Assembly (NCBI GenBank): GCA_029263035.1
Contig: JAJCYF010000057.1
Coordinates: forward strand, 1 to 39,892
Source: Actinomycetes bacterium
GTDB lineage: Bacteria; Actinomycetota; CADDZG01; JAHWKV01
DNA: 39,892 nt
Direction: 5' to 3'
The translations under genes and the position numbers were made by a program. This document shows positions 1 to 39,892 of the stretch, one piece after another; positions within the stretch are counted from its first letter, which is position 1; each line of letters begins with the position of its first letter. A model generated the notes under the pieces. The model was not told the origin of the DNA, did no database searches, and saw only the letters and a list, made by a program, of their open reading frames with translations.

Positions 1-119
1 CCGGGCACGCAGTCCCCCCGGGCACGCAGTCCCCCCGGGCACGCAGTCCCCCCGGGCACGCAGTCCCCCCGGGCACGCAGTCCCCCCGGGCACGCAGTCC
101 CCCCGGGCACGCAGTCCCT
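1..119. repeat. 17-bp tandem repeat (CCGGGCACGCAGTCCCC), about 7 copies
   Basis: Direct reading: unit repeats every 17 bp from base 1 to about 119, last copy diverges at its end. Confidence 0.97.
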
Positions 120-172
120 AGATTGCTCTGGAGGGGGCAGAGGTGCCCCACTGGAGCTGAAGCGGGCGTCCG

Positions 173-312
173 GCCCAGGGGAGCGACAGCCCAGGGGAGC
201 GACAGCCCAGGGGAGCGACAGCCCAGGGGAGCGACGGCCCAGGGGAGCGACGGCCCAGGGGAGCGACGGCCCAGGGGAGCGACGGCCCAGGGGAGCGACG
301 GCCCAGGGGAGC
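173..312. repeat. 16-bp tandem repeat (GCCCAGGGGAGCGAC[A/G]), about 8.7 copies
   Basis: Direct reading: 16-bp period; first three copies end GACA, the later ones GACG. Confidence 0.97.
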
Positions 313-446
313 TTGAGCTGACCGTCAGTCAGGCCCCCTCTTGTCCGGGCTCTCACCAAGGTTGCGAGCATTTCCCGGGCGCCAATGCGGTACGCTTTGT
401 GTAGAGCCTATGTACAGCTACTTGATAGCGAACCCGGGTCTCTGTG

Positions 447-472
447 GGAGCCTGGGCATGCGCCCAAGCTCC
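447..472. other. Hairpin in parA upstream region (GGAGC-C-TGGGC ATGC GCCCA-A-GCTCC)
   Basis: 10 paired positions with one mismatch, 4-nt loop. Confidence 0.6.
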
Positions 473-736
473 GGGATTAAGCGCAGTGCGACCTTACGAC
501 CAGAATTGGGCGCCCCCGGGGAGCCCATATTGGCAGGGAGCGACGACGGTCGGGCGCTTCACGTGGAGCGTACCGTCCGATTAGAACTAAATTACAACAA
601 TGTGATTCAAATCCTTGACCTGACTTCAGGAGCCGACTAATGTGGAGATCGAACGAATTTGAGACTCTCGCCAAGCTGGCCTCAGGTCGGGCCACTCCTT
701 CAACCTCAGTCTTAACTAGAGGTTCAGTGTTGCTGT

Positions 737-1675
737 GTGAAACGGGAGGCGGCGTGCAACTTGGATGACCCAACCCCCGCCGGCGAGAGCCCTTCCTCCG
801 AGACGCGAGTCCTAGCGGTCGTCAACCACAAGGGCGGCGTCGGCAAGACGACCACTGCCGTAAACCTCGGCGCCTGGCTGGCCCTGGACGGACACCGAGT
901 CCTTGTCGTGGACCTGGATCCACAGGCCAATGCCACGACCGGCCTGGGAGTAGATCCGCGCCGGGTATCCAGCAACGTATATCAAATTCTGGTAAATGGA
1001 GCTCCCATTGAGGACGCTATCGAACCCACCGCGGTTCGAAACCTGTTCTGCGTTCCCTCGACGATCGACCTGGCGGGTGCCGAGATCGAGCTCGTAACCG
1101 CCTACTCACGAGAATTGAGGCTGAAAAAGGCGCTGTCCTCGCTGGATGGGGAGTTCGACTTTGTCTTGATCGATTGCCCACCCTCGCTTGGCTTGCTTAC
1201 GGTCAATGCCCTGGCCGGTGCAACCGAGGTGATCGTCCCTATTCAGTGCGAGTACTACGCCCTGGAGGGGCTCGGCCAGCTACTTAAGAACGTAAATTTG
1301 ATCAAGACCAATCTGAACCCCCAGCTGCGCCTGTGCGGCATCGTTCTAACGATGTACGACGGCCGGACGAGACTTTCCGAGCAGGTAGCCAATGAGGTGA
1401 GGTCGCACTTTCCCGGAAAGGTCTTTCACACCGTGGTTCCGCGGAGCGTACGGTTGTCGGAAGCCCCCTCCTTCGGCCAGCCCATCGCGTTGTACGACCC
1501 CAAGTCACGGGGATCCGACGCCTACCGGACACTTGCAGAAGAGGTTGCGATAGCGGACGCCTCGGGTACGCTGTCTCCTCCTCCGAGCGCCCAGCCGGCC
1601 GTTATGCGCTGGCGGCGCGGGAGCAGGCGGGATGACGACGAGAGCGAAGTTGGCGGCCGGATTGGTCTGGGCTAG
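737..1675 (+). CDS. parA: Chromosome partitioning ATPase ParA (Soj family)
   Basis: AVVNHKGGVGKTTTAVNLGAWL deviant Walker A, DLDPQANAT, IDCPPSLGLLTVNAL; followed by parB. GTG start uncertain. Confidence 0.95.
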   Translation: MKREAACNLDDPTPAGESPSSETRVLAVVNHKGGVGKTTTAVNLGAWLALDGHRVLVVDLDPQANATTGLGVDPRRVSSNVYQILVNGAPIEDAIEPTAVRNLFCVPSTIDLAGAEIELVTAYSRELRLKKALSSLDGEFDFVLIDCPPSLGLLTVNALAGATEVIVPIQCEYYALEGLGQLLKNVNLIKTNLNPQLRLCGIVLTMYDGRTRLSEQVANEVRSHFPGKVFHTVVPRSVRLSEAPSFGQPIALYDPKSRGSDAYRTLAEEVAIADASGTLSPPPSAQPAVMRWRRGSRRDDDESEVGGRIGLG

Positions 1676-1689
1676 ACGCGGATGACGTC

Positions 1690-2565
1690 TTGAACGCCAA
1701 AGGCGGTCTCGGGAGGGGGCTGGGAGCGCTGATCCCGGCGGGGGCCACAAGCCTGGAGGAAATCGCCCCCGGCGAAATTGTGCCCAACACCCGCCAGCCC
1801 CGCAAACACTTCGATCCCGAGGCCCTGAACACCCTCAGTGCCTCCATTCGCCAGCTCGGGCTGCTTCAGCCGGTGGTGGTACGAAGAAGGGGCAACTCTG
1901 GTTACGAGCTTGTGATGGGGGAGCGGCGCTGGCGAGCGGCTCAGCAGGCGGGGCTGTCGGCCATCCCTGCGCTGGTCATCGACACCGACGACCGGGGTTC
2001 GCTGGAGCGGGCGATCGTGGAGAACGTCCACCGGGAGGACCTGAACCCAATCGAGGAGGCGGCCGCCTACCGCCAGCTGGTAGAGGAAGCCGGCCTCACC
2101 CACGAACAGCTTGCCGAACGCGTCAGCCTGTCCCGATCGACGGTGGGCAACGTAATGCGGCTTCTGGATCTCCCGGACTCGATTCAGGCGATGGTTCTGC
2201 AGGGCAAGCTCACCGGAGGCCACGCCAAAGCCCTGCTGGGACTGCTGGGGCATCCGCTGCTCGAACGGATTGCGCAAAGGGTGGCTTCCAGCGGGCTGAG
2301 CGTCCGGGAAACCGAGGATCTGGTGCGCCAGGAGCGGGAGGAGCGGGAGGAGCCGGCTTCCATTGAGGCTCCCGTCCGTCGCCAGGCCCAGGCCCGCGCC
2401 GATTCCGGGCTGCTGGAGATCTCGGATGCGCTTTCGGACCACCTGGAGACCAGGGTCCAGGTCAGCAAAGGGCGCGGCAGGGGCAAGATAGTGATCGAGT
2501 TTGGTTCCGACGAGGACCTGGTCCGCATCTGGCGGAGAATTTCCGGCGGCACAGCCGCCGGCTGA
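1690..2565 (+). CDS. parB: Chromosome partitioning protein ParB (TTG start)
   Basis: NAKGGLGRGLGALIP N-terminus, GERRWRAAQQAGL, ENVHREDLNPIEEA, HTH region. Confidence 0.95.
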   Translation: MNAKGGLGRGLGALIPAGATSLEEIAPGEIVPNTRQPRKHFDPEALNTLSASIRQLGLLQPVVVRRRGNSGYELVMGERRWRAAQQAGLSAIPALVIDTDDRGSLERAIVENVHREDLNPIEEAAAYRQLVEEAGLTHEQLAERVSLSRSTVGNVMRLLDLPDSIQAMVLQGKLTGGHAKALLGLLGHPLLERIAQRVASSGLSVRETEDLVRQEREEREEPASIEAPVRRQAQARADSGLLEISDALSDHLETRVQVSKGRGRGKIVIEFGSDEDLVRIWRRISGGTAAG

Positions 2566-2568
2566 GAG

Positions 2569-3636
2569 CTACTGGTCCGGCTCGTACTCGAAGTACCGCT
2601 CCAGGGCTTCCATCAGCGATCGAGCCAGGTCGTCCATGGTCTCCACCAGCTCGGCGAACTCCTCGGGGTTGGTGATGAACCCGGGCTCCACCAGGACCGC
2701 AGGCATCTGGGTTTCCCGCAGGATCGGGTAGGCCTTCCCGTGGGTATTGCAGTCTGCCCGCCCGGCCTTGATCAGGGCCTCCTGGATCAGTTCGGCCAGG
2801 TGCTCCCCGGGCTCGGATGCCACCGTTCCGCCCTGGAAGTAGTAGGTCGCTGCTCCGGCGGCGATGGGGGTCGGGTGGGAGTTGAGGTGGATCGACAAGA
2901 GCAGGTCGGCGCCGAAACGGTTTGCCAGCTGGGCCCGCGACGACACGTGAGGGCCGTCGTTGGGTCCCCGGGTCAGCATCGGGTAGGCCCGGCGGCCGTC
3001 CAGCAGCAGGCCGAGCTTGGCCGACAGCCGGAAGACCCAATCCGCCTCGGTGAGCCCGTTGGCATCGATACCGCCGGGATCGTCTCCTCCGTGACCGGGG
3101 TCCAGCGCGATGCGCTTGCCGGCCAGACCGGGGGGGTCCGCGCGGCGGGCTTCTCTTTCCGTGATGCGCGCACCCAGACCCGGCTTGATGACCATCCGCA
3201 GCCTTTCCAGGGCCCGGAGAGTCTCGTGGCCGACGATCCCGTCCTCGTCGACGGCAAGGTTTCGCTGAAAGTCCCTGAGGGCGGCCGCCGTGCCCAGCCC
3301 GAAGATGCCGTCATGTTTGCCGGCGGTAAACCCCAGGGCGTTGAGCTGCGACTGCAGGTCCCGTACGTCGTCCCCCCTCAAGAAGGGCTGGCTCAGCCGC
3401 AGGGGGCGATCACCCAGAGTCCAGGAGCTTTCGACGAGGGCTTTCCACGTGTTCTCGCCGACGATTCCGTCCACGTCCAGGCCGGATCGCTGCTGGAACT
3501 CCTTTATGGCCATCTCGGTGGTCGGCCCGAAATCCCCTCCGTGTTCCGGGGCATCGATCGCGTAACCCAGCTTTTCCAGGCGCGTCTGAAGGTCGGCCAC
3601 CGCTTGGTCCCGGCGACCCCGTCGTATGAGATCCAC
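2569..3636 (-). CDS. N-acetylmuramoyl-L-alanine amidase, CwlM-like (two PG_binding_1 domains + Amidase_3)
   Basis: Two repeats of the LQ..L..LGY/F...DG.FG..T..A...FQ type, then IALDPGHGG, LSIHLNSH, VLVEPGF; sits between parB and trxB as in mycobacteria. Confidence 0.9.
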   Translation of the reverse strand: MDLIRRGRRDQAVADLQTRLEKLGYAIDAPEHGGDFGPTTEMAIKEFQQRSGLDVDGIVGENTWKALVESSWTLGDRPLRLSQPFLRGDDVRDLQSQLNALGFTAGKHDGIFGLGTAAALRDFQRNLAVDEDGIVGHETLRALERLRMVIKPGLGARITEREARRADPPGLAGKRIALDPGHGGDDPGGIDANGLTEADWVFRLSAKLGLLLDGRRAYPMLTRGPNDGPHVSSRAQLANRFGADLLLSIHLNSHPTPIAAGAATYYFQGGTVASEPGEHLAELIQEALIKAGRADCNTHGKAYPILRETQMPAVLVEPGFITNPEEFAELVETMDDLARSLMEALERYFEYEPDQ

Positions 3637-3705
3637 GCGTGCAGCTTAGTAGGCAGGAGACCAAATGCAAAAGGCGGCCACAAAGGGCCGCCTTGCGGGA
3701 CTAAA

Positions 3706-4680
3706 TTATCGGCCCTGGGTCTCCAACCAGCGCTCGGCGTCGATCGCGGCCTGGCACCCCATCCCGGCGGCGGTGATCGCCTGGCGGTAGGTGTGGTCGA
3801 CAACATCGCCGGCTCCGAAGACCCCCTCGATGCTGGTCCTGGTGGCGTATGGGGAAGCCTGGTCCCAGTCGTTCGACAGCTTGTCGCCCACCACCAGGTA
3901 CCCGGCGTCGTCGAGCTCCAGCTTGTCGACGAAGAGCGACGTGTTCGGGGTGTGTCCGATGGCCACGAACAAGCCCCTCAGGGGCAACTCGCGGGTTTCG
4001 CCGGACCGGGTGTCGGTGAGCTGCAGTCCGCTGACGCTCTGGTCTCCTATCACGTCGTTGATGACCGAGTTCCAGTGGAACTCGATCTTGGGATTGGCCA
4101 TCGCCCGGTCCTGCATAATCTTCGAAGCCCGCAGGATGTCCCGGCGGTGGACGACGTTGACCTTGCTGGCGAACCGGGTGAGGAAGTTAGCCTCCTCAAT
4201 TGCCGAGTCGCCGCCTCCGGCTACCGCCAGTTCCTGGTCCCGAAAGAATGCGCCGTCGCACGTGGCGCAGGTGGAGACGCCCCTTCCCATGAGACGCCTC
4301 TCGTTGTCCAGGCCGAGCATCTTGGCCGAGGCCCCGGTGGAGACGATGACCGCGTCGGCGGTGTACTCGTCGTCACCGACCTTGATCCTGAATGGGCGGA
4401 CGGAAAAGTCCACCTCGGTGACGTCCTGCGAGATGTAGGTGGTGCCGAACCGGGCAGCCTGCTTGCGCAGGGTGTCCATCAGCTCGGGACCCATGACGCC
4501 GTCGACGAAGCCGGGAAAGTTCTCGACCTCGGTGGTCAGCATGAGTTGCCCTCCGGCCTCGAATCCCTCAATGACCAGGGGCTCAAGGTTGGCGCGGGCG
4601 CTGTAGAGCGCTGCGGTCAGACCCGACGGGCCGGACCCGATGATTACAACTTTATGGTGGTTTGTCATGGCTGTCAGCAT
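3706..4680 (-). CDS. trxB: Thioredoxin reductase
   Basis: VVIIGSGPSGLTAALYSARA, CATCDGAFF redox motif, VFGAGDVVDHTYRQAITAAGMGCQAA. Confidence 0.95.
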   Translation of the reverse strand: MLTAMTNHHKVVIIGSGPSGLTAALYSARANLEPLVIEGFEAGGQLMLTTEVENFPGFVDGVMGPELMDTLRKQAARFGTTYISQDVTEVDFSVRPFRIKVGDDEYTADAVIVSTGASAKMLGLDNERRLMGRGVSTCATCDGAFFRDQELAVAGGGDSAIEEANFLTRFASKVNVVHRRDILRASKIMQDRAMANPKIEFHWNSVINDVIGDQSVSGLQLTDTRSGETRELPLRGLFVAIGHTPNTSLFVDKLELDDAGYLVVGDKLSNDWDQASPYATRTSIEGVFGAGDVVDHTYRQAITAAGMGCQAAIDAERWLETQGR

Positions 4681-4723
4681 AAACGTCGGAACGGTTTTGT
4701 TTATGCCCCGGTTGCTCAGACCC

Positions 4724-5365
4724 CTAACCGTGGGGGATGTCCAGGACCAGCCGAAGGGGGGTGCTCAACTTGACCGCCTCGATGCACCGGGGCGCCTTCA
4801 GGCCGATCCCCCACGACAGCACGTTCTCAAAGTCGCCGGCGTGCTCGAGTTCGGTCAGGACCGGGAAGCCGGGTTTGAACTCCCTAGGCCCGGTGTAGGT
4901 CTGTACGACCTCGGACCCCGACAGGTCCACGCCCGAGGCCCCGTGCATTACCAGCGAGTAGAGCGCCTGCCCGTCCATCTGAACCCGGTTGCCGCTGCCG
5001 TCCTGGGTCACCTCGTCGACCTCGGTGATCGTGAACCTGGGCAAGGTGTCGGCCGGCGACGGGGGCTGGGGAGGAGCGAACTCGAAAACGATGCGGTCGT
5101 ACCCGTCGTGGGTGCCGACCCGAACCTCCACCAGCTTTACGCTCGTGCCTTCCGATCCCCCGGTTACGGTGCCGCAGGTTGCCGGCGGGGAGAGGGGCGA
5201 ACGGCCGGGCGTCGGGAGGGGCTGGGTGGTAGGGGAGGCGGAGGGAGAAACCGAAGGCGTCGCCGAGGTGGGACTTGGGATTGGAGAACCTGCCGGGTCA
5301 GGGTCTGCGCCGCAGGCAAAAAGCAGAACCAGCAGGATCGGGGCGAGTTTGCGGGGATTCATCAC
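4724..5365 (-). CDS. Lipoprotein with P/S/T-rich linker and AMIN-like domain
   Basis: Lipobox-like LLFAC, low-complexity linker, then VRVGTHDGYDRIVFEF and LRLVLDIPH. Confidence 0.65.
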   Translation of the reverse strand: MMNPRKLAPILLVLLFACGADPDPAGSPIPSPTSATPSVSPSASPTTQPLPTPGRSPLSPPATCGTVTGGSEGTSVKLVEVRVGTHDGYDRIVFEFAPPQPPSPADTLPRFTITEVDEVTQDGSGNRVQMDGQALYSLVMHGASGVDLSGSEVVQTYTGPREFKPGFPVLTELEHAGDFENVLSWGIGLKAPRCIEAVKLSTPLRLVLDIPHG

Positions 5366-5408
5366 ACCGAATATACGTCTGAGTCCAAGGAAGGGTTACC
5401 ATTTTTTT

Positions 5409-5885
5409 ATGGCCACCGAAGATGTCGAGCTCATCTGTGCAAGACATCCCCGGTCGACGACCCTGATCAGGTGCGCCAACTGCGATACCCCTATCTGCGT
5501 CAAGTGTATGCAGGAGACTCCGGTGGGGATGAAATGTCCCGACTGCGCACGCATGGAGTATCGCAAGAAGGGAGGATGGCGCCAGTACGCCGCCGGCGCC
5601 GCCGGGCTCCTTACGGCGGCAGTGCTCGGCTACGCCGCGTTCAGTGTGATGGGGCGGGTGAGCTTTCTGGTGGCCCTGGCGCTGGGGGCCGCAACCGGGT
5701 TGGTGGTGCAGAAGTTGGGTGGGCGCCGAAGGGGCCTGGGAGGAACCGCCGCCCTGGCGGCAATCTTCGGACTGGCAATGGCCGCCCTAGCTTTGGGCGC
5801 CGAGCTGCCCTACCTGGCCACCCCGATGTTCCTGGTGCCGGGAGTTGTCTCGGCGGCCGCAGCCGGCTTCCTGGCAACCAGATAG
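5409..5885 (+). CDS. B-box-type zinc-finger membrane protein
   Basis: MATEDVELICARHPRSTTLIRCANCDTPICVKCMQETPVGMKCPDCAR then TM segments; internal start within ORF 4989..5885. Confidence 0.75.
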   Translation: MATEDVELICARHPRSTTLIRCANCDTPICVKCMQETPVGMKCPDCARMEYRKKGGWRQYAAGAAGLLTAAVLGYAAFSVMGRVSFLVALALGAATGLVVQKLGGRRRGLGGTAALAAIFGLAMAALALGAELPYLATPMFLVPGVVSAAAAGFLATR

Positions 5886-5910
5886 GACCGGGTCCGGAGC
5901 GCCGCCAAAA

Positions 5911-6116
5911 GGACGCACCTTCTAGTACGAAGAAGCGGGAGGGTCTCGTGCCGGCGACTCCAGCCCAACGCCGTTTTAAGGACGCTGCCTTCTAGTACGC
6001 AAGAGGTCGGGGAGGTCCTGTGCCGGCGACTCCAGCCCAACGCCGTTTTAAGGACGCACCTTCTAGTACGCAAAGAAGCGGGAGGGTCTCGTGCCGGCGA
6101 CTCCAGCCTTCGGAGC
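5911..6116. repeat. About 70-bp imperfect tandem repeat, 3 copies (start GGACGCACCTTCTAGTACG...)
   Basis: Copies start at 5911, 5980 and 6052; share CTTCTAGTACG, GGGAGG..., GTGCCGGCGACTCCAGCC, CAACGCCGTTTTAAGGACGC. Confidence 0.95.
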
Positions 6117-6138
6117 CAGCATGAGACCCTCCCGCTTC
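6075..6138 (-). terminator. 16-bp perfect-stem hairpin downstream of the PII gene, short T tract on minus strand
   Basis: GAAGCGGGAGGGTCTC (6075-6090) vs GAGACCCTCCCGCTTC (6123-6138), loop contains nested CTCC/GGAG pairing; TTT follows on the minus strand. Confidence 0.75.
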
Positions 6139-6151
6139 GTAAGCCCAGTAC

Positions 6152-6505
<354 letters not shown>

Positions 6506-6572
6506 CTACTAGTTGAACTTTAAGGACCCTACCCCGGCCCCAGACGGGCCGGGGTAGCTGCACACCGTGTGC

Positions 6573-7835
<1,263 letters not shown>

Positions 7836-7903
7836 CTTCTCCTCTCGATTCGTCGGCGGGCAGCCGAAAAGCTTCCGCGTGGGAGGGACGTTACCGGACG
7901 GGT

Positions 7904-7919
7904 GTTTCCTGATTGTTAC
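7904..7919 (-). promoter_or_regulatory. Candidate GlnR box upstream of amtB-glnK
   Basis: Minus strand GTAAC-AATCAG-GAAAC matches GTNAC-N6-GAAAC; an additional GTAAC lies nearby (7890-7894). Confidence 0.6.
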
Positions 7920-7966
7920 GGACTATGTTGCGAGAATGTTAAGAAACCCAACCGCGCTTTCGGGGT

Positions 7967-8914
7967 TCAGGAAGGGTTCGAGAAGGACCGGTAGAGGGCC
8001 CGGCGGGCGAGTTCGTCGCCGCTGAACAGCCGGCAGTCGGTGGGGTCCACGAGCCAGCTTTGCCACTGATCCAGTGCGGCCCGGCCGGAGTCCTCGGGAC
8101 TCCAGGCGTACACGAGCAGCCACGCCGCCCGCCCCTGAAACGAGGCTTCACGCGCCAGCAGGGGGACCATTGGGTAGGTCTGGGTGCCGGCGACCCGCGC
8201 CAGGCAGTCGGCGCCGGCGCCGTCGGTGAAGCGGCCGGTAACGGCCCTTTCAGTCGCCGAGCCGGCCGGCGGAACGGCCGAATTGTCCTGCTCGGACTCG
8301 GGGGCCGGATTCGCCGCGTCGGACTCGGTGCGCGCCAGGGGAGCGGGCCCGCCGGATTCGCCGGTGGTCGATCCGGCGAACGAGTCCGCCGCCGTGGCCG
8401 GGTCGCCGTCTTCGTCCCGGGTGGTCTCTGCGTCGCCGGCGCGGTAGCGGTTCAAGCCATCGGTCACCTGGGGGAGAGCGGCCACAGTGCGGTCGACCTC
8501 CTCGCCGGTGGTGAAGTTAAAGACCGGGCCGCCGCCCACCGCGGGAGCAGCTGCCTCGGTTAGTGCTTCTTGTTGCCCCGAGTCGCCGCCGGGTCGCAGG
8601 AACGAGACTGCCAGGACCGTCACCGCAACCAGCACGAGGCCTCCGGCCAGGGCCCATTGGGGAAAGCCCAGCCGAAAGCCCGACTTCGAAGGCCGTGAGT
8701 TTAGAAGCGCCTGCCGCAGCGACCGGTGCTCGTCCACGGTCATGGTGACCGGCTCCAGGGATGCGACCGATCCCATAGCCGCGGAGAGTTTGGACAGGGC
8801 GGCGGCACAGCCGGCGCAGGAACCGAGGTGCTGGTCCGCCGCCGCCCGCTCGCGTTCATCCAGCTCACCGTCCAGGTAAGCACTCAGCGACTCGGGTGGT
8901 AGGTGGTCTCTCAT
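7967..8914 (-). CDS. Anti-sigma factor with N-terminal zinc-binding domain (RsmA-like)
   Basis: MRDHLPPESLSAYLDGELDERERAAADQHLGSCAGCAAAL (HxxxCxxC), one TM; overlaps the sigma-factor stop codon. Confidence 0.8.
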   Translation of the reverse strand: MRDHLPPESLSAYLDGELDERERAAADQHLGSCAGCAAALSKLSAAMGSVASLEPVTMTVDEHRSLRQALLNSRPSKSGFRLGFPQWALAGGLVLVAVTVLAVSFLRPGGDSGQQEALTEAAAPAVGGGPVFNFTTGEEVDRTVAALPQVTDGLNRYRAGDAETTRDEDGDPATAADSFAGSTTGESGGPAPLARTESDAANPAPESEQDNSAVPPAGSATERAVTGRFTDGAGADCLARVAGTQTYPMVPLLAREASFQGRAAWLLVYAWSPEDSGRAALDQWQSWLVDPTDCRLFSGDELARRALYRSFSNPS

Positions 8915-9498
8915 TCTTTCCCCGTTAGACGGCCGGTCCCGCTGCCCGGTTCCCGGCCCTCGGACATCCCCAGCAGATCGATCAGGCGCATGCGCCCCCG
9001 GGCGATGCGGCTTTTCACGGTTCCCGACGGTGCTCCGGTGGCGGCGGCAATCTCCTCGTAGGTCATGCCGTAAAGGTCTCTCATCACTATGGGTACCCGC
9101 TGATCTTCGGGCAGACTCCGCAGCGCCTGCTCGACGATGAGCCGGCTGTCTGCCTCGCCCTCGGTTCTGGTGAGCTGGGCGGGCAGTGTCTCCACCGGCA
9201 CCGGGGTTCGGGATTTGCTCCGACCAATATCGTGACACGCATTGGTGGTCAGCCGGTACAGCCAGGTGCTGAACGCGGACTGGTGCCGGAAAGACGACGC
9301 CCGGCGGAAGACGGTCAAAAAGACGTCCTGCGTGGCATCGAGTGCATCGGCCCGGTTACCCAGGATGCGGTAGGCCAGGCCGAACACCCGGGACTCGTGC
9401 CGGGCAAGAAGGACCTCCAGCGGCGCCTGGTCGCCGGTCTTGACGAACGCGGTTACCAGCGCCTCGTCGTTCTGCAGCTCCAGATCGCGCTTGGCCAT
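8911..9498 (-). CDS. ECF RNA polymerase sigma factor (SigM-like)
   Basis: ALDATQDVFLTVFRRASSFRHQSAFSTWLYRLTTNACHD (region 2), YEEIAAATGAPSGTVKSRIARGRMRL (region 4); locus matches sigM. Confidence 0.9.
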   Translation of the reverse strand: MAKRDLELQNDEALVTAFVKTGDQAPLEVLLARHESRVFGLAYRILGNRADALDATQDVFLTVFRRASSFRHQSAFSTWLYRLTTNACHDIGRSKSRTPVPVETLPAQLTRTEGEADSRLIVEQALRSLPEDQRVPIVMRDLYGMTYEEIAAATGAPSGTVKSRIARGRMRLIDLLGMSEGREPGSGTGRLTGKE

Positions 9499-9538
9499 GG
9501 GCCCGATTATGAACGGCCCCGCCCCCGGGGACCGCCGG

Positions 9539-11230
9539 CTAATCCGCCTCCAGGGGCTCGATCTCGCGGATGGCAACGGCGAAAGCGTTGTTCGAGGTGC
9601 CCTCACCCGGCGTCTCGACCAGCCGCGTGATCCAGATCATCCAGTAGCGGTGGGAGCCGACGTTGGTTTCGAAGGTGTGGTCGGCAGCGACGGTCTGGGA
9701 GGACCCCGGGTTGCTCCAGGTCCGCCCGTCGTCCGACACGCGGACCGACGCCTGCCAGCCTCCGGCGACCGAGGTCACCCTGATCCCGGACAGCTCGCGG
9801 GCGGAACCCAGGTCGACGTAGATCCCGACGCCGTCCTTGAGTCCCCCCAGGTCCGCCCGGCTGTAGGACGAGGTCGCCCAGGAGGTATCGGGGTCACCGT
9901 CGACCGCCTGCGGCAGGCGGCGGGTGGTCTCCTCTCCGTCCCCCGGAGGCGGGTCGTAGGCGGCAGCCCGTGAGATCTCTACCGGTTCGGCCTGGGAATC
10001 CTCCTGCTCCGGCGAGACCACGTTGCCTATGCCGGTGCGAAGCGAGGGAATGGAGAACACGATCGCTGCCGCTGCGGCGATCACCAGGATCGTCGGCAGC
10101 AGCCAGCGGCCTTCGGTTCGAAGGAACGACTCGCCCCTGGCCGAATGGGCCGGAGCTCTTGGGACCTCGGCCATCTCCGGCCCGGGCGGGCTCGGCCGGG
10201 AAGCGGGGCCGGCCGGGGAATAGGGGGCCGCGGGCGGCGGCGGGGGCGGGGGCGATGCCGACCCGGTTAGCCGGGTCTGCTGTCCGGCCGGGGATTCCGG
10301 GCGGTTGGGCCTTACCCGTGGAGCAACCGGAACTGCGGGAGCCGGCGAAGCCGGACGCCCGCCGGCCAGCGGTCTCAGAGCCTTCTCCAGGGCCCGCGCG
10401 CTTTGGAATCGAGCATCCGGATTCCGCTGCAAAGCCCCGATGATGGCCATATCCAGATCGTCGGACACCTCGGGCCGAAGGTCCTTGGGGCTCGGGGTCC
10501 GTGGTTTGTCCTCGGAGGGGGGACCGGAGGCGGCGGCAGCCCGGGCCGCCGCGGGCGGCGTCACTCCCACCAGGCACTCATACAGGATGACCGCCAGTGC
10601 ATACAGGTCGGAGCGGGCATCGGGCCCCGATCCGCTCGCCAGCTCGGGGGCGGCGTAGGCGCTGGAGCTGAAGGTGCCGTCGGGATCGGTCAAGCGGGGA
10701 TTGGCCAGGGCGGCCTTGGCGATCGCAAAGTCGGAGACCTTGAGATGGCCGCCCTCAGTGAACAGCACGTTTTCCGGACGTATGTTTCCGTGGACGATGC
10801 CGAGCTTGTGGGCGTGGCCGAGAGCGGCGCAGGCATCGGCGCCCAGCCCGGCCACCTCCTCGGGGTCTAAAGGTCCCTTGGCCAACCGGTCGCGCAGGCT
10901 GCCCCCTCCCAGGTACTCCATGACGATGAAGGGAGCGCCGTCGTGTTCGCCGGTGTCGAAGACCGAAACGATGTTGGAGTGGGTGAGGCGGGCCGCCGCC
11001 ACGGCCTCTTTGCGAAACAGGCGCTTGATGACGGAGTCGCTGACCAGCTGCTGCCGCAGTATCTTGGCCGCCACCGGGCGGCCGAGGACCTCATCCTCAC
11101 AACGCCAGAAGTCGGCGAGGCGGCCCGGAGCGATCCTGGAAGTAAGCAGGTAGCGGCCGGCGAGCTTGACCTCACCGGTGCCGCCGGAGGATGGGTTCAG
11201 CGGCGCCGCTTGACGATTGTCGAGATCCAC
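9539..11230 (-). CDS. Membrane-anchored Ser/Thr pseudokinase with C-terminal discoidin-like extracytoplasmic domain
   Basis: Kinase fold from KLAGRYLLTSRIA; VAAKIL lysine present, HGNIRPEN in place of HRDLKPEN and DFA in place of DFG; TM WLLPTILVIAAAAAIVF; GTG start at 11230 with GGAGGAG upstream. The longer ORF to 12265 is antisense-free overlap with murJ and not needed. Confidence 0.8.
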   Translation of the reverse strand: MDLDNRQAAPLNPSSGGTGEVKLAGRYLLTSRIAPGRLADFWRCEDEVLGRPVAAKILRQQLVSDSVIKRLFRKEAVAAARLTHSNIVSVFDTGEHDGAPFIVMEYLGGGSLRDRLAKGPLDPEEVAGLGADACAALGHAHKLGIVHGNIRPENVLFTEGGHLKVSDFAIAKAALANPRLTDPDGTFSSSAYAAPELASGSGPDARSDLYALAVILYECLVGVTPPAAARAAAASGPPSEDKPRTPSPKDLRPEVSDDLDMAIIGALQRNPDARFQSARALEKALRPLAGGRPASPAPAVPVAPRVRPNRPESPAGQQTRLTGSASPPPPPPPAAPYSPAGPASRPSPPGPEMAEVPRAPAHSARGESFLRTEGRWLLPTILVIAAAAAIVFSIPSLRTGIGNVVSPEQEDSQAEPVEISRAAAYDPPPGDGEETTRRLPQAVDGDPDTSWATSSYSRADLGGLKDGVGIYVDLGSARELSGIRVTSVAGGWQASVRVSDDGRTWSNPGSSQTVAADHTFETNVGSHRYWMIWITRLVETPGEGTSNNAFAVAIREIEPLEAD

Positions 11231-12825
11231 CGCATCTCCTCCAGACCCAAAGCCTTGCTCAGTCCAGCGTAGAGCAAAACTCCAACGGTGGTCGCGGCCA
11301 TCACCTGCAGGAGCAGGCCGGTTATCGAGGAGTCGCCGACCACCTGCGCAGCCCCCCTGGCGGCCAGCCAGGCGCCGATTCCGGTTGCCACCGAGGCGCC
11401 CGTCATCCTGGCGAGCGCCGGGAAGTAGCCCCCGGCCGGACTCGTTCCGATCTTGCCCGAGATCGCCCTCAGCGCGAGCGCCGAGGCCACCACGTAGGAG
11501 GTACCGTGCCCGGCGGCCAGGCCGGCGATCTGCAGCGAGGGATCGTCGACCAGTGCAACCACCGTCAGGTTGAACCCGACGTTGACCACCAGGCCCACCA
11601 GGTTGATGAACATCGGAGTCCTGGTGTCGCCCAGCGCGTAGAAGCCCCTCAGCAGCACGTAAAAGGTGGAAAAGAAGAAGATTCCCGGAGCCCAGACCCG
11701 CAGGACCGTCGAAACCAGGTCGGTGGACGCCTCCGTTGTGACCCCGTGCTCCAGGAGCAGCGCCACTATCTGGGGGGCGATCGCAACGTATCCGGCCACT
11801 GCAGGAAGCACGAAATAGGCGACGCCCCGCAGGCCCCGGTTCAGCTCTTTTGCGAAGTCGGAGTGGTTGCCGGCCACCGCCTTCTCGGTCATTGCCGGGA
11901 AGATCGCGGTGGCGATTGATACGGCCAAGAGACCGTGCGGGAGCTGGAAGAAGACGTAGGCGTACTGGTAGGAGGCCACGCCGCCGGTCACCCGGCCGGC
12001 GAGTATGAGAGCCACCCACAAGCTCAACATGTTGGTGGCCACGTAACCGACCATGAAGCTCGACATCTTGAGCAGGCGCCCGAACCGGGGGTCCTTCAGC
12101 CCGTCCCGCCCGCCCAGCCGCAGGCCCATCCGCCGCAGAAAGAAGAAGGGAAGGATCCCCTGCAGGGCGACCCCGGCGGTGGTGCCCAGCCCGAGGATCA
12201 AAATCCCCTTTGTAGGCACCATCTGCGGAGTTCGCAGGGTCTCCGGGATGGAGTTTGCGAACCACAGCAGGCTGCCCGTGACCGCGAGGTTGTTCAACGC
12301 CGGCACGAACATCGGTATCCCGAACCGCCGGTGCGCGTTAAGGACACCGGTGGAAATGTAGGAGAGTCCGTAGAATAGGATCTGCGGGACAAATAGCTGC
12401 AGAAGGAAGGTTCCCAGCGCCTGCTGGGCCGCCCGGCCTTCGCCCTGGACTCCGATGGTGTAGAGGCTGAAGATCGCAGGAGCCGCCACGATGACGAGCA
12501 ATCCGATGCCGGCGAGCAGCAACATCGTAACCCTGGTCACCCGGCTGATGAACCTCCAGGCTTCCTCCTGCCCCTCCCTCGCCTTCACCTCGATGTAGGT
12601 GCGAAGCAGCACCGAGGACAGAACTCCTCCGATGATCAACTCCAGGATCATGTTCGGGGTGGTGTTCGCCAGGTTGTAGGTGTCGGCGAGGCGGCTTTCT
12701 GTGACCCCGAGCGCGTAGGTGGTGGCTCCTAGCCGAAGCAGACCGGTCGCCCTGCTGATCGCGGTGCCGGCGGTGGCGATTGCGGCCCCCCGGCCGGTGG
12801 CTTCGGCGCTTTGCTCTTCGGTCAA
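11197..12825 (-). CDS. murJ: Lipid II flippase MurJ/MviN
   Basis: Polytopic protein with ATTYALGVTESRLADTYNLANTTPNMILELIIGGVLSSVLL and MviN-type repeats. Confidence 0.93.
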   Translation of the reverse strand: MTEEQSAEATGRGAAIATAGTAISRATGLLRLGATTYALGVTESRLADTYNLANTTPNMILELIIGGVLSSVLLRTYIEVKAREGQEEAWRFISRVTRVTMLLLAGIGLLVIVAAPAIFSLYTIGVQGEGRAAQQALGTFLLQLFVPQILFYGLSYISTGVLNAHRRFGIPMFVPALNNLAVTGSLLWFANSIPETLRTPQMVPTKGILILGLGTTAGVALQGILPFFFLRRMGLRLGGRDGLKDPRFGRLLKMSSFMVGYVATNMLSLWVALILAGRVTGGVASYQYAYVFFQLPHGLLAVSIATAIFPAMTEKAVAGNHSDFAKELNRGLRGVAYFVLPAVAGYVAIAPQIVALLLEHGVTTEASTDLVSTVLRVWAPGIFFFSTFYVLLRGFYALGDTRTPMFINLVGLVVNVGFNLTVVALVDDPSLQIAGLAAGHGTSYVVASALALRAISGKIGTSPAGGYFPALARMTGASVATGIGAWLAARGAAQVVGDSSITGLLLQVMAATTVGVLLYAGLSKALGLEEMRWISTIVKRRR

Positions 12826-15101
12826 CCGGGTTCCGGAGTGGACGCAGAGCCGGGATCGTCCCGGTCGGTCGCTACTGCGACCGGCTCAGGGGTGGCTTCC
12901 TCGTCCGGGCTGAGGGCGTCTTCTACCGGCAGGTCCTCCGCCGGCTCTTCATCCGCCGTATCGGGTTGCTCTTTCGCTGCTGTGCCCCGTGCGCGGAAGC
13001 GCCGCAGCCAGCCGACGAGCCACCATCCGATGATGAACAGGCCCGCAGCGGCCGTGATCCACAGGGCTACAACGTTGTAGGCAGTGGAGCGGATGGTTAG
13101 CTGGCTCTCCGAGATCAGGGTCCCATCTGGGGTGAACAGACTCACGTCGAGAGGGAAGGTCCCCGACGACTGGGTGATGGCCCGGACCTGGATCGTCTGA
13201 TTCGGGGGCTGAAGCTTGGAGATGGTGATCCGGTCGCCGTCCGGAAAGCGCAGCTTGTCCGAGTGGACCTGCAGCACCACGTCTACCGGGTAGCCCAACC
13301 CCGATCCGACCGATAGCGGGATGACGCCGGTTCTGGAGGTCAGGGTGATGGTCTGGGGGTCCGGCGCGTGCAGCTTGCTCAGCTCGCTGTTGATGGAGGC
13401 CGGGATTGCCTCGGCGAACGAGATTGCCCGTTCCAGCGCCGCCCGGCTGGTCCACCAGTCTGTGCTTTCTGCAATGAGCAACCGGCGCGAGAGCGAGCCG
13501 ATCCGTGCCGAGGGCGGCGAGAGGGCAGAGTAGCGGGAGATTGCCCGGCGTGCGGTGGACAACGCGGCGAAGTAGGACTGGGGAGGCAGTTCCGGACCGT
13601 TCTCCAGCACGTCTTCCGAGGTGGCGAGCCTTACCTGCTCGGTTTCGGGGGGCTCGAGGTCGGAGGTGATCGCGTCCGGGGTCGTGGGGCGCAGCCAGGA
13701 ACCGGCGGTCAGTACGTCCATCAGCTGCGAGGCAGAGTCGCCCTCGGCCTCCCAGCCGGCGGGGGCCACCGCGACCACGGCCCTGAACAGGCCGGGGGTT
13801 TCCAGGTGGATGGTGGCGGTCTCGGCGACGAAGCGCTGACGAGCCTCGATCGTCGCCAGCTCGCCGGTGCGCCTGATCTCGTTCCCCAGTCCCGCATCGG
13901 CCACCAGGGCTTCGGTCTCCACCCCGGTCAGGCCTTCGGTGGCCGAACCGGGTCCCCCTTCGAGCTGGACCGGCAGGGCCCGGGTGAACGGGTCGTCGGA
14001 CGGAGTGATCGAGCGCGAGGAGATGATCAACCGGTTGAAGTTGGTGCGGTGCAGCTGGGTGAGCGTCGGCTGGTCCAGGTCGCCGAAGGTCGGGAGGAGC
14101 CAGTTGTCGAGCGGCTCCGAGCGCAGAAGTCCGATCGGCTCTGCCAGCAGGACGTTGCGGCCCTCGGAGAGCTGGGTGGCGGCCAGCTCGGGCAGCCCGA
14201 AGCGGTTGAAGGCCGGGAGCGAGGCGGGCGAGTAGGTGGTGGTGATGACGCGGGTTGCCGGGCGGCCCGCCAGGCTCTGCAGACGGGCCAGCGTGGCAAA
14301 CGCGTTCTGGGCTCGGGGGTCCTCGGCCGGGACCTCCACCGGGCCCTCCGAGGTAGCCCGCTGATATCCGTCCGCCATGTCCTGCAGCATGCTGAGCAGC
14401 AGCCCGCTGGGAGCCAGGGTGACCGGCATCTCCGGGTGGCCCTCCAATGCATCCAGAATTCGGCTGAGCCTTCCGCCGCTGATGGAGCGCTCCAGCGAGT
14501 TGCTGGTGACCAGGTCGGGGCGTCCGCCGTCGGTGTAGATCGACGGCGAGTGCAGGGGCACTATCAGGCTGATCCCGAGGGGTCTTTCGGGAGGTTCGTG
14601 GAAGAACACCATGTGGGTATTGATCGCGTTCGACGTAATCCTCCCGGAGCGGACGACGACCCGAACCGGGTACGCGCGGTCCTGGGTTGATTCGCGGAAC
14701 TTGGCCAGCTCACTCAGCGGCTTGGCAATCTCGATTCGCCGGGTTCGGCCGGGCGCGATCGTTCCCTCCACCGGGATCGTGTCGACTGCAAGCGTGGTGC
14801 CGGGGCGGTTCTGGTAGGTCTGCTCCAGCCGGGAACGGCTGGTCACTCCCTGGTAGATCGTCAGAGCCACCTCGAGCTCACCGGCAGCAGTGCCCCCCGA
14901 GTTGGTGACCTCCAGCCCGACCGTCAAAGAGTCGGCAGGTCCCACGGACACGGGGAAGTCGACAAGCTCGACCTCGAGCTCGGCCTGCCGGCCGGCGGTG
15001 GGGCTCGGGGATGGGCTTTGCGCCGACGCCGAAGGTGCCCCGAAGACGGCCAGAATCAGGACGGCTGCGAGTGCGGCGGACAACGTGCGGGCGCTTTTCA
15101 T
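12822..15101 (-). CDS. DUF6049-family secreted/membrane protein (Rv3909-like)
   Basis: Signal peptide, long extracytoplasmic region, C-terminal TM AYNVVALWITAAAGLFIIGWWLVGWLRRFR; located between murJ and pcnA. Confidence 0.75.
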   Translation of the reverse strand: MKSARTLSAALAAVLILAVFGAPSASAQSPSPSPTAGRQAELEVELVDFPVSVGPADSLTVGLEVTNSGGTAAGELEVALTIYQGVTSRSRLEQTYQNRPGTTLAVDTIPVEGTIAPGRTRRIEIAKPLSELAKFRESTQDRAYPVRVVVRSGRITSNAINTHMVFFHEPPERPLGISLIVPLHSPSIYTDGGRPDLVTSNSLERSISGGRLSRILDALEGHPEMPVTLAPSGLLLSMLQDMADGYQRATSEGPVEVPAEDPRAQNAFATLARLQSLAGRPATRVITTTYSPASLPAFNRFGLPELAATQLSEGRNVLLAEPIGLLRSEPLDNWLLPTFGDLDQPTLTQLHRTNFNRLIISSRSITPSDDPFTRALPVQLEGGPGSATEGLTGVETEALVADAGLGNEIRRTGELATIEARQRFVAETATIHLETPGLFRAVVAVAPAGWEAEGDSASQLMDVLTAGSWLRPTTPDAITSDLEPPETEQVRLATSEDVLENGPELPPQSYFAALSTARRAISRYSALSPPSARIGSLSRRLLIAESTDWWTSRAALERAISFAEAIPASINSELSKLHAPDPQTITLTSRTGVIPLSVGSGLGYPVDVVLQVHSDKLRFPDGDRITISKLQPPNQTIQVRAITQSSGTFPLDVSLFTPDGTLISESQLTIRSTAYNVVALWITAAAGLFIIGWWLVGWLRRFRARGTAAKEQPDTADEEPAEDLPVEDALSPDEEATPEPVAVATDRDDPGSASTPEPG

Positions 15102-15210
15102 CCTTAGAACAGTATTCCCGATACCCAGAGGCGGGCATAATCGCTCGATCGAAGGCAGGCCCCGGCGCCACGCCGGACCTTCCAGGCGCCAGCCCCTATT
15201 CTTGCCGGGT

Positions 15211-16608
15211 ATGCGAGACCTATCAGCCGACGCCGTTCCCCCCCTTGCCCTTGAGCTGGCCGGGCGTTTTCGAGATGCCGGCTACGGGCTGTGGCTGGTG
15301 GGCGGGTGGGTCCGCGACCGGCTTTTGGACCGCCCGGACGACGGGGACCTGGATTTTGCCACCGACGCCCGCCCGCCCGAAACCCTGCGCCTGTTGAAGC
15401 GCTGGGGCGGGTCCGCTCCCTGGACCTCGGGAATGGAATTCGGAACCATCGGGGTGGAGAAGGCGGGCACCCGGGTTGAGGTCACTACCTTCCGCAGCGA
15501 GGTCTACGAACCGGGGTCCCGCAACCCCAGGGTGGAGTTCGGCGACAGCCTGCAGACCGATCTTTCCCGGCGGGACTTCACGGTCAACACCATGGCGATC
15601 GCTCTTCCGGACGTGGAGCTGGTCGACCCCTTCGGGGGGATCTCCGATCTGGTCGCCCGGCGGCTGAAGACCCCGCTGGCGCCGAGCATCTCGTTCTCCG
15701 ACGACCCCCTGCGGATGCTGCGCGCCTTCCGGTTCGCCTCGACCCTGGGCTTCGACATCGATGCGGAAGTTCTGGAGGCGGTCCGTCAGATGCACGACCG
15801 CCTCGCGATCGTCTCCAGGGAACGTATCCGGGACGAGTTCTGCAAGCTGATGCTGGGGCCGGCCGTGAGCCGGGCGCTGGAGATGGCCACCGACGCCGGG
15901 CTGGCCGGCGAGTTCCTGCCCGAGCTGCCGGGGTTGAAGCTGGAGCAGGATCCCATCCACCGGCACAAGGATGTCTTCCACCACACCCTGGCGGTGCTGG
16001 ACAACGCGATCTCCGGCGAAAAGGACGGTCCCGATCTGGTGCTGCGCCTGGCGGCGCTTCTGCACGACATCGGCAAGCCGAGGACGCGGGAGATCACCCC
16101 CAGGGGCGTGACCTTCTACCACCACGAGGTGGTGGGGGCGCAGATGACGGAGGCGCGAATGCGTGAACTGCGGTTCCCGACCCGGATGATCGAGGAGGTC
16201 AAAACTCTGGTCTACCTGCACCTGCGGTTCCACACCTTCCGGCTGGGCTGGACCGATCGGGCGGTGCGCCGCTACGTCCGCGATGCCGGACCCCTGCTGG
16301 GAACCCTGAACGCCCTGGTGCGCTCCGACTGCACTACACGCAACCCCCGAAAGGCCGCCCAGCTCGACAAGCGAATGGACGACCTGGAGGAGTGGATTTC
16401 CGACCTGAGCTCCCGGGAGGAGCTAAAGCAACTGCGGCCGGCGCTGGACGGGAACGAGGTAATGAAGCACCTGAACCTCAAGCCGGGCCGGATCGTAGGA
16501 GAGGCGCTGGACTTTTTGATGGAGGTGCGGCTGGACGAGGGCGAGATCACCAAGCAGGAGGCGTACTCCCGGCTGGACGCCTGGTACGCCGAGAGGCAAA
16601 AGGAGTGA
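15211..16608 (+). CDS. pcnA: CCA tRNA nucleotidyltransferase with HD domain
   Basis: LWLVGGWVRDRLLDRPDDGDLDFATDA, RRDFTVNTMAI, DDPLRMLRAFRFASTLGF, LLHDIGKPRT; start inside ORF 14890..16608. Confidence 0.92.
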   Translation: MRDLSADAVPPLALELAGRFRDAGYGLWLVGGWVRDRLLDRPDDGDLDFATDARPPETLRLLKRWGGSAPWTSGMEFGTIGVEKAGTRVEVTTFRSEVYEPGSRNPRVEFGDSLQTDLSRRDFTVNTMAIALPDVELVDPFGGISDLVARRLKTPLAPSISFSDDPLRMLRAFRFASTLGFDIDAEVLEAVRQMHDRLAIVSRERIRDEFCKLMLGPAVSRALEMATDAGLAGEFLPELPGLKLEQDPIHRHKDVFHHTLAVLDNAISGEKDGPDLVLRLAALLHDIGKPRTREITPRGVTFYHHEVVGAQMTEARMRELRFPTRMIEEVKTLVYLHLRFHTFRLGWTDRAVRRYVRDAGPLLGTLNALVRSDCTTRNPRKAAQLDKRMDDLEEWISDLSSREELKQLRPALDGNEVMKHLNLKPGRIVGEALDFLMEVRLDEGEITKQEAYSRLDAWYAERQKE

Positions 16609-17339
16609 GCGGGCCCAAACCACCCGAGGCCGGGTGGTACAACGCGGTTGCCGACCACCTGGGCTCGGCCTATCTGGGGTTCGAGTTCACCCAGGGGACC
16701 GAGCAGGAGGTCGACTTCCTCTACAACGCGCTGAGCCTCAAGCCCGGCGCCCGGCTTTTGGACGTCGGCACCGGCCCCGGGCGCCACGCGGTGGAGTTCG
16801 CGAAAAGAGGGGTCCAGGTCGTGGGGATCGATATCTCCTCCAGGTTTTTGGCCATCGCCAGGGAGCGGGCGTCGGAGGCGGGAACTCCGGTTTCCTTTTT
16901 TGAGATGGATGCCCTGGCTCTGCCCTTCGAGGACGAGTTCGATGTGGCAATCAGCATCTGCGAGGGGGCCTTCGGCCTGGGACTGGACGATCTCAAGATC
17001 CTGCGGGGGATGACTGCGTCGCTCAAGCCCGGCGGTCACGCCGCGGTGGCGTCGCCCAACACCTTCTATGTCCTGTCGCAGTTGGAGAACCCGGCCGAGT
17101 TCGACCCGGTGACCTCACTGTTTGCCCGCACCATGAAGGACGTACCCGGAGAGGACGGCAGCACCAGGGACCTGCAGATGTGGAGCTCGTGCTACACGCC
17201 GCGCGAGCTCGAGTGGATTGCCAACGGCGCCGGCCTGGATCCGGAGATTGTCAACGGCATCGCCCCGGGGGCTTTCGGGGCGGACATTCCAACCCGCGAG
17301 CACCCGGAGCTGCTGCTCCTGGCCCGCAAGCCGGCGTAG
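16605..17339 (+). CDS. Class I SAM-dependent methyltransferase
   Basis: ARLLDVGTGPGRHAVEFAKRGVQVVGIDIS; GTG start overlaps the pcnA stop. Confidence 0.85.
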   Translation: MSGPKPPEAGWYNAVADHLGSAYLGFEFTQGTEQEVDFLYNALSLKPGARLLDVGTGPGRHAVEFAKRGVQVVGIDISSRFLAIARERASEAGTPVSFFEMDALALPFEDEFDVAISICEGAFGLGLDDLKILRGMTASLKPGGHAAVASPNTFYVLSQLENPAEFDPVTSLFARTMKDVPGEDGSTRDLQMWSSCYTPRELEWIANGAGLDPEIVNGIAPGAFGADIPTREHPELLLLARKPA

Positions 17340-17342
17340 GTC

Positions 17343-18440
17343 CTAACCGGCTGCCGGGATTTCGGCGACGGTGGAGTCGATGAACTCCTCCACCCGTTGC
17401 CGGGCGACGTCGTCCGAATACTGCTCCGGAGGGGACTTCATGAAGTAACTGCTCGGGCCGAGCAGGGGACCGCCGATGCCGGCGTCCTGGGCCAGCCTCA
17501 GGCACCGGACGGCGTCGATAACAATGCCGGCCGAGTTGGGTGAGTCCCAGACCTCAAGCTTCAGGTCGACGGAGATCGGCACGTCGCCGAACTCGCGGCC
17601 CTCGAGGCGGATGTGCGCCCACTTGCGGTCGTTCAGCCACGGAACGTGGTCGGAGGGCCCGATGTGGACATCCTCCGGCTGTAGTTCCCGGGCAAGCTGG
17701 GACTGCACCGACTGGGTCTTGGACTTCTTCTTCGATACCAGGCGCTCGCGCTCCAGCATGTTCATGAAGTCCATGTTCCCGCCAAAGTTGAGCTGGTAGG
17801 TGTGGTCGAGCTTTACGCCGCGGTCCTCGAAAAGGCGGGCGAGGACGCGGTGGATGATGGTGGCTCCCAACTGGCTTTTGATGTCGTCACCGATGATCGG
17901 CACGCCGGCAGCGGCAAAGCGCTGCGCCCACGCCGGGTCCGACGCCAGGAAGACCGGCATGCAGTTGACGAAACCCACGCCGGCCTCCAGCGCCGCTTCG
18001 GCGTAGAAGCGGGCGGCCTGCTCGCTTCCGACCGGCAGGTAGTTGACCAGCACCTGGGTGCCGGAATCCTTCAGCACCCTGACCACGTCGACCGGCTCCT
18101 CCGGGGATTCGGTGATCTTCTGGCTGTAGTAGTGGCCGAGCCCGTCCAGGGTGGGGCCCCGGGAGACCGTGACGTCCAGTTCCGGGACGTCGGCAAATCT
18201 GATGGTGTTGTTCGGCTCGGTGAAGAGGGCTTTGGAAAGGTCGGCCCCAACCTTCAGGGCATCCACGTCGAAGGCGCAGGAGAACTCGACGTCGGACACG
18301 TGGTACGGGCCGATATTCAGGTGCATGAGTCCGGGGAGTTCGTCGGCGGCGGTTGCTCCGCGGTAGAACTCGATGCCCTGGACCAAAGCGGAGGCGCAGT
18401 TGCCGGCCCCGACAATCCCCACACGGATCTTGCTTGTCAT
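17343..18440 (-). CDS. ino1: Inositol-3-phosphate synthase
   Basis: [47 protein letters not shown]. Confidence 0.95.
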
Positions 18441-18469
18441 CTGTATAGCTCCTTAAAAAAGCACATCGA

Positions 18470-19012
18470 TTAGTTGGCGGTTTTGCCCTTCAGGTTTGTG
18501 ATGTTGAGCTTTTCCTCAGCGATCAAGCGATCGATCCACTCGATGTCGGCCCGGGTGGTGTCCACCCGGTGCTCCATGAGGCGGTAGGTGTAGTCGTCAA
18601 TCTTTTCTTTGTAGGACCGCAGCTTCTCCTTCAGGTCGGCAACGGTTTCGGTCAGGTACGCCCGGCGGCGCTCCAGAAGATCGACGCGGTCGTTGCAGTC
18701 CATGTAACGAAAGAAGGCGAACCTGACGCCGAAGCGGGCGTCGTCGACCACGGGGGTGCGTTCGCACAGGCGGCTGGTGAACAGCTCTTCGCCCTGCTGA
18801 GTGATCCGGTAGATGTTCTTGCGGCGGGTCACTTCCTCCTTGGGGTAGTAACGCTCGACCATCCCGTTCTTCTCCAGGCGGCGCACCGAGGGATAGAGGC
18901 TCCCATAGGAAGCCTGCCAAAATTGACCGAGTTGGGCGGTCAGCTCCTTCTTGAGCTCGTACCCGTGCATCGCTCGGTCCTTCAGCAGGCCGAGAATTGC
19001 CATCTCAATCAT
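18470..19012 (-). CDS. PadR-family transcriptional regulator
   Basis: MIEMAILGLLKDRAMHGYELKKELTAQLGQFWQASYGSLYPSVRRLEKNGMVE. Confidence 0.93.
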   Translation of the reverse strand: MIEMAILGLLKDRAMHGYELKKELTAQLGQFWQASYGSLYPSVRRLEKNGMVERYYPKEEVTRRKNIYRITQQGEELFTSRLCERTPVVDDARFGVRFAFFRYMDCNDRVDLLERRRAYLTETVADLKEKLRSYKEKIDDYTYRLMEHRVDTTRADIEWIDRLIAEEKLNITNLKGKTAN

Positions 19013-19026
19013 GGATGTATCTCCTC

Positions 19027-19047
19027 GATATATCGGTCCGATATATC
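19027..19047. promoter_or_regulatory. Perfect palindromic operator (GATATATCGG-T-CCGATATATC), likely PadR site
   Basis: 10-bp perfect inverted repeat with 1-nt spacer, 14 bp upstream of the padR ATG. Confidence 0.75.
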
Positions 19048-19134
19048 TAACCGCTATGTCGCAGGCGTGTCAACAGGCCGGGGACCCGGTCGCCATGCAG
19101 ATTTGTCACGCGGCTCGCGTACAATTGCTGGACC

Positions 19135-19542
19135 ATGCAGGGCTTCGTCGACTACACAATTGCCAAGCGGTCCGTCCTCGAGGGACTCCGCCGGGGATCG
19201 CTCGACCGGATGGACGTTTGCGACGCCCACCCCGAGCTGATCCGGGTGGCCCGCAACATCGGCCTGGACATCGAGCGGCCCTGTCCCGTCTGCGCCTCCG
19301 GCACCTTGAAACAGGTGCGCTTTGTCTACGGGCAGGCGCTGGGACACCTCTCCGGGCGGGCCGTCTACCCGAAGGATTGGGAACTGGAGCTCAACGACAA
19401 GTACGACGAGTTCCGCTGCTATGCGGTGGAGGTGTGCGTCGACTGTCAGTGGAACCACCTGGCTGCCTGCTACCTGATGGGCAAGCGGTTCCAGCCCAAG
19501 CCCCGGCGCCGGACTCCCCGAAAGGCAACATCCCGGGATTAA
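19135..19542 (+). CDS. DUF5318 protein (Rv0049-like)
   Basis: Two Cys pairs CPVC and CVDC, actinobacterial sequence next to padR/ino1. Confidence 0.7.
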   Translation: MQGFVDYTIAKRSVLEGLRRGSLDRMDVCDAHPELIRVARNIGLDIERPCPVCASGTLKQVRFVYGQALGHLSGRAVYPKDWELELNDKYDEFRCYAVEVCVDCQWNHLAACYLMGKRFQPKPRRRTPRKATSRD

Positions 19543-19592
19543 ACCGCCCGACCAAGCCAAGTAGAGAGACGCCGCCCGAGTGCACTAAAGTA

Positions 19593-20414
19593 CCGCCCAT
19601 CGGATTCTTACTCGCTCCCATCGCAACGTTCCTGCTCTTGCTGGTCTCTGCCTTCCTATCGCCGGAATGGCCCAACCGGGAGCAGTTGTTGATGCACGCC
19701 CGGAATCGGGCATCGTTCGACACCCCGCAGGGCCGGGGAATTTTTGCCCTTATCCCGTTCGGCATATTCGTCGGCATCCCTGCCGCCCTGGGGCTTATCC
19801 CCGCCAACATAATGGTCCTCATCGGTTCGCTGGTGGCCTGCATGGTGGCCCGGGCCTACCTCTCCAACGCGCACGAGACCGGCCTGGGGGGCTGGACCCC
19901 CGCTCACGGCTGGTTTCTGGCCCTGACCTGGGCCATCCTGGCCCTGCCGCTGCACGTGAATAGCATGAACCTCATCGATGCCCTCGCCGCCCAGACGGCG
20001 CTTGGCCCGGCGCCGTTGGCCATCGGGCCTGCCGGTTCGGCGGCGATGTGGGTGGCGCTGATCGCCGGGCTGGCGGCAGCCTGCGGATGGTCGGAGGGGC
20101 AGCTGAAGCTGGCCCGGCCGGTGAGTGAGGCCAACGACGCTCTCGACACCTTCGCCCGCTGGGGCGAGAGCGCCCTGGCGGCCACCGCGGTCGCCGCCGT
20201 GGTCTGGGGACCGTCGTTGGGTGCTCTGGTAGCCGGACCGATAGACGGCAAGACCGTGGGAACCGCCGCCCTCTCCTACTTCGTGACGATGCTGGCGGTC
20301 GGGGCGGTTTCCTACTGCCGCAGATTCGTCGGGCACTCCGCCCAGTGGGCGTTCGCCGCCGGGTCCGGAATGATGGCGATGACGGCGATGCTGGTGGCGG
20401 CCTTTGTTCGCTGA
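19593..20414 (+). CDS. Polytopic membrane protein of unknown function
   Basis: Hydrophobic segments in the C-terminal part of ORF 18951..20414; start approximate, no clear ATG/GTG before the first TM. Confidence 0.5.
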   Translation, partial: PPIGFLLAPIATFLLLLVSAFLSPEWPNREQLLMHARNRASFDTPQGRGIFALIPFGIFVGIPAALGLIPANIMVLIGSLVACMVARAYLSNAHETGLGGWTPAHGWFLALTWAILALPLHVNSMNLIDALAAQTALGPAPLAIGPAGSAAMWVALIAGLAAACGWSEGQLKLARPVSEANDALDTFARWGESALAATAVAAVVWGPSLGALVAGPIDGKTVGTAALSYFVTMLAVGAVSYCRRFVGHSAQWAFAAGSGMMAMTAMLVAAFVR

Positions 20415-20432
20415 TTTCGGGGGTTTTGCCCG

Positions 20433-21584
20433 ATGATGTTCCTGTTCCCGGTGGCGGCCGCCATCACATTCGGCGCCCTCTCCTGGGCGAATCTCAGGCG
20501 TTATGCGCCGTTCTGGGGACCGGCAGTACTGTTCTGGGCGCTGGCGATCGGCCGGGAGCCGTCGGTGATCTTTTTGATCCTGTTTCTGGTTCCCACCATT
20601 GTTCTGGGCGTTGCCGTCGCCCGCCACCGGCTGGCTCCGACGCCCTTTCTGCTTATGGCTCTCTCCGACATTGCGCTGGCCATCGCCTTTTCCATCTACC
20701 AATCCAAGACTGCACTTTGGACCCTGCCGGAGGTAGGAGGGTGGGGTTCGGGTGCCGGTCTGGCCGCCGGCGCCGCGATCCTGCGGCTGGGCGCCGCCGC
20801 CGACGTCGACGACCCCAAGGAGGGGGGACTGGTATCCGTGCCGTGGTGGCAGGGGGCAATGCTGGCCTACTGGGTGGGTGGACAGGGCGCTTCGGCCGCG
20901 GTCCTGGTGGTCGGCGGCATCCTTTTGTGGGGCGCGGCTGCCTACACCTCGCACTCCAACCTGTCGGCGCTTTCGCTGGCCGGAGGCGTCCTGGCCGTGG
21001 CCGCCGGCCTGGGAGGTGATCTGGCGGGGGTGATCGTGCTGGGGCTGGCGGGGACCGGCCTGGTGATGGGGGAGCGGGTGGTCTCGACCTGGATGGTTGC
21101 CATCCTTCCCTTGTCGCTGCTGACCCTGCTCACCCTTCCCGGCGGCCAGCTGATGGCCCTGGCCGCTCTGATCTTTCCCGGGGCCTGGGCCGCCATGTCG
21201 ACCCGGCTGAACACCGTCAAGCCGGCTGCCGAGGACGTTCCCTACCTGTCGTCGGCGGCAATGATGGTGGGAGTCGCCTACATTGCCGCGCTCGTTTCCC
21301 GGTTCGTGACCGGGCCGGGAGAGGTGGGCGAGGCCGGAATCCCGGTGGAGCTGATCAACGCGATCTGGCTGATTTATGGGGCAGGAATGGCGGCGATGGT
21401 GACCTTCTCCTTCGTCGGCAACCCGCAGGGCCTGAGTCTGGAGCCCCCGAGCGAGGGCCATTACTCCAAGTCGGAGCTGCTGCTTCCCAAGCTGCTCCCG
21501 CCGGTGGCGTGGTTCGGCTTCTTCGTGGCCGGCGTGGTCACCGCCCGGCTGTTGCTGGCCGGCTTCCGGACCGCCTTCCTCTAG
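20433..21584 (+). CDS. Polytopic membrane protein of unknown function
   Basis: ATG start, many TM segments. Confidence 0.6.
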   Translation: MMFLFPVAAAITFGALSWANLRRYAPFWGPAVLFWALAIGREPSVIFLILFLVPTIVLGVAVARHRLAPTPFLLMALSDIALAIAFSIYQSKTALWTLPEVGGWGSGAGLAAGAAILRLGAAADVDDPKEGGLVSVPWWQGAMLAYWVGGQGASAAVLVVGGILLWGAAAYTSHSNLSALSLAGGVLAVAAGLGGDLAGVIVLGLAGTGLVMGERVVSTWMVAILPLSLLTLLTLPGGQLMALAALIFPGAWAAMSTRLNTVKPAAEDVPYLSSAAMMVGVAYIAALVSRFVTGPGEVGEAGIPVELINAIWLIYGAGMAAMVTFSFVGNPQGLSLEPPSEGHYSKSELLLPKLLPPVAWFGFFVAGVVTARLLLAGFRTAFL

Positions 21585-21644
21585 GAGCCCCCGATTTCCC
21601 GAGGCCCCAACTCAGCGGCGGCCGAGGCCTCAGCCGGCCGTCAG

Positions 21645-23318
21645 GTGGAGCTGAGCCCTCCGGTCGGCCGGCGGCCGGTTGCGCTGCTGGTGCTTGCCGG
21701 TTGCGCCCTGGCGGTGGCAATGAATCCCTTGCTGGCCGCCAACCTCGACCGGCTTCCCGGAGATTCCGCCGACCGCATGTTCCAGGCCTGGCAGGTTGCG
21801 TGGAACGGATACGCCCTGCTTCACCAGCCCCTCGACCTGTTCGACTCGAACATCTACTGGCCCTTCGAGAACACGGTGGCCTTCTCCGACGCCCTGCTGG
21901 GCTTCACCCCGGCCGGCTTCATCGGGGCGGGAACCGAAGCCGCGCTCATCCGCTACAACCTGCTGTTCCTGTTCACCTATGCCTCGGCCTTCGTCGCGGC
22001 GGCGCTGCTGGCCCGGGAGCTGGGGGCCGGCTGGCCTGCGGCGGTGGTTGCCGGCGCGGCATTTGCGTTCGCGCCCTGGCGGCTGGCCCACCACAACCAT
22101 CTGCACGTGCTGGCGAGCGCACCGTTGGCGCTCAGCCTGTTCCTGCTGCTGCGTGGATATCGCAGACGGCGGCCCGGACTGGTCCTGTCCGGCTTCCTGG
22201 CGGCGACCTGGCAGGTGAGTCTGGGGTTCACCCTGGGACTCCAGGTCGCCTACCTGCTTGCGCTGCTCGGGGCGCTGTGGGGCGTCTACTGGTGGCGGAA
22301 ACGTCCGGAGGTGCCTCGCAGGGTCGTGGCCGCGACCGCAGCCGGGGCGCTGATCCTGGTGGCCTGGTCCGGGTTGCAGGCGTTTCCGTACCTGAAGGTG
22401 GTCGAGGAACATCCTCAGGTAAGACGGAGCGTTGACACCGTGAGGTTCTACTCTCCTCCGGCGGCAAGTTTTCTGACCGCCCCGCCCGAAAACCTGATCT
22501 GGGGCGATGCGACCGGCGCCCGGCGGGAGAGGATGGCATGGGCCCCCGAGATGGCGCTGTTTCCGGGGCTGACGATTGTGGCGCTTGCCCTGGCAGGCCT
22601 GGGGGCCTCCACCCTCTCCCGTCGCTGGCGGCTCGGTCTGGCGGCAGCAGTCGTTGGTTCGGCGGTTCTGGCCATGGGTTACTCGTTTTTGGGTGGAAGT
22701 CTCACCTATGGGTTGCTGCACAAGCTGCCCGGGTGGGCGTCGGTCCGCACCCCCGGCCGCCTGTTCACCGTCACCTCCCTCGCTCTGGCCTTGCTTGCCG
22801 GCGCCGGAGCCCACCGGCTGACGTCGGCGGCCGTTCGCAGGGCGGCCGGAACCGGCGGGCGGATCGCGGCGCTGGTGGTCCCGGCCCTGCTGACCGTCGC
22901 CCTGCTGGTGGAGGGATTCGGCTCGCCGGCCGGCGAGCTGGTTCGGCCTGAGCTGCGCCGGCTTCCTGACTCGGAGCCTCAAATGCATCTGCCCTCCGAA
23001 GACTTCGACGATGTCCGGTACCTGTTCTGGTCCATCGACGGGTTCCCCGAGATCGTCAACGGCTACTCCGGCTTCACCCCTGAGCTGCAGCTTTCCCTGC
23101 GGCAGGAGCTGGCGGGCTTTCCCGACGAGGCTACGGTTCAGCGCTTGAGCGACCTGGGAGTGCGTACGGTCGTCGTCCACAACGACCGTACCGGCGGGAC
23201 CCCGTGGGCCGGCGCGGATGACCGGCCCGTCGACGGGTTGCCGCTGGAGCGGTCGGAGCGGGGCCCCATGACGATCTATGAGCTGGAGCCGGGCGGCAAC
23301 CCGGGCGACGGCGGATGA
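21645..23318 (+). CDS. GT-C-like membrane glycosyltransferase/YfhO-like protein
   Basis: DRLPGDSADRMFQAWQVAW, FAFAPWRLAHHNHLHVLAS, many TMs, C-terminal soluble domain. Confidence 0.6.
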   Translation: MELSPPVGRRPVALLVLAGCALAVAMNPLLAANLDRLPGDSADRMFQAWQVAWNGYALLHQPLDLFDSNIYWPFENTVAFSDALLGFTPAGFIGAGTEAALIRYNLLFLFTYASAFVAAALLARELGAGWPAAVVAGAAFAFAPWRLAHHNHLHVLASAPLALSLFLLLRGYRRRRPGLVLSGFLAATWQVSLGFTLGLQVAYLLALLGALWGVYWWRKRPEVPRRVVAATAAGALILVAWSGLQAFPYLKVVEEHPQVRRSVDTVRFYSPPAASFLTAPPENLIWGDATGARRERMAWAPEMALFPGLTIVALALAGLGASTLSRRWRLGLAAAVVGSAVLAMGYSFLGGSLTYGLLHKLPGWASVRTPGRLFTVTSLALALLAGAGAHRLTSAAVRRAAGTGGRIAALVVPALLTVALLVEGFGSPAGELVRPELRRLPDSEPQMHLPSEDFDDVRYLFWSIDGFPEIVNGYSGFTPELQLSLRQELAGFPDEATVQRLSDLGVRTVVVHNDRTGGTPWAGADDRPVDGLPLERSERGPMTIYELEPGGNPGDGG

Positions 23319-24613
23319 GCCGGGCGCACCGGCGGCCGGCATCGCGCGGACTGGCCCTGGGCATGGCCGCGGCGGGAATAGTGGCCGCGTTTGCTCTCAA
23401 GTTCCAGTGTGTCGCCAACGGCTGGGGCGACGGCTACCAGTACACCCACCTGTGCTACAACGAGATCCAGGCGTTGTTCGGGGTACGCGGCATCCAGGAC
23501 GGCCTGCTTCCGTACCGGGATACCGCCTTCGAGTACCCGGTTCTGACCGGTATGTTCATGGACCTGGCGGGCAGGGTGCTGCGGGGGCTGGTCGCCATCG
23601 GCCTGGCGCCGCAGAACAACGACAGTAGCTATCTGGTGGTGTCGTCGGTGATGCTTGCTCCGTTCTCGGTTGGGGTGACCCTCCTGCTGAGGCCGCGGGT
23701 GAGCGCTTCCCGGCTGGCGCTGTGGGCGGTGGGAGCCCCCACGATCCTGTACACGTTCCACAACTGGGACATCCTCGCCGTGTTCGGTGCGGCCTGGGGC
23801 CTGGCCGCGTTCGAGCGGGACCGCCTGGGACTGGCCGGCGGCGCCCTGGCGGTGGGTGCCAGCGCCAAGCTGTACCCGGCCTTCCTGGCGCCGGGGATGG
23901 TCCTGGCCCGGTGGGCCCGGAAGGACCGGCTGGGGTCCGTGCGGATGATTGCCGGATTTCTGGCGGTGTATGCCGCGCTTAACGTGCCCTGGATCCTGAT
24001 CGCCAACGGGCCGCCGCAGGTCTCACCAGGGGCCTTTCCCGGGGTTGACCTGCGGGACCCGCAGGCCAACGGATGGCTGGGCGTCTGGCTTTTCCACGCC
24101 GAACGCAGCCCCGATATCTGGACCATCTGGTTCTGGTTGGGAGACCGTGCCGACGGGCTGTTCCTCAACCCCTGGTGGGGCGGTTCGTACCGCGGATTTG
24201 TGAGCATTACCAGCTTTGTTCTGTTCGCCCTCGCCACCGCCTACGCCCTGCTCCACGGCTGGAAGCGCCGCAACGAACCGCAGGGGTACCCGGTGGTAGG
24301 GGTGGGCCTGGCGATCGTCGCGGCCTTTCTCATCACCTCCAAGGTGTACTCACCGCAGTACGCCCTGTGGGCGGTGCCGATGCTGGTGATGCTGGACATC
24401 CGGGTCCGGTGGGTTGTGATCTACTTCGTCTCCGAGTTCGCCGTCCTGGTCGCCGGCTTCGGATGGTTCACCGTCTTTGACGATCCCGATCCGGGCTGGA
24501 GGGCCCTGCTCGAGGTGGTGGTGGTGGCGCGGGCAGCGGTGTTGTGCGTGCTCTACTGGCGGGCGACCCGTGCCGTGAGGCTGCTGCCGGAAGCGCCGGG
24601 GAGCGCGGTTTAG
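23315..24613 (+). CDS. GT87-family (DUF2029) mannosyltransferase-like membrane protein (Rv0051-like)
   Basis: YNEIQALFGVRGIQDGLLPYRDTAFEYPVLTGMFM, KVYSPQYALWAVPMLV; precedes rpsF. Confidence 0.75.
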   Translation: MSRAHRRPASRGLALGMAAAGIVAAFALKFQCVANGWGDGYQYTHLCYNEIQALFGVRGIQDGLLPYRDTAFEYPVLTGMFMDLAGRVLRGLVAIGLAPQNNDSSYLVVSSVMLAPFSVGVTLLLRPRVSASRLALWAVGAPTILYTFHNWDILAVFGAAWGLAAFERDRLGLAGGALAVGASAKLYPAFLAPGMVLARWARKDRLGSVRMIAGFLAVYAALNVPWILIANGPPQVSPGAFPGVDLRDPQANGWLGVWLFHAERSPDIWTIWFWLGDRADGLFLNPWWGGSYRGFVSITSFVLFALATAYALLHGWKRRNEPQGYPVVGVGLAIVAAFLITSKVYSPQYALWAVPMLVMLDIRVRWVVIYFVSEFAVLVAGFGWFTVFDDPDPGWRALLEVVVVARAAVLCVLYWRATRAVRLLPEAPGSAV

Positions 24614-24785
24614 AGGTTCCGCAGAAATCGTTTGAGATTTCTTCCCGGCCTGGGCATTCGGGTAGCGACGTTGTCATACCCCCTGCCTATAGTTGCTTGC
24701 GATGGACGCTTCAACCAGGCACTGCTACGATTTCCAACAGACACTTGTAGTAACCCCTGCTCCCGATGCGCCGGCCTGTGTTGCC

Positions 24786-24839
24786 GGATTAGCGCCGAAG
24801 GGAGCCTTCCGGTTCGCCGGATGTCCGAAGGAGTAATCC
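24786..24839 (+). promoter_or_regulatory. Structured rpsF leader (S6:S18-type candidate)
   Basis: Outer pairing GGATTA (24786-24791)/TAATCC (24834-24839) around TCCGG-UUCG-CCGGA hairpin (24808-24821), CCGAAGG repeats and the SD GAAGGAG. Confidence 0.5.
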
Positions 24840-24842
24840 AAT

Positions 24843-25124
24843 ATGCGCAACTACGAGGCTGTGGTCATCGTCGACCCGAGGCTGGAAGAAGCCGATATTC
24901 AGCAGGCGGTCGATAAGCTAACCAAGGTCATACAGACCCGAGGTGAGATGGCCAAAATCGATCAGTGGGGCCGGCGTCGCCTGGCCTACGAGATCAACCA
25001 TCTCAAGGAAGGTCACTACTTCGTAGCCTCATTCCAGGCCGAAGCAGACCTCATCGCTGACCTCGACCGCACCATGAGAATCGGGGAGGAGTACATCCGG
25101 CACAAGATCGTCCGGATCCCCTAG
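24843..25124 (+). CDS. rpsF: 30S ribosomal protein S6
   Basis: MRNYEAVVIVDPRLEEADIQ, WGRRRLAYEINHLKEGHYFV, LDRTMRIGEEYIRHKIVR. Confidence 0.96.
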   Translation: MRNYEAVVIVDPRLEEADIQQAVDKLTKVIQTRGEMAKIDQWGRRRLAYEINHLKEGHYFVASFQAEADLIADLDRTMRIGEEYIRHKIVRIP

Positions 25125-25155
25125 ACCGAAGGGATTCCCCTTCAGGAGGTGTGCG

Positions 25156-25584
25156 GTGTCGAACAACGTGACGGTGGTCGGCAATCTGACCAGAGAGCCG
25201 GAACTCAGGTACACGCCCTCGGGTGCAGCAGTCGTCAAGTTCGGGATGGCGGTAAACCGCTCCTACAACAACCGAAACGGCGACAAGGTTGAGCAGACAG
25301 ACTTTTTTGATGTAACCGCATGGCGGGAGCTCGGCGAGAACGTGGCCGAGTCCCTGTCGGTGGGGAGCAGGGTGATCGTGACCGGCCGTCTTCAGCAGGA
25401 TCGTTGGGAGAACGACGGCGGCGAGAAGCGTTCGAAGATCTACATCGTGGCGGACGAGATCGGTCCCTCCCTGCGGTGGGCCACAGCATCCATAACGAAG
25501 ACCACCCGTGGAGGCCCCGGCGACTGGCAGCAGTCGCAGGGTGCCCCGGGCAACATTGACGAGGAGGTACCAACTGGGGCGTAG
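25156..25584 (+). CDS. ssb: Single-stranded DNA-binding protein
   Basis: [64 protein letters not shown]; ends IDEEVPTGA. Confidence 0.95.
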
Positions 25585-25855
25585 AGACTCCCGGAGCTCA
25601 AACTCCGATTCCAAGGGAGCTAAAGGCGACAAGAAGGGCGGTAGGCCGCAGCGGAAGAAGGTTTGCTACTTCTGCAAGGAGAAGATCACCTACATCGACT
25701 TCAAGGATGTCGCAACAATTCGTAAGTTCGTTTCCGACCGGGGCAAGATTCGTGCCCGCCGGGTGACGGGGACCTGTGTCCGGCACCAGCATGAGGTGGC
25801 CTCGGCTATCAAGAATGCCCGAGAGGTGGCTCTGCTGCCGTACGTGGTCCGATGA
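25574..25855 (+). CDS. rpsR: 30S ribosomal protein S18 (apparent CTG start)
   Basis: [51 protein letters not shown] at 25561-25568, 5 nt before CTG 25574; TTG at 25556 and GTG at 25541 are weaker alternatives. Confidence 0.85.
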
Positions 25856-26328
25856 AGGTCATCCTCACCCAGGATATGAGCAATCTGGGACACAAGGGCG
25901 ACGTAGTCGAGGTCAAGGACGGTTACGCACGCAACTTCCTGCTGCCTCAGAGCCGGGCCTTCAAAGCCTCCAAGGGGGCTTTGAAGCAGGCTGAGACCAT
26001 GCAAAAGGCCAGGGCGGCGCAAGAAGCCAAGGACCGCGCACAGTGGACGGCGCTCGCCGGCCGGATCGGCGGAGTTCGCCTGGTCACCAAGGCGACCGCC
26101 GGGGCCGAGGGCCAGCTGTTCGGGTCGGTGACCACCTCGGACATCGCCGAGATGCTCACCGCACAGCTGGGCGAGGAGATCGATCGCCGCAAAGTGATCC
26201 TTCCCGATCCCATCAAGACGGTCGGGTCGCACATCTACAAGGTGCACCTGCACGCCGACGTGGTGGCCGAAGGAAACATCGACGTCCAGGCGGACGGAGT
26301 AGCGCCCGCCTTCGACGCCGAAGCCTAA
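25852..26328 (+). CDS. rplI: 50S ribosomal protein L9
   Basis: [36 protein letters not shown]. Confidence 0.96.
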
Positions 26329-26549
26329 CCCCAAGCCGCAACCCTTCAACAACCGCCTCAGCGGGCGCCTTTTCGGCGCGCCCGAACCTCGTCCCCGCAC
26401 CGGCTCGAATGCACGTTCCACCGCCGCGCGTCAAGGACAAAAGTTGTTTCGCGCACTGCGAAGTTCGCCCTTCCCGGGCCGGGAAGAGCCCGTGTATCCT
26501 GCGTCGGACCCCAACATGTTGCGCTACTAAGCAATAAGGCGCTACATGT

Positions 26550-26558
26550 TGTGGACAA
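26550..26558 (-). promoter_or_regulatory. DnaA box (TTGTCCACA)
   Basis: Plus strand TGTGGACAA. Confidence 0.6.
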
Positions 26559-26604
26559 CGACGAGGAAAGGTTGTGAGCATCCTGTTGATTACCGACCGT
26601 AAGC

Positions 26605-26613
26605 TGTGGACAA
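26605..26613 (-). promoter_or_regulatory. DnaA box (TTGTCCACA)
   Basis: Plus strand TGTGGACAA, 55 bp from the previous box in the same orientation. Confidence 0.6.
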
Positions 26614-26683
26614 CGCCCGTAGATTCCTGGGGATTGGTTTATCCCAAATCCGCCGAATTCCGGTGGACATCCTCCATAATGAC

Positions 26684-26697
26684 CGAACATACGTTCG
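26684..26697. promoter_or_regulatory. LexA/SOS box upstream of dnaB
   Basis: CGAACATACGTTCG is a perfect match to the actinobacterial/Gram-positive SOS box CGAACRNRYGTTYG, directly after CATAAT and 10 bp before the ATG. Confidence 0.8.
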
Positions 26698-26707
26698 GTA
26701 GGAATTA

Positions 26708-28087
26708 ATGGCGATACGGCTAAGCGGTCAAACCAGCAGGACCGGGGCGGGCCCTGAGTTTCCCGGCCACGTGCCTCCGTACAACCTGGAGGCCGAGGAG
26801 TCGGTGCTGGGCGCATGCCTGATCTCACGGGAAGCCGTCGCAAGCGTGCTGGAGATCGTCAAGGCGGACGACTTCTACAAGCCTGCGCATGTCGAGATCT
26901 TCAACGCCATGCTGGAGCTGTACGGCCGGGGCGACCCCATCGACTTCGTTACCCTCACCGAGCTGCTGCGTCGCAGGGAGTCGCTGGAGTCGGTCGGGGG
27001 CAAGTCGTACGTCTACACCCTGGTCGAAACCGTGCCCACCGCCAGTTCCGCCGCGTTCTACGCCCGGATCGTTGAGGAGAATGCGCTTTTGCGCCGGCTC
27101 ATCACCGCCGCCCACGAGATCTCCGAGCTCGGCTACTCGGTCCCCGAGGACGTTGAGAAAGCCATCGACTCGGCGGAGGCGATGATCTTCCAGGTCTCGC
27201 AGAGAAGGGATGTCCAGGACTTCCAGCCGCTCAAGGACCTGCTGACCGAGGGCATGCAGATCGTCGAGAAGCTCTACGAGCAGGGCACGTCGATCACCGG
27301 TCTTCCCACCGGCTTCACCGAGCTGGACAACATCACCGCAGGGTTTCAGCCCTCCAACCTGATCGTCATTGCCGCCCGCCCGGCGATGGGCAAGTCGGCC
27401 CTGGCGGTTTCCATGGCCCAGCACGTAGCGGTGGAGCAGAACACGCCGGTAGTCATATTCAGCCTGGAGATGAGCAAGATGGAGCTCACCCAGCGCCTGA
27501 TGTGCGCCGAGGCCCGGGTCGACTCCAACCGCCTGCGCAGGGGCCAGCTGCAGGACTCCGACTGGCCGAAGCTGTCGCATGCACTCGGCCGGCTGGCGGA
27601 GGCGCCCATCTTTATCGACGACACCGCCAGCGTGTCGATCATGGAGATGCGGGCAAAGTGCCGGCGCCTGAAGGCCAAGCACGGCCTCGGCCTGGTGATC
27701 GTGGACTACCTGCAGCTCATGCAGCCCACCACGCGGAGCCGGGGCGACAACCGGGTGCAGGAGATCGGGGACATCTCCCGGTCGCTCAAGATCCTGGCCC
27801 GCGAGCTCGAGCTGCCGGTGATCGCGGTTTCCCAGCTTTCCCGAAACGTCGAGCACCGGACGGACAAACGGCCGATGCTGGCCGACCTCAGGGACTCGGG
27901 AAGCATCGAGCAGGACGCCGACATCGTGATGTTCATTTACCGGGACGAGGTCTACAACCCCGACTCACCACAGAAGGGCATTGCCGAGGTCATCGTGGCC
28001 AAACACCGAAGCGGCCCGATCGGCAAGATAGACCTGGCGTTCCTGGCGCACTACACCAAGTTCGCGAACCTGGCGCGGAGTCTGTAA
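26708..28087 (+). CDS. dnaB: Replicative DNA helicase DnaB (no intein)
   Basis: PPYNLEAEESVLGACLI, AARPAMGKSALAVSMAQ, VDYLQLM, SQLSRNVEHRTDKRPMLADLRDSGSIEQDAD. Confidence 0.96.
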   Translation: MAIRLSGQTSRTGAGPEFPGHVPPYNLEAEESVLGACLISREAVASVLEIVKADDFYKPAHVEIFNAMLELYGRGDPIDFVTLTELLRRRESLESVGGKSYVYTLVETVPTASSAAFYARIVEENALLRRLITAAHEISELGYSVPEDVEKAIDSAEAMIFQVSQRRDVQDFQPLKDLLTEGMQIVEKLYEQGTSITGLPTGFTELDNITAGFQPSNLIVIAARPAMGKSALAVSMAQHVAVEQNTPVVIFSLEMSKMELTQRLMCAEARVDSNRLRRGQLQDSDWPKLSHALGRLAEAPIFIDDTASVSIMEMRAKCRRLKAKHGLGLVIVDYLQLMQPTTRSRGDNRVQEIGDISRSLKILARELELPVIAVSQLSRNVEHRTDKRPMLADLRDSGSIEQDADIVMFIYRDEVYNPDSPQKGIAEVIVAKHRSGPIGKIDLAFLAHYTKFANLARSL

Positions 28088-28121
28088 GCGGAATGCCGGG
28101 AACTGGTCAAGGAGTTTTGCC

Positions 28122-28769
28122 ATGGGAGCGTTGATCCAAGCAATCATGCAGGGCGACGAGGCGACGGTGGCCGGGCTCGTGGAGTCGGATCGCCGGGTTG
28201 CCGAGGAAAGGGACGAGAACGGGGTCTCCGCCCTCATGCTGGCTCTTTACCGGGGTCAGACCGAAATCGCCGCAGTGGTCGCCGAGGCCAAGGGGTGGTT
28301 GGACGTTTTCGAAGCCGCCGCCATCGGTGACCCCGGGCGGTTGGAGATGGCCCTCAAGGAGAACCCCGAAGCCATCGGATCCTTCTCCGCCGACGGGTTC
28401 ACCGCCCTGCACTTCGCCGCCTTCTTCGGGCGCCGCCTTCCGGCGAACCTGCTCGTGCTGGCCGGCGCCGACGTCAACGCGGAGGCCCGCAACCCCAGCC
28501 GGGTCCGGCCGATTCACAGCGCGGTGGCCGGCCCCGACCCGATGATGGCGGAGATCCTGCTGGCCATGGGGGCCGACGTCAATGCCCAGCAGGAGGGGGG
28601 ATTTACCGCACTTCAGGCCGCGGCCAAGCAGGGCAACACCAAGCTGGTCGATCTGCTGCTGAGAGCCGATGCGGATCCCCGGATGGCCGCCGGTGACGGC
28701 CGCACCGCCGCCGATCTGGCCCGAACTGCCGGGCACGAGGCCCTGGCGGTCCGGCTGGAGGCTCGTTAG
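28122..28769 (+). CDS. Ankyrin-repeat protein
   Basis: Ankyrin motifs: DGFTALHFAAFFGR...LLVLAGADVNAEA, GGFTALQAAAKQGNTKLVDLLLRADADP. Confidence 0.85.
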   Translation: MGALIQAIMQGDEATVAGLVESDRRVAEERDENGVSALMLALYRGQTEIAAVVAEAKGWLDVFEAAAIGDPGRLEMALKENPEAIGSFSADGFTALHFAAFFGRRLPANLLVLAGADVNAEARNPSRVRPIHSAVAGPDPMMAEILLAMGADVNAQQEGGFTALQAAAKQGNTKLVDLLLRADADPRMAAGDGRTAADLARTAGHEALAVRLEAR

Positions 28770-30442
28770 GGCAAAGGGGCGTCGGTCTTGCGGGTGAAGC
28801 CGGATATCCAGCGGTAGCCGTAGCCGGGAATCCTCACGTTCTTATCGGCGATCTCATCCCCGGGCCCGCTGGATGGGTCGGCCAGCTGCACCTGGAGGTA
28901 CTCGGCATCGGTGCCGGCGAGTTTGCATAGATTGAGGTTGCGGGACTTGTCCGACAGGTTGTGCACCACCAGCACCAGGTTGGTCTCCCAGACGAACCGG
29001 TGCGCCAGGACGTCGTCATAGCCGGTTTCCAGCACCTCGACCGGTCCGTAGCCCACCGCCGTGCTCTGCCTGCGGACCTGAACCAGCCGGCGCATCCAGT
29101 GCAGCAACGAGTCCGGGTCATGCTGCTGGAGCCGCACGTTTACCTGCTTGGGCCCGAAGGGCTCTCCGGCCACGGGGCGGACGAGCTTGAACGACTCTCC
29201 GTTGGAGAAACCGCCGGTCTCGGAGTCGGTCCACTGCATCGGCGTGCGGGCGGGGAGGCGGTCGTCCAGGGTCATGTTGTCGCCCATGCCAATCTCGTCG
29301 CCGTAGTAGAGCATCGGCATGCCCGGGGTTGAGAAGGTAAGGCTGTACAGCAGTTCCAGCCGCTTGCGGTCTCCTTCGAAGATAGGTGCCAGTCGCCGGC
29401 GAATCCCCCGGCCGTAGATGCGCATGTCCTCTTCGGGGGCGAAGGCTTCGAACACCTTTTGTTTCATCTTCTCGTCCAGGGTGTCGAGGTTCAGCTCGTC
29501 GTGAAGCCGGGCGAAGTTCACCCAGCCGCACAGCTCGGGGACTGCAGGCAACTCTGCGAAGTAGTCGTGAAGCGGCTTGGCGGACCCAGTGGCGACGCTG
29601 GCCATCAGGGCGCCGTTCTGCATGAAGTTGAACAGCAGGTGAAGCTCGTGTCCTTTCCCGAAGAACCGGGCTATCTCATGCGGCGGCAGGTTCGCCTCTC
29701 CAAGCAGCACCGCATCCCCCCGCCGGCGCTTCACGAACAGGCAGAATTCCTCGAGCCACTCATGGTGCGGCTCGTTCGGCTTGCCGCTGACCCCTACGGT
29801 TTCGATCATGAACGGGGCCGCATCGAACCGGAAGCCGGCAACCCCCAGCTGCAGCCAGAAGCGCATGATCTGCATGATCTCCTCGCGCACCGCCGGGTTG
29901 GCGAGATTGAGGTCGGGCTGGAAGTTGTGGAACCGGTGGAAGTAGTACTGGCCGGTAGTGGAGTCCTGGGTCCAGTTCCGGTCCTGCAGACCGGGGAAGA
30001 TGATGGCCTCGGCCTCCTCGACCGGCTCGTCCGACCAGACGTACCAGTCCCGGTACTTGGAGTCCTTCGCGGAGCGCGAATCGACGAACCACGGGTGCTC
30101 CTCCGAGGTGTGGTTGACGACCAGGTCGATGATCACCCTGATCCCCCGCTCGTCGGCGGCGTGGATGAAGGCCACGAAGTCGCCCAGCGTTCCGTAGCGC
30201 GGGTCGACGGCGTAGTAGTCGGCGACGTCATAGCCGTCGTCTTCGCCCGGGGTCGGAAAGAACGGCATCATCCAAAGGCAGGTGACCCCGAGCGACTGCA
30301 GGTGGTCCAGTCGCTCGATCAGCCCGCGAAAGTCCCCGACGCCGTCGGCGTTGCTGTCCATGTAGGTCTCGACATCCAGCTCGTAGAGCACGGCGTTCTT
30401 CCACCACAGGTCACCGCTCTCCAGCCGGATGCCGGTGCTCAC
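28766..30442 (-). CDS. GH13 alpha-amylase family protein (trehalose synthase-like)
   Basis: ELDVETYMDSNADGVGDFRGLIERLDHLQSLGV, DLVVNHTS, GFRFDAAPFM, VLLGEANL. Confidence 0.85.
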   Translation of the reverse strand: MSTGIRLESGDLWWKNAVLYELDVETYMDSNADGVGDFRGLIERLDHLQSLGVTCLWMMPFFPTPGEDDGYDVADYYAVDPRYGTLGDFVAFIHAADERGIRVIIDLVVNHTSEEHPWFVDSRSAKDSKYRDWYVWSDEPVEEAEAIIFPGLQDRNWTQDSTTGQYYFHRFHNFQPDLNLANPAVREEIMQIMRFWLQLGVAGFRFDAAPFMIETVGVSGKPNEPHHEWLEEFCLFVKRRRGDAVLLGEANLPPHEIARFFGKGHELHLLFNFMQNGALMASVATGSAKPLHDYFAELPAVPELCGWVNFARLHDELNLDTLDEKMKQKVFEAFAPEEDMRIYGRGIRRRLAPIFEGDRKRLELLYSLTFSTPGMPMLYYGDEIGMGDNMTLDDRLPARTPMQWTDSETGGFSNGESFKLVRPVAGEPFGPKQVNVRLQQHDPDSLLHWMRRLVQVRRQSTAVGYGPVEVLETGYDDVLAHRFVWETNLVLVVHNLSDKSRNLNLCKLAGTDAEYLQVQLADPSSGPGDEIADKNVRIPGYGYRWISGFTRKTDAPLP

Positions 30443-31407
30443 CGGGCGCCTCCGATCCGGGGCAGCACCTTGTCACCGAAAAAGTCGATGAACTCCTCCT
30501 GGTTCCCGGCGACCTGGTGGACGTTGATGGTGGAGAAGCCCAGTTCGGCGTAACGCTCCAGGTTGTCGGCGTGCCAGGCGGCGTCGGACGAGATGTCGAC
30601 CGTCTTGACGACGTCTTCGGCCCGGATGAATTTGGCCGCCATATCGAAGTGTTCGGCCAGCCGGATGTCCTGCGCCAGCGGGCCGGGCAGCATGTTGCCC
30701 CGCCAGCTTTCCAGCGCCATCTTCTCCGCCGACTCGGTGTCTTCCGCCCAGCAGACGTGGACCTGCAGGAGCAGCGGCTTGTCCCCGCCCTGGTCGGCGA
30801 AAGCCTCGGCGATCGCTCGCAACTGCGGTTCGGGTTGGTTGACGGTGATCAGCCCGTCGGCCCAGGTGCCGGCCCACCTTGCGGTCTCCACCGACAGGGC
30901 GGCGCAGTACAGGGGAGGGGGCTTGGCCGGCAGCGACCAGATCTTCGCCTCGTGGACGGTGACCAGGCCGTCGTGGGTAACCCGCTCGCCGGCAAGCAGG
31001 CGCCGGATGACCGATACACACTCCGCCAGCCGGTCGTTGCGAACCGCCTTGGGGGGCCAGGGCCGGCCGGTGATGTGCTCGTTCATCGCCTCGCCCGAGC
31101 CGAGGGCGACCGAGAACCGCCCGGGGAACATCTCCTCCAGGGTGGCAATCGCCTGGGCGATGATCGCCGGATGGTACCGATCCCCCGGGGCGTTCACCAG
31201 GGTGAAGGGAAGGTCGGTGGCGTGCATGGCGGCACCCAGCCAGGCGAGGGCAAACCCGGACTCTCCTTGTTCGGCTCCCCACGGTTCGATGTGGTCGGAG
31301 GACTGCACCGCCTGGAACCCCGCACCGGCCGCACGGCGGGCCAGGGCCAAAAGGCGGGAGGGGGCAAACTGTTCGTGGGACGCGTGGTAACCAATCTTGA
31401 CGGGCAT
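30439..31407 (-). CDS. LLM-class flavin-dependent oxidoreductase (non-F420 G6PDH-like/TIGR03885-like)
   Basis: KIGYHASHEQFAPSRLLALARRAAGAGFQAVQSSDHIEPW, LEEMFPGRFSVALGSGEAMNEHITG. Confidence 0.82.
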   Translation of the reverse strand: MPVKIGYHASHEQFAPSRLLALARRAAGAGFQAVQSSDHIEPWGAEQGESGFALAWLGAAMHATDLPFTLVNAPGDRYHPAIIAQAIATLEEMFPGRFSVALGSGEAMNEHITGRPWPPKAVRNDRLAECVSVIRRLLAGERVTHDGLVTVHEAKIWSLPAKPPPLYCAALSVETARWAGTWADGLITVNQPEPQLRAIAEAFADQGGDKPLLLQVHVCWAEDTESAEKMALESWRGNMLPGPLAQDIRLAEHFDMAAKFIRAEDVVKTVDISSDAAWHADNLERYAELGFSTINVHQVAGNQEEFIDFFGDKVLPRIGGAR

Positions 31408-31642
31408 ACCGAACGGTTACCCGCTGCCGCCGCCACCCAACCCCCGCCCGAGGGAGACCGGTCTTAACAAACCGATGTCCGGCCGTTCACGGATGCGTTA
31501 CGGGCTCGTTCCCCGGTTGTCACAAGCCGCTTACCGATGCGTAACCGCGGCTGCCTAATCTCGTGAACATGGACAACCCGCAGGCGCCGCCTGGACGGGG
31601 GGTCCTCGGGGACAACGGGCATTCGCCCAAAAAGGAGGCCAC

Positions 31643-31717
31643 ATGCACTCGACCACGGATTCCATTTGCGACCGCCGGCCCCGCCGCCGGCGATGTTGGT
31701 GCCGCGTTGGTGGTTGA
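31643..31717 (+). CDS. Small ORF, 24 aa MHSTTDSICDRRPRRRRCWCRVGG
   Basis: Strong SD AAAAAGGAGG 4 nt before ATG, stop 34 bp before the next gene. Not in the supplied ORF track (too short). Confidence 0.35.
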   Translation: MHSTTDSICDRRPRRRRCWCRVGG

Positions 31718-31750
31718 TGCCCCACCGGGGCCTGAAAGGGGACTTTGAGC

Positions 31751-32860
31751 ATGGCAATGCGACGAGAAGATGAAGAGTTCGAAGGCACCACGCTGAACCT
31801 GAGCCCGCTGCTTATGCCGGTGGGCTCGACCGTTACTGCCGACTTCCACCCGCTGGCCGACTTCGCCGGTTTCGGAGAGTACGAGGCCATGGCGGTCGCG
31901 GACACCGGTGAGGACATCGCCTACCTGGCGGACGGACTCGCCGGCGACATTGCCGGCTACCTGGCCGAACGGCCGGAGATTTCGGAGCTCATGCGGTCCG
32001 TGCCCGAACCGGTCGACGTCGCCAAGATCAAGGAGTGGCTGACGGTCACGAGCCAGGGACCACATGACGGTGCGATGTCGGCTTATCTGCGTGAGGCGTC
32101 GCATCTTCCCGGGGGCGGGGCGACCTTTCCCGGGCTGGCCATGGCCCTGCCGCCTCAGATGCTGATCGCATTGGTCGGCTGGGTGGAGGGAAAGATCCTC
32201 GAGGCCCTCGCCGAGGTGAGCGACGAGAGCACGCTGACCGCAGTCGGCGGCGCCTGGATGAATCTGATGATGCTGCAGCTGTGCATCTTCGTCGAGCCGT
32301 ACCTGGAGGAGCCGACGGGGCCGATGAACCACTCGGGCGCCGCCGAGTTTCACCCGTTCGCGGACTTTGCCGGGTTCGGAGTATCGGAGAGCCGGATCCT
32401 AAAGGAGACCGGTCCGCTGCTGGAGCCGGCCGCCGGCGGGGTGATTGCGCTGGCGTACAACTACCTGTTGACCAGGCCGGAGTCGGCGAAGTACTTCGAC
32501 GAGGACGCCCACCTGGCCCAGCGCAAGAAGACGCTCAAAGCCTGGTGGATCCGCAGCACCACCCAGCCGATGGACGGCAAGTTCCACGACTACATGTCGA
32601 AGGTGGCCGACGCCCACGTGCCGGGCGGCGGTACCCATCCGCACGTGGTGATCCCCGCCGACCTGACCATCGCCCTCATGGGCTGGGTGCAGATGCGGGT
32701 GATGACCGCCCTCAACACGATCAGCCTGGACCCCGGCGGCTCGTACGTCTTCGGAACCATGGGCGAGCCGGCCGACACCGCCAACGTGGGCCGGGCCTGG
32801 ATGCGCATGCTGACGCTGCAGCTTGGCATCCTGATGGAGCCCTACCTGTCGAAGAAGTAA
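31751..32860 (+). CDS. Tandem (two-domain) protoglobin-like protein
   Basis: Two copies starting FHP(L/F)ADFAGFG, each with ...A(S/D)(A/S)H(L/V)PGGG... and C-terminal (V/M)EPYL; second copy has TGPLLEPAAG..LAYNYLLTRPESAKYF typical of protoglobin/globin-coupled folds. Confidence 0.6.
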   Translation: MAMRREDEEFEGTTLNLSPLLMPVGSTVTADFHPLADFAGFGEYEAMAVADTGEDIAYLADGLAGDIAGYLAERPEISELMRSVPEPVDVAKIKEWLTVTSQGPHDGAMSAYLREASHLPGGGATFPGLAMALPPQMLIALVGWVEGKILEALAEVSDESTLTAVGGAWMNLMMLQLCIFVEPYLEEPTGPMNHSGAAEFHPFADFAGFGVSESRILKETGPLLEPAAGGVIALAYNYLLTRPESAKYFDEDAHLAQRKKTLKAWWIRSTTQPMDGKFHDYMSKVADAHVPGGGTHPHVVIPADLTIALMGWVQMRVMTALNTISLDPGGSYVFGTMGEPADTANVGRAWMRMLTLQLGILMEPYLSKK

Positions 32861-32932
32861 CCGACCGCGCTCAATTGGGGGTCCGGGGAAACCCGGACCC
32901 TCTTTTGGTGCGGGCCTGCAAGAATTCTCTGC

Positions 32933-33484
32933 ATGAAGCCCTGGCTGGTAGTCGTGTGCGGACCTTCCGGGGGCGGTAAGTCCTCGATCGCCGGGCGCCT
33001 GTCGGAACGCCTGAACATTCCGTTGATCGGCAAGGACGAGTTGAAAGAGGTGCTGTTCGACAGCCTGGGATGGGGGGACCGGGAGCAGAGCCGGAAGTTG
33101 AGCGATGCCGCCTACGAGCTGATGTTCCACCTCGCCGAAAGGCACCTGGCAACGGGCAGTTCGTGCATCCTGGAGGCGAACTTCCGGCCCGAAATGGCCG
33201 AGAGGCTGGCCGCTCTGGCCGAGACCGGCCCGTTAAACGCGGTGACCGTCCGCTGCTCCGCCGATCCGCAGGTGCTGCGGGAACGCCTGAGGCTCAGGGC
33301 CGAGCAGGGGCTGCGCCACCCCGGCCACCTGGACGCTGAGTTGCTGGCGGAGGTCGAAGGTTTGATCGGCGAGGGGTCGGTGGAGCTCGGGGGACCGCTG
33401 CTGGAGGTGGACACGACCGAACCGTCGAGGGTCAACATCGAAGAAATCGCCAGACGGGTCAGGGATTTGACCGGTCGCACATAA
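32933..33484 (+). CDS. P-loop kinase/AAA_33-type ATPase
   Basis: LVVVCGPSGGGKSSIAGRLSERL Walker A, nucleotide-kinase-like layout. Confidence 0.75.
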   Translation: MKPWLVVVCGPSGGGKSSIAGRLSERLNIPLIGKDELKEVLFDSLGWGDREQSRKLSDAAYELMFHLAERHLATGSSCILEANFRPEMAERLAALAETGPLNAVTVRCSADPQVLRERLRLRAEQGLRHPGHLDAELLAEVEGLIGEGSVELGGPLLEVDTTEPSRVNIEEIARRVRDLTGRT

Positions 33485-33489
33485 AAAAG

Positions 33490-33571
33490 GGACCTTGAAC
33501 CGGGCCAAAGCTACAGCGGTCCGCGGGAGGCGGGGGCGATTATGACCTCACTCCGACCCGGTTCAAGATCC
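33490..33571. ncRNA. Structured element A (hairpin; minus-strand U tract)
   Basis: GGA-C-CTTGAACCGGG (33490-33504) pairs with CCCGGTTCAAG-A-TCC (33557-33571); minus strand continues into TTTTTT (33483-33488). Confidence 0.5.
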
Positions 33572-33693
33572 GGTACTTGTTGCCCCATCTATATCGGCAG
33601 GAAGCCGCCGGCGATAAGCACTATTCGTGAATATCATCACTGAGAGTGGTAGGAAAGGTGGCTCAAGCGGCGAGCGAGCCTGGAGTAAACAGA

Positions 33694-33751
33694 GGCCGGA
33701 CCCGAGTGATCGCTGGGGGGCGGGGGTTGTAGTCCACACTCGGGTCCGGCC
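33694..33751. ncRNA. Structured element B (15-bp perfect stem hairpin)
   Basis: GGCCGGACCCGAGTG (33694-33708) / CACTCGGGTCCGGCC (33737-33751), loop contains GGGGGGCGGGGG (C-rich on minus strand). Confidence 0.5.
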
Positions 33752-33917
33752 ATCTGAATTTGTTGCTGCTCTACTTATCGGCAGAAACTTAACATCGTTA
33801 ACCTGTCATTTCAAAATTGTTCGGTAACCCGGGGAACTTGGGTGCGGGGTTCGTCCGTCAAATGGCCATTCAATCCATGAGCCTAGAACTATGAGCCCTA
33901 GACCAAGGAGCCGGGAA

Positions 33918-34916
33918 ATGCGGAAACGACTGATCGCAGGGATGGCGTTGCTGAGTCTGCTTATTCTGGCGGCCGCCTGCAGCCGGGGCGACGATAGTGC
34001 ACAGACCGAGCTCTCCGGACCGGTCAGGGGTGAGGCGCCCGCCGAGTCATCGGCAGAGGATGGCAAGCTGGCGGCCCCCGACGCCCCCACTGCCGACACG
34101 GATGTGACTCGAGGCGGCTCCGGTGGGAGCGGCGGCGGGGACGGAGGTGGGAGCGGTGCTTTTGCCGGGACTACCAGCGGAGGATCGGATCAAGCGTCCC
34201 TGCCGGGCATCCCGGAGGTTCCGCCGGCCGGCAGCGGGCGGGTTATCAAGAACATCTCGCTGGAGATCGAAGTCAAAGAGGACCAGTTCCAGCGCCAGTT
34301 CAGCCGGGCAGGATCGCTGGCGGAGCAGTTCGGGGGGTTCGTGACCAACTCGCAGGTGAGCGAGACGGACGGCGAGCTGTCCTCCGGCACGCTGACCGTC
34401 CGGGTTCCCTCGGATCGTTTCGAGGAGGCGGTCGGCCGGCTGAAGGACCTGGGCAAGGTGACTGCCGAGGATCGTAGCGGGCAGGACGTTACCAAGCAGT
34501 TCGTCGACCTGGAGGCCCGGCTCAAGCAGGCCAAAGCGGAGGAGGCCTTCTTCCTGCGCCTGATGGACGAGGCCGAAGGCATCTCCGACATGATCCAGGT
34601 GCAAAGCCACCTCTCCGGCGTCCAGCTACGCATCGAGGAGATCCAGGGACAGCTCAACTTCCTGAGAGATCAGACCGCCCTGTCCACCATCTCGGTCCGG
34701 GTTTATGAGCCGGGCGCCCCGGCGTCGGGCAATCCCCAGCCGCTGACCGAGGCGTGGGAGGGTGCGATCGACGGATTCCAGTCGGTGATCGGCAGCCTGG
34801 TGGTGGCGGTCGGGTGGCTGGCGCCCTTCGGATTGATCGCGCTTGCCGGGTTGTTCGTGCTGAAGCTCCGCAACCGGCCGAAGGTGGAGCCGGCGGCGGA
34901 TCCGCCTGCGGCGTAA
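33918..34916 (+). CDS. DUF4349 lipoprotein
   Basis: Lipobox LAAAC, low-complexity Gly/Ser linker, VIKNISLEIEVKEDQF...coiled-coil...STISVRVYEP, C-terminal TM. Confidence 0.85.
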   Translation: MRKRLIAGMALLSLLILAAACSRGDDSAQTELSGPVRGEAPAESSAEDGKLAAPDAPTADTDVTRGGSGGSGGGDGGGSGAFAGTTSGGSDQASLPGIPEVPPAGSGRVIKNISLEIEVKEDQFQRQFSRAGSLAEQFGGFVTNSQVSETDGELSSGTLTVRVPSDRFEEAVGRLKDLGKVTAEDRSGQDVTKQFVDLEARLKQAKAEEAFFLRLMDEAEGISDMIQVQSHLSGVQLRIEEIQGQLNFLRDQTALSTISVRVYEPGAPASGNPQPLTEAWEGAIDGFQSVIGSLVVAVGWLAPFGLIALAGLFVLKLRNRPKVEPAADPPAA

Positions 34917-34919
34917 CCG

Positions 34920-34990
34920 AGCGGGTGAGGGGAATCGGACCCCCGCCTGAAGCTTGGGAAGCTTCCGTTCTACCATTGAACTACACCCGC
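34920..34990 (-). tRNA. tRNA-Gly (CCC anticodon)
   Basis: GCGGGTG acceptor, GTTCAATGGTAGAAC D arm, GAAGC-TTCCCAA-GCTTC anticodon arm, GGGGG-TCCGATT-CCCCT T arm, U discriminator; CCA not encoded. Confidence 0.95.
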
Positions 34991-35071
34991 GAAGCTGCCC
35001 GACCATAATACCTGGAGCCCGGGGGACGCCTGGTCCGCCCCCGGGATCCAACGGTTATAGGATTGGCTTCA

Positions 35072-35644
35072 ATGATCCTTTCCGACCGAGACATACGCGC
35101 CCAGATCGAGGCGGGAAGAATCAAGATCGACCCGTTCGACCCGGCCCGGGTCCAGCCCTCCTCCCTGGACGTACGTATCGACAACCAGTTCCGGGTTTTC
35201 CACAACCACCGCCACCGGGTGATCGACGTCAAGCAGCAGATGGACGACCTGACAGAGCTGGTCGCCGTCGAAGACGAACCGTTCATGCTCCACCCCGGCG
35301 AGTTCGTCCTGGGGTCCACCCGGGAGTGGGTCGAGCTGCCCGACGACATCGCCGGCCGCCTGGAGGGCAAGTCTTCGCTCGGCCGGCTGGGACTGGTCAC
35401 CCACTCGACCGCCGGGTTCATCGACCCCTCGTTCAAGGGTCACCTGACCCTGGAGCTTTCCAACCTGGCGACCCTGCCGATCACGCTGTACCCGGAGATG
35501 CTGATCGGCCAGATCGCCTTCTTCCAGCTGTCGTCCCCGGCGCAGTCCGGCTACGGAACGGGTGAGCTGCGCAGCAAGTACCAGGGCCAGCGGGGTCCCA
35601 CGCCCTCCCGCTACTGGGAGAACTTCAGCAGCGGGCCTGACTAG
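35072..35644 (+). CDS. dcd: dCTP deaminase (DCD/DUT-type)
   Basis: [50 protein letters not shown]. Confidence 0.95.
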
Positions 35645-35894
35645 CCAGACCGGCTTTACCAGCCCAGCAGGGAGCGGTTGAACTCAGCCCCTTTCGACTC
35701 AGGATGATTGGGTAGTATGGCCCCCAAGCATTCGGTACTTTGGGAGCTATGCAGTATCAGTGCGGTGGTCCAGGATGTCTGAACTGGCGAGACGTACAAG
35801 CCCCGCACCTTTGGCGCTGAATAAGACTGATCTAATTGCCCTTATGTGCCGATACATACTGGACGAATAGGAGGCTGAGGAATAGCATGGCGCT

Positions 35895-35922
35895 CTCTCT
35901 AGCTGAACTAGGGAGTTTTCTT
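35895..35922 (+). terminator. Rho-independent terminator candidate
   Basis: CTCTCTAG-CTGAA-CTAGGGAG followed by TTTTCTT. Confidence 0.6.
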
Positions 35923-36021
35923 GTGTTCCTAAGCAACGGATGCGCAGCAAAGCCAGATGCTTGTGGGATTAGAAGTCTGGGTAGTAGATAATTGGTGCCC
36001 GACCCAATGAGGGAGAAGAGC

Positions 36022-36384
36022 ATGAGCGTAACTACAGAGTGGCTGATTGACCGGCCCTCGCCGCAGAGCAACCCTGTTGGTTACGTAGTGCTCAGGTTCA
36101 GAATTTATGAGGACCCAGAGACTGGTTTGTACCAGGGCGAGTGTTTGGATCTCGACGCAGCCAGCTTCGGTGAGTCGGTCGAGGAGGCTCTTGACGCGAC
36201 CATGGAAGCCACTGCACTGTATCTAGAAACCATCGATGACCTTGGTGAACGAGACCGCATCTTCAAGGAGCGAGGAATCGAGATCGTCACTAAGGAGCCA
36301 AGTGACGACACGACTCTTGAAGTCGTGAGTCATCCAAGCGAGATCATTTCCGTCCAGCGACTCGCTGTAGTGGTCGCGGCTTAA
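36022..36384 (+). CDS. HicB-family antitoxin-like protein
   Basis: VVLRFRIYEDPETGLYQGECLDLDAASFGESVEEALDATMEATALYLE; GGGAGAAG SD. Confidence 0.7.
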   Translation: MSVTTEWLIDRPSPQSNPVGYVVLRFRIYEDPETGLYQGECLDLDAASFGESVEEALDATMEATALYLETIDDLGERDRIFKERGIEIVTKEPSDDTTLEVVSHPSEIISVQRLAVVVAA

Positions 36385-36387
36385 GCA

Positions 36388-36648
36388 TTGAAGGAGCCCC
36401 CGCCAAGGGGCGAGCGACAAAAAGGCCTTCCACTTCTATCAAGCGGCCAAATCGTTCGAATACTTGAGCTCGCTGGATTTGTTGCGGTTCGTCAGAAGGG
36501 CTCCCACAAGTCGTTCAAGAAGCCGGGGAGCTCCACTGCCGTAGTCCCTATGGGCAAAAAGGTTGTTCCCCAGGGCACTCGAGACCACATCCTCTTACGT
36601 CAAGCGGGTCTGTCGATAAACGAGATTCGTGACCTGATCGACGAATAA
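36388..36648 (+). CDS. HicA-family toxin-like protein
   Basis: ILELAGFVAVRQKGSHKSFKKPGSSTAVVPMGKKVVPQGTRDHILLRQAGLSINEI (GSH catalytic His). Confidence 0.78.
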   Translation: MKEPPPRGERQKGLPLLSSGQIVRILELAGFVAVRQKGSHKSFKKPGSSTAVVPMGKKVVPQGTRDHILLRQAGLSINEIRDLIDE

Positions 36649-37175
36649 TGGCGGATCTAGCGGTAATCGCAATCCCAATCGTTAGCTTGCTCATCGGCTG
36701 GACGCTGTCGCAAATTGGAGACGCTCGAAAGGACCGTCGGCAAGCAGCGCGCGACCGCGCTCTGTCAGAGGCCCAATCTGTTGAACGGATAACTGAGCGC
36801 AGAACTGCGTTTCAAAGGGAAACCTTGCTGGCGCTACAGGAGGCCATGGCGGGCTTAGTACGAGCCGCAGGCCGCATCCATTACGAGGACACACTTCAGG
36901 CGCGAGGACGAGCAGCTGGTGAGCCTTGGGGGACAGCAATGGTGACTGAGGAGTTGTCTGAAAGGCATATGGAAATGACCGTTCAGACCAGCAAGCTTCT
37001 CGTGAGGATCGAAGACGTTCAACTAAGGGAGCTAGTCGCGAATTTTGTGACATTTAGCAACGGAGTCGGACGTGCGCGGTCGAAGGACGAATCCCGAAAG
37101 TTGCTTTCTGAAACCATTGAGGCCCACACTTTGGCTACCGAATGCCTCGGGGCCCTCTTACGATCCGTTTACTAA
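36648..37175 (+). CDS. Membrane-anchored helical protein of unknown function, coupled to the hicA stop (TAATG)
   Basis: N-terminal TM LAVIAIPIVSLLIGWTL then charged helical region. Confidence 0.6.
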   Translation: MADLAVIAIPIVSLLIGWTLSQIGDARKDRRQAARDRALSEAQSVERITERRTAFQRETLLALQEAMAGLVRAAGRIHYEDTLQARGRAAGEPWGTAMVTEELSERHMEMTVQTSKLLVRIEDVQLRELVANFVTFSNGVGRARSKDESRKLLSETIEAHTLATECLGALLRSVY

Positions 37176-37282
37176 ATGGGACTCTAATCAACTGGGTCAA
37201 GTGCTAAGACTTTCTGGGGCAGCGAGAGCGGGGGAACCCAGTCGCGCGTGACCCAAGGCGTTTCCCCCTGCCCGCGGCTACG

Positions 37283-38239
37283 ATGGGAATCATGGACATA
37301 GGCGTCTTCATCGCGGCCGAGCCGCACGAGCGGGGTCCGGCCGAGGACCTGCACGAGATGATCGACCTGGCCCAGGCGGTCGAGGAGCTCGGCTACCGAT
37401 CGCTGTACACCGCATCCCGCCACTTCTCCTCCGGCTACGCCGCGGTGCCCTCCCCACTGGTGCTGTTCGCCGCAGTCGCCGAGCGGACCACCACCCTGGA
37501 GTTCGGCCCCTCGGTGATCACCCTTCCTTTGGAGAACCTGCACCGTCTGGCAGAGGACTTCGCCACGCTGGACGCGATCTCCGGGGGCCGCGCCATCCTG
37601 GGGGTGGGAAGCGGGGACGACCCGCCGGCCTTCGAGGCGATGGGGGTCGAGTTCGACGAGCGCGCCGGGATGCTCTCGCAGAACATCGGCGGATTCCTGG
37701 AGATCCTGCAGGGCGGCGATGCCGGGGCGGGCCTCACGCTCTACCCGCCCATCGACAACCCCCTGGACAAGGTGGCGCTGGGTGCGCAGTCGGCGCGGGG
37801 TGCGTCGTGGGCGGCGTCGTTGGGCATCGGCCTGCAGCAGGGCCGCTCCGAGCCCAACAGCTGGGACCCGACGGTCTCCCAGGTCCGGGCCGCCGAGGCC
37901 TACCGGGCGGTCCACCCCAACGGCCGCATCTCCACCGCCCGCAACGCCTGGATCGGCTCTCCCGACGACCCCGATTTGTGGGAGGGCATCCGCCGACACG
38001 ATGAGTTTCTCAAGGCCCGGGGACGCGCCGGGCTCCCGGAGGATCGCACAGAGGCCCTTCGCAAGATGAACATCCGGACCGGTACACCGGAGGGTCTGGC
38101 CATCGACCTCAAGGGAGCGGTGGCCTCCATCAAGCCCGATGAGCTGTTGATCACCGCCGACCCGGGCGGCCTGGAGGCATCGGACCGGCTGAAGCGCCTG
38201 ACCGCCCTGGCAGAGGCCTTCGGTCTCGGAGACCGCTAG
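37283..38239 (+). CDS. LLM-class F420/flavin-dependent oxidoreductase
   Basis: LAQAVEELGYRSLYTASRHF, FATLDAISGGRAILGVGSGDDPPAFEAMG. Confidence 0.85.
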   Translation: MGIMDIGVFIAAEPHERGPAEDLHEMIDLAQAVEELGYRSLYTASRHFSSGYAAVPSPLVLFAAVAERTTTLEFGPSVITLPLENLHRLAEDFATLDAISGGRAILGVGSGDDPPAFEAMGVEFDERAGMLSQNIGGFLEILQGGDAGAGLTLYPPIDNPLDKVALGAQSARGASWAASLGIGLQQGRSEPNSWDPTVSQVRAAEAYRAVHPNGRISTARNAWIGSPDDPDLWEGIRRHDEFLKARGRAGLPEDRTEALRKMNIRTGTPEGLAIDLKGAVASIKPDELLITADPGGLEASDRLKRLTALAEAFGLGDR

Positions 38240-38241
38240 CA

Positions 38242-38541
38242 GTGGCGGTTTCGCCGCTTGCGCCGATCAAAACCGACGACCCCTCCAACGAGGAGGACAT
38301 CAAGCCGGACCGGCCGTGGATCGTGCTGGTCTGGAATGACCCCATCAACCTGATGTCCTACGTGACGATGGTCTTCCAGAAGCTGTTCGGCTACTCGCTG
38401 GAGAAGGCGACCGCGCTGATGCTCGACGTCCACCAGAAAGGCCGGGCGGTGGTCAGCAGCGGCCCCCGTGAGAAGGCGGAGTTCGACGTTTCAAGGCTGC
38501 ACGCCCACGGCCTGTGGGCCACCATGCAGCACGATGTCTGA
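38242..38541 (+). CDS. clpS: ATP-dependent Clp protease adaptor ClpS
   Basis: PWIVLVWNDPINLMSYVTMVFQKLFGYSLEKATALMLDVHQKGRAVV. Confidence 0.94.
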   Translation: MAVSPLAPIKTDDPSNEEDIKPDRPWIVLVWNDPINLMSYVTMVFQKLFGYSLEKATALMLDVHQKGRAVVSSGPREKAEFDVSRLHAHGLWATMQHDV

Positions 38542-39031
38542 GGCCGAGCCGGAGTACCCCGAGCCCCGTCCCCGGATCTCCCGAAAGGGCGCCGGTCGCT
38601 TTGCGCTTGAGATCCCCAAGGAGGAGCGGCTGCTGCTCCGGAATTTGCTGCCCGACCTGGGGCATATGGTCGAAACCCGGGACCCGGACACCAAGCGGCT
38701 GTTCCCCACGGCCTACCACGACGACCCGGACAAGGAAGCCGAGTACCAGGGCCTGATGGCGAACGACCTGGCCGCCGGCCGCCTGGCGGCCATCAAGACG
38801 GTTGAGGAGACCATCGATCAACCGGAGATCGAACTGTCCCAGCTTGAGTGCTGGATGGAGGCGGTCAACAGCTTGCGCCTGGTGCTGGGCACCCGCCTGG
38901 AGGTCGGTGAGGATCTGCCCCTGCTGGACCACGATGACCCCGACGCCCCCGCCTACGCGGTGTACGAATACCTGGGCTGGCTCATGGAGCAGGCGGTGCG
39001 GGCGATGAGTGAGGATCTGGCGCAGTCCTAG
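38534..39031 (+). CDS. DUF2017 protein
   Basis: Start overlaps clpS stop; LLRNLLPDLGHMVETRDPDTKRLFPTAYHDDPDKEAEYQ. Confidence 0.8.
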   Translation: MSEAEPEYPEPRPRISRKGAGRFALEIPKEERLLLRNLLPDLGHMVETRDPDTKRLFPTAYHDDPDKEAEYQGLMANDLAAGRLAAIKTVEETIDQPEIELSQLECWMEAVNSLRLVLGTRLEVGEDLPLLDHDDPDAPAYAVYEYLGWLMEQAVRAMSEDLAQS

Positions 39032-39065
39032 GGATCGCCTTTTCTTCCGGCGGCGCTACACTTGT

Positions 39066-39092
39066 AAAGTTGACTGAAACACGCTCAACTTT
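39066..39092. promoter_or_regulatory. HAIR-like HspR operator upstream of dnaK
   Basis: AAAGTTGA-N11-TCAACTTT; frames as GTTGACT-N7-GCTCAAC versus CTTGAGT-N7-ACTCAAG. Confidence 0.55.
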
Positions 39093-39185
39093 TACTATCG
39101 AAAGTAACTAAGGTCTGGAATACCTCACGGGAGCCGAGCGTTGATGCTCTCAGAAATCAAGTAAAGCAAGGGAAAGGAAACACGT

Positions 39186-39892
39186 ATGCCAAAGGCAGTC
39201 GGAATTGACCTGGGGACCACCAACTCTGTGGTGAGCGTCCTCGAGGGAGGGGAGTCGGTAGTCATCCCCAACGCCGAGGGCCATCGCACCACGCCGTCGG
39301 TTGTGGCGTTCACCAAGTCGGGAGAGATCCTGGTAGGTGAGGTGGCGAAGCGGCAGGCAATCACCAACCCCGATCGCACCATCCGCTCCGTCAAGCGCCA
39401 CATGGGCAGCAGCTGGAGCACCAATGTCGACGGGAAGGCCTGGAAGCCGCAGGAGATCTCGGCCCAGATCCTCATGAAGCTGAAGAGGGACGCCGAGGCG
39501 TACCTGGGCGACAAGGTCACCCAGGCGGTCGTCACCGTTCCCGCCTACTTCGGTGACTCGCAGCGTCAGGCCACCAAGGAAGCCGGAGAGATCGCCGGCC
39601 TGGAGGTCCTGCGTCTGGTTGCCGAGCCCACCGCCGCATCGCTGGCCTACGGACTGGACAAGGAGGCCGAGCAGACCATCCTGGTGTTCGACCTGGGCGG
39701 CGGCACCTTCGACGTCTCCATCCTGGAGATCGCTGAGGGCGTGTTCGACGTTAAGGCCACCAATGGCGACGCCCTTCTGGGCGGAGACGACTGGGACCAG
39801 AAGATCTTCGACCACCTTATGAAGGAAGTGAAGAACAGCCACTGTGTGGACCTGTCCAAGGACCGCATGGCGCTGAAGCGTATGCAGGAGGC
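39186..39892 (+). CDS. dnaK: Molecular chaperone DnaK (truncated by window end)
   Basis: [87 protein letters not shown]; not in the ORF track because it is open at the edge. Confidence 0.96.

Follow-up and report, generated by a model that had tools for sequence, protein, structure and literature searches.

We have found two tandem small-RNA-like units on the minus strand (33483-33801) of the window, i.e. the whole stretch of 39,892 nucleotides that was analyzed, each consisting of promoter-like paired boxes and a brief leader, followed by an extended hairpin whose loop is rich in C. We consider it probable that these units, A and B, are tandem small-RNA genes transcribed from their own sigma-28-family promoters by a WhiG-like sigma factor; their products may pair with G-rich RNA. 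The promoters, structure, conservation, and absence of coding are supported at the level of sequence comparison, and we infer that the RNAs are made and that their transcription depends on the WhiG-like sigma of the host. The source genome (G000), from an uncultured and apparently non-flagellated actinobacterium, is a draft of 2.5 Mb and 81% completeness, and the genome-wide statistics given for it cover 323 kb (13%). Comparisons were made with a genus set of four genomes (G000, G003, G004, and G005) and a class set of 24 genomes including these.

Hairpin structure and gene context

A preliminary description of the region had pointed to two tandem stems, and both hold: the arms of A (33490-33504 and 33557-33571) are complementary at 14 of 15 positions and those of B (33694-33708 and 33737-33751) at 15 of 15, and both hairpin cores fold better than shuffled sequences. 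In the fold of the minus strand, the helix of A reaches 22 bp with G-U pairs. The B stem is directly flanked by an outer helix (CAGA/UCUG), which G005 and G003 also form but from other bases, the variants seen in the folds across genomes being CAGA/UCUG, UCAGUC/GACUGA, and GCAGAG/CUCUGC. Against 200 dinucleotide shuffles, the fold z-scores of the G000 hairpin cores are -4.7 (A) and -6.9 (B), and those in the other genus genomes range from -3.2 to -5.9, with 0-1 of the 200 shuffles equally good. The C-rich loops described for both elements are likewise present on the minus strand; CCCCCGCCYCCC occurs in both, and the loop core common to A and B reads GAGUG(A/U)GGnC..A..CCCCCGCC(C/U)CCC.

Table 1 Features of the A/B locus (window coordinates).
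Feature	Position	Strand	Basis or remark
Kinase-like gene AAA_33	32933..33484	+	Convergent with A; neighbor kept in 4/4 genus genomes
Predicted RNA A, with leader, clamp of 22 bp, loop rich in C, and T6 tract	33483..33584	-	Terminator-like in G000, G005
Stem-loop A	33490..33571	-	Inverted repeat, orthologue alignment, fold
C-rich loop motif of A, CCCCCGCCTCCC	33525..33536	-	
Putative -10 of A promoter (GCCGATAT)	33591..33598	-	Invariant in 4 genomes
Putative -35 of A promoter (TTAT)	33614..33617	-	TTAT-N15-GCCGATAT
Possible second small hairpin after B (GGCTC...GAGCC)	33660..33684	-	Also in G005; missing from G003
Predicted RNA B: short leader and C-rich-loop hairpin	33690..33768	-	Folds, covariance model, synteny; 3' end uncertain
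Stem-loop B, 15-bp inner stem	33694..33751	-	Inverted repeat, fold
C-rich loop motif of B, CCCCCGCCCCCC	33715..33726	-	Kept in G005 and G003
Putative -10 of B promoter (GCCGATAA)	33775..33782	-	Sigma-28/WhiG type
Putative -35 of B promoter (TTAA)	33798..33801	-	TTAA-N15-GCCGATAA; spacing same in G005, G003
DUF4349 gene	33891..34916	+	Divergent from B; neighbor kept in 4/4 genus genomes

RNA B presumably starts ~7 nt past its -10 box, and the small hairpin that follows B could possibly form its 3' end. The preliminary description also had A running into a TTTTTT tract, which is correct for G000 (A6 at 33483-33488 of the forward strand) and G005 but not for G003 and G004. A conserved stem plus T tract, as in an intrinsic terminator, is thus lacking, the tract of A being limited to two species and B having none, and no clear terminator was seen for B, nor for A in G003 and G004.

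The stop codon of the convergent kinase gene lies just before hairpin A, and the position of the T6 tract right after it would suit an action in cis, as long 5' leader or terminator/attenuator hairpins; A would then serve as terminator where convergent transcripts meet, B would belong to the leader of one WhiG transcript, and neither would have a role in trans. We find this unlikely, given that the minus strand past A and B holds no gene that either RNA could lead, that each hairpin has a separate promoter, and that identity in the A loop (90%) exceeds that in the 3' stem and tail (74%), which would not be required of a terminator. Moreover, G003 and G004 have lost the T tract and yet retain stem, loop, and promoter, which argues that A and B are not merely terminators.

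Conservation, covariation, and probable relatedness of A and B

DNA searches found A in all four genus genomes and B in three of them (G000, G005, and G003), G004 having A without B, and the gene order kinase - A - (B) - DUF4349 is identical throughout. The G003 locus lies on two contigs (C119 and C108) that both end at B, so the assembly broke at the B hairpin. Directly downstream of the DUF4349 gene, the window carries a tRNA-Gly (CCC) gene (34919-34990, minus strand), and a tRNA also follows at the corresponding locus of G005 and G004.

Between G000 and G005, identity reaches 90% in the A loop, 91% in the A 5' stem, 75% in the B loop, and 97% in the B promoter (28 of 29 positions in the -10/-35 block); third codon positions of the kinase gene are 56% identical in the same comparison. 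Every species retains the C run, in A and, where present, in B as well, even though G004 has a 2-nt deletion. The preliminary description had called the stems covarying because those of A and B differ in sequence yet stay paired; this difference is not in itself covariation, but each element aligned with its own orthologues does display compensatory pairs (3 for A and 2 for B). The observed covariation scores were reached by shuffles in 16 out of 500 cases for A (4 sequences) and 65 out of 500 for B (3 sequences), so that with so few sequences covariation alone is not decisive. When the stem partners were slid by 1-3 columns, pairing fell from 95-98% to at most 62%.

The statement that no open reading frame explains the region agrees with our comparison, in which no reading frame over A or B is conserved across the four genus genomes. 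That the conserved entity is a short coding region is hardly credible: short frames exist, e.g. MAGPECGLQPPPPSDHSG... over B, but the start codon is kept in neither G005 nor G003 and indels of 1-2 nt break the frames in A.

A covariance model of A finds B at E values of 3e-6 and 3.5e-5; conversely, A is detected by the model of B with E values of 4e-4 to 0.04. This cross-detection partly reflects the promoter common to both; although it raises the scores, the common loop core together with the mutual detection indicates a duplication, and by sequence A and B are probably paralogous. The idea of duplicated C-rich-loop small RNAs, put forward in the preliminary description, is well supported as an inference by the conserved structure, the individual promoters, the common loop core, and this cross-detection.

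In Rfam, no match to A or B reached the gathering score; tRNA-Gly was the only family above it within the window, and Atu_C10, BjrC174, and mir-561 appeared below their curated scores. Among the other 20 class genomes the models found no convincing member, the single weak match being in G017 (E 0.39). A wide pattern search of GTDB genomes with GCCGATAW-N32..62-CCCCCGCCYCCC returned at least 117 stretches. On the 80 pattern matches listed, the A model recovered only the congener contig carrying B, and weakly so (E 0.41); the remaining stretches among the matches listed look like chance occurrences. No further A/B-like copy was found in 323 kb of G000. A REP-like element had also been proposed for this region, and two palindromes with common flanks at 184 bp do recall a tandem duplication of a REP-like or insertion-derived palindrome. 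We judge such an origin very improbable, as A and B occur once each per genome with no dispersed copies found, in a synteny fixed in four species, and have their own promoters.

Putative promoters and the WhiG-like sigma factor

The flanking motif TATCGGCAG recurs at 33592 and 33776, a spacing of exactly 184 bp where about 184 bp had been noted. The motif is real, but its identity had been missed: judged by its sequence, CTGCCGATA corresponds to the -10 element of promoters of the sigma-28/WhiG type. The consensus common to flagellar sigma factors and WhiG is -35 TAAA and -10 GCCGATAA, according to PMC8325347. The A and B boxes comprise such a -10 element with a -35-like element ~15 bp upstream, of sequence TTAA or TTAT rather than TAAA; in the congeners, the -35 of A is TTAT or TTAA at N15 in G004 and G003, and at N16 in G005.

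The pattern TTAW-N15-GCCGATWW has 22 matches in the four genus genomes, versus 0 for the reversed pattern. Downstream of these matches we found A, B, an RNA candidate termed C, a gene for a secreted CAP-domain protein (G000, G003, and G005), a TadE/G-like gene (G000; Pfam PF13400), a TadE-like gene (G004; by eye), a gene for a zinc-ribbon-looking small protein (G000 and G003; by eye), and a lipoprotein-like gene (G000). On contig C93 of G003, two successive Flp-like pilin genes (by eye) each have their own WhiG-type promoter, suggesting that WhiG controls a pilus in a genus without detectable FlhA.

A FliA/WhiG-family sigma factor was matched in all 24 class genomes and exceeded the curated cut-off in 23 of them. 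The sigma factor of G000, the candidate cognate of these promoters, is over the cut-off of TIGR02479, also matches an entry named WhiG, and is closest to the solved chains 6pfv/6pfj (2e-85), ahead of FliA (4e-45); we take these chains to be Streptomyces RsiG-WhiG complexes. Its gene adjoins rpsB (G000:C241), as Streptomyces whiG presumably does too. FlhA (FHIPEP) is present in only 1 of the 24 class genomes (G007:C210:11959-13902, outside this genus) and was not detected in the four genus genomes, which suggests that flagellation is uncommon in a class where this sigma family is present throughout. In the unicellular Rubrobacter, type IV pili are reported to be under WhiG with an identical promoter consensus (PMC8325347). 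Based on the nearest structures, the rpsB neighbor, the rarity of FlhA, and the Rubrobacter report, we favor the view that this sigma factor is WhiG-like and serves a pilus/surface regulon.

Candidate partners and comparison with known systems

In the mechanism that we propose, the WhiG-like sigma would transcribe A and B from separate promoters, and each RNA would amount to about one hairpin, whose clamp of 15-22 bp exposes the C-rich loop core. Acting in trans, the loop would base-pair with mRNAs or other RNAs at G-rich stretches. The most plausible partners are members of this regulon (pilus and secreted CAP-domain protein transcripts and the G-run hairpin RNA C), and the pairing would alter the translation or stability of the partners. 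That A and B act as small RNAs at all appears likely; if they do, pairing with G-rich RNA is the likeliest mode of action, which we put forward tentatively.

A run of G6-7 occurs within the leader in 3 of the 5 transcripts of G000, other than A and B, that have a WhiG-type promoter, e.g. the TadE/G-like leader, which carries G6. In controls, the frequency of runs of G6 or longer is 3% among intergenic windows and 6.5% among leaders; the post hoc binomial values for the enrichment are 0.0003-0.0025, and as it was noticed after the fact it is only suggestive.

The CAP-domain gene encodes a secreted protein with CAP (PF00188) and Calx-beta domains and has a WhiG-type promoter in G000 (C68), G005 (C180), and G003 (C21). 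It is found in the three genomes having B and not in G004, which is without B; a tandem second copy lies on G005:C180, with no exact promoter match seen before that copy. In all three species, the leader has G6 inside a hairpin covering the start codon, the G runs pairing with C's around the AUG, and this conserved hairpin is possibly a translational switch.

RNA candidate C was located in G000 (C136; L016 1482-1690, plus strand) and G005 (C16:13172-13369), antisense-oriented in the gap that separates a Ser/Thr kinase gene from an ABC transporter gene. It has a WhiG-type promoter and a terminator-like end (in G005, a hairpin followed by T's); of its three conserved runs of G5-7, two sit in clear hairpin loops. 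Since it was not found in G003 or G004, it cannot be an obligatory partner.

Potential targets were ranked by duplex energy minus opening energy, i.e. corrected for accessibility, against 309 control leaders. The ranks for A and B, respectively, were 127 and 111 for the CAP leader, 209 and 141 for the TadG-like leader, and 58 and 141 for RNA C, so that no target stands out among the leaders compared; in the CAP leader, the local hairpin over the start codon already takes up the G run. The suggestion that the loops pair with Shine-Dalgarno sequences found no backing here, as loop-target energies singled out no leader. Of two control leaders among the best-scoring ones, L225 looks like a chance match and L227 is an intergenic B-loop-like stretch without the long stem.

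The absence of a clear target from pairing energies, the very long clamps, and the conservation of the loop outside its C run (GAGUGnGGnC) would also suit RNAs that are made but bind protein or serve as RNase III substrates instead of pairing with G-rich RNA. We hold this to be improbable: A and B alike retain the C run across the species, as for antisense loops, and G runs are enriched, by a post hoc count, in co-regulated leaders. A more elaborate form of the pairing mechanism, in which the C-loops of A and B un-mask or repress leaders with G runs (e.g. the CAP start-codon hairpin) and RNA C titrates them within a WhiG-regulon circuit, is speculative, and we have little confidence in it.

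If true, the small-RNA reading would mean that WhiG of unicellular, apparently non-flagellated actinobacteria also drives small RNAs, and it would place post-transcriptional control within the WhiG regulon. Given the type of promoter, the prediction could be tested in a relative that carries WhiG and is in culture, or else in a heterologous host, and covariance models are now built for an RNA family absent from Rfam.

Among known RNA families, the Rhizobiales small RNAs Atu_C10 (RF02497) and BjrC174 (RF02355) gave weak covariance matches to B of 17.1 and 15.7 bits, far below their gathering scores of 60 and 45, respectively. They resemble B in that a GC-rich stem carries a C-rich loop, but belong to another phylum, and the resemblance is likely due to chance or convergence. 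The 6C RNA of Actinobacteria, which we take to be RF01066 (alias B11/ncRv13660c), carries two C6 hairpins within one short RNA. Like A and B it is actinobacterial and has C-rich hairpin loops, whereas A and B have one hairpin per gene, a clamp of 15-22 bp, and a sigma-28 promoter; its Rfam model gave no match to A or B, even at E 5. The 6C RNA is reported to bind mRNAs via its C-rich loops without chaperones, going by the title of Mai et al. 2019 in the references of PMC9569102. The C-rich loops of sX13 of Xanthomonas repress mRNAs with G-rich motifs in an Hfq-independent manner (PMC3771888). As in sX13, stable stems presenting C-rich loops are conserved in A and B; in contrast, sX13 has three stem-loops in one RNA, an unrelated sequence and host, and proven regulation, whereas the targets of A and B are only candidates.

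Small RNAs within a sigma-28 regulon are also known, e.g. the sigma-28-dependent UhpU, MotR, FliX, and FlgO of E. coli (PMC10578931) and the FliA-dependent CJnc170/FlmR of Campylobacter (PMC11187230). These come from flagellated Gram-negative hosts, whereas the host of A and B has no detected FlhA and a WhiG-like sigma; those of E. coli are UTR-derived, and no sequence is known to be common to these RNAs and A/B. In Rubrobacter, WhiG is reported to drive pilus genes (PMC8325347), and in Streptomyces it is reported to drive sporulation. The WhiG regulon of these genera shares with A and B the promoter consensus and sigma type, and includes pilus genes among its targets, but the targets named in the passages considered from PMC8325347 are protein genes and the word 'noncoding' does not appear in its text. 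A and B are thus a genus-restricted pair, new as a family but, judging from their sequences, of a known kind, i.e. C-rich-loop and sigma-28-linked small RNAs.
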